Source of the DNA: Apostichopus japonicus | Lineage: Eukaryota; Echinodermata; Holothuroidea; Aspidochirotida; Stichopodidae | NCBI RefSeq assembly: GCF_037975245.1 | Contig: NC_092562.1 | Span: 32,366,554-32,430,553 of the forward strand | Length of the DNA stretch: 64,000 nucleotides | Direction of reading: 5' to 3' | Shown here: in pieces, positions 1-64,000 of the stretch | Position numbering within the stretch: the stretch's first letter is position 1 | Layout: every line of letters begins with the position of its first letter | The notes under the pieces: model-generated | The model's input: only the letters and a program-made list of their open reading frames with translations | Database searches by the model: none | Told to the model about the DNA's origin: nothing | Made by a program: the position numbers and the translations under genes

Positions 1-192
1 AGGAAGGTATGGAGAAAGGTAAGAAGGGGTAGGGGAGAGGATGTGTCATGAAGAGAGGAGGGGGTAGAAGAAGGTATGGAGAAAGGTAAGAAGGGGTAGG
101 GAAGAGGATGTGTCATGAGAGGAGGGGGTGGAAGAAGGTATGGAGAAAGGTAAGAAGGGGTAGGGGAGAGGATGTGTCATGAGGAGAGGAGG
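1..192. repeat. Purine-rich minisatellite, about 3 units of 64-70 bp
   Basis: Three near-identical units follow each other, each containing GGTATGGAGAAAGG, then AAGAAGGGGTAGGG and GATGTGTCATGA. The strand is almost pure purine. Units differ by small insertions after the TCATGA motif. The array probably continues to the left of the window. Confidence 0.85.
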
Positions 193-1437
193 GGGTGACA
201 TTTACACTGTGTGTTGGAAGTCTACTGTACTCAATCCACCCTGCATGCAATATACAGTACTTTCCCTCTTCAGAGGCATGCCAGCATCAAACATATCAAT
301 ACAGTTCTGTAAGTAAACCTACTGTACTGTTCACACAAGATACAAAACATTAAGTCTATAACCCCATTCATTCCCAAAGAAGCATGCTAAGAGGATGTAC
401 AGTAGGGTTCACCTATGGATGCAAAAATGGAATATTTACATCAGATTTTCCAAAGCAGCTGTTTGCACTTGTTCAACAATATCAACATACATACTACAGT
501 ACTACTCAGAAAAGACTTCAAACTTGTAGACAACCATGGACAGTGCCTTACATATTCTGTTAAAGAAATAAACATTAATGAGCAATGCGAGCAATGAGTA
601 TGACTCTCAACATTTTATCAGCATTATTCATAATCATATTTTGTAACCCTGAGATTTGCTTACAGTACTTTGTTTAGTTGTTTTTACTTTATAGTTCATT
701 ATTTGAAAGAATCAGCTGATGAACTGATTGGATATATGTACTGTTTTGAAGAGCATCCAGAAATAAAAGGAAGCTGCTTTTCAAGGAAAGATTCTCTGCT
801 ATTAACATCTGTTCTCTCCATTCCCTATATAGAGAAATCTAGTATGGGCAACACCTACATGACAAACAGTTTAACATTATAACTAATACTGTCATTTTTT
901 GTTTACTTAATACTGATACAATAGTCACTACTGACTACAAACCTGTGTGAAGTCTAACACACGTATCATACTGTAATTTGTAAACTGTACGTTAGCTGGA
1001 CTCTGACCTGACTGATGGATGATTCGATACAAACTGAAGCTACTATAGAAAGATATTGGTGCCATGCACTGTTCACCATTAAACAGAAGTACTACCATGT
1101 ACTACCATAAATAACACTAGCACTATAGGTATCAGCAACACACTGTAGTGACACCTTATACTGTATAAAGGAATTGTTCATATATGTAAGGAGGTTGTTC
1201 ACAAACTTTCACAGAGCATTCTCCATTTGTGAACACACAGCGAAAGCATCATTTAAAAATCTTAAATTCATATTACAGGGAACAGGTTGAGTTTTCAAAG
1301 GACATGTTTTCAAAGCATTCATAAACATGTTGTGTTCATATGTTCATTTCTAAACCAATTAATTAAAACATTTTGTTGAACATCAAAATCATGACAGTTT
1401 GGTTTTGTGCAGGCAACCCCTAAACAGTTGGGTATAG
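193..1437. other. Non-coding stretch, no gene seen
   Basis: AT-rich sequence with many short ACTGTAC/GTACAGT motifs. The open stretches at 415-597 and 670-882 are short, have no recognisable domain and are not flanked by convincing splice sites. Confidence 0.5.
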
Positions 1438-1446
1438 TACTAGCGG

Positions 1447-1668
1447 TATGGTGGGCCATCAGTGTCAAATCATGGGGGAATGGACATAAACCGATTTAAA
1501 TCAACATATACCAATTTTCTTCGGCTTATACCAGTTTCTAGCTGCTGAAATTTACTTCTACCAATTTAAATTGACATATCATCCATTTAAACTGGTAGAT
1601 GTCGATTTCAATTGACTAATACCAGTTTAATTTGGTTCCCCACGATTTGAGACTGATGGCCCACCATA
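1447..1668. mobile_element. Short inverted-repeat element (MITE-like) with 7-9 bp target duplication
   Basis: The left end reads TATGGTGGGCCATCAGTGTC and the right end is its near-perfect inverse (GACTGATGGCCCACCATA). The flanks carry CTAGCGG on both sides (1440-1446 and 1669-1675); the duplication becomes TACTAGCGG if the terminal TA is counted as flank. The interior is made of palindromic pieces around ATTTAAAT and ATATACC. It has no coding capacity, so it is non-autonomous. The same left end and interior recur at 17.5 kb. Confidence 0.7.
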
Positions 1669-2029
1669 CTAGCGGCCCAAGTAGACGACTAACAATAAAC
1701 ATGTAAATCCATATCTGAAGTTAAAAAGCTCACTAAACTGACTTACTACAGTATACTAAGGAAACTTTTTAACAAGTTGTAACTACTACAGTATATAAAT
1801 TGCAAGTTTCACACTAATCTGTAAGTTAATGACACAAGACCCCTTTAGAGCTGATATACAGAAAAGCAATCTACAATCCACTATCTGTCATTTTGGTAAA
1901 ATCATTTTCACAGACAAAGCAAAGCATGGAACTGCTGAGGTGGTAAGACTTCACTGTGCCATACACTAACAATGGTAGGATAGTATTCGTTAATACAAAA
2001 AAAAAAAACTTTTGGGTCAGAATACCAGT

Positions 2030-2182
2030 ACACCTAAATGATTTAATATTGAGGCATTTTCTTCATGTAGTTGGTCATACCTCGCAACAATACAAAAATT
2101 ATTACCAGTACACCTAAATGATTTAATATTGAGGCATTTTCTTCATGTACTGTAGTTGGTCATACCTCGCAACAATACAAAC
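2030..2182. repeat. Direct duplication of about 75 bp, two copies
   Basis: The segment ACCAGTACACCTAAATGATT through CTCGCAACAATACAAA occurs twice in a row. The second copy has a five-base CTGTA insertion before GTTGGTCATACC. Confidence 0.85.
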
Positions 2183-2254
2183 ATTAAAGGAGTTTTGCCA
2201 CAAGATTGCTGTCACTCGCAGCCATGATTTTTTGCAACAATTTTGCAGATTTCA

Positions 2255-3465
2255 CTTGACACATGTTGGGAGTGGCCGAGTGGAAGATCTTCGTCAACCT
2301 TTAGATTTTCACTAAACACATGTTGGGAGTGGAAGATGTTCGTCAACCTTAGATTTTCACTAAACACATGTTGGGAGTGGAAGATGGTTTGTCAACCTTA
2401 GATTCTTGTCACATGTTGGGAGTGGCCTTAGATTTTCACTAAACACATGTTGGGAGTGGAAGATGGTTTGTCAACCTTAGATTCTTGACACATGTTGGGA
2501 GTGGCCTTAGATTTTCACTTGTCACATGTTGGGAGTGGAAGATGGTTTGTCAACCTTAGATTCTTGTCACATGTTGGGAGTGGAAGATGGTTTGTCAACC
2601 TTAGATTCTTGTCACATGTTGGGAGTGGAAGATGGTTTGTCAACCTTAGATTCTTGTCACATGTTGGGAGTGGAAGATGGTTTGTCAACCTTAGATTCTT
2701 GTCACATGTTGGGAGTGGAAGATGGTTTGTCAACCTTAGATTCTTGTCACATGTTGGGAGTGGCCTTAGATTTTCACTTAACACATGTTGGGAGTGGAAG
2801 ATGGTTTGTCAACCTTAGATTCTTGTCACATGTTGGGAGTGGCCTTAGATTTTCACTAAACACATGTTGGGAGTGGAAGATGGTTTGTCAACCTTAGATT
2901 CTTGACACATGTTGGGAGTGGCCTTAGATTTTCACTTGTCACATGTTGGGAGTGGAAGATGGTTTGTCAACCTTAGATTCTTGTCACATGTTGGGAGTGG
3001 AAGATGGTTTGTCAACCTTAGATTCTTGTCACATGTTGGGAGTGGAAGATGGTTTGTCAACCTTAGATTCTTGTCACATGTTGGGAGTGGAAGATGGTTT
3101 GTCAACCTTAGATTCTTGTCACATGTTGGGAGTGGAAGATGGTTTGTCAACCTTAGATTCTTGTCACATGTTGGGAGTGGCCTTAGATTTTCACTTAACA
3201 CATGTTGGGAATGGAAGATGGTTTGTCAACCTTAGATTCTTGTCACATGTTGGGAGTGGCCTTAGATTTTCACTAAACACATGTTGGGAGTGGAAGATGG
3301 TTTGTCAACCTTAGATTCTTGTCACATGTTGGGAGTGGAAGATGGTTTGTCAACCTTAGATTCTTGTCACATGTTGGGAGTGGAAGATGGTTTGTCAACC
3401 TTAGATTCTTGTCACATTGTTGGGAGTGGAAGATGGTTTGTCAACCTTAGATTTTCGTTGTGTAA
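2255..3465. repeat. 45-bp satellite array with a 417-bp higher-order unit
   Basis: The basic 45-bp unit runs CACATGTTGGGAGTGGAAGA, TGGTTTGTCAACCTTAGATT, CTTGT. Variant units read GGCCTTAGATTTTCACT instead of the GAAGATGG part. A block of ordinary and variant units is repeated 417 bp apart (2492-2908 and 2909-3325). Because 45 is a multiple of three, several frames stay open; the apparent 15-residue-repeat proteins are by-products of the array. Confidence 0.9.
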
Positions 3466-3479
3466 AAGAAGATATTGAT

Positions 3480-4080
3480 TTTATAGGCGGTGTCCTGGAG
3501 TAACAGTGACATTCCTCCTGCACCATTTTCATTTAAAAAGACAAGAAAAAGTCGCTAATCGAGAAGCGGCTCAAAGCTGCAGTGAAATACTGTAGGCTTA
3601 CCTGAGCAAACCTACTGTGACTAATACTACAGGAGCCCTAATGCTGCAGAAGCCAAGCTACCTTTGTAGGTATTTTGGCCGATGTTCTTTGGAATTGTTT
3701 GAGACAAACTAGGCCTACAGTAGCTAGATATTAATGATTTCTGCAACATGTTTTATGATGTTCTTCACTTACTTTGTTGGAAGAAGCTTTAATTTCATAC
3801 TTCACAGTAGTATAATTTTCCAATGTGCATTCTGTAGCACCATGTACCTATCTGCCTAACCTTACAGTAGTTTACGGAAAGTATTAATGTTGTAGTTTTT
3901 GTTACTATATTTGGAGACTTAAAGCGATAAAAGTGGCGAGTGAATTGGTATTTTAGCAAGTAGATTGTTAGTCGTGCTCGCCAATAAGCGAGCACTTTTG
4001 AAAGTATTTCCATGGCATGAGAAGAAGTAAGCTCCACTTTGGAAACGATATCAGTCGACAGTTAGTTGGAACAAAGTAGT
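3480..4080. other. Non-coding stretch, no gene seen
   Basis: No recognisable exon, RNA or mobile element. The open stretch at 3795-4037 on the minus strand shows no known domain. Confidence 0.4.
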
Positions 4081-4084
4081 GACG

Positions 4085-4296
4085 TATCATGTCATACGGC
4101 ACATACCACATTATAAGGAAAGGGGTGATTGTTTAATACAGGTACGTACATACTGTACTACATGACTACATTATAAGGAAAGGGGTAATTGTTTAATTAT
4201 ATACGTACATACTGTACTACATGGTCATACGGCACATACCACATTATAAGGAAAGGGGTAATTGTTTAATTATATACGTACATACTGTACTACATG
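4085..4296. repeat. Local tandem repeat, three irregular units of 60-73 bp
   Basis: The string ACATTATAAGGAAAGGGGT recurs at about 4109, 4169 and 4242, each time followed by ATTGTTTAAT and TACGTACATACTGTACTAC. The units differ by presence of GTCATACGGCACATACC. Confidence 0.85.
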
Positions 4297-4353
4297 ACTT
4301 TCATTTGTGTAGCTATAATTATAAGAACGAATGAAGTTGCTTTGCACTGTACA

Positions 4354-5725
4354 CAGTGTTCGATTTTTCCGGTATCGCATCGCAAAATGCGATCCAAAAC
4401 GACAAACTTGCGAGACGTTTCCAAATCAGCATCGCACATTGTGCCGATTTGTGCGATACAAATTCCTAGTCAGATTTGGGAGCAAACACTCAAACCTTAA
4501 CTTACGAACTGTCGATCACAATGTAGAAGTTATAATTTATTGAGTTTATACTCAATGTACAACTTATACACTTGACCGTATAGCGAAAAAAAAACCTGAA
4601 AAAATAATATCCTACCATAGTAAAGTGTAAAGCAAATAGCCTAACCACCTCGGCGGTAACGGATCTCGCGTAACTAAAAGGTTCCCTGGCAACGTGCCAA
4701 AAAAATGTTAACAAACAGGTGTTACACAGGGGATGAGCTCACAGTTGTTGGGAAGGTACCTGGGCAAATTCGCAGCACATGTACCGTGGTACAGTAGTTG
4801 GGTATAGGGTTAAACACTGCAGTTGCAAAAATGTACGCATAGTGCACGCTATTCATTGTTAGGCAGTCTAGAAACGGGGCTTTGCTGAACGTTGTTTGTT
4901 TCATAATATCGGAAGTTTTGTAAGTTGCACTATTTAAAGATTGAAAGACAGATTAAATCTCTTTTCATTTTATAACATAATATAGCTACTTTAACTTGTC
5001 ATTTAAAAATTTTCATCAGTTTCGTGACAATTTAAATAAAAAAAGTTGTCAGTATTTTGCATCCTCAACTGCGAAATTTTTCATCGCCAGACATCGCAAA
5101 AAATGACAACAATTTTCGGGGGCTTTCGCCCCCAGGATCCCCACGAGGGGTTCTACCCCATGACCCCACCATAGCCCTAAGACGGGCCCCTGGACACCAC
5201 GCCTTTATGCTCGCACGTTACGCGTGCTAGGCAGGCGAACACCGGCGGGAAATCGGCAGTGTGTTCGCGGGAAATTGAACAAGGTTTTCCAACACTGCTG
5301 AACTGTGCAGTTACTGTATGCATCATGTTCAAGGTTTTCACGGAGGCCTTTGAGGAAATGAATGGTTAGTACAGTGTATATATGCTGCACTAATGCTGTG
5401 TGTAGGCCAAGGTTCACGAAGGTCATTGGTTTATATTCGCGCGCCGTAGACGTGTTTTTAGATGTTACGGAGAGTCAGGTTTCCATGGATATTAATCGAA
5501 AATGAATCTGAGTTTAACTGACGCTAAAGAAATGGATCGTCTTAATAAATAATAATAATAAACAAACATTTTCTAGTTAATACATTGATCGCCAACATTT
5601 GGTCCATTTTGTGGTAATTTCAAAACTGCTATTCAATATTGGGGAACTGCTATGCAACAAAAATATTGTATAGCAATTGTCAAAATTGGTTGCTATGCAA
5701 TTTTTTGGCCATAAGTCGAACACTG
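4354..5725. mobile_element. Non-autonomous hAT-like DNA transposon with 8-bp target duplication
   Basis: The ends are CAGTGTTCGA and TCGAACACTG, an inverted repeat starting CAG...CTG. They are flanked by the exact 8-bp duplication ACTGTACA at 4346-4353 and 5726-5733. An 8-bp duplication and CAG-type ends are typical of the hAT superfamily. The 1.37-kb interior has no transposase-like frame. It includes a GC-rich patch near 5115-5200 (CGGGGGCTTTCGCCCCC) that may be a second nested repeat. Confidence 0.8.
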
Positions 5726-5733
5726 ACTGTACA

Positions 5734-6345
5734 TTTCATGAAAATATCAACCTTGTGTAGCCTCAGTGAATTCCAAAACAAGGCTGTGTAAGATATAACA
5801 AATGTTACTTACTGCAAGGTATAGGATAATAGGATTGATAGGTTGGTTCTGTTTTCAAAAGCATGGCAAAGCAATCTTCAATACTGAAACTTAGATTAAC
5901 AATGCAGCATTGTTTAAAAGTTAAGTTCCAAAGAACGGAAAGGCAGTGACAAACAGAGATTATGATCTCAACAAGCAACCATGTGGTAATGACATGACAA
6001 TCATGTGCAAAAACAAAGGTACTGTACAGTGACCGTACTGTAGATGACAATAATAGCAATGAATAATTTTCTCACGAAAAAAACTATTGCAAACATTTCT
6101 TATAACAATAATGCAAATAAACATTAACATCACAATGTACAGCATCACTATCATCCGTATAAGACATAAAAGTCACATGACAGTGTAAACAAACAACAGT
6201 GCATATTACAATAAATATTTATCGTGCTAACAGTCTCCCTTTATTTTCTGTCATTTCAAGGCACCTAAAAAATGATCACGGTATGTTAATTGTGGAAGCT
6301 ACTTGCCCGACCGGGCAAGTTGTGATAAAACTTAATGCACAGCCC
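5734..6345. other. Non-coding stretch with one short palindrome
   Basis: No exon seen. A near-perfect palindrome, ACTTGCCCGACCGGGCAAGT, lies at about 6300-6320 and could be a leftover transposon terminus. Confidence 0.4.
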
Positions 6346-6349
6346 TGAG

Positions 6350-6835
6350 TACTATGCATCTTAACTATGTACAGCAACATAGTACCATGCCCCACCATTA
6401 CAGGCAACATAATACTGTACAGTAGTAGTACCATTCACCATCATACAGTAATGTTCTCAGTAGTGCCATGCACCATCATTACACTAACATACTGTAGTAC
6501 TTAGTGCCATCCACCATCATGCAGTAACATACTGTACTACTTAGTACCAAGCACCATCATTACAGTAACAAACTGTCCTACTTAGTGCCATGCACCATTA
6601 TTACAGTAACATACTGTCGTACTTAGTGCCATGCACCATTATTACAGTAACATACTGTAGTAGTGCCATTCACTATCATTACAGTAACATACTGTAGTAC
6701 TTAGTGCCATCCACCACCGTTCCAGTAACATACTGTAGTACAGTAGTACCATTCACCATCATACAGTAACACAGTAGTGCCATGCACCATAATTGCAGTA
6801 ACAAACTGTAGTAGTGCCATGCACCCTATTTACAC
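6350..6835. repeat. Degenerate minisatellite of roughly 45 bp
   Basis: About ten imperfect units built from AACATACTGTAGTACTTAGT, GCCATGCACCATCATTACAG. Unit lengths vary because short pieces such as CTTA and AGTAGTA come and go. Confidence 0.8.
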
Positions 6836-7293
6836 TAAATGTTCAAAGGCAATTTTCCAGCTTCTCAATATATTGAATCCAATTTAACCTCACAGTAAAC
6901 TACAGTACAGTATGTTGGTTAATTCCCAAACACTGAAAAATGACACTTGCGAGAATCAACAGTTGGTGCATGCATTACATTTTTGTTATTATATATAACC
7001 CTAGGTCCCCTTGATGAGAGAGGCTGGAAGATGGTTCACTGAGATGTAAGATGAAGTGGAAATTAAGATGCTAATTCCTAGCAAATTAGCTTTTGTTAAT
7101 AGTTATGACTGATACCCTGCTTGAGTTTCTGCTACAGATCAAAAAATGCATTGGTTGCTCAGGGCTTTACAAGTTCTGTATCAACTAAAACTATGATGTC
7201 AAACAGTACTTGGGAGTTTGGGATAAATGATTTTATGAATTAACAACAAGGGAAAAAAATACTATCAGAAGTTTTAAATAATTGCTGGCTTAC
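6836..7293 (-). other. Probable GIPC intron, no exon found
   Basis: This follows the donor of the PDZ exon, so it should be intronic for the minus-strand gene. I found no match to the conserved GIPC C-terminal region here or further left in the window. Confidence 0.4.
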
Positions 7294-7654
7294 CAAATGC
7301 TCTTCTTGGTTGAACAATGGTCAATGTGAATACTTCTCCAACAGGTAATTCCTTCAGCATCCTGGCTACTTCAAAGTGCCTGCACTTCAGCATACTATTA
7401 CCATTGATTGATTCAATGTGGTCTCCCACATCCACAATTTTGTCCATGATGGAATTCTCCTTTATCCTCTTAATAAAGGCAAACCCATCTCCATTGTCAG
7501 TTATTGTTAGCCCAAGGGCTGGTTCTTTCTTCTGCACACTTATTTCTTTCCTTTCTCCTCTCACATGTGCAAAAATTAAATCATCCAGACCAATCTGACC
7601 ACCAAGCAAATTGTCCATGTCCACTTTGAATGAGTTTAATGTGCAAAAGAGAAT
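7294..7654 (-). CDS. GIPC: GIPC-family protein, PDZ-domain exon
   Basis: GIPC proteins are cytoplasmic adaptors. Their PDZ domain binds C-termini of membrane receptors and of RGS-GAIP, and their C-terminal domain recruits myosin VI. This exon of 361 bases begins after the acceptor TTTCTAAACAG in phase 0 and ends at GCATTTG with donor GTAAGC in phase 1. It encodes [13 protein letters not shown] and [16 protein letters not shown], then a PDZ domain with the ligand loop [18 protein letters not shown], the segment [20 protein letters not shown] and the last strand [12 protein letters not shown]. These match vertebrate GIPC segments closely from memory. The loop before VGDHIES looks about two residues shorter than in vertebrate GIPC1. 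The myosin-VI-binding C-terminal exons are missing from the recognisable sequence and are probably beyond the left edge. Confidence 0.92.
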
Positions 7655-9336
7655 CTGTTTAGAAAAATGAAATAAAAGTTGTTGAAAACAATACATGTAT
7701 AGTACATTGGTACAGGCTCCTATCAGGTCAGAATGTGCAGTAATAAACTGGAGGGTTAAATCTAAACAATGACATTTGAGCTTTGTTTCAACCACTCACA
7801 TAGTATACTATTCAACATATGATACTATAGGCAACTGCTTCAGTATAAGCCAGCCGAAAGCTTCTCTATGTTAGCTCTGTGGTGTATACTTATAGTGCGC
7901 CCTCAATATCCTCATTTACTTTTCCCTACTAGGGTCTTGCACATTTCTCCTTCGCTATTTTCACTTTCTGTTTTTTGGGGGGTAGATTTGCTTCGGAAAA
8001 GTGAAGAAACCAATCAAATCTGCCAAATGGGTTCACAACCTTAATAAGTTTATTCAAGCCCTGCCTCCCGCAGTGAACAATCACTTGGCCTTAGATTGGT
8101 TTGTACACTGCGAGAGGGTCGCTAATTGTTGTGGAAGAAACATGTTCTCACATGACACGCAATTTCTTAACAATAATATCAATAAAGATTTTACGGTTTC
8201 ACGCCCCTCTTTGGAGAAATGTCCAAGACGTTTTTATTGGACAGATCCTCGGGCATGTAAAATACAGTGGGCAAGCACATTCGTGGTAGGCAGAAACAGA
8301 CTCTGAGGTATGTACAGTTTGCACATGAGAAAAAGAATATTACAAATGACTTGGCCAAGACTACCACTCACAATGACTTAGAACATTCCAGCAAAAAATA
8401 TAATCTGAACATCAAACATGCAAAACTCAAAAAATCTGGAAAAGAAAACTGACCATAGAATTTCATGTTAAGGCAATTTTATCTTAAAGATCTGTACAAG
8501 AGGGTATGTTTAAAGTTATCCTGCAAGATACAAGTGCATAAATGACCTGCTCGACCTGCATGTACATGACGCACATGCACACACACAGTAAAGACTCATT
8601 TTGTTGTCAGTTAGTGTTGAAAAAGTCTTATAGAGTTACTGTGTTACTTCATTGAACTCTGCAGAATTGCATGATCTACAAAAAAAAAATTAAAGAGTTT
8701 TGACAAAAACAGTATGAAAGGCTTTCTTAGAAACAGGTTTGCCACACTGATTTTGGTTATGACACCTATATTCAAATATGAAGCATTTACTGGTTTGTCA
8801 TATAAACAGTGGGATGATCAAAATTCAGAACCGGGAAAATTGGAGAAACTGAGCTGCAGTTAACACAGGGGTAGTCAACACTCAATGTTACTTAATAAGG
8901 GCTTTAATATAAAAAAAATAGTTTTATCCAGGCATCAGCCCAAAATGAATTTTAATTTTACATTTGTGTGTGGGTTTTGCCCATTATTTGCAATGTCTTT
9001 GTAGCTCTGTAATAGTACCACACAGTTCATCTGAAATTCTATTGAGATTATCTTTTACTAATGGCAAAATGCCATTTTATTTTACACAAATGAAACAATA
9101 TCTTGATTTTCCAGTCAATTCCAGTTGGAATTCAGTCTCCTATATTTCTGGCAAGAGTTTTTCTGTTGATCTATCCATCCTGCTCTGTAGCCTTGTAATG
9201 TAAGGTGTAGGACTGACTTAGGCCCCAAGCCTAGATTAAGTTTGTTGCTAGATTAAGTTACCTTGTCTGTACTTGGCATCTATAGGCCGATGATGGACCA
9301 ACATACTAACTTGTAATTTTGCTAAGAAAATTTTAC
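7655..9336 (-). other. GIPC intron 1
   Basis: This 1.68-kb interval lies between two phase-0 junctions, donor GTAAAA at the 9337 side and acceptor CTAAACAG at the 7654 side. It contains a plus-strand open stretch at 8001-8306 with peptides such as NLNKFIQALPPAVNNH that I do not recognise. That stretch is probably a decayed mobile element rather than an exon of this gene. Confidence 0.8.
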
Positions 9337-9744
9337 CTGCTTTTCAGGGAGGTTGAATTCGTCAGCAATTTTCTTGTACAGCTCTTTAACACTGGTGAAT
9401 CCTGAAATTTTTCCTGTAGGGCTACCATGAGCTAGTTGTGTATGAAACACCAAGGGTTGTGTCGGGTTAGGTTTTGCATCTGCTGGGGTAGATGGCACTG
9501 CGTTCCCATAGACACCTGTCTTACTTGGTGGTGGGGCAACATTAGGTGTGCCTGACTGCATCGATGGTTGGGACTGACGTTGGTGGGTAGCTTGGCTTCC
9601 TTGTTGAGGCGTCACAGGAAGTGGCTCAAATGATGTGGGATCTTCTTGATTAGGCCTAGTGCCTTCACCGTTGTGCGTACCGCTGCCATTGGTGCGAGAG
9701 AGACCCTTCTTGTCGGTCTTCTTAGACTTATTAAAGAAAGGCAT
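9337..9744 (-). CDS. GIPC: GIPC-family protein, first coding exon
   Basis: The exon encodes 136 residues from ATG at 9744 ([14 protein letters not shown]) to a CAG codon at 9337 followed by donor GTAAAA. Residues 1-95 are basic, then rich in Pro, Ser, Gln and Thr and look disordered, as in the variable N-terminus of the family. Residues from about 97 onward ([20 protein letters not shown], then [19 protein letters not shown]) are the strongly conserved GIPC N-terminal domain just before the PDZ domain. I chose the ATG at 9744 because the upstream in-frame stretch has only a TTG. An untranslated exon could lie further upstream. Splicing to 7654 joins phase 0 to phase 0 and gives an uninterrupted GIPC sequence. 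Confidence 0.92.
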
Positions 9745-11303
9745 TTCGCGGAAATTTACAACGCCCGGCAAGGATGAAAACTTTCAGCAATTAATGAGTT
9801 AATTCTTACATCGAAGATAAGATAATACAAAAAAATTAACGAAACACGTCCTAAGCTAAAATTCGTCCACTTCACATCAGGGTCTCGCCTACGATTGGGC
9901 AGGCCTAACGAGTTGTGCTGAAGTGTACACTAGTATAAGGCCACCGATGCCTGAAGGTCCTCGTCACAGACAGAAGTGTAGAGCTCTGTACTTCCGTGCT
10001 GTATACGTAGGTCAAACAGTGTAGTATTTGCCGCAGTATAATTGTGTACATAGGCGGTTGTGCAAAAACTTCATCCTTCAAAATGACGTAAGTTAGAAAA
10101 TTGCTATGCACATTATTTGCATTGATAAATTATCTATAGGCCTAAATAATGATCAACAATCTCTCTGAAAATATTTAATAAGCTATATTAATATGAATAC
10201 AGTGCTATACTTAATTATTTAAAATTTAATTCCTTCAGCTGTATCTCATTTTGGTTAGACGCGAAAACGATGACGTATCCTATGGGCTGCCATTGAGGTA
10301 AGAATACCTTGCACAGGTTGACACACCTGCCTTACAAGACCAAGTCAGGTCTTCAAGGTTTTCAAATTCATATTAATAATGGCAAACTCGAAAAATGCAA
10401 AACATCACAGCACCAAAGCATGTACTCACATGACCTACACGTTAGGAAAAGACGATAATTGAAAACAATCACTCACCGACCCCCCCATCCCCCCCCCCCC
10501 CCAAAAAAACCCCTCAAATTATATGCATTCAATCTCAACGGTCTAAAGAATTTGTTCGCATTATTGTGAAGTAATTTATCAGATTCATGACGATTAACAT
10601 TTTTTCAAACTTAGGCCCATTCGCAGAGATCGAAGGATAACAAATTCAACCACCCCACCCCCCCCAAAAAAAAAAATTGTCAGCAATGCAGTCTACAGCA
10701 TTAATTGGATGCGAATGCATCACAATTAGATAGGAAAATCTTCCTTCCACATTCACAGGTGATCCCATATAATCCCTCCTTTCCTTTTCACCTCCACTAT
10801 TATTACTATTACCACGCCTGTCGCCAAACCAAGACAGTTACATTAAAACATTGTTAATCCTAACTGGTTCACATAACCAAAAAATTGGATGCAAAAAGAA
10901 GCCTTGCGTGCCATTCTTCGACAACATGCAACTGTGTTAATCCGAATTTGTAAGCATTTATCTACATTAAGTTACTTGTTACACCCACACCTCCATATAG
11001 CCGTCTTCCACGTCCTGTTTTTCGCTTCCTTTGATCACTTTTTTGGGTGAGTGGTGTGATTGAAGCTTAAAATGAGGAGAATAATCATAAGATTCATAAT
11101 TCACTATGCCAACAAAACAGTTCTTGCACATTACTGTAAAATATGCAGTAAAACGATGGTATTTCAATTTATTGTGGGACATGCCTGATTTTGGGCAACT
11201 GACCAATCACAGGACTGCTTCTCGTGACCTTTTGACCCGGCCCAAACTTTGTTTATATCATAAAGCAGAATGTAAGTTCTTATATTCTGCTCTATGGTTT
11301 TAT
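9745..11303. other. Upstream flank of GIPC, no gene seen
   Basis: The region immediately upstream of the GIPC start should contain its 5' untranslated region and promoter, but I see no decisive TATA or initiator signal. Low-complexity C and A runs lie at about 10480-10510 and 10651-10676. No other coding exon is recognisable. Confidence 0.45.
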
Positions 11304-11311
11304 ATCTACAG

Positions 11312-11526
11312 CATAGGCGTATGAGGCGGGGGCTGGGGGGGGGGGGCTGCTGCCCCGACCAATAAAAACACAGCAAATGATTGTATGATTGTATGTAATA
11401 ACCGATGCATTCCTATATGATATGTACATTAACATGTTGAACGCGTGCGAAAAATGTTGGTTATATTTTTCGGCAAGTCGTTATATATTACAGCCTCCCA
11501 AATCATAGTAGGCTCCTATGCCTATG
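11312..11526. mobile_element. Short hAT-like MITE with 8-bp target duplication
   Basis: The 215-bp element starts CATAGGCGTATGAGGCGGGG and ends GGCTCCTATGCCTATG, an imperfect inverted repeat. Both sides carry the exact octamer ATCTACAG (11304-11311 and 11527-11534). A G-run of about a dozen bases lies near the left end. A related terminus (GCCTCGTACGCTTATGCATG) occurs near 48860-48883. Confidence 0.75.
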
Positions 11527-11534
11527 ATCTACAG

Positions 11535-12480
11535 GGCCACGTTCCACAAAGAGTTACGCTTAATCTTAAGTTTGATCAATCGTGCGTAAGTCACCTTATC
11601 GAGCGTAAGTTTGAAATCAAACTTATCTCCGTTCCACAAACAAACTTACGAATGATCTCAAGCTTAAGTTCAATCCGATCATGCGTACCTTAACAATTTT
11701 CCCTGTTGTTGATATGTTTTGTCACTTGGTTATTTTCGCTGTATTTATATTGTGAAGAAACAAATAAATGAATGAAGTAGTGATCCAGATTACTCGTAAG
11801 TATGATTCGTTACTATGGTAAACCATTGATTTACAATTTGTTTAGTCTGTACTGTACATGTAATAAAATGTGAATTTTATGTACTTCTGCACAAATGGCG
11901 TTACATTTGTATCAGCAAGCTGGTCAACAACGTAATTATCGCCGAATTCTACAAAGAGAGAGAATTTTTAGAGACAGAAGGCAGCCGTTTGAACTTAACA
12001 ATGATTTTGACATGTACCAAAGATATAGGTTTACTAGGCTAGTTTGTATCACTATTATCAATAGATTACAGGCCCAGTTAGAACATCCCACCAACATAAG
12101 TAGGGTTAGGGTTATGGTTAGGGCTCTGTGAGCCAGTTTGCAGGTTTGCATTGCTCTAAGATTTTATGCTTCGAAAAGTGCCTTAGCAGAGGGCGCCTCT
12201 TTACACGGATGCAGCAAGTCATCTGCCTCACGGGCATTGAGGAGGGTTACAAGAGCATTGGTTCAAATACGGAATGATGAATTTAAGTTCCCAACCACTC
12301 CAGCCTCTGTGACCAATTCTCAGAGGTTTTTTGTTGGTAGCAGGATTTCCACAGGTTGTGGCATGCAGTAGATGGGATATTGATTGGAATCCACGGTTGT
12401 AACTATATGGGAGTGATGAGTATGTATTTGTTAGCCGTAAGAGTAGACATGCAATCAATGTACGTCAATACGTCCTTCAG
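11535..12480 (+). pseudogene. PIF/Harbinger transposase remnant (HARBI1-like)
   Basis: PIF/Harbinger transposases are DDE enzymes that cut and paste their element. From 11895 the frame reads RRILQRERIFRDRR, FDMYQRYRFTRL and INRLQAQLEHPTN. After an in-frame TGA at 12129-12131 it continues as LQVCIALRFYASKSA, LHGCSKSSASRALRRVT and FKFP. With further frame changes near 12350-12420 it gives VDGILIGIHGCN and EYVFVSRKSRHAINV. The order matches the N-terminal half of HARBI1-like transposases, including the helix-turn-helix-like segment and the first catalytic-Asp region (VDG). The rest of the catalytic domain is missing. The AT-rich upstream stretch from 11535 (GGGCCACGTTCCACAAAGAG) may be the left terminus. 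Stop and frameshifts make it inactive. Confidence 0.75.
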
Positions 12481-13430
12481 CTAAAGAAAAGAACTTATAA
12501 ATCTAAATTTTTATATTGTTTCTGGCATTCATTACAAGATAAGTTACTATGTTAATTACAATATCACCTAAATTCTATATTGCTCTATTTTCTTAACAGA
12601 TTTAACTCAAACACATGAATTAATGTTTAATACTTTCCATTTTGTGCGATGTCCAGATTTCACTCTCTTTATCCGTTTAAATTATGACAGAGCATGCGGT
12701 GATAGTTACTGGCTATGTTTTCAACTTCAAATAGTTGTTACGCACACACACACACACAGTACATTCCAAACAGATATACGCAGTAAAGAACATATATTCT
12801 CTAGTCCCACAATTCTGCTGAGTGCATATTTTTGCTGCACAATGAAAGCATGTAAGTATTTTAAAAAGGAGAATAATTGTATTTTATTTACTCAGACAAC
12901 ATCACACCTTTCATTCATGCTCTGTCAACATTACATGCAAAATGAACTGATTGTATTCAACTTGAAAAAAACTTAGCTGCCGAATGCTAAGTTTGATGTG
13001 CTTAGGCTTTTAAAAGTAATAAGGCTGTGAGCAATGTCCAGCTCGACGAGACAATTTGTCACGGCTTTCTTTGACAAACTGGCAAAGAATAAAATATTCT
13101 TGCTGAGAAAAATTCTTCTTTCGTTATTTTCTTTTCTGTTGATAAAATAGTTACTGTGAAAACTTGTCAAGTTATCATTATACGACTCAAGAACACTGTG
13201 CTCTACGCTTAATGCGCCAGCCTTGCCAATACCAGGCTAGACCCCATGACCTCTATTTTGGGTTCCAACAGTCAACGGCTATACAGGCTAGCAGCGCACA
13301 CAGCTGCTCAGCCCATTGAACAGCTTCAATTGTAGTAACTTCTCAAGAAATGTCCGTTGAAATAAGATCACTTAAAACGTGTTTGTATTTTGTAGTAGAG
13401 TCCCCAACCCGACTTAGCTACTCTGTTAAT
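12481..13430. other. Non-coding stretch, no gene seen
   Basis: AT-rich sequence with a short CA dinucleotide run near 12741-12757. The open stretch at 12623-12976 has no recognisable domain. Confidence 0.4.
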
Positions 13431-13431
13431 C

Positions 13432-13678
13432 TTCTACCTCTTCTCTTCCCCTGTTGGTTTCTTTCATGTTTCTTTCGTTCTTCTCTCCATCCCTTGTCTA
13501 CTAATCCCTAAGCTTACCTCTTCTCTTCCCCTGTTGGTTTCTTTCATGTTTCTTTCGTTCTTCTCTCCATCCCTTGTCTACTAATCCCTAAGCTTACCTC
13601 TTCTCTTCCTCTGTTGGTTTCTTTCATGTTTCTTTCGTTCTTCTCTCCATCCCTTGTCTACTAATCCCTAAGCTTACA
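13432..13678. repeat. 80-bp tandem repeat, three copies
   Basis: The unit from TTCTCTTCCCCTGTTGGTTT to CTAATCCCTAAGCTTACCTC repeats at 13441, 13521 and 13601. The same pyrimidine-rich sequence occurs once in reverse orientation at about 39655-39765, including the next segment CATCTATCTCT and GTGTTCACTATGCTCA. It is therefore part of an interspersed element. Confidence 0.85.
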
Positions 13679-13760
13679 TCTATCTCTCAGTTGTGTTCAC
13701 TATGCTCACTAACCTATCTGTTTCTGACCCTTCTGTTACTGTACGTTATTTTTCATTTAG

Positions 13761-13800
13761 CCTCTGAAGAAGATCCTGCTATAGGATCGAAACGTCATGC
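13761..13800 (+). ncRNA. Hammerhead-ribozyme-like motif
   Basis: The segment reads CTGAAGA, a hairpin GATCC-loop-GGATC, then GAAACGTC. This resembles the CUGANGA / stem II / GAAA core of minimal hammerhead ribozymes found in Penelope-like retroelements. One extra A lies between the CTGAAGA box and stem II, so the core is not a perfect match. A matching stem I and cleavage site were not confirmed. It may be an inactive relic of a Penelope-like element associated with the 80-bp repeat. Confidence 0.3.
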
Positions 13801-14104
13801 CAACTATGTCCTCTTTCAGAAAACTGAAGTTCCTCTTGATCATACCTAAACCCCTAATTACCTATTTTAGCAGCTTCGAGACCATGTTTAGAAGGTTGCA
13901 GAGATGAGTCTCTTTCAATAAAGACCTCCTGTAACTACTCACCGAATACTTTTGGTTACTACTAGGATCTGTTCAAGTGGATTTCACTTGGCCTAGCCTC
14001 TATATCCCATGGGCCAAGAAACTGGGAAAGCAGCCGCTGTGCCTCACTGCACCAAGGTCTCTATATGGGGTAGCTATGATTATGAATACGTGAACAAGTC
14101 AAGT

Positions 14105-14396
14105 TCCATGTCTTCAGCTTTGTTTTATTTCGCTATTTTCTCTGATAGTTTGGTGATGACTTCTCACAAATTTACAGTCAACTGTGCTGGGGAAGGATGG
14201 GTCATTAACAAGGTTCACCCCAATCAGTTGGTTTAAAGTTCTAGCCACCTACAGAAAACAGCCTGACAGCTTTGAGGACATCTTCTACCACCGTGATTGC
14301 TATGTGGCTTTTACCACACAAAAAAACCCAGAAATAATCAAAGCAAAGAAACGGGATACGAAATTACCTCAACATAAAGCAGTTGACGGTAACTAG
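14105..14396 (+). pseudogene. Fragment of a repeat-encoded protein, unrecognised family
   Basis: From 14184 the frame reads DGSLTRFTPISWFKVLATYR, then DSFEDIFYHRDCYVAFTT. The pattern of an LT-FT--SW segment followed by YHR-CY--FT resembles N-terminal parts of uncharacterised proteins common in invertebrate repeats; this comparison is from memory. The frame before it (FTVNCAGEGW) is displaced by one frameshift. No start, partner exon or function can be assigned. Confidence 0.3.
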
Positions 14397-14435
14397 TTTG
14401 TAAAAATGCATTTTCTTTCGAGTTAAAGGTATATG

Positions 14436-14649
14436 CTGTATTGATCCCAAATATGCCAGATTTTCAAATATCCTTTGGTCAAAATTCTAAAACTGTTTTT
14501 ATTATCACGCTGGAGGAAATTGACCTCATCAGGACAGTCAGTCATCTTGTAATATGCCTGATAACAATTTGGAAAGTCAAGACCTCCAGGGAAGGATGTT
14601 CTTGAAAACTTCTAGTAATTATAGCATGCTCTATTTGGGACCAATACAG
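14436..14649. mobile_element. MITE-like repeat, copy 1
   Basis: The ends CTGTATTGATCCCAAATA and TATTTGGGACCAATACAG are an inverted repeat. The interior (TTTTCAAATATCCTTTGGTC, AACAATTTGGAAAGTCAAGA, AATTATAGCATGCT) matches the second copy at 40745-40985. No clear target duplication is visible. Confidence 0.6.
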
Positions 14650-14850
14650 ACCTTATTTAAACACTAATGACATACAGAAACATGTCAATAAACACATACA
14701 GATTGTTTTAATGATGTGATGTAACACTTATCGGATCAATTCACTTGTTGGAACTTTATAAGCTCATTTCCCTTGAGTATACAATGTAATTGAACTGCTC
14801 GAATTACATTGGTATGTGAATACGTGGTAAATAAGTACTGTATACGTCTA

Positions 14851-15672
14851 TGGTAGGCCATACGGGAAATAATTGCTGATTTAATGTCCGTACGAAATAA
14901 AATTATTACCGGTATTAATTCTATTTAATACCGGCATTAATTCTCAGCCAATCACCATGCAGCTTCATATGCCGGTATTAAATATAATTAATACGGACAT
15001 TAAACAGAATTAATACGGGCATTAAATATAATTAATACGGGCATTAAATAGAATTTATACGGGCATTAAATAGAATTAATACGGGTATTAAATAGACCAA
15101 TCACATCAGCAGGATTCTCACTTGGTCATCTGATCTGATCGCCGCGCCAACCTACAACTTACATTCTTCGAAGAATAACAAGACGGTTCAAAGCATTGCG
15201 AACTGATAAAACATCGGACTGGGATTGAGGGTCAACATTTGTCAATAACCTACAAGTATCGTTCGCTTCTCGACGAAAATCATGCAAAAATTGTTCTTTG
15301 TCTGTCATGCGTGCCATGCGTTGTATGTTGTACCTTGATTGCTAGCTACAACTACACTGCTCTCACGCTGGGGGATTAACACTAGCTCAGACTGAGCATG
15401 GTAACAAAATTCGCTGATGTGATTGGTCTATTTAATACCCGTATTAATTCTATTTAATGCCCGTATAAATTCTATTTAATGCCCGTATTATTTCTATTTA
15501 ATACCCGTATTAATTATATTTAATACCCGTATTAATTATATTTAATACCGGCATATGAAGCTGCATGGTGATTGGCTGAGAATTAATGCCGGTATTAAAT
15601 AGAATTAATACCGGTAATAATTTTAATTCGTACGGACATTAAATCAGCAATTATTTCCCGTATGGCCTACCA
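14851..15672. mobile_element. Foldback element, 822 bp, with exact 10-bp target duplication
   Basis: The element opens TGGTAGGCCATACGGGAAAT and closes with the inverse. The two arms are inverted copies of about 265 bp. Each arm carries several tandem pieces of the form TAATACGGGCATTAAATAGA. The central 290 bp is unique and has no coding capacity. The flanks are an exact decamer, TATACGTCTA (14841-14850 and 15673-15682). Long subdivided inverted arms with a 9-10 bp duplication recall Foldback/Mutator-like elements. The outer motif TGGTRGGCCAT is shared with the element at 1447. Confidence 0.85.
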
Positions 15673-15682
15673 TATACGTCTA

Positions 15683-16028
15683 GAAGATTTAGGGTGAGCA
15701 CAAAGGGCCTTTTATTGTTTTATTCCCAAAATTTCTTTATATGCTTAATCCTGATATATGTCATGTGTTGAAGGTAGTTACACTAGGGCATGATTTTGTT
15801 ATATGAGTTTACCTGACTACCGACACGAAATTGGAATTGAAGAATTCTTAGAAATCATGCAGTGCAGTTTGATATGAATTTTGAAAGCTATAAGTGAAAT
15901 GAAGGAAGTCATATAAGACCATGAGTCTCTTGTTATCATTTTCGTCTTCTATCTCATATCAAAATGTAAAATAGCATATAACACTTTTTCTTTGCATGTC
16001 AGAGATTACATGAGGCTAGTTTATTATG
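15683..16028. other. Non-coding stretch, no gene seen
   Basis: AT-rich sequence between the foldback element and the LTR-like element. Nothing recognisable. Confidence 0.4.
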
Positions 16029-16033
16029 ACTAT

Positions 16034-16992
16034 TGTTACGCCCTGGGGTGTTCGGGATGCGTGTACCCCGTATTTCGAACACGCCCAGGGCTACTAAGAA
16101 TATGTTTCCCGAGTTTTGAATAATTTACTATGCGATATGTTGCCCATTCACTCACCATTCTACTTACTTTTGTTTTATTATGCAGGTCTCTCTCGCTCTT
16201 CCCGTCGTCTGCCATCACCAGCATTCCAGGCATTCGCTCTTTTATTACGCGAGTTGTTCTGTTTAGCGTTTATCTATTTTAATATCACTTGCTCTCTTTA
16301 CCTTGTTTAATTAAGACGGTGTTGTTTCTTATGTATTTTGGAAGACTTAATTTATTTCGTTGAGGTTCGGACAGAGAACTGGAGACCAGCGGTGAGCAGC
16401 ACGGCTATAACAGCATAGTATTACTTTAAAAGCAAGGTTGATTTATTTTAGAGAGCGGGTCCGGGAGTGAGGGCTGACTACGGGGCGCCATTTCCTATCG
16501 TATTTTGTGTAAGTAGGAACTTCCCGTCCTGGTTGGCCTCGCTGAATTTTAAGACACCGGGGGTAGGGTCAAATTAGGGCTCTCCCGGAGGTATTGCAGA
16601 AGTTAATCGGGGCGTGACCACATTGAGCAGAATTTGTTCAGTCTGCCGTTGGCGCCCCGTGCCGGGTATTCACTCCAGTGCTGCCCACGCCCTGGTACGT
16701 AGTTTATTTGTTATTTAGTTTAATTGAATCTCTGCTCGTTGTTTGCTTTTATTTTTGTACGACATAAAGACACTGCCTTTTGTTAAGTGTATGTTTAAAG
16801 TTAATAAATTAAATTGTTGATTGAGACCTAGTTCTCTAAACTATATTCTTCTCAATTTTTGTGTGTGTATTGGTTCAAGCCCTGCTAGCATTAGTCTTCG
16901 TCTCCCCCTTTCCCCTGCCCTGACATCAGGTGGCCTCCAGCTGTCTGATAACCCACGCTACCGCTCGGCCGGGGTACAGGCCTGGGCGTTGC
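16034..16992 (+). mobile_element. Solo LTR candidate (Gypsy-like) with 5-bp target duplication
   Basis: The segment begins TGTTACGCCCTGGGG and ends CCTGGGCGTTGC(A), a short imperfect inverted repeat as in LTR termini. ACTAT occurs on both sides (16029-16033 and 16993-16997). Inside are a GC-rich hairpin near 16040-16090, a TGGCGCCCC motif near 16650 and AATAAA near 16803. No gag or pol frame is present, so this would be a solo LTR. The orientation and the exact right end are uncertain by one or two bases. Confidence 0.5.
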
Positions 16993-16997
16993 ACTAT

Positions 16998-17514
16998 CAA
17001 CAAAAACAGATGTTAAATCATCAGTTTAGCTTTAATCTATTAGCAGGATGGCATAATTTGAAATTGATAAAGATCAGTTGTGTCATTTCTAAGACAAAAA
17101 TTATTTCTGTGCAACGAATAGTCAGTGTCTGTTCGGCCCACATAGTGTGAGCTGTCACTCACAGATATATCTGAAAAGGAATTGTTCCAACTCTACATTA
17201 ATTGTCACCTTGGATGAATATTGTGTAGGTAACATACTAATAAAAGGATGTCCTGGAAAGTTTTATCGACTTCAATCTACATCAAGTTTAGAGGAAGTTC
17301 ATATACACTTCTGTTTTTACCTCCATGTTGAAACATACCAACCCAACAGAGCAACTATAGGTCACTTTTAGATAGAGGTATCCTGGGGTGTTTTCACTTG
17401 TTAAATTTGATTTCAGATCAAAATACCTCTATTAAAGAAGAACACCAAACAGAAATTGATGAATGTCTGGACGGATAACAACTCCTCCAATCACCACAGT
17501 TGGCTTCTATGGCG
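16998..17514. other. Non-coding stretch, no gene seen
   Basis: Short open stretches only, without recognisable domains. Confidence 0.4.
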
Positions 17515-17990
17515 GGCCATCAGTCTCAAATCATGGGAGATCGACTTATACCGATTTAAATCGACATATACCAGTTTCATTCTACATATCATCGATTTAA
17601 ATCGACATATACCAGTTTCATTCTACATATCATCGATTTATTTTACTTATCATCGATTTAAATCGATGATAAGTAAAATAAATCGATGATATGTCGAGGT
17701 AAACTGGTATATGTCGATTTAAATCGATGAGAATGAAACTGGTATATATCAATTTAAATCGACATATACCAGTTTCATTCTACATATCATCGATTTATTT
17801 TACTTATCATCGATTTAAATCGATGATATGTAAAATAAATCGATGATATGTCCATTTAAATCGACATCTACCCGTTTAAATCGATGATATGTCGAATTAA
17901 ATCGGTAGAAGTCAATTTCCGTGGACTTATACCAGTTTCTAGAGTCTCAAATTGACATATACCTATTTAAATCGACATATCATCGATTTA
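17515..17990. mobile_element. Palindrome-rich repeat sharing the left terminus of the 1447 element
   Basis: The left edge TATGGCGGGCCATCAGTCTC, followed by AAATCATGGGAGATCG, matches the left end of the element at 1447. The body is a patchwork of ATCGATTTAAATCGACATAT, ATACCAGTTTCATTCTACAT and their inverses, so it can fold into many hairpins. No matching right terminus is found, so the copy looks rearranged or truncated. Confidence 0.6.
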
Positions 17991-18235
17991 GCTCATTAAC
18001 ATATTCCAAATCTCGATTTCGGTGATGATTGACATGTGGAGATACATCACGTGTAGTCACCTGACAATTCTTTTCATGTAATAGCATGGAGGTAAAACAG
18101 TTTTTACCTCCACGGTTATAGTAAGATTCAAGGCTCGTCGTTATTAACACACTACAATAGAAGCCGCATTTACGGAAGCTTAAAAGTGCCATCAACATAA
18201 AAAACTTATTTTTCAGTAGATTGTTTAGATAACAA

Positions 18236-18535
18236 GATAATATCTTATCAAAGTCAGAAAAATGTTGGATTGCTCATTTGCTTAAGCTGAACAACTTATC
18301 AAATCTCGTCAATTAAACATTTTTCTGAAAAATGTTCAATTGTTCACTTCATTCCAACTGAACAATTTTCTGCAAAATGTTCAATTGACCTCTAATCGTA
18401 TCACGCCAATTGAACATTTTTTTGCAAAATGTTCAATTGTTCACTTAATTCCAATTGAGCAATTGAACAATTTTCTGCAAAATGTTTGATTGACAACTTA
18501 TCATATCTCTTCAATTCAATATTTTTCTGCAAGTC
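18236..18535. repeat. Short palindromic minisatellite
   Basis: About four imperfect units contain TTGAACATTTTTCTGCAAAA and TGTTCAATTG, an inverted repeat around TTCTGC. It runs directly into the 76-bp satellite. Confidence 0.7.
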
Positions 18536-21500
18536 TTTGGTCTCCTCATCACCACACCCGTCAGTCATCTGCATCCCAGTACTTCTACCTTGTTGTCCTC
18601 TGTATTAAGTCTTTGACTTCCTCATCACCACACCCGTCAGTCATCTGCATCCCAGTACTTCTACCTTGTTGTCCTCTGTAGTAAGTCTTTGGTCTCCTCA
18701 TAACCACACCCGTCAGTCATCTGCATCCCAGTACTTCTACCTAGTCCTCTGTATTAAGTCTTTGGTCTCCTCATCACCACACCTGTCAGTCATCTGCATC
18801 CCAGTACTTCTACCTTGTCCTCTGTATTAAGTCTTTGGTCTCCTCATCACCACACCTGTCAGTCATCTGCATCCCAGTACTTCTACCTAGTCCTCTGTAT
18901 TAAGTCTTTGGTCTCCTCATCACCACACCTGTCAGTCATCTGCATCCCAGTACTTCTACCTTGTTGTCCTCTGTATTAAGTCTTTGGTCTCCTCATAACC
19001 ACACCTGTCAGTCATCTGCATCCCAGTACTTCTAGCTTGTTGTCCTCTGTATTAAGTCTTTGGTCTCCTCATAACCACACCTGTCAGTCATCTGCATCCC
19101 AGTACTTCTACCTTGTTATCCTCTGTATTAAGTCTTTGGTCTCCTCATAACCACACCTGTCAGTCATCTGCATCCCAGTACTTCTAGCTTGTTGTCCTCT
19201 GTATTAAGTCTTTGGTCTCCTCATAACCACACCCGTCAGTCATCTGCATCCCAGTACTTCTACCTTGTTGTCCTCTGTATTAAGTCTTTGGTCTCCTCAT
19301 AACCACACCTGTCAGTCATCTGCATCCCAGTACTTCTGCCTTGTTATCCTCTGTATTAAGTCTTTGACTTCCTCATCACCACACCCTTCAGTCATCTGCA
19401 TCCCAGTACTTCTGCCTTGTTGTCCTCTGTATTAAGTCTTTGGTCTCCTCATCACCACACCTGTCAGTCATCTGCATTCCAGTACTTCTACCTTGTTGTC
19501 CTCTGTATTAAGTCTTTGGTCTCCTCATCACCACACCTGTCAGTCATCTGCATCCCAGTACTTCTACCTTGTCCTCTGTATTAAGTCTTTGGTCTCCTCA
19601 TAACCACACCTGTCAGTCATCTGCATCCCAGTACTTCTACCTTGTTGTCCTCTGTATTAAGTCTTTGGTCTCCTCATAACCACACCTGTCAGTCATCTGC
19701 ATCCCAGTACTTCTACCTTGTTGTCCTCTGTATTAAGTCTTTGGTCTCCTCATAACCACACCTGTCAGTCATCTGCATCCCAGTACTTCTGCCTTGTTAT
19801 CCTCTGTATTAAGTCTTTGACTTCCTCATCACCACACCCTTCAGTCATCTGCATCCCAGTACTTCTGCCTTGTTGTCCTCTGTATTAAGTCTTTGGTCTC
19901 CTCATCACCACACCTGTCAGTCATCTGCATTCCAGTACTTCTACCTTGTTGTCCTCTGTATTAAGTCTTTGGTCTCCTCATCACCACACCTGTCAGTCAT
20001 CTGCATCCCAGTACTTCTACCTTGTCCTCTGTATTAAGTCTTTGGTCTCCTCATAACCACACCTGTCAGTCATCTGCATCCCAGTACTTCTACCTTGTTG
20101 TCCTCTGTATTAAGTCTTTGGTCTCCTCATAACCACACCTGTCTGTCATCTGCATCCCAGTACTTCTGCCTTGTTGTCCTCTGTATTAAGTCTTTGGTCT
20201 CCTCATCACCACACCTGTCAGTCATCTGCATTCCAGTACTTCTACCTTGTTGTCCTCTGTATTAAGTCTTTGGTCTCCTCATCACCACACCTGTCAGTCA
20301 TCTGCATCCCAGTACTTCTACCTTGTCCTCTGTATTAAGTCTTTGGTCTCCTCATAACCACACCTGTCAGTCATCTGCATCCCAGTACTTCTACCTTGTT
20401 GTCCTCTGTATTAAGTCTTTGGTCTCCTCATCACCACACCTGTCAGTCATCTGCATTCCAGTACTTCTACCTTGTTGTCCTCTGTATTAAGTCTTTGGTC
20501 TCCTCATCACCACACCTGTCAGTCATCTGCATCCCAGTACTTCTACCTTGTCCTCTGTATTAAGTCTTTGGTCTCCTCATAACCACACCTGTCAGTCATC
20601 TGCATTCCAGTACTTCTACCTTGTTGTCCTCTGTATTAAGTCTTTGGTCTCCTCATCACCACACCTGTCTGTCATCTGCATCCCAGTACTTCTACCTTGT
20701 TGTCCTCTGTATTAAGTCTTTGGTCTCCTCATAACCACACCTGTCAGTCATCTGCATCCCAGTACTTCTACCTTGTTGTCCTCTGTATTAAGTCTTTGGT
20801 CTCCTCATAACCACACCTGTCAGTCATCTGCATCCCAGTACTTCTACCTTGTCCTCTGTATTAAGTCTTTGGTCTCCTCATCACCACACCCGTCAGTCAT
20901 CTGCATCCCAGTACTTCTACCTTGTCCTCTGTATTAAGTCTTTGACTTCCTCACACCACACCCGTCAGTCATCTGCATCCCAGTACTTCTACCTTGTTAT
21001 CCTCTGTAGTAAGTCTTTGGTATCCTCATAACCACACCTGTCAGTCATCTGCATCCCAGTAATTCTACCTAGTCCTCTGTATTAAGTCTTTGGTTTCCTC
21101 ATCACCACACCTGTCAGTCATCTGCATCCCAGTACTTCTACCTTGTCCTCTGTATTAAGTCTTTGGTCTCCTCATCACCACACCTGTCAGTCATCTGCAT
21201 CCCAGTACTTCTACCTAGTCCTCTGTATTAAGTCTTTGGTCTCCTCATCACCACACCTGTCAGTCATCTGCATCCCAGTACTTCTACCTTGTTGTCCTCT
21301 GTATTAAGTCTTTGGTCTCCTCATCACCACACCTGTCAGTCATCTGTATCCCAGTACTTCTACCTTGTTGTCCTCTGTATTAAGTCTTTGGTCTCCTCAT
21401 AACCACACCTGTCAGTCATCTGCATCCCAGTACTTCTACCTTGTTGTCCTCTGTATTAAGTCTTTGGTCTCCTCATAACCACACCTGTCAGTCATTTGCA

Positions 21501-23822
21501 TCCAAGAACTTCTGCCTTGTTATCCTCTGTATTAAGTCTTTGACTTCCTCATCACCACTCTGTATTAAGTATCCCAGTACTTCTGCCTTGTTATCCTCTG
21601 TATTAAGTCTTTGACTTCCTCATCACCACTCTGTATTAAGTCTTTGATTTCCTCATCAACACAACCGTCAGTCATCTGCATCCCAGTACTTCTGCCTTGT
21701 TATCCTCTGTATTAAGTCTTTGACTTTCTCATCACCACTCTGTATTAAGTATCCCAGTACTTCTGCCTCATAACCACACCTGTCAGTCATCTGCATCCCA
21801 GTACTTCTACCTTGTCCTCTGTATTAAGTCTTTGGTCTCCTCATCACCACACCTGTCAGTCATCTGCATCCCAGTACTTCTACCTTGTCCTCTGTAGTAA
21901 GTCTTTGGTCTCCTCATCACCACACCTGTCAGTCATCTGCATCCCAGTACTTCTACCTTGTCCTCTGTATTAAGTCTTTGGTCTCCTCATCACCACACCC
22001 GTCAGTCATCTGCATCCCAGTACTTCTACCTTGTCCTCTGTATTAAGTCTTTGGTCTCCTCATAACCACACCTGTCAGTCATCTGCATCCCAGTACTTCT
22101 ACCTTGTCCTCTGTATTAAGTCTTTGGTCTCCTCATAACCACACCTGTCAGTCATCTGCATCCCAGTACTTCTACCTTGTTGTCCTCTGTATTAAGTCTT
22201 TGATTTCCTCATAACCACACCTGTCTGTCATCTGCATCCCAGTACTTCTACCTTGTTATCCTCTGTATTAAGTCTTTGACTTCCTCATCACCACTCTGTA
22301 TTAAGTATCCCAGTACTTCTGCCTTGTTATCCTCTGTATTAAGTCTTTGACTTCCTCATCACCACTCTGTATTAAGTCTTTGATTTCCTCATCAACACAA
22401 CCGTCAGTCATCTGCATCCCAGTACTTCTGCCTTGTTATCCTCTGTATTAAGTCTTTGACTTTCTCATCACCACTCTGTATTAAGTATCCCAGTACTTCT
22501 GCCTCATAACCACACCTGTCAGTCATCTGCATCCCAGTACTTCTACCTTGTCCTCTGTATTAAGTCTTTGGTCTCCTCATCACCACACCTGTCAGTCATC
22601 TGCATCCCAGTACTTCTACCTTGTCCTCTGTAGTAAGTCTTTGGTCTCCTCATCACCACACCTGTCAGTCATCTGCATCCCAGTACTTCTACCTTGTCCT
22701 CTGTATTAAGTCTTTGGTCTCCTCATCACCACACCCGTCAGTCATCTGCATCCCAGTACTTCTACCTTGTCCTCTGTATTAAGTCTTTGGTCTCCTCATA
22801 ACCACACCTGTCAGTCATCTGCATCCCAGTACTTCTACCTTGTCCTCTGTATTAAGTCTTTGGTCTCCTCATAACCACACCTGTCAGTCATCTGCATCCC
22901 AGTACTTCTACCTTGTTGTCCTCTGTATTAAGTCTTTGATTTCCTCATAACCACACCTGTCTGTCATCTGCATCCCAGTACTTCTACCTTGTTATCCTCT
23001 GTATTAAGTCTTTGACTTCCTCATCACCACTCTGTATTAAGTATCCCAGTACTTCTGCCTTGTTATCCTCTGTATTAAGTCTTTGACTTCCTCATCACCA
23101 CTCTGTATTAAGTCTTTGATTTCCTCATCAACACAACCGTCAGTCATCTGCATCCCAGTACTTCTGCCTTGTTATCCTCTGTATTAAGTCTTTGACTTTC
23201 TCATCACCACTCTGTATTAAGTATCCCAGTACTTCTGCCTCATAACCACACCTGTCAGTCATCTGCATCCCAGTACTTCTACCTTGTCCTCTGTATTAAG
23301 TCTTTGGTCTCCTCATCACCACACCTGTCAGTCATCTGCATCCCAGTACTTCTACCTTGTCCTCTGTAGTAAGTCTTTGGTCTCCTCATCACCACACCTG
23401 TCAGTCATCTGCATCCCAGTACTTCTACCTTGTCCTCTGTATTAAGTCTTTGGTCTCCTCATCACCACACCCGTCAGTCATCTGCATCCCAGTACTTCTA
23501 CCTTGTCCTCTGTATTAAGTCTTTGGTCTCCTCATAACCACACCTGTCAGTCATCTGCATCCCAGTACTTCTACCTTGTCCTCTGTATTAAGTCTTTGGT
23601 CTCCTCATAACCACACCTGTCAGTCATCTGCATCCCAGTACTTCTACCTTGTTGTCCTCTGTATTAAGTCTTTGATTTCCTCATAACCACACCTGTCTGT
23701 CATCTGCATCCCAGTACTTCTACCTTGTTGTCCTATGTATTAAGTCTTTGGTCTCCTCATCACCACACCTGTCAGTCATCTGCATCCCAGTACTTCTACC
23801 TTGTCCTCTGTATTAAGTCTTG
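18531..23822. repeat. 76/73-bp satellite array, about 70 units
   Basis: The unit is AAGTCTTTGGTCTCCTCATC, ACCACACCTGTCAGTCATCT, GCATCCCAGTACTTCTACCT, TGTTGTCCTCTGTATT. It is 76 bp, or 73 bp when one GTT is missing. Variants include GACTTCC for GGTCTCC and truncated units reading CACTCTGTATTAAGTATCCC. A block marked by GACTTTCTCATC recurs exactly every 736 bp (21722, 22458, 23194). An earlier block marked by ACACCCTTCA recurs 453 bp apart (19381, 19834). There is no coding signal. Confidence 0.95.
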
Positions 23823-24468
23823 TTTCGTCTCATTAAGTAGTAACGTTTAAGTCTTACTTAGTACAAAATCAATCTCTATTAATGGTCTAATATTCCTGTT
23901 TTTAATTCCAATTTATCTACTTTCTATTTTTTTGTATTGTGTTCTTAGAGGGAACCCTCCGTGACAATTTCATGAAGTCTACAGGCTACAACAGTATGAC
24001 ATGGTTGAATGATTAAGCCTCGGGCACACAGCCAAGACAGGTTTGTATATATGATAGTATAATTCCAGGAGCCACTCCAGGGGTTAACTCCAGGGGCTAG
24101 GGCCATACGAACTTCATTTCTTGACACACTTCATCAACATACAATGCAGTACAACACATTCCACCATATAATATTTAGAAGACAGCAAAATTAATTGCTA
24201 ATATTTGTAAACACTTATTTAATACCTCAAAAGTCAATTAATAATTAATAACACAAAGCAAATGGATGTTAAAATATATAAAATGCATAGAACTGCATTT
24301 AAATCTTACAAGGGCAAAGGCCTGCGATATACTGGCACATAATGCTACAAAGTATTTTGGTGGTTGTCGACATTAATTAAATGGACAATATTGGTGATTG
24401 AAACCATGTTATTATTACCCAAGATACTGACTGGAGAATACTAAGATGACTCAAGGTAACGACTAGAG
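23823..24468. other. Non-coding stretch, no gene seen
   Basis: AT-rich sequence between satellites; nothing recognisable. Confidence 0.4.
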
Positions 24469-24595
24469 ACATGCTAACATTACCCAAGACATTGACATGC
24501 TAACATTACCCAAGACATTGACATGCTAACATTACCCAAGACATTGACATGCTAACATTACCCAAGACATTGACATGCACAGGATTTCAAATTTA
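24469..24595. repeat. 26-bp minisatellite, four to five copies
   Basis: ACATTGACATGCTAACATTA followed by CCCAAG repeats exactly. The CATGCTAACATT/CCCAAG words also build the minisatellite at 26.0-26.6 kb, so the two are related. Confidence 0.85.
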
Positions 24596-24779
24596 TCCAA
24601 CTGAATTAGAAAAGGGCCTAAACCTTCACAAAAGGGCCAGAAGAGAATGAATGAATTTATAGAAGGGGGAGGGGGAGTGGGGAGGTGCTCCATTGGGGAC
24701 ACTGAAGCTGACTAGAGGCTGAGTGATAACTTGCCATATTTCACAAGATAACGTTCTTGTAATCATACAGTGGATGTAC

Positions 24780-25660
24780 ATAGCACATAATGGCACATAT
24801 GAAGGTCATTCAAGCTTACTCTTGGAGATAAACTGTTACAAAACTTTGATGCTGAGCTGTGTTGACTGCAAGTCACCTTTGAACTCCACAAGAAAACAAT
24901 AGGATTCTTGTATTCAATCAGCGTGATCCAAAAATCAGCTAAGATGTTCATCTAAGTGTTAAAGTTATGTTATACCACACTTTTAGACTTACATCTCTGT
25001 TGTCCACAAATGACCTTTGACATTTATGAGCAAGTACAAAGTTCATTCAACCTTTACCTATTACAAGCTTTTCAGAAATTGACCAATGGTGACCTCTATG
25101 CAGTGACGTTTGATCTTGATGAATATAAGCGGGTTCTTTTACTCACCAAGTATGAAGTTTTTCCAAGCTTGGCTGTGAAAGTATAGAGTTCACAAGGTTT
25201 TCATACTTTGACCCCATATGACCTCTCTGAAAGACAATAGGGGTCCTCTACTTAAAATGTGTGATACACACACCAACTATGAGGTTCATCCAAGCTTGAC
25301 TTTAGTGTTAAAGGGTTTCAAGCTCTGGTGACCTTTGAAAAATAACAAATTACTTGAAGTTAGACATATTGAGTTTGATGTTCATCCAAGCTTTGAAAAA
25401 GGATTTATAGCATTTACAGCATTTTTAGACTTAGACCTCTGGTAACCTAAAATGACCTTTGACCTCCACAGAAAATAATGGGGATTTTGTACTCACTAAG
25501 ATGGATCCATATACTATGAATCCTCTGACCTCTAGTTAGGGGACCTCATGACCTCCAGGGAAACAATAAGAATATTGTACTCACTAAGATAGATCCACTT
25601 ACAAAGTATGAAATTCAGCAAGTTATGGGGTGTACAAGGTTTTTAGAGTTTGACCTCTGG
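24780..25660. repeat. Decayed dispersed repeat with TGACCT half-sites
   Basis: Diverged monomers share a word order of GACCTCTGGTGACC, AAATGACCTTTGACCTCCAC, AATAGGATTCTTGTACTCA and TATGAGGTTCATCCAAGCTT. The clearest copy, TGACCTTTGACCTCCAC, lies near 25454-25470. It is a perfect direct repeat of TGACCT with one-base spacing. Related blocks occur at 47.48, 51.0-51.9, 52.7-53.1, 56.1-56.7 and 63.89 kb. Confidence 0.6.
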
Positions 25661-25990
25661 GAGACCTAGGTTTTCCTACTCACTAAAATGGCTGCATATA
25701 CCATTTATATGAATGGTACTGCTATGCACGTTTCAAGTTAGTTTAGAAGACAAGGCATAACACACGTACACCCCCACAAATATACCATCACCATTGCATA
25801 GATTCCTTTTGCTTGGACGCAGATTAAAAAATAGAAAATTAGACCTTAAACGATGCATTCTCAGGCAGGCATACATATGTTTAAACTATCAAGTAGCTCT
25901 ATATGGTGTGAGTGATGCTAGCATTACCACCCCAAGGTGGTAATGCCCTGCTGCCCACTCCTTCCCCCCCCCCCCCCCTTGCAATTGCCA
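25661..25990. other. Non-coding stretch with a poly-C run
   Basis: A run of about 15 C lies near 25965-25979. Nothing else is recognisable. Confidence 0.4.
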
Positions 25991-25994
25991 CAGA

Positions 25995-26610
25995 CACAAG
26001 GTACTGCCTGGACCCATGCTATTTAAAACCCAAGGTACTAATTGAAAACATGCTAACATTCGCCAAGGTACTGCCTGGAGCCATGCTATTATTACCCAAG
26101 GTACTGATTGAAGACATACTAACTTCCCAAGGTCCTGCCTGGAGCCATGTTATTATTACCCAAGGTACTGATAGAAAACATACTAGTTAACATTACTCAA
26201 GGTACTGATTGAAGACATACTAACATTCCCAAGGTACTGCCGGGAGCCATGCTCACATTACCCAAGGTACTGCCTGGACCCCATGCTATTATTACCCAAG
26301 GTACTGATTGAAGACATACTAACATTTCCCAAGGTCCTGCCTGGAGCCATGTTATTATTACCCAAGGTACTGATTGAAAACATGCTAACATTTCCCAAGG
26401 TACTGCCTGGAGCCATGTTATTATTACCCAAGGTACTGATTGAAAACATGCTAACATTTCCCAAGGTACTGATTGAAGACATACTAACATTCCCAAGGTA
26501 CTGCCAGGAGCCATGCTATTATTACCCAAGGTACTGATTGAAAACATGCTAACATTTCCCAAGGTACTGATTGAAAAAATGCTAACATTTCCTAAGGTAC
26601 AAGGTTTCTT
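25995..26610. repeat. Compound minisatellite of about 33-bp units
   Basis: Two unit types alternate: CCCAAGGTACTGATTGAAAA plus CATGCTAACATTT, and CCCAAGGTACTGCCTGGAGC plus CATGCTATTATTA. Open frames on both strands follow from the unit length being divisible by three. Confidence 0.9.
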
Positions 26611-26996
26611 ATCTAGTGAAAAGTTACAAAAGCGATTAGGTATAAAATATAGCAACATTAATTTTCTCAGGTGAAAACAAGTACAGGATATTTATTCTCT
26701 AAAAAACAAGAAAAACAAGAAAACATCATTTGAGCAAGCTTGAATTCTCCAATTTGGTATTTTAGTTTTTGACAAAGAAAATTTAAGACAAATTGGTTCC
26801 AAAGAAGGAATACACAAAGCCTACTTATTACTCTCATTACATTTGATTAGCTTCTTATATTATTAAACTGTTTGAACATTTCAACATTAATAATGCTATA
26901 GAAACTATGACTTGGGAAAAACACACCAGTGAAATATTATTACTATGGTAGCTCCAAGATTCAAGTCTGCGGCTTCAGAGATGCCTCATGTTTTAA
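26611..26996. other. Non-coding stretch, no gene seen
   Basis: AT-rich sequence between two tandem arrays. It would lie downstream of MSH5. Confidence 0.4.
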
Positions 26997-29911
26997 ATTT
27001 ATCATATACTGCAGTACTTGTATACAAGATTCATGTTCCCAGCATCCCAGATTCAACACTACACAACGACAACAAAACTCTATCATATACTGCAGTACTT
27101 GTATACAGGATTCATGTTCCCAGCATCCCAGATTCAACACTACACAACGACAACAAAACTCTATCATATACTGCAGTACTTGTATACAGGATTCATGTTC
27201 CCAGCATCCCAGATTCAACACTACACAACGACAACAAAACTCTATCATATACTGCAGTACTTGTATACAGGATTCATGTTCCCAGCATCCCAGATTCAAC
27301 ACTACACAACGACAACAAAACTCTATCATATACTGCAGTACTTGTATACAGGATTCATGCTCCCAGCATCCCAGATTCAACACTACACAACGACAACAAA
27401 ACTCTATCATATACTGCAGTACTTGTATACAGGATTCATGTTCCCAGCATCCCAGATTCAACACTACACAACGACAACAAAACTCTATCATATACTGCAG
27501 TACTTGTATACATGATTCATGTTCCCAGCATCCCAGATTCAACACTACACAACGACAACAAAACTCTATCATATACTGCAGTACTTGTATACAGGATTCA
27601 TGTTCCCAGCATCCCAGATTCAACACTACACAACGACAACAAAACTCTATCATATACTGCAGTACTTGTATACAGGATTCATGTTCCCAGCATCCCAGAT
27701 TCAACACTACACAACGACAACAAAACTCTATCATATACTGCAGTACTTGTATACAGGATTCATGTTCCCAGCATCCCAGATTCAACACTACACAACGACA
27801 ACAAAACTCTATCATATACTGCAGTACTTGTATACAGGATTCATGTTCCCAGCATCCCAGATTCAACACTACACAACGACAACAAAACTCTATCATATAC
27901 TGCAGTACTTGTATACAGGATTCATGTTCCCAGCATCCCAGATTCAACACTACACAACGACAACAAAACTCTATCATATACTGCAGTACTTGTATACAGG
28001 ATTCATGTTCCCAGCATCCCAGATTCAACACTACACAACGACAACAAAACTCTATCATATACTGCAGTACTTGTATACAGGATTCATGCTCCCAGCATCC
28101 CAGATTCAACACTACACAACGACAACAAAACTCTATCATATACTGCAGTACTTGTATACAGGATTCATGTTCCCAGCATCCCAGATTCAACACTACACAA
28201 CGACAACAAAACTCTATCATATACTGCAGTACTTGTATACAGGATTCATGCTCCCAGCATCCCAGATTCAACACTACACAACGACAACAAAACTCTATCA
28301 TATACTGCAGTACTTGTATACAGGATTCATGCTCCCAGCATCCCAGATTCAACACTACACAACGACAACAAAACTCTATCATATACTGCAGTACTTGTAT
28401 ACAGGATTCATGCTCCCAGCATCCCAGATTCAAAACTACACAACGACAACAAAACTCTATCATATACTGCAGTACTTGTATACAGGATTCATGCTCCCAG
28501 CATCCCAGATTCAAAACTACACAACGACAACAAAACTCTATCATATACTGCAGTACTTGTATACAGGATTCATGCTCCCAGCATCCCAGATTCAAAACTA
28601 CACAACGACAACAAAACTCTATCATATACTGCAGTACTTGTATACAGGATTCATGCTCCCAGCATCCCAGATTCAATACTACACAACGACAACAAAACTC
28701 TATCATATACTGCAGTACTTGTATACAGGATTCATGCTCCCAGCATCCCAGATTCAAAACTACACAACGACAACAAAACTCTATCATATACTGCAGTACT
28801 TGTATACAGGATTCATGCTCCCAGCATCCCAGATTCAATACTACACAACGACAACAAAACTCTATCATATACTGCAGTACTTGTATACAGGATTCATGCT
28901 CCCAGCATCCCAGATTCAAAACTACACAACGACAACAAAACTCTATCATATACTGCAGTACTTGTATACAGGATTCATGCTCCCAGCATCCCAGATTCAA
29001 AACTACACAACAACAACAAAACTCTATCATATACTGCAGTACTTGTATACAGGATTCATGTTCCCAGCATCCCAGATTCAATACTACACAACGACAACAA
29101 AACTCTATCATATACTGCAGTACTTGTATACAGGATTCATGTTCCCAGCATCCCAGATTCAATACTACACAACGACAACAAAACTCTATCATATACTGCA
29201 GTACTTGTATACAGGATTCATGTTCCCAGCATCCCAGATTCAACACTACACAACAACAACAAAACTCTATCATATACTGCAGTACTTGTATACAGGATTC
29301 ATGTTCCCAGCATCCCAGATTCAACACTACACAACGACAACAAAACTCTATCATATACTGCAGTACTTGTATACAGGATTCATGTTCCCAGCATCCCAGA
29401 TTCAAAACTACACAACGACAACAAAACTCTATCATATACTGCAGTACTTGTATACAGGATTCATGTTCCCAGCATCCCAGATTCAACACTACACAACAAC
29501 AACAAAACTCTATCATATACTGCAGTACTTGTATACAGGATTCATGTTCCCAGCATCCCAGATTCAACACTACACAACAACAACAAAACTCTATCATATA
29601 CTGCAGTACTTGTATACAGGATTCATGTTCCCAGCATCCCAGATTCAACACTACACAACGACAACAAAACTCTATCATATACTGCAGTACTTGTATACAG
29701 GATTCATGCTCCCAGCATCCCAGATTCAACACTACACAACCACAACAAAACTCTATCATATACTGCAGTACTTGTATACAGGATTCATGCTCCCAGCATC
29801 CCAGATTCAACACTACACAACCACAACAAAACTCTATCATATACTGCAGTACTTGTATACAGGATTCATGTTCCCAGCATCCCAGATTCAATACTACACA
29901 ACAACAACAAA
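26997..29911. repeat. 81-bp satellite array, about 36 units
   Basis: The unit is TATCATATACTGCAGTACTT, GTATACAGGATTCATGTTCC, CAGCATCCCAGATTCAACAC, TACACAACGACAACAAAACT, C. Units differ at a few positions, for example ATGTTC/ATGCTC, CAACAC/CAAAAC/CAATAC, and ACGACA/ACAACA/ACCACA. The 81-bp length equals 27 codons and the unit is almost stop-free. Three plus-strand frames and one minus-strand frame therefore stay open for up to 1000 codons. These are not accepted as genes. The array ends about 11 bases downstream of the MSH5 stop codon. Confidence 0.97.
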
Positions 29912-29922
29912 ACCCTTGCTGA

Positions 29923-30111
29923 CTAAAGTGACTTTCCATCTTGACTGATCGTTGGGATAACAAAGCCTTGCAAGAATGTCTTCATATTGACAGTATCAAT
30001 ATCCGCTTCCATCAGCTTAGCAACCACTGATCTGTACCATGTCAGCTGCTTCTCTGCACCGGCCTGGTCTACACGTGGGATTGGTTTATTCTCTTTAATA
30101 AGTTCAGTTAC
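29923..30111 (-). CDS. MSH5: MSH5, last coding exon
   Basis: MSH5 pairs with MSH4 in the clamp that stabilises meiotic recombination intermediates in the nucleus. This exon of 189 bases starts after the acceptor TTTTTAAAG in phase 0 and ends with TAG at 29923-29925. It encodes VTELIKENKPIPRVDQAGAE through VNMKTFLQGFVIP to a C-terminus SQDGKSL. The pattern and its 62 residues fit the human MSH5 tail (about 62 residues from EVSDLI to the end), as remembered. The MutS helix-turn-helix dimerisation tail is expected here. The satellite array starts almost directly after the stop, so the 3' untranslated region is satellite sequence. In the next frame the minus strand stays open through the whole array, so one frameshift in this exon could append hundreds of repeat residues. 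Confidence 0.88.
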   Translation of the reverse strand, partial: VTELIKENKPIPRVDQAGAEKQLTWYRSVVAKLMEADIDTVNMKTFLQGFVIPTISQDGKSL

Positions 30112-30682
30112 CTTTAAAAATAGAAGAAGAGGAGCTGACAATTGTACAGCAAAAACCAATTTTCCAACAATGTTGCGTAGCAAACAAGTTGAAACAGACT
30201 TCTTAATACCCCATTAACTATATATTTGGCTCAATTATGTAGTGTTCTATTATGGACTGATCAAGTTTGTCAATATTCCACAGTTATATTGTAGTGTGTC
30301 TCTATGAACAAACACAATTGTTAACAGGTAATAGCCCATTCAGCTATATTCCACAGTTATCATGTAGTGTGTCTGTATGAACAAGCACACTAGTTAACAG
30401 GTAATAGCCCATTCAGCTATATTCCGGTGTGCCTCTATAACAAACACAATTAAAAACAGGTATTAGCCCATTCAGCTGTATTCCAGTAATATTGTAGTGT
30501 GTCACTATGAACAAGCACATTTGTTAATAGGTAATCCCAGCAGGAATATTTCTGGCGATATTCTATATACACGTCAGCAAATAAATGTTATGTTTGTATT
30601 CAGTATTTCTGTATTTATAATGGTTTATGTGTCTCACATATTCTTCTTAAACAGACAGTTAAAATCAAAGATCTCAAATGAC
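30112..30682 (-). other. MSH5 intron with a 72-bp-type tandem repeat
   Basis: The 571-bp intron runs from donor GTCATT (30682) to acceptor AAAG (30112). From about 30250 to 30530 it holds three to four imperfect copies of TAGTGTGTCTCTATGAACAA, CACAATTGTTAACAGGTAAT, AGCCCATTCAGCTATATTCC, spaced 59-72 bp. Confidence 0.8.
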
Positions 30683-30820
30683 CTGTTGACCACGGTCAAT
30701 AATTTCATCTGGAAGTCCTGCCATAGATGAAATATGGCTAGCATAGCTGTGGTCCGTCTGGCCATGAATTAACTGGTATAGAAAGACCATCTCATCACCA
30801 TTCGGAATAACTTCCATGGT
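30683..30820 (-). CDS. MSH5: MSH5, penultimate coding exon
   Basis: The exon has 138 bases, exactly 46 codons. It starts after CTTTTTACAG in phase 0 and ends at CAACAG with donor GTCATT. It encodes TMEVIPNGDEMVFLYQLIHG, then SYASHISSMAGLPDEIIDRG. The corresponding human MSH5 segment begins TMETCEDGNDLVFFYQV and continues [20 protein letters not shown], as remembered, so the alignment is gap-free. This is the conserved stretch of the MutS ATPase domain after the switch region; the H/Y-A-S-H part corresponds to the G-S/A-H motif of MutS proteins. The upstream exon is more than 19 kb away, but the phases agree. Confidence 0.9.
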
Positions 30821-30935
30821 CTGTAAAAAGGAAATGAGTAAAATGAAAAGGTTACTGACAAAATATCTCTAATCAAGATATTATTCACTGCCTTATAAGC
30901 TTCATATACTGGGAGACTAAAGCACTCATATTACT

Positions 30936-33900
30936 TGTAGAGCATATGAGCATTCATTTGTGAGTAATATGAAGACCTTATGGATAATGATACACACACT
31001 AGTAGAGCATATGAGCATTCATTTGTGAGTAATATGAAGACCTTATGGATCATGATACACACTAGTAGAGCATATGAGCATTCATTTGTGAGTAATATGA
31101 AGACCTTATGAATCATGATACACACTAGTAGAGCATATGAGCATTCATTTGTGAGTAATATGAAGACCTTATGGATCATGATACACACACTAGTAGAGCA
31201 TATGAGCATTCATTTGTGAGTAATATGAAGACCTTATGGATCATGATACACACACTAGTAGAGCATATGAGCATTCATTTGTGAGTAATATGAAGACCTT
31301 ATGGATCATGATACACACTAGTAGAGCATATGAGCATTCATTTGTGAGTAATATGAAGACCTTATGGATCATGATACACACACTAGTAGAGCATATGAGC
31401 ATTCATTTGCGAGTAATATGAAGACCTTATGGATCATGATACACACACTAGTAGAGCATATGAGCATTCATTTGTGAGTAATATGAAGACCTTATGGATC
31501 ATGATACACACACTAGTAGAGCATATGAGCATTCATTTGTGAGTAATATGAAGACCTTATGGATCATGATACACACTAGTAGAGCATATGAGCATTCATT
31601 TGTGAGTAATATGAAGACCTTATGGATCATGATACACACACTAGTAGAGCATATGAGCATTCATTTGCGAGTAATATGAAGACCTTATGGATCATGATAC
31701 ACACACTAGTAGAGCATATGAGCATTCATTTGTGAGTAATATGAAGACCTTATGGATCATGATACACACACTAGTAGAGCATATGAGCATTCATTTGTGA
31801 GTAATATGAAGACCTTATGGATCATGATACACACACTAGTAGAGCATATGAGCATTCATTTGTGAGTAATATGAAGACCTTATGGATCATGGTACACACA
31901 CTAGTAGAGCATATGAGCATTCATTTGTGAGTAATATGAAGACCTTATGGATCATGATACACACACTAGTAGAGCATATGAGCATTCATTTGTGAGTAAT
32001 ATGAAGACCTTATGGATCATGATACACACACTAGTAGAGCATATGAGCATTCATTTGTGAGTAATATGAAGACCTTATGGATCATGATACACACACTAGT
32101 AGAGCATATGAGCATTCATTTGTGAGTAATATGAAGACCTTATGGATCATGATACACACACTAGTAGAGCATATGAGCATTCATTTGTGAGTAATATGAA
32201 GACCTTATGGATCATGATACACACTAGTAGAGCATATGAGCATTCATTTGTGAGTAATATGAAGACCTTATGGATCATGATACACACACTAGTAGAGCAT
32301 ATGAGCATTCATTTGCGAGTAATATGAAGACCTTATGGATCATGATACACACACTAGTAGAGCATATGAGCATTCATTTGTGAGTAATATGAAGACCTTA
32401 TGGATCATGATACACACTAGTAGAGCATATGAGCATTCATTTGTGAGTAATATGAAGACCTTATGGATCATGATACACACACTAGTAGAGCATATGAGCA
32501 TTCATTTGTGAGTAATATGAAGACCTTATGGATCATGATACACACACTAGTAGAGCATATGAGCATTCATTTGTGAGTAATATGAAGACCTTATGGATCA
32601 TGATACACACACTAGTAGAGCATATGAGCATTCATTTGTGAGCAATATGAAGACCTTATGAATCATGATACACACACTAGTAGAGCATATGAGCATTCAT
32701 TTGTGAGTAATATGAAGACCTTATGGATCATGATACACACTAGTAGAGCATATGAGCATTCATTTGTGAGTAATATGAAGACCTTATGAATCATGATACA
32801 CACACTAGTAGAGCATATGAGCATTCATTTGTGAGTAATATGAAGACCTTATGGATCATGATACACACACTAGTAGAGCATATGAGCATTCATTTGTGAG
32901 TAATATGAAGACCTTATGGATCATGATACACACACTAGTAGAGCATATGAGCATTCATTTGTGAGTAATATGAAGACCTTATGGATCATGATACACACAC
33001 TAGTAGAGCATATGAGCATTCATTTGTGAGTAATATGAAGACCTTATGGATCATGATACACACACTAGTAGAGCATATGAGCATTCATTTGTGAGTAATA
33101 TGAAGACCTTATGGATCATGATACACACTAGTAGAGCATATGAGCATTCATTTGCGAGTAATATGAAGACCTTATGGATCATGATACACACACTAGTAGA
33201 GCATATGAGCATTCATTTGCGAGTAATATGAAGACCTTATGGATCATGATACACACACTAGTAGAGCATATGAGCATTCATTTGTGAGTAATATGAAGAC
33301 CTTATGGATCATGATACACACTAGTAGAGCATATGAGCATTCATTTGTGAGTAATATGAAGACCTTATGGATCATGATACACACACTAGTAGAGCATATG
33401 AGCATTCATTTGTGAGTAATATGAAGACCTTATGGATCATGATACACACACTAGTAGAGCATATGAGCATTCATTTGTGAGTAATATGAAGACCTTATGG
33501 ATCATGATACACACACTAGTAGAGCATATGAGCATTCATTTGTGAGCAATATGAAGACCTTATGAATCATGATACACACACTAGTAGAGCATATGAGCAT
33601 TCATTTGTGAGTAATATGAAGACCTTATGGATCATGATACACACTAGTAGAGCATATGAGCATTCATTTGTGAGTAATATGAAGACCTTATGAATCATGA
33701 TACACACACTAGTAGAGCATATGAGCATTCATTTGTGAGTAATATGAAGACCTTATGGATCATGATACACACACTAGTAGAGCATATGAGCATTCATTTG
33801 TGAGTAATATGAAGACCTTATGGATCATGATACACACACTAGTAGAGCATATGAGCATTCATTTGTGAGTAATATGAAGACCTTATGGATCATGATACAC

Positions 33901-34042
33901 ACACTAGTAGAGCATATGAGCATTCATTTGTGAGTAATATGAAGACCTTATGAATCATGATACACACACTAGTAGAGCATATGAGCATTCATTTGTGAGT
34001 AATATGAAGACCTTATGAATCATGATACACACACTAGTAGAG
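30936..34042. repeat. 65/63-bp satellite array inside the MSH5 intron, about 48 units
   Basis: The unit is GAGCATATGAGCATTCATTT, GTGAGTAATATGAAGACCTT, ATGGATCATGATACACACAC, TAGTA. Lengths of 65 and 63 bp alternate through loss of one AC pair. Diagnostic variants (TTTGCGAG, GAGCAATATG, ATGAATCATG) recur in the same order 904 bp apart (32142 and 33046; 32641 and 33545), showing a second-level duplication of about 14 units. There is no coding signal. Confidence 0.96.
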
Positions 34043-35065
34043 CAACAGCTGAGGGTCCCAAATGACATGTGCAACATATACCACCCATGCAGCCTTGAGA
34101 AGCTAAACATCTTTCTCATAGTTTAACTACCAAAGTTACCCACCCAGTAGAATATTTGCCATATAAGAAACATTGACACCAGCATTCTAAACAATACCAA
34201 ATGGGCACTACTACCAACTGCAATATCAAAATAAAAAGAAACGAACTGTCTACTATTGATGAAAGTCCCATACATATGAACTAACTTTGAGAGAGTGCTA
34301 TGACACTTCTTGTCAAGAGGGAGTCTAAATGAGTAAATAAGGTATAAACTAAAATACCATACAGCACTGCACATCTCTTTGGCTCAGAAACCAAATTGGC
34401 TAAGTTAGCGATTTCTTGCCACACTTTATATACTAAATTTAAAGGCACACTCTCAGCTAGGAAATTGCTAAAATCAAAAATCTTGTCTCAACGTATTCCC
34501 AGATTAAAAAATAAAAACAATGCTGCCCTCTTCTCACAGCGGCAACATATTCATTTCTTTAATATGGCATTCTCATCCTTAGCTATAAACAGCATATGCA
34601 AATGGGTACTGTTACCGCGAAGGGATCAGGTTTCAGAGATTCTAATCTGCCTCTCAGTGTTGCGTAACCTATAGGCACATTGTGTAATTGTACTGTGTGC
34701 TATTCGAGTTAACGCAATTTTTCGATTTGCTATATGGAACAGTGCATATTGTACTGCTGGGAAAACGCTATACCAGCTCGTAGGAGCAGATAGTTGTTAT
34801 GGAAAGAGTCATATGTATGATCTCGTGCTGCCGATTTTTGTTGGAGAAATTGCTGAAGATATAAAATGCGAATAGTTTCGTCGTGTAATTCTCTATAAAC
34901 ATGTGACTGAATGTGTGCTGCTAATGTACTGTTATTTGACGAAACGACTTGCTTCTGGCCTAACGTTCTTCAATACTTGAGTTCAAAATAAAATAAAACT
35001 GTGAGCAAACAGCTTATCCACTAGAGAGCCTGTGTAGAAAAAACACGCACATAATACAGACAGGT
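34043..35065. other. MSH5 intron, no gene seen
   Basis: Within this stretch the segment at about 34408-34470 (CACACTCTCAGCTAGGAAAT) occurs in reverse orientation at about 46595-46655. This suggests two inverted copies of a dispersed repeat. No coding exon is recognised. Confidence 0.5.
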
Positions 35066-35291
35066 TAATGATTTCATTTCATTTCATTTCATTTATTTGT
35101 TTTTTCTCAATATACGGTACATTGTATGTCATACAAACGTTTACAGATATGAAATTGAGTATAAAGAGAAAGGAAGTGATCTAAAAACCTGAAAGGCTTA
35201 TCGAGTAGAGCCACTCCCTAAAGAAGGAAAATAATTAAGTTATCAGAGTTAACGATATAAACAAACAAAGATTTCTAAAAAGTATTATGGA

Positions 35292-37160
35292 TCAATAATC
35301 ACTTATGTAAACCTCGCTTAATTGACTTTTAAAGGAACGTGGTGACTGAGAATCATTTTGTATATGATCATGATGATTAAGTAGATAATTCCAGCAAGTG
35401 TTTGCCCGATAACGTATACTCTGTTTACCCAGGTTACTATGGGGAAAAAGTCTATGTATGTGACCAGCCTGTCTTGTATTATAATCATGGATTTCCCTAT
35501 TAACAGTGAATAAATTTTTACATGTGGGCGGATTATACCCATTAATAGAGCGATAAGCGAATGTAGCAAGATGAACTTTCACAAGGTCCGGTAATTTCAG
35601 TAGCTTAAGTGAGGCAAATAATTTACTAGTATGATCGTTATAGTCGGCAGAAGATATATGTCGAATAGCCCTTTTTTGAAGTACAAAAAGTTTCTTAATG
35701 TTATAAGCAGCCGTGCCAGACCAAACTGTAATGCAATAAGTAAGGTGAGGATAAATTAAAGTAAAATATAAAGAACGAAGAATATGTTTTGGTAAGTAGT
35801 GCTTCAATTTGGAAAGAATCCCAACGCCACGAGAAATATTTGTTGATATTGTATTTATGTGATCACGCCATGTCAGACCAGAATCAATAGTTACCCCTAG
35901 AAAAGTGGTAAAACACACTTTTTTTAGACTACTACCATGCATCTGTATGTCAGACAGAATATTCCTATTCCTACCTTCATTGAAAACAACATATTTTGTC
36001 TTACCTACATTTAAAGAAAGTTTGTTAGCTGAATACCAAGCATGAAATTCATCAAGCACATGACAAACTCTAGCCCTCATTTCCACAGGATCCAAGCCAG
36101 AGAAAAAAATATTTGGATCATCAGCGAATGATATGATAGTACAATTATCTGACACATGACAAATATCATTTACATATATTATAAAAAGCAAGGGCCCCAA
36201 TATAGATCCTTGTGGAACCCCACAAACAACATTCATGCAATCAGAATCCGTATGAAGACAATTTGTAAATTGTTTGCTGTTTGATAAATAGCTTCTAATC
36301 CAGTCTAGTCCTGTGCCTCTTATGCCATAATGTGACAATTTCATAAACAAAATACGGTGATCAATTGTATCAAACGCTTTGGACAAGTCCAAGAATACAC
36401 CGACGGAAGTCATTTTATTATCTATGGCATCATACAATACCTCCAAGGCCTCAGTCAAAGCAAGTTCGGTTGAGTGTCCTGGCCGATACCCATATTGACT
36501 TTTGAACATAATATCATGTTTACTGATAAAATTATAAATACGATTATGAACTATTCTTTCAAAGATTTTAGAGAAGCCTGTTAGTACAGAAACTGGGCGA
36601 TAATTACCTATAACATCATGATCCCCTTCTTTATAAACAGGGATAACTTTCGCAATTTTTATATGATCTGGGACAGTACCAGTTGCTAAGGATAAATTTA
36701 TAATGTGAGTAAGAGGGTGAACAACGTTATGTAACACCTTTCTTAGTATTGAAGGCTTTATGCCATCGAAGCCGGCAGATTTATCTGGTTTCAAACAAGC
36801 AAGTGCAACTTTAAATACTTCACTCTCATTTGCAGGAGACATATAAAGGGTTGAAGGATTTGAATTTCTTAGGTAATGATTTGGATTAGTGTCACTATGA
36901 ATATCTGACGCTAAGTTGGGCCCAACATTTATAAAGAAATCATTGAATGCGTTTGTAATCTGCTTAGGATCATTGGTTTTACCGTTGCTGACTTTCATCG
37001 TGTCGGGAATAGACGACTTACTTTTTCTATTATGTAATACATCATTGATTATTGCCCAAGTACGTTTAGAATTGCCACTGCAACTATTGAACTTATCAGA
37101 ATAATACCGAGTTTTCGAAATACGAATAATGTGGGTCAATTTATTAAGTACGAAACTTGT
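35292..37160 (-). pseudogene. LINE ORF2, reverse transcriptase part
   Basis: About 620 codons remain open to a stop at 35292. Visible blocks, in order: DKSAGFDGIKPSIL, VIPVYKEGDHDVIGNYRPVS, YGYRPGHSTE, GVFLDLSKAFDTIDHRIL (first catalytic Asp), GVPQGSILGPLLFIIYVNDI, and the catalytic box SFADDPNIF. After these come the thumb and the C-terminal region with PHLTYCITVWSG and LFVLQKRAIRHI. The box is FADD followed by P, where related elements usually have T. The frame has no start of its own. It joins the endonuclease frame upstream through a frameshift at about 37140-37160, where LNKLTHIIRISKTRYY resumes. Confidence 0.88.
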
Positions 37161-37860
37161 CGGAATTGTCCATATTGGGGTTTTTCAACATCTTGCGATA
37201 GAGTTTATTTTTACGTTTGATTGATTGTAAAATACCAGTCGTTATCCAAGGATGACGCTTTTTACGACGCTTTGAGTTACTGATATAAATATATGGAAAG
37301 CATTCATCATAAATATTTTGAAAAACTGTAATGAAATTGTAATAAGCTACGTTCACGTCCTCAATAGAACATATGAAATTCCAGTCGGTATTATGTATTA
37401 AATTATTAAAATACGTAGTATTCTTGTCGGAATAGTTCCTAGCGTAGTAGACAGAATCAGATTTACTCTGTTCTACTGAAGTTTGAATGAAAACGGGGAA
37501 GTGGTCACTTATATTCGTTAGTAGTATGCCAGGCGTGATATCAGTAATATTGTTGGTGAATATATTGTCAATAAGTGAGGCCACGGTTCCACTTACTCGA
37601 GTAGGCTTGGAAATTGTAGGGAAAAAATTGTTTGAAAACACAGTGTTTATGAAGTCAGAAGTTCCATTTTTTAGTAAATCAATATTAAAATCCCCCATGA
37701 TATAACCATGTTTGTTCTCACTAGATATTAAATTGAGTATAATATTTATATATTCATTGAATGTAGATGTCAAACCCTGTGGAGGTCTATAGACTACTCC
37801 AACGATTATATTATTCTTATTCATTGCTATTTCTATGAAAATGCTTTCTATTGAAAAAAG
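37144..37860 (-). pseudogene. LINE ORF2, C-terminal half of the endonuclease
   Basis: The frame reads IIVGVVYRPPQG, GYIMGDFNIDLL, DFINTVFSNNFFPTISKPTR, SLIDNIFTNNI and LTNISDHFPVFIQT. These are the GDFN, SxIDxIFTN-type and SDHFPV motifs of apurinic-like endonucleases of non-LTR elements. A linker with many Lys/Arg (SKRRKKRHPWIT) follows. Both ends are frameshift points. The upstream one lies at a run of six A on the plus strand near 37854-37859, where the same strand continues as SIESIFIEI before NKNNIIVG. Confidence 0.85.
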
Positions 37861-38431
37861 ATATGTCAGTCCTTTTTACAAACGTATAATTATTTGATAT
37901 AAAAAGACCAACACCACCACCTCTCATGCTATCCCTGTGACTTTCTATAAAAGTATATTGATCTATTTGTAACAAAGGTGATATTTGGTCACTTAACCAC
38001 GTCTCACTGAAGCCAATTATTGAGAACTCATGATTAAGAAGGGAAAGAAAGTCAATTATTGAGTTGAAGTTTTTGTTTAGGCTACGACTGTTTACATGAA
38101 ACAGAGAGAATACATGAGGTTTACCAGTGAGTTGATTGAAGGAACCAATGTCAAAGTAGCGACAAAGACTAACAGGAACTTGTGAGTTTAGGTTGTGTGA
38201 GTCATAAAAATCATTATTCATGAACTGCGGACTTGGTCCATGTAGTGCCTCCAAAAAATCATTGTGATTTGAAAGATTTTGAAAGGGCAAACCAGAGTCA
38301 CAAGAATCACAAATCCAAGAATTACACCTATTACTGATACACCACGTATGACGAAAAGTACCACAATTTTCACATTTAACCTTATTATACGTTTCACTTA
38401 TGATAAGATTACAATTTTCACAAACTAACAT
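37817..38431 (-). pseudogene. LINE ORF2 start: PHD-like finger and N-terminal endonuclease half
   Basis: The frame starts at ATG 38431 with MLVCENCN, CENCGTFRHTWC and WICDSC, a Cys4-His-Cys3 PHD-like finger of about 40 residues. The endonuclease then begins with FHVNSRSLNKNFNSI and FSIIGFSETWLSD (catalytic Glu of the SETWL box), followed by RGGGVGLFISNNY. It runs out of frame after ISFFNRKHF at 37817. PHD-like fingers in this position occur in some CR1/L2-group elements. The lesion is a one-base change in a homopolymer, so a sequencing error is a possible alternative to a real mutation. Confidence 0.83.
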
Positions 38432-38547
38432 CACCTGTTTTCGATCAGAGTGATAAAAAAGGAAGACAAAAAGTACAAAAATATGTAAATGTATACATCC
38501 TTTGGATTAATTATTGATTTACAGTGTCATTTTCTAGTGCCAAAGAG

Positions 38548-39267
38548 CTAGAGACGCTTCAAGTCATTCAGCCCCCAGATTCGTTTCGTAAACTCGGTGT
38601 TGTTCTTGCTTACCAGTGCGATGACTTTGCCATCGTGTGACCAGGCTGCTTTGACCAGGGTGGTGTTTTTCGTCGCCTGTAGTAGCTCTTGGTTCGCCTT
38701 CGTTAGGTCCTCCTGTATTACAAGGCGGGTGCCCTTCAATTTCCGCCTGTTCTTTATGCATAGTTCTCTGGTTTTGTAGTTCTGGAATTTGACGATTATT
38801 GCCCTGGGTTTACCCGGCTCTTTCTTACCGATCCGATGCGACCTATCAATGTCTGTTGGATTCAGGTTGAGTCCCAGATGCTGTGATGCGAGGTCCATCA
38901 TGATGACGTCAGAATTTTCGTTCGGCTTCTCCTCCACACCAAACACACGAATGCAGTTTCTTCGGGAGTACTGTTCCAGCTGGTTCAATTGGTTGGTTGA
39001 GTTGTTGAGTTTGTCTGTCAATTCCGAGATCTCGTCCTGCATGGCTTTCAGTTCTGAAGAAGTTTTCTCGGCTTCCACTTCGATGTCATGTATTTTGCCA
39101 GAATTTATCTCGATCTGCTTCAAAAACTTATCCAGTTTTTTATCCAGAGCTCAATCAATACAAGCTTGCAGCTTTAGCTCGAAATCTTGGCTTGCGATTA
39201 CTTTTGTAACCACTTGAGTGACAATCTCTGAGATTTCCTTTTCTTTCGTGTTGGAGCGTGTAGACAT
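38548..39267 (-). pseudogene. LINE ORF1, coiled coil plus RNA-binding domain, one premature stop
   Basis: From ATG at 39267 the frame reads MSTRSNTKEKEISEIVTQVV and QDFELKLQACID, then hits an in-frame TGA at 39151-39153. It continues ALDKKLDKFLKQIEINSGK, a coiled-coil region (SSELKAMQDEISELTDKLNN), and an L1-ORF1-like RRM with NCIRVFGVEEK, DIDRSHRIGK and RAIIVKFQNYKTRELCIKNR. The stop at 38548 gives about 239 codons. Such proteins bind the element RNA. A single TGA interrupts otherwise intact coding sequence. Alternatively translation could start downstream of it. Confidence 0.82.
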
Positions 39268-39300
39268 TGTTAGGAATCACCGGACCGATTTATGTCGATA

Positions 39301-39650
39301 ACTGTCCCACAGGACTCTGAGCGATGATAATAAGTCCAACGGCTTCGATTGACGGCCTGTAGGATTCTATAGTTTGGAGCTTTGGGCCGAGGTACAGTAG
39401 TAGCAAAACACCGTAAGCTTAGGCTATGTTAGGATAACTTTTTCACTTCACCATTCGTTGAGCAAATTTTCTGATGCAGTTCTGCAGCTCAAAATAGCCA
39501 GAAAATGATCGGATTTTCAGTTAGGTCTTCCAAAGGCTCTATATAAGGGAGGATTCACATGATTTACCTTCCTCTTGATTGTGAGCTGATGAAAATTAGC
39601 GAAAATTTGCGAGTCTTATAATGTGTCGTTAAGTCCGTCCTTCAACTAAG
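39301..39650 (-). other. Probable LINE 5' untranslated region and flank
   Basis: Sequence upstream of the LINE ORF1 start without coding signal. The true 5' end of the element cannot be placed. Confidence 0.4.
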
Positions 39651-39654
39651 CCAT

Positions 39655-39950
39655 TATGAGCATGGTGAACACAAAGAGATAGATGTAAGGGGATTAGTAG
39701 ACAAGGGATGGAGAGAAGAATGAAAGATAAAAACCAACAGGGGAAGAGGAGAGGTAGGAGATAAACAGTGGAGGGACAAAGAGAGGATTAAGGGAAGGGG
39801 TAGGAATAAACTGGAGGACAAAGACAGAAAAGTGTGGAGAAAAAAAAGTGTGGAGAAAAAAAGGGGTGGAAAAAGCTATGAGAAAAGGAGTAATGGGGGA
39901 GGGGGGCAAGGGGAGAAGGAATGAAGAAAAGTTAGTCATGTCCTTCCTGA
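39655..39950 (-). repeat. Interspersed repeat related to the 80-bp repeat at 13.4 kb, with purine-rich tail
   Basis: On the minus strand 39655-39765 reads TTCCCCTGTTGGTTTTTATC, CTTCTCTCCATCCCTTGTCT and ACTAATCCCCTTACATCTAT, the same word order as at 13600-13710. It is followed on the plus strand by a long A/G-rich stretch to about 39925. Confidence 0.7.
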
Positions 39951-40744
39951 ATGTTGAACCCATGAGGTTGAATGGTGCGAAGGCGTAGCATCCACAACCT
40001 CCTACTGCTGATTCGCACTAGCTCAGGACGGCTACCTAAGGATTCAATCCCCTGGGCCTATAGAGACATGTCGTTAATGGTATGGTTGCATAGCTCCCAA
40101 CTGAGAAGGCAAATGCTGGTCCATGCCACGAATTGCCGTCCTGGGGGAGGGGTATATGGGGGGGTGTCTCCCTCCCCTTTTGATTTTTTTTTTTTAATCC
40201 TGGTGATGCCTACATGTAAAATGGTGGCACCTATAAAGGCTTTTGTCACCCAAAATTTTCTGAGAAATATGCATTTTGTTGTGTGTAACATCAATAAATT
40301 GAATAGTAGGTGATAATTCATTCTTGCCCGTGGCATGAAAATGTTCGCTGCTCGCCCCAATGAAATGAAATATAGCCTAATTTGAGGTTCAAATGATGAT
40401 GTAAAGGAGGTTTTATACTCTATTATGCTAAATGCTAAAGAAATGATGGTGGCTAAGTCCAAATTTGATGCAATTTTATGTATACTTGTCAATTACAATG
40501 CAGGTTTTTGGGATGCTTGCGTGGGTCAGGGGCTTTGGGTGTTAGAATGCGGGTCCAACCCACGAATTGTGGGTCAGTTGGGAGCTCTGTGGTTGGGAAG
40601 GTTAAAGTGTTCTCCAAAAAAACCCAAAAGATGAATGACCTTCGGCACAGGGGTAAACTGGACTCCTCCAGCTGCCTTTACTACATTTTACTGCATTACT
40701 ACAAACATATGGTGGCTTCCACGCCAACTCTCAACCAGAGTATG
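39951..40744. other. MSH5 intron, no gene seen
   Basis: Includes short G-rich and T-rich runs near 40143-40195. No exon or identified element. Confidence 0.4.
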
Positions 40745-40985
40745 CTGTATTGGCCCCAAATAAACCAGATATTCAAATATGGTTACCTTTGGTCAAAGTT
40801 TTGAAACTAATTTTATTACCACCTTCCTCCACCAATTTACCTCCACCAGTTTACCTCACTGGGGCATTCAGGCATCTTATGCTTTCAATTAGAATGCCTT
40901 AGAACAATTTGGAATGTAAAGACCTCTAGGAACATATTAAATATTTTAGCAATTATAGCATGCTAAATTGGGGACAATACTACAT
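40745..40985. mobile_element. MITE-like repeat, copy 2
   Basis: Starts CTGTATTGGCCCCAAATA and ends near AATTGGGGACAATACTACAT. It shares TTCAAATATGG, CTTTGGTCAAAGTTTTGAAA, ACAATTTGGAATGTAAAGAC and AATTATAGCATGCTA with the copy at 14436-14649. The termini are more eroded than in copy 1. Confidence 0.6.
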
Positions 40986-43430
40986 AGCCCACCTTGAAAA
41001 TATCCTGTAACCTACTCTGGATAAACACTATCTAATATGGAAGAAATGCTTTGGTTAAAGTATGAATATGGTCACTTGAACATTAAGGAATGCAAGTGAG
41101 ATAGTGGTAAGTTTTCCCTGCTCATGGTTATTGTAGTTGAACTCAATGTATAGAACTGTACAGATGCAATCAATGTGTTAAAAATAAAAACATGTTACAA
41201 TACTGACTTACCTAACTTTAGAATAAGCAATACAAACAATAGTAGGGCAGTGTTCCAAATACGGAATGCAAGAACATATGCCCAAATAGGGCTAGGAGAC
41301 ACCATGCCTCCATTGTGGAACTTCTCCATGATTGCAGCTTTACATGCAAAAGAAACTTTGCCAAAACTTCAAAAGACCCTATAATGTCCCCTGCATTTCA
41401 AACATCTCCATCTGCCACTATCTCCATCTGCCACTGGGCCCGACTGGGGTTATCATGAGAGCACTGAATGAACTGTTTTATCACTACTAGCTGCAAGTTA
41501 GAGTACCTCTTCAACACTCTATGACATCACAATATATGTTATGTTAAATTGATCTCACACAATACAAAATAAAGACAAGTTATTCGTTACCAACAATAAA
41601 TAACCCAAGATCAATGTCACATTAGAACTACTGGTATGACTGAACAAACTACAGTAATTAAAAAGATCAGATATTGCTATCATGGAAAGCCAAATAGTGT
41701 ACAATCAAGTATGTAGTGAAACCAATATTCAATCATTTACTTATTTAATATGACACAGTTGTAACTTTGATGACATCAATTATGTAGTTTACTTACACTA
41801 TGAATGAACATTCAAATCAATGCTAAATACTACAGAAAGGAGAAGGATACATAACGCACTGAATGCAACAATCAATGTTTGACACCATGGAGAAGATAAA
41901 TTCTTATGATACATTGCACTAGCTTAGTAACTTCATTTTACTGAGACACCATGTTTGTTGTTGTCTATTATGGTACAGTTTGTTCAATTGTCTTGAAGCC
42001 TTGTGATATCTACATTCTGGATACTTGTTACTCCCATTGTCCACTCTTGTGTCCTTGATGTATGGTATTTAAATAAGCTGAGAAACTGCTTTGACATCAG
42101 CTAATTCCAAATTGTCCGTATCCATGTTAACAACGTTCACTATGCAAATCCATAGCTTCCACTGGAGAACAAGAAATATGACAATCATCTTACGTAAAGT
42201 AGAGAAGCACACATTTATTAATGAAACAATCCAACACAAATACTTCCAGTTCCAACCCTTATATCTGCTTGCAAAACATCCATCATGCCATAACGCTATG
42301 CTGTGCTGTACTGTTCCTCTAAAGGATGTTCTGTACATCTGTAATGTGAAATGAAAATGGAAAAAAGACATATTTATGGCATTATGTGAGGACAGAAGTG
42401 TCACAAAGATATACCTGTTCAAATGATTTTCCAAGATATGATTATTTGATTTTAATTGCAAAAGAGACATTCAGGCTCATAGCCAAGGTAACTGGGTTGG
42501 AGCCAGCATAAATGTTATGTTTGTTTATTCACTGAGATTGTAACTTGCACTCATTGTAATAACTAAAATTTATTGTTCAAATCTGGGTGAAAGTAGACCC
42601 CTTAATGATGCCCCTAACATGTTAAACTAGAAATATACCTCACACTCAAAATTTGACAAAAATGTCAATGTTTTTGCTGATATGAAACTATATGCACATG
42701 ACAACCTGATCAGATGACAACTACAGTATAGGCAGTTAAGAGTAACTATCTTTAAGCAGTGCAAGTACTGTACTGTATGTACGAATGATGCCACATCATC
42801 ATGAAACATAAAAAGAAAACATAAAGAGAAAAGAATAAACGTGCAATGTTTGAACACAAACTGCTTCAGACAGGTAGGTAACACATTCTACAAGATTGGT
42901 AAATGTCTTTATTTTTCAGAGATAAGGAAAAATACTACAGGTACTGTTATCATTAACTTGTGGGGTTTGAACATTTTTGGGTCCCTCACATTTACAGACC
43001 TCCAGTGGCTGTTTTAGCACTATACTTAGCACTACATGTCTATGTCATTAATATAACATAATACAATAAATGAATAAATGTGTCCAATGTCCTAAATCTG
43101 GTTAGTCATATACAGTCCTACAGTAGTAGACTGCAGACCTAGTTAAAATGTAGACTTATTTACAGCATGGAATGGTTACAGTATGTACATCAAAAAATTA
43201 CCAGTCTCCACTGGGGTATAGCTGCTGGAGTGCATTGCTGCATCAGCCTCGGTTGGGCATAGCCTTTCGTTGAGGAACTGGTGTTATCTTTTCTGGTTGA
43301 TCAGTTTGGATACCAACCTCTTGAGTTTCTTAATTGGGCACACACCTTCAACTGAAAAAGACAAATAATACCGGGATGTGCAAAGTTAATAATATATCAG
43401 AATGCATACTGTACACATAGCAGGGAAGTG
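40986..43430. other. MSH5 intron, no gene seen
   Basis: About 2.4 kb without recognisable exons or elements. Open stretches at 42069-42470 (minus) and 42091-42354 (plus) lie opposite each other and show no known domain. Confidence 0.4.
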
Positions 43431-45764
43431 CTCATGAATATTTGAGTGCCAGGCAGATTGGGCGGTAGTGTGATCCACACCCTGGGAGAGGGATTTCATG
43501 GGTGGGATAACCCCCCCCCCCCCCCAAATGGACAAATTTTGCACATGAAGTATGCTTGTGTGGTGCTATATTCCTACAGTATTCTGTGCCATATATTATC
43601 ATCAAAAAGTGCTGGGCGAGAAAGGTTAAATACTGTTTGTGCGGGGCGCCATTCAGAACTGCTGGGCGCAGCTGCCCAGTGTGGGCAAATCCCTGACATA
43701 GTGAATTATATAACTTCCAACATAAATTACAGAATACCACATTTTGCCCTTCACTAAATAGTCAATAATTCAAATCAATTTTGCAAACACAGAACAGTAA
43801 TTACACTACTAGTTAATACAGAACTTTGCTTTTGGCAGCATAAATTCATCACATCTGCTTTATGATTTACAGTGTCAACTCTGCAAGTATCCAAGAATGG
43901 TTCATTTACTAATCTAGTGCAAACCTAAACTAGTGATGTGCAACAATTTCTATTATATTTCTTATTTCTATGTTAGTAGTATACACCCGCAGTATTATAA
44001 CTCATCTACTAATACCTTACATACACTAAATGTCATAACGTTTGATGTTACAATGGCAATGTCACAGTCAGTAGGCTTGCTCATACACTAATATGTCACC
44101 AAATTTCATCATGTTCAGGGATGCATAATTGCTTTCAAAAATATAGCTAGGCTTTGCTTATTTCCAAGACTAAAAATTGCGGAATATTCTACAGGTGTGC
44201 CCTAAACAATGAAGTGTATAAAAGATACTATAGAAACATGATATGGTATATAATGGGCGACCATTCTAGTTCTCTCACAAATCAGTAGTATCATTTTCAT
44301 TTTGTATAATTTTTAGAACTGCATGATCAGATTATGTTTAGAGCTATGAAGCCTATGATGTTGTTATATTTTGGCAAATGTCTTTAATTTATGAATGATG
44401 AAATTATCAATTATTGTAAGACGGACTCAAAGACCCCCCGGAATGGTGCGTCATGTCCGATGAAGCGCATATTTGGTGCGTTATTACAACTACAATATGT
44501 GCGTCAGTGTCCGTCAATGTGCCATGCATGGTGTATATATCCTTTAAATTAAATGTGATAAATTTTGTCGAACATAAAATGGTGGCATTCACAATTATTG
44601 GTGACATTGATTTGTTTATATTGTCCTTGATTTTATGATTAAACAACGATGATAGCAAACTATCATGTTATGAATGCATAAATATGTGAACAATATCTAC
44701 TATCCTTCACTAATTCAACAAAGGACCCTGTAGAGCTAGTGTAGCTTCTTACTGAGGTTTTTGAGTTTTGAATTAATTTGGAAAACTTAGTTATATCAGT
44801 TATCACTTTACACTACAGTTACCAGGAAAAGTTGCTACCGTTTTTTTAAGTTACTATATATCAAGTTGGGAGTATTATAGGCATACTCTAATTTGGGATA
44901 GAAAGAGTTTAAATTAATGCGCTCATTTTTTCTTTGCAAGTGGAGAATCATCCACAGCTAAAGTGGCTATGCGGATTGACAAACAAGTGAAGCAAATTAA
45001 ATACCCTAGCCTATGCATATTAGACTTAAAAAAGTAAAAGAACCCAATGCCTTAGTAACTTAATTCATCTTGGAGTTGCTCAGCAGATTCGAGGTTATTT
45101 CACCACTTAAGAACCCATTCTCAGACCAAAAAAAGACAAAACTGAAATGGCTACACAAATTAGTAGTCTATAACTGAGAATGACCATGCATGCAATTATG
45201 CAGTAAATTTTCAAGTTGTCAGACTAATTTATTTGTTGCTAGGAACTCTATAATTGTGCTGGTAAAGTAGAGTAGGAAATGAAAACAGTTACTTTATTGC
45301 ATATATAGGCCCGTCCCTCACGTATCTCATTGCATACTAGACTTACAGTTACAAAATAAATATGCCCATATCAAAAATGCTCTTGACAGGAATAACCACC
45401 AAATTGAGGTAGGCCCTCCATGGTGCATAATTTTATAAATCTGGGCCTGGAGCTAGGCTACAGTAGTCCTACTTTTGCTATTGCTCCGCTCATGAGAAGT
45501 TGCATTTCTTTCGAGTTTAATTTTCTTGTGGGGAGATCTCCCTAGCAATGATGATATTACACTAATGTACAGTAGGCTACTGTAAGTCCTATTCATATTT
45601 GCAAAGCTATCGAATCATAAACCAAACACATGATACCGCACACTTCCATACTGATCATGCTTAGTAGGCGAATATAAGTAGAAAAGCATAAATAACACTT
45701 CATGAAATGTTCGGCCTAGGCTAGGCTACAGTTTGTACAGCAGCCTGCACTGCAGTAGCATGGA
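43431..45764. other. MSH5 intron, no gene seen
   Basis: Contains a poly-C run near 43510-43525. No coding or RNA feature is recognised. Confidence 0.4.
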
Positions 45765-45970
45765 CACTGCGGAGTTCGGACACCTAAGCCTCAAAACACC
45801 CCAAAACTATATCTCATGGTATAAATCACCTTAAATTATACTTGATATGGTTGGGTCATTTTGGAGAGAAAATAACTGTAGCTTCGTAGTTTTTCGTGCA
45901 ATTGGCTCTTGCTATAGGTTGTCTCATCGTGAAATCGCGTATTTCTTTGGGGTGTCCGAACTTCGCAGTG
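45765..45970. mobile_element. Small inverted-repeat element, 206 bp
   Basis: The left end CACTGCGGAGTTCGGACACC and the right end GGTGTCCGAACTTCGCAGTG are inverse copies with one mismatch over 20 bases. The interior is non-coding. No target duplication was identified, so the superfamily is open. Confidence 0.65.
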
Positions 45971-47500
45971 TTCCAAACTTCGCAAAACTGACTATACTAC
46001 TACTGTACTAACCTATGTCTCTCGGTGTATTAGTTGCCTTAGTTTTGTAGTACTCGTAGTAGGCCTAGCTAGCATGATCTATTGAACAATATAACAAGGA
46101 AGCCTACGGTAGACCAAACACTTCGGCCGGAAAACAGTATACAGTAGCCTAAACAGTAAATATATAACGTTAGTCGTTAGCATAATTTGCTGCCTACCTT
46201 CTCGTATGAATGATCTGCCATGCCAGTAAATGCTCCGCGAAGGTACTATTTGTCATTTTGTCGATCCCCGATCTCTGTTCAAGTAGATCGTTTTTGGAGA
46301 CCCAGTCCACGTACGTAGCACCAGCTCAAGTACACTTTTCATTTCATGTCCGTTTTGTCGCTCACTGCTTTTGGCATCGGGTTTCACACTAAAGCAACCT
46401 GTGCCTTCCACCTCAACAGCGCGGCGACGCGGCCGCAATATACACGTTACGTGTGTTATGCTACCACTGCATGAAACTGTGCTATATATTACGTATATTT
46501 ACATACAGGGTACACTGTACACTGGCAGTATATTACAAATACCGAGTCACGTGATTAACGGTGAACCATCGAAACATATGAAATTGGCCCGCCCTCTAAA
46601 AATTTCCTAGCTGAGAGTGTGCTTTTAATACATAAAGCGTGGGAAGAAATCATTAACATTTGCATGTGAGATTATCAAAGTTTAGTTATGTATTGTTAGC
46701 AGCAAGATATGTGCACACATGTGAACTACACATCAAGTTCAATCTAGCTTTATTTTTAGTGTTATCACAGTTACAAAGTGTTAAGGCTTTGACCTCTATT
46801 GACCCCACATGTGCTTTAAGCTACACAAAACAAAGAAGGTGATTTATCGTACCATGTGTGCGAGATAAAATGGTAAGCTCAGCCTCGTACGTGTTTAGCT
46901 TCATTGAGCGTCGTCTCAATGACAACCTCAATTAACTATGGCAAAGTGAATTTTGTAAGTGATTCAATTGTAACACCACTCCATGTTAGTTGTGTCTGCT
47001 GTAGGTTTTCTCTGCTTTGAGTTATTGATGGGAAACTCTGCAACATTTACCGGGTTATCTTGTCTTTTTCTGTTTTTTTGTTATTACAAAAAGGTTGGAC
47101 AAAAACATAAACTAATGATAAGATAATTCTGATAGTGAAGTGGCTTATTTTCACAAGCACAGAGATATTTGTAACACTTGCTTGTGGACACCAACACACT
47201 GAGTCAATATTATGGATTTAACAATTTTCTTTACATAGCAGAGCTCATAGATCAACTCTGCCACCTTAAATCCTTGTCATTAATGACTGAAGGCTAGGTG
47301 GCTTTCTTTAATGTTCAAATAATTTTTACAACTCTCTGCAATAACCAGTTTCCCATAGACAATCTAATATTTCACAGAGCACTGACGATAACAGGGACAA
47401 TATTATGAGAAACTGAGCAAATAGAAGGTTTAGTTCATACTGAGAAATCTTGTTTGCAACCTATAGTGGTTTGGGCACTGGACACCTCAAATGATCTTTG
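45971..47500. other. MSH5 intron, no gene seen
   Basis: Non-coding. The segment near 46595-46655 is the inverse of the repeat at 34408-34470. Confidence 0.4.
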
Positions 47501-47508
47501 ACCTCCAC

Positions 47509-49833
47509 CAGTGGCGTAGCTAGGATTTTTGGAGTGGGGGGGGGCCATGGGGTGGCTGTTCTTTCTTGTGGGGGGCCGGGGGTTACTATCTAAGCGGAGC
47601 GCCACCTTGTTGGCGCGGAGCGAACAGACAAAATTTGAGATTTCAGCAACCCCCAGATGGCAGGAGATGGCACCTGTGAGGCAAAATAGCAACCAAAAAG
47701 ATGTGCAACTTTGGTGACAGAAATGCCAAAAAAGTTTTTTCTCTTTCATGCTGACTGGCCTTGCCAACTCAGCCAGACTTTTAACTTGAGGGAAGTTGGC
47801 ATCATTTGTCGTTTCAAGATGTCAAGACCTTTCTCCCAACTCAAACCCCTGTGGGCTACCGGTAGGTTTGCAGGATATCCAATAGGCGTACGGGACCATT
47901 TTGGTTTGGGGGGTGGGCAGAAACTTTTCTGCCTGAAAGTTCCCGTGACACTATCTAAGCGGAGCGCCACCATCGGTTGGCGTGTAGCGTACAAGAAATT
48001 ATTTGGCAAAATATGCCTCTCAGATTGCCGGAAATGGCACTTCTGAGGTCTTGCAAGTTACATCTAAACATTCTTTATTTTATAATCTCACGTTTAGAAA
48101 TTTACACTTCCCCAAAATTTCCATAAATTAGAAGAAGAAAAAATGGTAGAATCACTTTGAAGGGGTAAAATAGGACAGTATATTTTTAAAGCTCCTATTT
48201 AGTTATGGTATTTATTATTTTAACACAGTACTCAGCTACCTCCAGAAAAATATACATAGTAGACGGGAAAATGTCGCTGTGTCGGGTGAGACTGCAATTT
48301 GTCTCACAAAAAAGTATAACAAATAACAAAGAATATGATAAACCTGTACTTTTAGGCTTGTAGGCACTCCCCCACCCCGCCCCCCACCATCCATGAAAAA
48401 GAACACGTTTCTTATATACACTCATGTCAGGGATGTCAAGGTATACAGTTGACTAGTTAGAAAAAATGTTTACTGCGGTTTTTCACTTCAGAGACTGCTA
48501 ATCTCCATGCATGCATGTCACCACCATTGTGAGCGGCGTTCCTTGTTAATAATTTTGGGCGATAGTGCAAAAAGCGTGGTAGCCCAGATGAGCTGCGCTT
48601 ACGGTGGTGTTACACAGAAATATTCGGGCATCATGATGCTAAATAAAGAAAATCATTAGGCCTATATTAATGTCAAAAAACAAATAACAGAGAATGCTCT
48701 CCACGGAATTGTCGGGCAAAAATATGAAAAAGATTCGGGCAAGCTACTGCATATTTATATATATTTTTTTTCTCCTCTTAGGCTGCCCGAATTTTTCAGG
48801 ACTTTTGCCCGAATTTCTTGTCCTCTGGAAATTTGGGGGGCAGTCTGCCCCCCCCCCCCGCCCGCCTCGTACGCTTATGCATGTGGACTTACATAGCATT
48901 AGAGGAAGGGGATGGAAGACTAACACGCATCGATGTTTCGGTAATGGTCCACATTGGTGGCTCGGTGCTAATTAGGCCATTTATTGGGTTTCTTGAGGCA
49001 GCTGTCATCAGAATCTGGGTTTTGTGCCAATCGATGACCGATAACAGTACGTGCATGTTGAATAGTTCCGAAATCTTCTCATACTCTGACTGTAATTTAT
49101 GAATAAAATTTATCGTACGCGTGATCAGTACAGTACAGTGCATATCATCATAGACGTACGTACGTACTACGTACGTTCGTATATCAGACGCACTCGATAC
49201 CCACGATACGAAACGGTCCTGGAGAAACAATTTCCACTCATCATATTTTAAGGCGATACAGTAGTGAGTAGTGAACAGGCACAGCCGCATGTTTGCAGGA
49301 ATTTCAGGATTCCCAATATTTTATATCTCTACCAGTAGTGGAAAATCATGTTTCGACAGTTTCGTGGCCATAAAAAAGTTGTTTTGTGGAATATTCAATG
49401 ACATATATTCATTTGACTCGAGGCAATATATGAATACCTGATACCTCGGCTCAGTACAAACGGAGCCAATCTTTTGATAGATTGTTGCGCTAGGTGGCAC
49501 TGAACATATTTTCAGCAGATATCGATATCGCGCAGCACAACAAGGTTCGTGGTGTATGGTCGCAATCGTCGCATCGACCATTGCCATGCAATGCTGTGTG
49601 ACCATTCTCATGATTACTACAGATATTGTATTATTCTTATTCTGCCAGATGCAGACGAGAAAATTGTGTAACTCTATTTCCCAAATTATTGAACAAAAAA
49701 TATTAGTGAATCGCACTGATGAGTGTTTTTTTATTTTTTTTTACAACATTTTTTTTTACAACATTCCCAGTGGGGGGCCAGCCGGTTTCATGGGGGGCCA
49801 CGGCCCCCCAGGCCCCCCGTAGCTACGCCACTG
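47509..49833. mobile_element. Non-autonomous hAT-like element, 2.3 kb, with 8-bp target duplication
   Basis: The termini are CAGTGGCGTAGCTA and its inverse TAGCTACGCCACTG. The exact octamer ACCTCCAC flanks both sides (47501-47508 and 49834-49841). Both ends continue into G-runs and C-runs. Inside, TATCTAAGCGGAGCGCCACC occurs twice (about 47587 and 47950), so the interior contains a duplicated subterminal block. A different hAT-like terminus (GCCTCGTACGCTTATGCATG near 48863-48883) suggests nested insertions. No transposase frame was found. The element lies in the MSH5 intron about 150 bases from the Walker B exon. Confidence 0.82.
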
Positions 49834-49984
49834 ACCTCCACCAATAATGGAAGTATCTGAATACTTCCTAAGGGCGATCTTCGAACCAAGTGTGAGGTTC
49901 ATGTAAGCTAAGCTTGGTGATGAAATGAGCTTACCAACCAAGGAGTGACCTGCAAACACTATCACCATTGCAAACATTACCTAC

Positions 49985-50203
49985 CTGACATCTCAGCTGG
50001 GTAGATGATGGTAGAAGCCCTTGTTTCAGAATGCTATGGAAGTGTGTTGATACAACCAGATGAGGGCAGTCATCTTCAAGAGCTAACCAGTGCTTCAATA
50101 TGGCAACTAAAAGGGACGTTCCATCTGCAACATCAGTGCCTTTACCAAATTCATCAATGATGACCAAAGATGAACTAGTAGCACTCTTAAGAGCTGTAGC
50201 CAT
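49985..50203 (-). CDS. MSH5: MSH5, Walker B exon
   Basis: The exon has 219 bases, exactly 73 codons, between acceptor GTTTTTAG and donor GTAGGT, both phase 0. It encodes ATALKSATSSSLVIIDEFGK, GTDVADGTSLLVAILKHWLA and CPHLVVSTHFHSILKQGLLP. LVIIDEFGKGT is the Walker B and D-loop region of MutS ATPases; the Asp-Glu pair coordinates magnesium and activates water. STHF carries the switch histidine. As I recall, human MSH5 has Asn at that position (ATNF), so this copy keeps the ancestral residue. The EFGKGT form (rather than the ELGRGT of MSH2/MSH6) is characteristic of MSH5. Confidence 0.93.
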
Positions 50204-50644
50204 CTAAAAACAATAAATGAAAATAGACATAGTCAAAAGGCATAGCAATATAATAGAATAAATAAATGACCTAGTAGTACTTTTAAGAACTCTAGCCCTC
50301 TAACAAACAATAAATGAAATAGACAGACTGTCATGAGGTGTAGTCATACTATAGAATAAATACATGACCTAGTAGTACTTCAATATCCCTTTAAGGGCAA
50401 ATACATGACCTAGTAGTACTTCAATATCCCTTTAAGGGCTTTAGAAAACACAGTTGTAGCATCAGATCATGGATGAAACAGATGACATGCATTCAATTGA
50501 AATAGCCTTCACTATCCTGCATAAAGAAGTAAGACTAAAGCACATAGGGAGCTGTAACTGTTAAATACTCCAGTATTCTATATTTACAGGACACATTTAA
50601 CTGACAGTTGGCAAGAAGATATTGTTGCTTTAACATTTTATTAC
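50204..50644 (-). other. MSH5 intron with tandem copies of the exon start
   Basis: The sequence CTAGTAGYACTYTTAAGARCT at the 5' edge of the Walker B exon (50175-50196) recurs as CTAGTAGTACTTTTAAGAAC at about 50271-50290. It is followed again by a TCTAACAAACAATAAATGAA stretch like the one beyond the true acceptor. Shorter copies of AATACATGACCTAGTAGTAC lie near 50360 and 50400. The intron therefore contains a partial tandem duplication of exon-plus-acceptor sequence. Confidence 0.75.
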
Positions 50645-50794
50645 CTGGTTTAAGTCAATCATGAAAGTCGATAAACCCACTGATATTGATTCCTGGGTGT
50701 GTATTCTAGTGTATATTCCATCCAACATACCAATGGTTGCTGATTCTGCAGGAACAAAGCTGCCAATGTGTGCCATGAATGAAATGAGTCCAAC
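50645..50794 (-). CDS. MSH5: MSH5, signature-segment exon
   Basis: The exon has 150 bases, exactly 50 codons, between acceptor CTTCTGCAG and donor GTAATA, both phase 0. It encodes [40 protein letters not shown] and [10 protein letters not shown]. The human MSH5 counterpart as remembered ([34 protein letters not shown]) aligns without gaps. GSFVPAE and STFM are the MutS-family segments after the P-loop and at the ABC-type signature, which contact ATP in the partner subunit. Confidence 0.94.
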
Positions 50795-50989
50795 CTGCAG
50801 AAGATATCGGACGTAAAAAGGTCTGCTCTACATATTTGAGAAACAAAACAAAATTTCCCACTCTACCCCTTTCTCATTGCACAATTATCTAGCGAGCTGA
50901 CAAAGCAACAACAGGAGTGGGACCAGAGGCTTACTGATTTATTGCCAAACATGAAAATACCTAATGATAACTGCACACATTGTAAATTT

Positions 50990-51890
50990 AATAAGGTGGC
51001 ATGACGCATACAAGTTTACTATTGGAGATATCCGGATTGCAAAGTTTGCAGACTTTGACCTCTGCTAACCTCAAATCACCTTTGATTACAAAATACTATT
51101 GTAGTGTTGTATTCAATTGTGTGTAACTGCATATCAATCATGAAGTTTTATTGTGTTGGCCTTGAATGAAGAAAGAAAAAACTCTTATACTGAATAAGGT
51201 AAATCCATGCATACCACTATGAGCTCATTCAAGCTCTGTTTTTAATGTTATAGTGTTTACAAGTTTGCAAGGTCAACTAATATCTGTTGACCTTGAATAA
51301 CCTTTCATCAACATGGGAATTAACAGGAATCTTGTACTCAATAACTTGAATCCATGTATGAGGTATAAGGCACATCAAAGCTTTAATTTTGGAGTTATTA
51401 TGTTTAAAACACTTTTTGGCTACTGTTGACCTCAATGCCCTTTGACCTACACATAAAACAACAGGGTTTTTGGAATCAATAATGTGGATCCACATACCAA
51501 TTTTGATGTTCATCCACCATGTACTGTGTTTATTTACAACATTTTAAGAATTTTGACTTATGTTGACCTTAAATGACCTCTGAAATCTCCAATTTCACTA
51601 GGGTTTTATTTAAGCTTCACTTAATGAGTACTGTACAAAAATTTCAGACTCTGGCCTCTACTGACCCCAAAAATGACCTCTACAAAATTCAATAAGGTTC
51701 CTGTACTCACAAGTATGAACTTGATACAAGCTTCACTTTGTGGGTTACCATGTTTACATAGTTTTCAGACTTTGACCTCAAATGACCCTTGACCTCCACC
51801 AATTTCTTGCAGTTCTTGTAATAAAAAAGGTGTTTCTGCATACCAAGTATGAAAGTCATCCACAATTTACCTGTTTAGGTATCATGTTAC
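50990..51890. repeat. Decayed dispersed repeat with TGACCT half-sites, second block
   Basis: Diverged monomers of roughly 140-170 bp carry GACTTTGACCTC, CAAATGACCCTTGACCTCCA, TCTTGTACTCA and CATACCAAGTATGAAAGTCA words, as at 24.8-25.7 kb. The block is interrupted at its right end by the element at 51897. Confidence 0.6.
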
Positions 51891-51896
51891 AAGACA

Positions 51897-52628
51897 CAGG
51901 GATGTAAGTGCAGCCAAAAAAAAAAACCGGAAAAATTTTCGGAGACCCCAGGTGAATGCCGTCCTAACACATCCTACTCCTAGCTCTGACTACTTACACA
52001 CTATCGTTACTGTATGTTAGGCTAGCTTAGAAGTATTAGCGCTAACACATCCCAGGCCTAGTTCTTACTACTTACACACTATCGTTATGTTAGGCTAGCT
52101 CAAAGTTACGAATACGTCGCAGCGAACTACGGAATAAAAAACAGTCTCACATTCGAATGCGATCACAAATATCGACTTTCATATGCGTATCCCGTAGATT
52201 TCCGCCGCTCACAAATATCACAAGCGTTAATTCCAAAACTTATGTCGAACACCAGCAGTTACGAAGATATTAATTAGCAGTCCAATCAAAACATGAATTA
52301 GGCAAGGTTTTTCAACGACAGAAATGAGCTATAGCGATTTGAAGTTCGCACGTACGCAACGATATTCACATGGCACAATGTTGTACAGTGCAATGCGATG
52401 ATGCGAAACTGGAAATAGTATTTTGAGTGATCGATGAGTGAAAATTGAAGTTAGCTTGCTGCAAACGGGCCAGGCATTTTTGCCGCGTTGTGTCTTTGAT
52501 ATTCGAACAATTTTGTGGAACTTTATTGGAATTAAAAAAAAAACGGATTTCCGTAAAAATACGGAAGACTTATTGGAATTTAAAAAAAAACCGGATTTCC
52601 GTAAAAATCCGGAAGACTTACATCCCTG
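51897..52628. mobile_element. hAT-like MITE, 732 bp
   Basis: The ends are CAGGGATGTAAGT and ACTTACATCCCTG. AAGACA abuts both ends (51891-51896 and 52629-52634), a six-base match where eight would be expected. Subterminal A-runs followed by CCGG-type words occur at both ends, and near the right end an ACGGATTTCCGTAAAAATAC block is tandemly doubled. No transposase frame. Confidence 0.65.
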
Positions 52629-52639
52629 AAGACAAGTCT

Positions 52640-53115
52640 ATGTCACAAATACACATGATGTGGGGTGTGTGAGGTGTTGAAAACTTGGCTTGTTAAACAG
52701 TGCAGCTACTCAATCTGTGGACGAATCTTAGTGAGTAGGAGAAACCAATACTTTTTTGAGGAGCTCAATGTCATCTGAGGTCACCAGAGGTCAATGTGTG
52801 AATATATTGTAAACACAATAACTTTCATACATAGTAATTGGATGAACTTTATTGGGTAAAAGATGTATGTATCTGCAGACGTCAAAAGTCATTTGTGGTC
52901 AAAGCTTGAAAACATTGTAAACACAATAACTTCAACAGTAAAACTGCAAAGAACTTCATGCATTGTATGTAGGTTCCATTTAGTGGACAAAAACCAAGTC
53001 ATTTTATGTCTTCATCAAAGATCATTTAACGTCACAACTTGAAAATGTTTGTGCAATGTTACAATATTAAAGTGGCATTCTCATATCATAAGTGGTAAAG
53101 ACGTAATAACTGTTG
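52640..53115. repeat. Decayed dispersed repeat, opposite orientation
   Basis: Contains GAGGTCACCAGAGGTCAATG and AAAAGTCATTTGTGGTCAAA, the inverse of the TGACCT-rich repeat, with GTAAACACAATAACTT repeated twice. Confidence 0.5.
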
Positions 53116-53119
53116 GCTT

Positions 53120-55392
53120 TCTGGTGTCAGACTCTTGCCATTGGTATGGGAACCAGTCCATGTACATGGTATAATCAATACAACTAACTGCTGCTTACCT
53201 GTTTCAGGTATAGACTCTTGCAATTGGTATTGGAACCAGTCCATGTACATGGTATAATCAATACAACTAACTGTTGCCTACCTGTTTCAGGTATAGACTC
53301 TTGCCATTGGTATTGGAACCAGTCCATTTACATGGTATAATCAATACAACTAACTGCTGCCTACCTGTTTCAGGTATAGACTCTTGCCATTGGTATTGGA
53401 ACCAGTCCATGTACATGGTATAATCAATACAACTAACTGCTGCCTACCTGTTTCAGGTATAGACTCTTGCCATTAAAAGGTTAAGGTTAAGGTGGTAACA
53501 CTTGGTAAAGCACACATTACTGTAAAAACACTCAAAGGCGCTGAACAACAAAACAATTATAAAAACGAGTTCTTAAATAAATGAGTCTTTAACGCAGCTT
53601 TAAAAGTTCTGATGGTCTTCGAATTTCTTGTGTCGACGGGGAGAGCGTTCCAAAGTCTAGGGCCAGTGACGCTGAAAGAGCGGCCTGCGAAACATTTGCG
53701 GCGTGTGAAAGGAACCTTGAGAAGGATGCCCTTTGACGAGCGTGTTGAACGACCAGGTGTCTTAATTTCCAGCAACTCGGACAGATAAGCTGGTGTTGAA
53801 TTATGTATACACTTATAAACGAGGAGGAGGATCTTGTACTCGGCACGGACATTGACGGGGAGGATGTGCAGCTCCTTCAATGCTGCAAAGGCACTATCAT
53901 ATTTTGATCTGCCGAGAATAATTTTAGCCGTGTAATTTTGGATCCTTTGTAGGGGATGAAGTGTGGAGGCTGGGAGGTTGATAAAAAGACCATTGCAATA
54001 GTCCATATGAGAGAAAATCATGGCATTTGCAATTTTGAGACATGTCGACTTGTCCAAATATTTCCAGATCTTCTTCAGATTAAACATGGCGAGGGCTGAT
54101 GCACTAGCTTTCATGGAAATATGATGTTTGAGATTGAGGGTTTCATCCAAGTAAACACCTAGTAGCTTCACACTATCGGTACGACGGACGGGAGTGTCCA
54201 TTTACATGGTATAATCAATACAACTAACTGCTGCTTACCTGTTTCAGGTATAGACTCTTGCCATTGGTATTGGAACCAGTCCATTTACTTGGTATAATCA
54301 ATACAACTAACTGCTGCCTACCTGTTTCAGGTATAGACTCTTGCCATTGGTATTGGAACCAGTCCATTTACATGGTATAATCAATACAACTAACTGCTGC
54401 TTACCTGTTTCAGGTATAGACTCTTGCCATTGGTATTGGAACCAGTCCATTTACATGGTATAATCAATACAACTAACTGCTGCTTACCTGTTTCAGGTAT
54501 AGACTCTTGCCATTGGTATTGGAACCAGTCCATTTACATGGTATAATCAATACAACTAACTGCTGCTTACCTGTTTCAGGTATAGACTCTTGCCATTGGT
54601 ATTGGAACCAGTCCATTTACTTGGTATAATCAATACAACTAACTGCTGCTTACCTGTTTCAGGTATAGACTCTTGCCATTGGTATTGGAACCAGTCCATT
54701 TACATGGTATAATCAATACAACTAACTGCTGCTTACCTGTTTCAGGTATAGACTCTTGCCATTGGTATTGGAACCAGTCCATTTACATGGTATAATCAAT
54801 ACAACTAACTGCTGCTTACCTGTTTCAGGTATAGACTCTTGCCATTGGTATTGGAACCAGTCCATTTACTTGGTATAATCAATACAACTAACTGCTGCTT
54901 ACCTGTTTCAGGTATAGACTCTTGCCACTGGTATTGGAACCAGTCCATGTACATGGTATAATCAATACAACTAACTGCTGCCTACCTGTTTCAGGTATAG
55001 ACTCTTGCCATTGGTATTGGAACCAGTCCATGTACATGGTATAATCAATACAACTAACTGCTGCCTACCTGTTTCAGGTATAGACTCTTGCCGTTGGTAT
55101 TGGAACCAGTCCATGTACATGGTATAATCAATACAACTAACTGCTGCTTACCTGTTTCAGGTATAGACTCTTGCCACTGGTATTGGAACCAGTCCATGTA
55201 CATGGTATAATCAATACAACTAACTGCTGCCTACGTGTTTCAGGTATAGACTCTTGCCATTGGTATTGGAACCAGTCCATTTACTTGGTATAATCAATAC
55301 AACTAACTGCTGCTTACCTGTTTCAGGTATAGACTCTTGCCATTGGTATTGGAACCAGTCACTTTTTACACGATATAATCAAAACAGCTTAC
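53120..55392 (-). repeat. 83-bp array of MSH5 P-loop exon ends and donor sites, about 19 units
   Basis: On the minus strand each unit has about 43 bases matching the 3' end of the MSH5 P-loop exon (GACTGGTTCCAATACCAATG, GCAAGAGTCTATACCTGAAA, CAG). About 40 bases of intron start follow (GTAAGCAGCAGTTAGTTGTA, TTGATTATACCATGTAAATG). The exon part would read as TGSNTNGKSLYLKQ against TGPNASGKSVYLKQ in the true exon, which forms the upstream end of the array. About eleven units keep a GTAAGC donor, six have GTAGGC and one (near 55230) has lost it. None has an acceptor or upstream exon part. The array is split by a LINE at 53475-54197. Confidence 0.93.
53475..54197 (-). mobile_element. 5'-truncated LINE inserted in the 83-bp array
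   Basis: The insertion encodes, without stops, about 213 residues of the C-terminal part of a CR1/Rex1-like ORF2: VKLLGVYLDETLNLKHHIS, MIFSHMDYCNGLFINLP, LQRIQNYTAKIILG, LKELHILPVNVRAEYKILLL, FSVTGPRLWNALPVDTR and FKAALKTHLFKNSFL. Its 3' end carries ACCTTAACCTTAACC. The array unit stops after GCCATT on one side and resumes at TCCATTTACATGG on the other, so about 14 bases of the unit are missing. This suggests a target deletion instead of a duplication. The intact frame indicates a recent insertion, later than the array. Confidence 0.85.
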
Positions 55393-55609
55393 CTGTTTCA
55401 GGTAGACACTCTTGCCACTGGCATTGGGACCAGTCAGAAACTTCACCTTGCCCTCTTTGCTGTTAGATATAGTGTTGTTGGCGACAAAAGTGGCAACACA
55501 TACTTCCTGAAGGGGATGCCTACCACCATGAATCTCCAATGTTTTCTCCATTGTGAGGGTTGGGCAGATGTAGTTGTTCTCTCTGGCAGCAGCAGCGAAT
55601 GCAAGAAGG
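55393..55609 (-). CDS. MSH5: MSH5, P-loop (Walker A) exon
   Basis: The exon has 217 bases. It starts one base into a split codon after the acceptor CTACGTCAG and ends at CTGAAACAG with donor GTAAGC. It encodes LLAFAAAARENNYICP, LEIHGGRHPLQEVCVATFVA, NNTISNSKEGKVKF and LTGPNASGKSVYLKQ. GPNASGKS is the Walker A loop that binds ATP phosphates, and GGRHPL is the preceding conserved MutS motif. The human MSH5 counterparts as remembered are NGRHPLMELCARTFVPN and TGPNSSGKSIYLKQ. The one-base phase matches the two spare bases of the exon ending at 63954. The next 2.3 kb consists of copies of this exon's last 43 bases. Confidence 0.94.
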
Positions 55610-57019
55610 CTGACGTAGGAACAATTTTTTTTTTCTTTAAGTGATGACTGATAACCATTGACAACTCTCCCATTGCCAGTAGTTTCTTGTCACACTACAA
55701 AATTCAATGTTCAAGGAAGTCAAATGTTTTACTGCATTGCACCAGAAGACATCTTTCTTATATTGTTTGTTTGTACATTAGAGTCATCACACTTGCAAAA
55801 TCTACAGCAGTTTGATCATGGAGCTATTACCGATGATAGCTCCATGGTTTGATTAACCTTCAAAATCAAGTTTATCTTCAGTAGCAGGGTATGGTGATGA
55901 TTTCTGATCTCTAGAGCAGAAGTGCAGGAACCTTATTAAAAACTGATCAAAATATTACCTTTTATTCATGGAAAATTGGTGCAGCTATATTTTTACCTCC
56001 ATTACTGGCACAGACTCCCTCAGGTAAAAGTACCAGATTTATTAACTAGAAAGCCAAGTGGCTTGGTGATTACTTAACACATTTTACAGAAAGTGAGAAC
56101 ATTTATGTAAACTGTGCACAGACAGTTTTAAACTTGACAAGTTTCATCCTTAATAACCAAGTGTGAAGTTCATCCAATTTCTATCTTTGCAGTTATCATA
56201 TTTACAAGATTTCAATCTCTGTTAAAGTTTTCTTTGAGCTATCATGTACAGAAGGTTTCATACTTTGGTTTTCATACCCATGTTGACCTCAAATGATCTT
56301 TGATCTCTGCAAAAAACAATACGGTTCTTCTTCACTAAGGTGTATCAACAAACAAAGTATGCAGTTCATACAAACTTTGATTTTGGAGTTAATATGTGTA
56401 CAAAGTATTTAGAATTTGACCTCTCCCGACCTTGAATGACGTTTGAACTGAATAAAAGACACTGCAGTACTTTTACTTGCAAAGGTGGGTTTACATGCCA
56501 TACATTAAGGGCATCAAAGCTTTGTTTTTAAACTTTTAATCAACTATACAAATTTTCAGACTTTGGCCTATTTTGATCTCAAATGACATTTAACCACACA
56601 TAACAATATGGTTCTTCTAAGTACTCATGATGCTGCATCTATGTACACACAAGTATGAAGTTAAAACACCATGTACTTTTTGAGTTAGAGTTTACAAGGC
56701 AATGGGAAGCACTCTCCATCATCTTCTCATTCATTCTCTTATGCTTCTGGAAAGCAACGAACAATGCATTAATGCTTTGATAACCAAATCAATTAATTTT
56801 GTTAGGAACACTTGAAAAAGTTACCTCCTTTGGACATTCAAAAAGTTCCATATTTGATATCTGACCTACGATACACACAACATAGTTTTAATACTCATGA
56901 CAAGTCATCCTGATACTATGACTGGAGATCTAACTATAGCAGCTTTCACCTTTTCATCTCAGAGGTTAGCTCAGATCTGCTATATTGGGCCCCTTCATAA
57001 AGTGAAATACTTGTAAAAG
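55610..57019 (-). other. MSH5 intron with decayed TGACCT-type repeat
   Basis: From about 56120 to 56720 the sequence shows the dispersed repeat words again (GACCTCAAATGATCTTTGAT, GACCTTGAATGACGTTTGAA, AAGTATGCAGTTCAT). No exon of MSH5 or another gene is recognised. Confidence 0.5.
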
Positions 57020-57068
57020 TTGCTTAAAATCCCAGACACCACTTACCTGTTTTGGAAATTTGTTACCC

Positions 57069-57178
57069 ATGCACTTACCTCATATACATATGCATTATAC
57101 TCTAATACTAAGCTCAATTTGGTTAAGTCTTTAAATGGGGTATGGCTACCATCTATCCAGGCCCTGACTCCTCCTTTC
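57069..57178. repeat. Inverted repeat partner A of a possible DIRS-like element
   Basis: GCACTTACCTCATATACATATGC, TCTAATACTAAGCTCAA, GGGGTATGGCTACCATC and AGGCCCTGACTCCT occur here in order. They are found in inverse order and orientation at 63706-63825. DIRS elements carry inverted terminal repeats, so this may be the 3' terminus of the degenerate DIRS-like copy. Confidence 0.55.
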
Positions 57179-57239
57179 TCTTTAGGATCCAATTCTGTTA
57201 GCAAGGACCTACTAAGTGAAAAAGGTGAGAGTCAGTAAA

Positions 57240-57985
57240 TATATTAACTAAGGCACAAGTGAGAAGGACAGGAGAACTTAGTACTAATGTACTAAGAATT
57301 TTGTAGGAGCTGTCTCAGCTGCCGCAAGGGTGCTGCTTCTTGCAGCTTAATTTCACCGTTTTTTTTACCTCGGTTAGTCATTTTTCGAGTTTTCATTAAC
57401 ATCGTGGATGTTGCCATTGGAGCCAAGACTTTGCTTGTTGTATTTCTTTGTGATTTCTCTTGTTTATTCCCACAACATATTGAAGTTTTTTATGTTGTGG
57501 TTTCGTCTTTTACTGTACCTGTACTGTACCTGTTTCACAATAACTGTACCTGCTTCGAAATTAATTTTCTGTACCTAGCCCACATACTGTTTCTCCCGTG
57601 TCGCTATGCACACCTGGATTTAAGCTTGGCTGATCATGAATGTGTGCTTCTGTACCACCGTTTCTATGACAATCCACGGAGACACTATTGTGTACAGTAG
57701 ATCTAAGCTACTGAAGTTAAACACAAAACCTGACAACTCTCTCCTTTGTGTCTTAAAGGAGAACTGATTACTACGCTTTCATGGTAAGCGATCCGGTTCT
57801 CATACAAACGTGATGACAATACTACTGTATCTGCCATAGCCAAAGGCCTATTAAACTATGTCTACTGAACTGACTATCAGTCAATAATAAAACAGCCACA
57901 ATTTATGATTTTGTTACAGTTCCCTAGACATAGCCATTTTCACAGAGATATGGTAACAGGAAAGTGACTCTGTAATTGAAAACGA
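57240..57985. other. MSH5 intron, no gene seen
   Basis: No recognised feature. The open stretch at 57404-57700 is hydrophobic by composition but matches nothing known. Confidence 0.35.
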
Positions 57986-57989
57986 GATA

Positions 57990-59435
57990 ACACCCTCTGG
58001 ATTAAAGCTATCCTGTGTCTGTAGAAGCTCTCAAGGTGGTAATTGAACCATCTACTGTTCTTGACTCATTTGAAAGTCTGTGCATGCGTGTGTTGGAGGT
58101 GGGTTGTATTTTCAGGTTGTATTCTACTTACCGTCCTCCCCTATCTTGGAAAAAACTGTCTCACATTCAATTTCACTCTCTTCTTGAAAATATTTGCACA
58201 ACACAGGATACTAGGGTCAACTCTAGGCTGTTCTCTTTTCTCTATATACCTATTCGCTAGGAAACATTATTAGTTCTTATGATATTACCTATATATTGTA
58301 TGCTGATGATACACAACTTTATGTTGCCTTTGATCCAAAACATCTCAAATTAGCTGTATCTAAGATGGAGTCATGCCATTTAGGAAGTCAGACTATGGAT
58401 GTCCAATAACTATCTTAATTTAAACAATGAAAAAAACACGGAGGTAATTTTTTTCCAAAGTAGTTATAATGATGTATTGGGATCAGATCAGGTTCCTTTA
58501 AGATTTGGTGACAAGGTCATAAACTCTGTTCAGCTAGTCTGCAATCTCGGTGTATATATGGACACTCACCTTGCTATGGATCAGCAAGTTAACCACATGT
58601 AAGTTGACAATGTTTCATATTAGGCGGGTGGGTTAACTTAGGAAATATCTCCATAGGCCTGCGACTGAGAAACTTAATCATGCTGTAATGTCGAGTCGGC
58701 TTGATTATGGCAATTCTCTTCTTTTTGGTGTAGCAACATTAGATGAGATTGCAAAGGATCCAGAACACGGCTGCTCGAATAGTCTACAGGGTGAACAGGT
58801 TTACGCCCATCACTCCTATACTGGAAGAACTACACTGGTTACCAACAAGACTCTGTTTTTACTATAAAATCCTCATTGTAGTTTTTTGTGCCATTAAAAC
58901 TGGTACCCTAACCTACCTTAATGTTCTTTTACATCAGCAAGCTAAATGTAGACCAATAGGTTTGCATTATCAATTTCAACTTCAGGTTCCAATGTCACAT
59001 ACAAGATCTTTCGGTGACCGTAGCTTTTTGAATGCTGCACCACATTTATGGAACTCCCACCCGGTTGAAGTTAGGTCTTTAGATTCTATTATCCAATTCA
59101 AGCGCTGTCTTAAAACTTTTTTTCTCTCAACTCTATTAGTTTTTGCAAATTCAGCACCCGTAAAGCGCATTGAACAACTTTTGTTGGAGTCTCTGCTATA
59201 TAAGACTAGTTATTATTATTATGACAATTTCTATTTAATGAATATATTTACAGCTCACCTTATTGAGTTTGAGAATCATCTGTCTGATTCAGTAGATTCC
59301 TCTCCACACACTCCTGCCTTGAGACTGGCAGCAGCATTAGTGATTAATGGTCATATTAGTGGTGAAGCAGGTGAAGAGATAACTATGGCTTCTCACTTTG
59401 TAAAGAGATGTTCCGGAGTAGGTGAGGTGGGTGGA
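57990..59435 (+). pseudogene. CR1/Rex1-like LINE ORF2, internally deleted and broken
   Basis: The plus strand first gives an endonuclease piece, FESLCMRVLEVGCIFRLYST followed by YRPPLSW (58069-58144). It then jumps directly to YDITYILYADDTQLYVAF (58277-58330), which contains the catalytic YADD box; the first half of the reverse transcriptase is missing. Decayed pieces follow (WMSNNYLNLNNEKNTEVIFF, VCNLGVYMDTHLAMDQQV). The C-terminal region from 58743 is largely open: LQRIQNTAARIVYRVNRFTP, LEELHWLPTRLCFYYKI, SFGDRSFLNAAPHLWNSHPV and FKRCLKTFFLSTL. Deletion, stops and frame changes make it inactive. It runs opposite to MSH5. Confidence 0.8.
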
Positions 59436-59437
59436 TG

Positions 59438-59536
59438 TATATAAGGTAAGTGTGTGGTTAAAAAATTCCCAAAACAGGTAAGTGGTTTTGAGGAATATAT
59501 AAAACACACTTACTCCCCTCATATACATGTGCATTC
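59438..59536. repeat. Terminal-type repeat fragment, possible internal complementary region
   Basis: AATTCCCAAAACAGGTAAGT is the inverse of CACTTACCTGTTTTGGAAAT at 57048-57067. CACTTACTCCCCTCATATAC near 59507-59526 resembles both inverted-repeat partners. In DIRS elements an internal region complementary to the termini lies downstream of the recombinase gene, which would fit this position. Confidence 0.4.
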
Positions 59537-59559
59537 AGACTAGCACCGTTGAAAAGAAG

Positions 59560-59945
59560 TGAGGGCGTTGTGGTCAAGTGGTTAAGGCAGTGGACTTATG
59601 ATCTAAGGATTACAGGTTCGAGCCCTGGCCATATCATTGTGTTGTGTCTTTGGGCAAGGTGCTTTATCTCCATTGCCTCTCTTCACCCAGGTGTATAAAT
59701 GGGGACTTGCAAGGTAACTTGTAAATATAGTTGCGTGCGCCGGTTTGTGGCTACACCCTATGGGAAAGTCCCCCGGGGAACATGTGGTTTTGGTGCACTG
59801 TGGTGCCCCAGGAGAGATTGATTGAATTGTGCACACTTTGGTGTGTAGGTGTGCCAAGTCACCAATGACCAGGGTTGTAAAGTCGTGTGAGAGGGCCTTG
59901 GCCCTGAACAAGACTGTAAACCTAAATAATAAATAAATAAAAAAG
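59560..59945 (+). mobile_element. tRNA-derived SINE
   Basis: The head resembles a tRNA gene with an A box (GTGGTCAAGTGGTTAAGG) and a B box (GGTTCGAGCCC), the internal RNA polymerase III promoter. It continues into a SINE body (TTTGGGCAAGGTGCTTTATC, TCCATTGCCTCTCTTCACCC, AGGTGTATAAATGGGGACTT) and ends in AATAATAAATAAATAAAAAA. Bodies like this occur in several deuterostome SINEs. I do not name the domain with certainty. The tRNA-like head cannot be assigned to an amino acid with confidence. Confidence 0.82.
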
Positions 59946-60068
59946 GTGGGTCCGGAATGCGATGTCCTGGAACACTGAGTACTGTTCTACTGAAGGAACC
60001 TTCTGCTAAAATTGTGTTTCTCAAGTAACAAGAGACAAAGGTAGAGTGAGTTTTCAATACCGCAGCCT

Positions 60069-60671
60069 TTATGATATCCTGCATTTGGACGAATAAGAAA
60101 CAAGACTGAAGGTGGCGTGTGCCCTAATGTCATAAGCTCTTATATGTTCTTTGTCTGTCAAGTGGGGCTTGATTAGGTTGACAATCCACCTGGACAGAGT
60201 CGGTTTACAGGCTGTGGTGTAGGGATGTCTTGGTGGGATGAAAAGAATTCTGACGTCCTGATTGGTTTTCTCTCGGTACCACTTTAGTACCATGACTGGA
60301 CACCAAAGCTTGTCTTTCATCATTGATGATCTAGAGGCTAGTGTCTGTAGGGTTATTCTAGTCATCGAGACAATAAGGGCATTTGTTGCCAAAGCAGTAA
60401 CTTGCTGCTTCCATGTGTCTCCGGATGGTTTCCACACTGAGAGACTTAGACTGTGAAGGTCCCTGAAGTCAAGTCTGCCTCGTACCTGGGTAAGAAGAAG
60501 GGGTCCTTCTTTTGGAAGTTTGACAGGAAGATCCACGACTAGACTCAACAGTAGCGGGAACCAAGTGTGGTTGGGTCCACATGGAGCTATCAGTATCATA
60601 TCCCCGTTTGTTCCTCGTATTGTCACCAGGACCTTGAGTAGGAGGCGACACAGAGGGAATGCATAGGTCAA
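60069..60671 (-). pseudogene. DIRS-like tyrosine recombinase region
   Basis: DIRS retrotransposons integrate through a tyrosine recombinase instead of an integrase. About 200 open residues show LWCPVMVLKWYREKT, RILFIPPRHPY, TLSRWIVNLIK and AYDIRAHATFSLVSY before a stop. The last block corresponds to the AHDVRAHA-like box of these recombinases; Tyr replaces the usual His in RAYDIRAHA. The catalytic Tyr region and C-terminus appear truncated at 60069. Upstream on the same strand are RNase H, reverse transcriptase and gag-like remnants. Confidence 0.72.
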
Positions 60672-62600
60672 TAGGTTAGTCCATGGGAACGAGAGTGCAC
60701 CTGTTGCCCATGCTTCTGGGTGGAAGGGTCTTTAGCAGAACAAGGAGAGCTTCTTGTTGTCCGTGATTGCAAAAAGATGCCGGGATGGTTGCCCCAATGT
60801 TTGGAACATGTGATCTGCCAAGGCTTGAAAAAGAAACCCATCTCTTCTACTCTCTCTGGATAGAGCATCCCCTATCAGGTTCTGCTCACCTGATAGGTGA
60901 GAGATGCGAAGGTTGATGTTGTTGTTGTCGCACAGTAGAATGAGGACCCATGTTTTCTGAACTAATGAGTGAGACTATGTTCCCCCTTGGCAGTTGATCT
61001 AAGTCACTGTTGCTGAGTTGTCTGACTGTACCATGACTGTGTGGTTCCTGAGATCCTCCGCCCAGTGCCGAGTAGCCCTGAGGACAGCCTCTATTTCTAA
61101 GATGCAGATGTGGAGTTTCGACTTCCTTTCCTTCCAGGAGCCGGAGATGGTCTTGTTGCCCCACATGGCTCTCCAGTCTGTTAAGTATGCATCGGTGGAA
61201 AACAATGTTGTAACTTGTTACTCTTTGAACGGCCTGCCCGAGGCAACATTGTGCCGCTTGGTCCACCAGGTGAGAAATATCCGTTTTTCCAATGGAAGAG
61301 GGATCACTGTGTTCATCTGATCCTTGGGGAGGTTTTACCACTGCAGGAGGTGTAGCTGTAGTGGTTGTATCTGAAGTTTGCACCAGGGTAGAATTCCTAT
61401 GAAGCTCCCCATCAGGCCTATTATTTTGAGCCATGCTCTCGCCGTCGAACGGTGTTTGGATAGAAAGTCCATTGTTTGTATTCAGAGGTGTCTACCCTTT
61501 CGTCTGTTGGGAGGACCCAACACCTTCGTAGATCTAGTACTGCTCCTAGAATCTGAGACTTTGTGTTGCTGTTAGAGATGACTTGCTTTCGTTTATTATC
61601 CAGCCTAGGTCCTTTAAGAGGGAAACAGTCAAGTATGTGTCTCTCTTTGAGTCCTCTTCTGATCTTGAGTCGATCAGCCAGTCATCCAGGTAGGCAAAGA
61701 GTATTATGCCCTTACTTCACAGAAATGTATGGATTGGATTATCCTTTGAAGACCCTTGGTGCCATGGAAAGGCCAAATGGTAGGGCAACAAACTGGAAAT
61801 CCACTCTCATGTACTTCTGGTCCTCTCCCTTGATTGAGATGTGCAGGTATGCATCCTTTAGATATTATGAGGTGGCCCACATTCCTTTTCTAGGATCGGA
61901 GAAATTGATGAAAGTGTTTCCATCTAGAACGACTTTGGGTTTACGAACTGTTTTATGTTTAGTGTGGGCCTCCAAAGGCCTGCTCCTTAATTCGGAGTCA
62001 GGACGAATGATGGCCTGAACAGAATCTGATTGTCAAATGGGTGGACCTTTCTCATCACTAGCTTTGTCAAGAGGTCTGTGATCTCCGTCTCCAGTGTCTA
62101 CCATTGGTCCAAGTCCGAAGGAACTGTGGTGGCTTTCCAGTTGCCAGAAAATGGAGGGTTGGTGGTGAACTCTATGAAGTAGCCAAAGTTGACGACCAAT
62201 ACCTATGGACCTGTCTCTTAAAGGTCCCAATTGCAGGCGAACGGCATAAGGATACCCCGCAATGGAACCCCTAGCAGGATATGTGTTTAAAGTCAGCGTA
62301 TCTCAGAGTCCTGCATCTTTTGGCTTCTTGTTGGAGATGGGTATCAAATTGTCCACCAAAGAGATCTTCCCCTATAGTGGCAATTGGTGAAAATGTCGCT
62401 TCACCACCTGTGTGGGCCAGGACAGTGAGCACAGAACAGAGTCCCTCCGATCCATTGTCGCCTGGACGGTGATCTCGGAGAACTTGTCAAATATTAGTCT
62501 GGAGACTGGACCGAGCAGTGTCACAATCGCCCGTGTCATTTCTGGAGATATCCTTAGCTTGCTAAAAGGATCTGGAAAGGGCTTCGGCGAATAGTAGCAT
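60672..62600 (-). pseudogene. DIRS-like reverse transcriptase and RNase H, heavily broken
   Basis: In several minus-strand frames the expected order appears: FGYFIEFTTNPPFSGNWK (about 62160), a GLWRPTLNIKQFV block (about 61950), YLKDAYLHISIK (about 61850) with DFQFVALPFGLSMAPRVFK (61740-61800), then RNase H with DAYLTDWRAMWGNKTISGSW (61140-61200) and MVQSDNSATVTYI (61000-61040). ISHLSGEQNLIGDALSRES follows at about 60870-60910. YLKDAYL and ALPFGL are typical of DIRS and related reverse transcriptases. Several frameshifts and stops show decay. Confidence 0.72.
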
Positions 62601-63280
62601 AGCAGATGCATATCTCAGTCTAACTTATGTGGCTTTGTCAACATCTCGTATCACCTTGTTCATGTGATCCACTGGCCAACGGTTGTTGCTGAAACACAAG
62701 CTCGACGGCTTCCAGGTCTACCGGCTCACGGGACTTCTTCTGGTTGTCCGACATCTTGACTTGTCAGGTCACTGGTTGCCTGGCTCTCTGATCATCCGGT
62801 TCTCTGGCTACCTTACACAATAGGTAAACGAGTGGCCAGACTAGCCTCCGTAAGAGGGTAGCAATAGCAATAGACAACCTCTGCATGCAGCTTATACTGC
62901 CAGATCTGTGACTGTGATCTCAGTTCACTCTCGACAAGCACACAGGGCTCTCCCCTCTGGGCTTGACACTCTGGGTCAGCACCTTTCTGGCTCTTTGAGC
63001 TGCTTGCTCCCTTGCTGATGGTTAGGTTGCTTTTAGCCAATGCTTTGGTGTTGGCCTTTTCTTTCTGTGCTTGGAGGATTAGGAACTTTTCCTGTATCCA
63101 AGCCCGTGTTGACTTCCAGTTGTCCAGGGTCCAGTTGGCGCAGATCTTACACACGCCCTATCTGAACCAGTGCGGCACCATGGGCACTTTTCATGCTTGT
63201 CCCACCCTATCTGAACCGGTGCGGCACCATGGGCACTTTTCATGCTTGTCCCAATCTTTGAAAGGCCAAAACTGGCAGTA
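62601..63280 (-). pseudogene. DIRS-like gag region, degenerate
   Basis: The minus strand reads MCKICANWTLDNWKSTRAWI and a basic, Ser/Lys-rich stretch (KSNLTISKGASSSKSQKGAD) without close family recognition. The position upstream of the reverse transcriptase suggests gag. A 59-bp piece with CCTATCTGAACCRGTGCGGC is doubled at about 63160-63255; its minus strand gives WDKHEKCPWC and PHWFR-type peptides. Confidence 0.45.
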
Positions 63281-63705
63281 GTTGGTACAGGTATCCATCT
63301 GCAAGGCTATCAAGGATATATAAAACATCAAGTCTTTCTCCCTTTAAATCCGGGGGAGGGAACTTAGAACCAAGTTGCCATGGGCAATCCCTCCTGGGGA
63401 TCCCGTAATCCCTTAGGGATCTGAAAAACCTGTAAAGGTCTCCGAGGGGACGGGAATAACCCGTAGGGGAACTGAAGATAAATAGGAATATTAAGCTACA
63501 GTGTGAGTGAAAGAGAATTCTGAACTTTTTCTTTAATATTATATTTACTTTAACTAGGAAGGGAGGTTAGCTGAAAACTGCTAAAAAGATGTAGAAGGAT
63601 GGTAGCCAGTAGAAGATAAGAATAAATCCCATGTCAAAAACTAACATATTCAAAATGATCAAATTGGACCAATTTTGGGAGATCTTTCCATATGAATGGT
63701 CAACA
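63281..63705 (-). other. Probable 5' region of the DIRS-like element
   Basis: Non-coding sequence between the gag-like remnant and the inverted repeat. It contains G/C-rich words such as GGGATCCCGTAATCCCTTAG. Confidence 0.35.
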
Positions 63706-63825
63706 GAGGAAGGAGTCAGGGCCTGGATGGATGGATGGTAGCCGCACCCCTTGTTTAAAGATTTGACCTACTTGAGCATAGTATTAGAGGATAATGCATA
63801 TGTATGTGAGGGAAGTAAGTGCGTG
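63706..63825. repeat. Inverted repeat partner B of a possible DIRS-like element
   Basis: Inverse of 57069-57178, with shared words AGGAGTCAGGGCCTGGAT, GGATGGTAGCC, GTATTAGAGGATAATGCATA and GTAAGTGC. It lies upstream of the gag-like remnant, where the 5' terminus would be expected. Confidence 0.55.
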
Positions 63826-63953
63826 TTATAAATTCTAAGATATTGTCTACCAGAGGTGAATAATGGAATGTTTAAAATGATAGCAACTTAAATGACATTT
63901 GACCTCTGCTACATGATCTATTAAAAAACACAGGACATATACATGTCATTTAC

Positions 63954-64000
63954 CAGTCTAGTTCAGCTGCATGTTCCATCACAGAATACAGGGCTTGAGA
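63954..64000 (-). CDS. MSH5: MSH5, partial exon at the window edge
   Basis: The last 47 bases read, on the minus strand, SQALYSVMEHAAELD plus two bases TG, followed by donor GTAAAT. Joined to the C that opens the 55609 exon they form a Cys codon and give AAELDCLLAFAAAARE. This aligns with human MSH5 LASRLDVLLALASAARD, as remembered. The exact phase agreement and the conserved helix before the ATPase domain make this a real exon despite its short visible length. The remaining N-terminal exons lie to the right of the window. The intron to the next exon is 8.3 kb and contains the DIRS-like, LINE and SINE copies. Confidence 0.82.

Follow-up and report, generated by a model that had tools for sequence, protein, structure and literature searches.

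An array of duplicated 5' splice sites at the Walker A exon of MSH5 in Apostichopus japonicus, and similar arrays at other exon ends

Results

The MSH5 locus and its donor ladder

The window, the whole 64,000-base stretch that was analysed (C2:32366554-32430553 of a genome of 671,581,487 bases in 35 contigs), carries a single gene with MutS domain V, the Walker A and Walker B motifs and an MSH5-type signature (Table 1). With the Walker A exon joined in phase 0 to the exon that follows it, the translation matches the Pfam family MutS_V above the cut-off (E 2.6e-24). Five MutS_V loci were found genome-wide, this being one of them; we take it to be MSH5 from residues known in the human protein. 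The intron between the two exons is 4,596 bp long.

Table 1. Features of the MSH5 locus and loci of exon-end arrays elsewhere in the genome. Positions are those of the window unless a contig is named; a slash marks the exon-intron boundary; E values are those of the domain or family named.
Feature	Position	Strand	Evidence or remark
MSH5 Walker A exon, ending in GPNASGKSVYLKQ	55393..55609	-	Ladder unit 1; ends in phase 0; sequence and positions
True 5' splice site CAG/GTAAGC	55387..55395, GT 55392/55391	-	U1 duplex -11.0 kcal/mol
Decoy units 2-15, 83 bp each	54196..55360	-	10 CAG/GTAAGC, 3 CAG/GTAGGC, 1 CAC/GTAGGC; TRF, anchors, donors
Inserted 3' piece of a LINE, with the end of a reverse-transcriptase-type ORF, separating units 15 and 16	53475..54195	sense	Genome copies; ORF 53557-54201
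Decoy units 16-19 and truncated unit 20, which has no donor	53129..53474	-	3 CAG/GTAGGC, 1 CAG/GTAAGC; TRF, anchors, donors
Next MSH5 exon, acceptor TTCTGCAG/GTT	50645..50794	-	MutS_V match
Second, older boundary duplication in MSH5, upstream of the Walker B exon: a diverged copy of that exon's acceptor and first ~34 bases	50170..50439	-	TRF, alignment
MSH5 Walker B exon (MATALKSATSSSLVIIDEFGKGTD..LRCQ/), donor CAG/GTAGGT	49985..50203	-	Sequence
L006, PID domain spanning junction			E 1.3e-10
L008, TSP1 spanning junction			E 7.2e-8
L015, zf-C4			E 7.3e-10
L016, ATP13A2			E 7.5e-6
L032, MON1			E 2.2e-6
L037, PDE9A (PDEase_I)			E 5.7e-11
L039, SH3			E 7.6e-7; match is the first 29 of 70 residues
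L047, Bcl-2	C7:16264400-16266070		E 7.1e-8
L083, Saf4/Yju2			E 2.8e-12
L088, FERRY subunit 3			E 7.1e-11
L089, SID-1			E 2e-8
L005, L007, L010, L011, L018, L020, L033, L036, L040, L041, L042, L048, L050, L051, L052, L053, L054			Exon ends judged by eye
L057, 83-bp unit, acceptor-side ladder ending at PIG-U exon start	C3:27934800-27936000		PIG-U E 3.4e-18

The ladder is built from an 83-bp unit made up of the last 43 bases of the Walker A exon and the start of the intron. The anchor GCAAGAG occurs 20 times on the minus strand, from 55415 to 53138, the first occurrence being the exon itself. The first step between anchors is 75 bp and the following ones are exactly 83, apart from a single step of 791 bp at the LINE fragment. 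There are 18 donor-bearing decoy units, one of them broken, plus one truncated unit that ends before its donor (unit 20), so that the 19 units of the original prediction are correct when the exon is included and the truncated unit omitted. Eleven decoy donors are identical to the true donor (CAG/GTAAGC), six read CAG/GTAGGC and the broken one, in unit 3, reads CAC/GTAGGC. The first two of these counts agree exactly with what had been predicted, as do the gene, the anatomy, the direction of copying and the place of the true exon as the first unit in transcription order. The copy numbers and identity reported by TRF (15.0 and 4.2 copies at 96%) exclude a chance origin.

Whether the units derive from the exon, a point on which the original prediction might have failed, is answered by alignment: the exon agrees with the unit consensus at 38 of 43 bases and differs at 5. 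The consensus has TGSNTNGKSLYLKQ where the exon has TGPNASGKSVYLKQ, and the GPNASGKS of the exon becomes GSNTNGKS in the decoys. Identity is 97.5% among the 17 complete decoys (81 bp, 136 pairs), as against 88.2% between exon and decoys (43 bp). Ten columns vary among these decoys, two of the nine donor columns and eight of the 74 others, and this alignment shows no sign of selection keeping the decoy donors. A genome-wide DNA search with the unit, in which the best candidates alone were scored, gave 19 matches, all at this ladder.

The fragment that splits the array, presumably a LINE to judge from its protein features, shares 97-98% identity with the closest of its other copies in the genome, which makes the array older than a fairly young insertion. 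By eye, neither junction has a clear target-site duplication, and a small part of the unit is missing. That the units were falsely repeated or mis-joined during assembly is highly unlikely. Draft genomes are error-prone at repeats and an amphioxus array of related design, at BflGb6, is described as misassembled in its draft (PMC3087553), but the decoys differ at 10 columns, the array is interrupted by the LINE fragment, many independent arrays share the design (see below) and the assembly size agrees with that given for a HiFi/Hi-C assembly of the same species (671.60 Mb, 34 scaffolds; PMC10344927).

Other minisatellites of the window

After merging, 21 arrays cover 17,477 of the 64,000 bases of the window (27%). 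The second boundary duplication in MSH5 (Table 1) also has two 41-bp partial copies upstream, and translation of the Walker B copy in the decoy's frame ends at the TAG within the true acceptor. Long minisatellites occupy 18310-34044 (76 bp x 71, 81 bp x 36 and 65 bp x 48); the open frames of ~1000 codons in the 81-bp array are a by-product of its period. At 3-196 on the plus strand there is a purine-rich 64-bp repeat with three strong donor-like words on that strand.

Predicted consequences for MSH5 splicing

The energies of pairing with U1 are -11.0 kcal/mol for the true donor and the A-type decoys, -10.7 for the G-type decoys and -4.3 for unit 3, so that 17 of the 18 decoys differ from the true donor by at most 0.3 kcal/mol; two other donors in MSH5 give -8.1 and -11.3. 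Given this near-equal pairing and the 43 bases of exon context that the decoys carry, they may compete with the true donor. In classical assays of duplicated donors the intron-proximal site is often favoured, and from such a preference use of the decoys would be predicted; nothing in the sequence points to their use. Read-through from the Walker A exon adds VSCFDYIV before a TAA that lies 24 bases beyond the true donor and ahead of the first decoy donor. Every exon-extension isoform would therefore share one early stop whatever the length of the unit, which makes moot the earlier argument that decoy use would usually shift the frame.

The U1 energies are what would be expected of a sink. U1 would be drawn to the 17 strong decoys in competition with the true donor, the intron would be retained or transcripts with an early stop produced, and the output of MSH5 would be set by the number of units, the ladder working much like the decoy exons of OGT and SF3B1. 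The 11 MAGGTRAG words in the 4,596-bp intron, which are all array decoys, also fit, and intron retention is described as promoted by decoy exons in PMC12017769. The decoy exons of that account, however, also have U2AF-bound 3' splice sites, which are not matched by a good acceptor in the ladder units, while the ladder donors show no sign of selective upkeep, and a structure that recurs at many unrelated genes does not suggest a role peculiar to one of them. We consider a sink improbable.

The CAGs of the units are preceded by 7 pyrimidines in 17 positions compared with 11 in 17 at the true next acceptor, and there are AGs inside the tract. By sequence context, then, there is no pyrimidine tract at these CAGs, and the units have neither the usable pair of 3' and 5' splice sites of a decoy exon nor the strong acceptor followed at once by a donor of a recursive site. 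Because of this poor context, use of the units as cassettes or in recursive splicing appears unlikely. In the recursive case each CAG/GTAAGC would serve first as acceptor and then as donor, the intron being removed stepwise and the mRNA left unchanged. A CAG is directly followed by a donor in every decoy unit except 3 and 20; the upstream context GCAAGAGTCTATACCTGAAACAG, however, is pyrimidine-poor and broken by AGs, where known recursive sites have strong pyrimidine tracts, and as an account of the whole ladder this is exceedingly unlikely. U1 telescripting, with the decoys shielding the intron from early polyadenylation, was considered and set aside: the six AATAAA and three ATTAAA are all downstream of the array and nothing else supports it.

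Donor ladders at other exon ends

The genome was searched for runs of three successive strong donor words, spaced as in a minisatellite, using six words (CAGGTAAG, CAGGTAAGT, CAGGTGAGT, CAGGTAAGC, AAGGTAAGT and AAGGTGAGT). Upstream flanks were read for 47 arrays among the matches listed (about 100 each for CAGGTAAG, CAGGTAAGT and AAGGTGAGT), together with MSH5; an array at C2:5596163 was left out, and the reading is no census. An exon end was called where an open frame ended at or beside the first donor, mostly with an acceptor-like AG upstream. Among the matches listed, 29 of the 48 ladders, MSH5 included, begin at an apparent coding exon end, and 12 of the 29 are backed by homology (Table 1). 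Sorted by word, and again among the matches listed, exon ends account for 4/7 arrays with CAGGTAAGT, 3/7 with AAGGTGAGT, 3/5 with CAGGTGAGT, 7/12 with CAGGTAAGC and 9/14 with AAGGTAAGT; the six arrays with CAGGTAAG comprise three exon ends, two that are not (tallied under CAGGTAAGC) and that at C2:5596163. The genes of the homology-backed ladders are unrelated to one another, which argues against a device specific to MSH5 or to the P-loop.

The other 17 exon calls were judged by eye, unblinded. A Pfam scan of all 17 loci gave no significant match, the best E values being 0.027 (L051) and 0.078 (L048), and a PDB search with L005 and L052 found nothing. One of the 17, L010, resembles a first exon with a start codon. 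At L041 and L047 the exon's own donor is not the word searched for. The share of the unit taken by exon sequence, by an ungapped measure that excludes L036, L047, L083, L088 and L089, runs from 1 base (L041) through 7 (L016, L032 and L054) to more than 40. In 18 of the 23 ladders with an eye-assigned phase a read-through stop precedes the next matching donor, and in five it does not. By flank reading a recognisable exon end is absent at 19 of the 48 ladders, among which are several dispersed repeat families (L034/L035 and L085-L087).

Three of the exon-end loci have features of their own. At L047 a long array of a 32-bp unit begins where a Bcl-2-family exon ends; the donor of that exon, AAG/GTTATA, looks weaker than the AAG/GTAAGT copies downstream, which makes the locus a good place to seek decoy use. 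L050 (C17:196850-198700) has an 80-bp unit with an acceptor, a short exon-like piece and a donor, repeated about ten or more times, and could be a tandem microexon array. L041 (C2:4779500-4781100) and another array, L049 (C13:4511450-4513100), have nearly the same 61-bp donor-bearing unit, which adjoins an apparent exon on C2 and lacks that exon in the C13 flank, as if the seed of the array had moved.

The acceptor side

The acceptor word TTTYNCAGG gave 106 matches; the 100 of these that were listed form 28 arrays, and the downstream flanks of all 28 were read. Three of the 28, among the matches listed, end at the start of an exon. One is the PIG-U case (L057, Table 1), and the calls at L080 and L081 are based on open frames alone. 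The edge frames of 21 arrays were compared with Pfam; those of the other seven are shorter than 20 residues.

Exon ends are thus called at 29/48 donor arrays and 3/28 acceptor arrays (Fisher P 2.6e-5), a comparison between words that differ in specificity and in which most calls were made by eye; for homology-backed cases the shares are 12/48 and 1/28 (P 0.024). At the array edge the longest open stretch, with anything above 70 codons counted as 70, has a median of 47 codons for 47 donor loci and 25 for the 28 acceptor arrays (one-sided P 0.006). With the unequal specificity of the words and so many calls by eye, the contrast is only suggestive. Its direction would fit a higher tolerance for copies of a donor lying beyond the true site than for copies of an acceptor lying ahead of it, a reading for which it is weak evidence. 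Both tallies may be low, since the first readings by eye overlooked two real cases, PIG-U on the acceptor side and Bcl-2 (L047) on the donor side, the latter emerging from a second reading of 20 donor loci previously scored negative.

Raw numbers of matches were rejected as a measure of enrichment, being dominated by a few long arrays and running in both directions. Four donor words exceed their reversed controls (CAGGTAAG, 513 vs 187; CAGGTAAGT, 136 vs 34; CAGGTAAGC, 63 vs 0; AAGGTGAGT, 149 vs 14) and two fall below them (AAGGTAAGT, 61 vs 85; CAGGTGAGT, 29 vs 51), as do the acceptor words TTTTGCAGG (2 vs 22) and TTTYNCAGG (106 vs 259).

Discussion

The closest known structures are the mirages of amphioxus, minisatellites that lie across exon-intron boundaries in the Adh3 and globin genes (PMC3087553). 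According to that account, the Adh3 data and RT-PCR of the globins suggest that regular splicing is undisturbed, haplotypes differ in length and there is somatic instability at Adh3. The MSH5 ladder has the same build: its unit crosses an authentic exon-intron boundary, an intact authentic exon stands at the edge of the array and this edge escapes the homogenisation found inside it. In both animals many units keep their AG/GT signals and both 5' and 3' boundaries are affected. The differences are that the host is an echinoderm, that 18 donor-bearing decoys stand at the P-loop exon of MSH5, that dozens of arrays are concerned rather than a few named genes, and that the holothurian arrays are known here from the genome sequence alone. 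The original prediction knew of no described minisatellite made from the end of a P-loop exon; of this the P-loop location alone is new, boundary minisatellites as such having been described already in amphioxus. Nor did a special significance for the P-loop or for meiosis survive, unrelated genes having the same structure at their exon ends, and for that reason the P-loop location looks incidental.

The MSH5 ladder is most probably a mirage in a holothurian, a nearly neutral consequence of minisatellites that are actively growing. It would have been seeded when the end of the Walker A exon was duplicated in tandem together with the beginning of its intron, and would later have grown by slippage or unequal exchange inside the intron. 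A duplication over an exon end would spare the first exon copy and its donor and let the further copies land in the intron; harmful arrays would be removed by selection, and others would grow and homogenise. The true exon, first in transcription order, would be under protein selection and would not be homogenised with the decoys, which would be free to drift. It would seem most likely that the true donor is used nearly always, since the whole exon and its acceptor lie upstream of that donor alone. Rare use of a decoy would give early-stop transcripts, which would be destroyed. A genome rich in minisatellites and the second duplication within MSH5 both count in favour of the mirage.

Duplication across or within exon edges, yielding extra splice sites, is also a recognised route to intron gain, reviewed in PMC3443670 and described for potato in PMC4974935, and the ladder could be read as the birth of an intron or exon under way, its units supplying splice sites for alternative exons. 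In potato RdRp a boundary-spanning tandem duplication made a new intron (PMC4974935), the same is proposed for the amphioxus globins (PMC3087553), and at L050 acceptor, exon-like piece and donor do occur together in one unit. The ladder, however, has a far higher copy number, there is no evidence of a new intron or exon in use, the MSH5 units have no good acceptor, and read-through stops at 24 bases. For MSH5 this is very unlikely. Like the decoy exons of OGT and SF3B1 (PMC12017769), the ladder presents extra intronic splice signals that could hold spliceosomal factors, but its units have no good 3' splice site and have arisen by repeat growth, not as single cassettes. It resembles an ordinary intronic VNTR in being an internally homogenised minisatellite within an intron, and differs in that its unit begins in coding sequence and includes a functional donor. 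A bolder view would treat exon-end donor ladders as a recurrent class of length-tunable dials, in which unit number sets the trapping of U1 and the spliceosome and so varies the dose of MSH5 and other genes between individuals; there is only a small chance that this is so.

We found no earlier report of such arrays in echinoderms, or in dozens of genes per genome, in the openly licensed literature, which is weak evidence of absence. The mirage reading extends what was a curiosity of a few amphioxus genes to many genes in another deuterostome lineage, and the wider set of exon-end ladders is more interesting than the MSH5 case. For annotation they carry a warning: in genomes of this sort the ends of exons may be misplaced by gene finders. 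The arrays amount to natural tests of competition between duplicated donors, with the same exon end and donor present in few to many copies at fixed spacing in many genes, and RNA from one animal could reveal which donor wins, and why. Exon-end arrays are, moreover, raw material for the gain of introns and exons.
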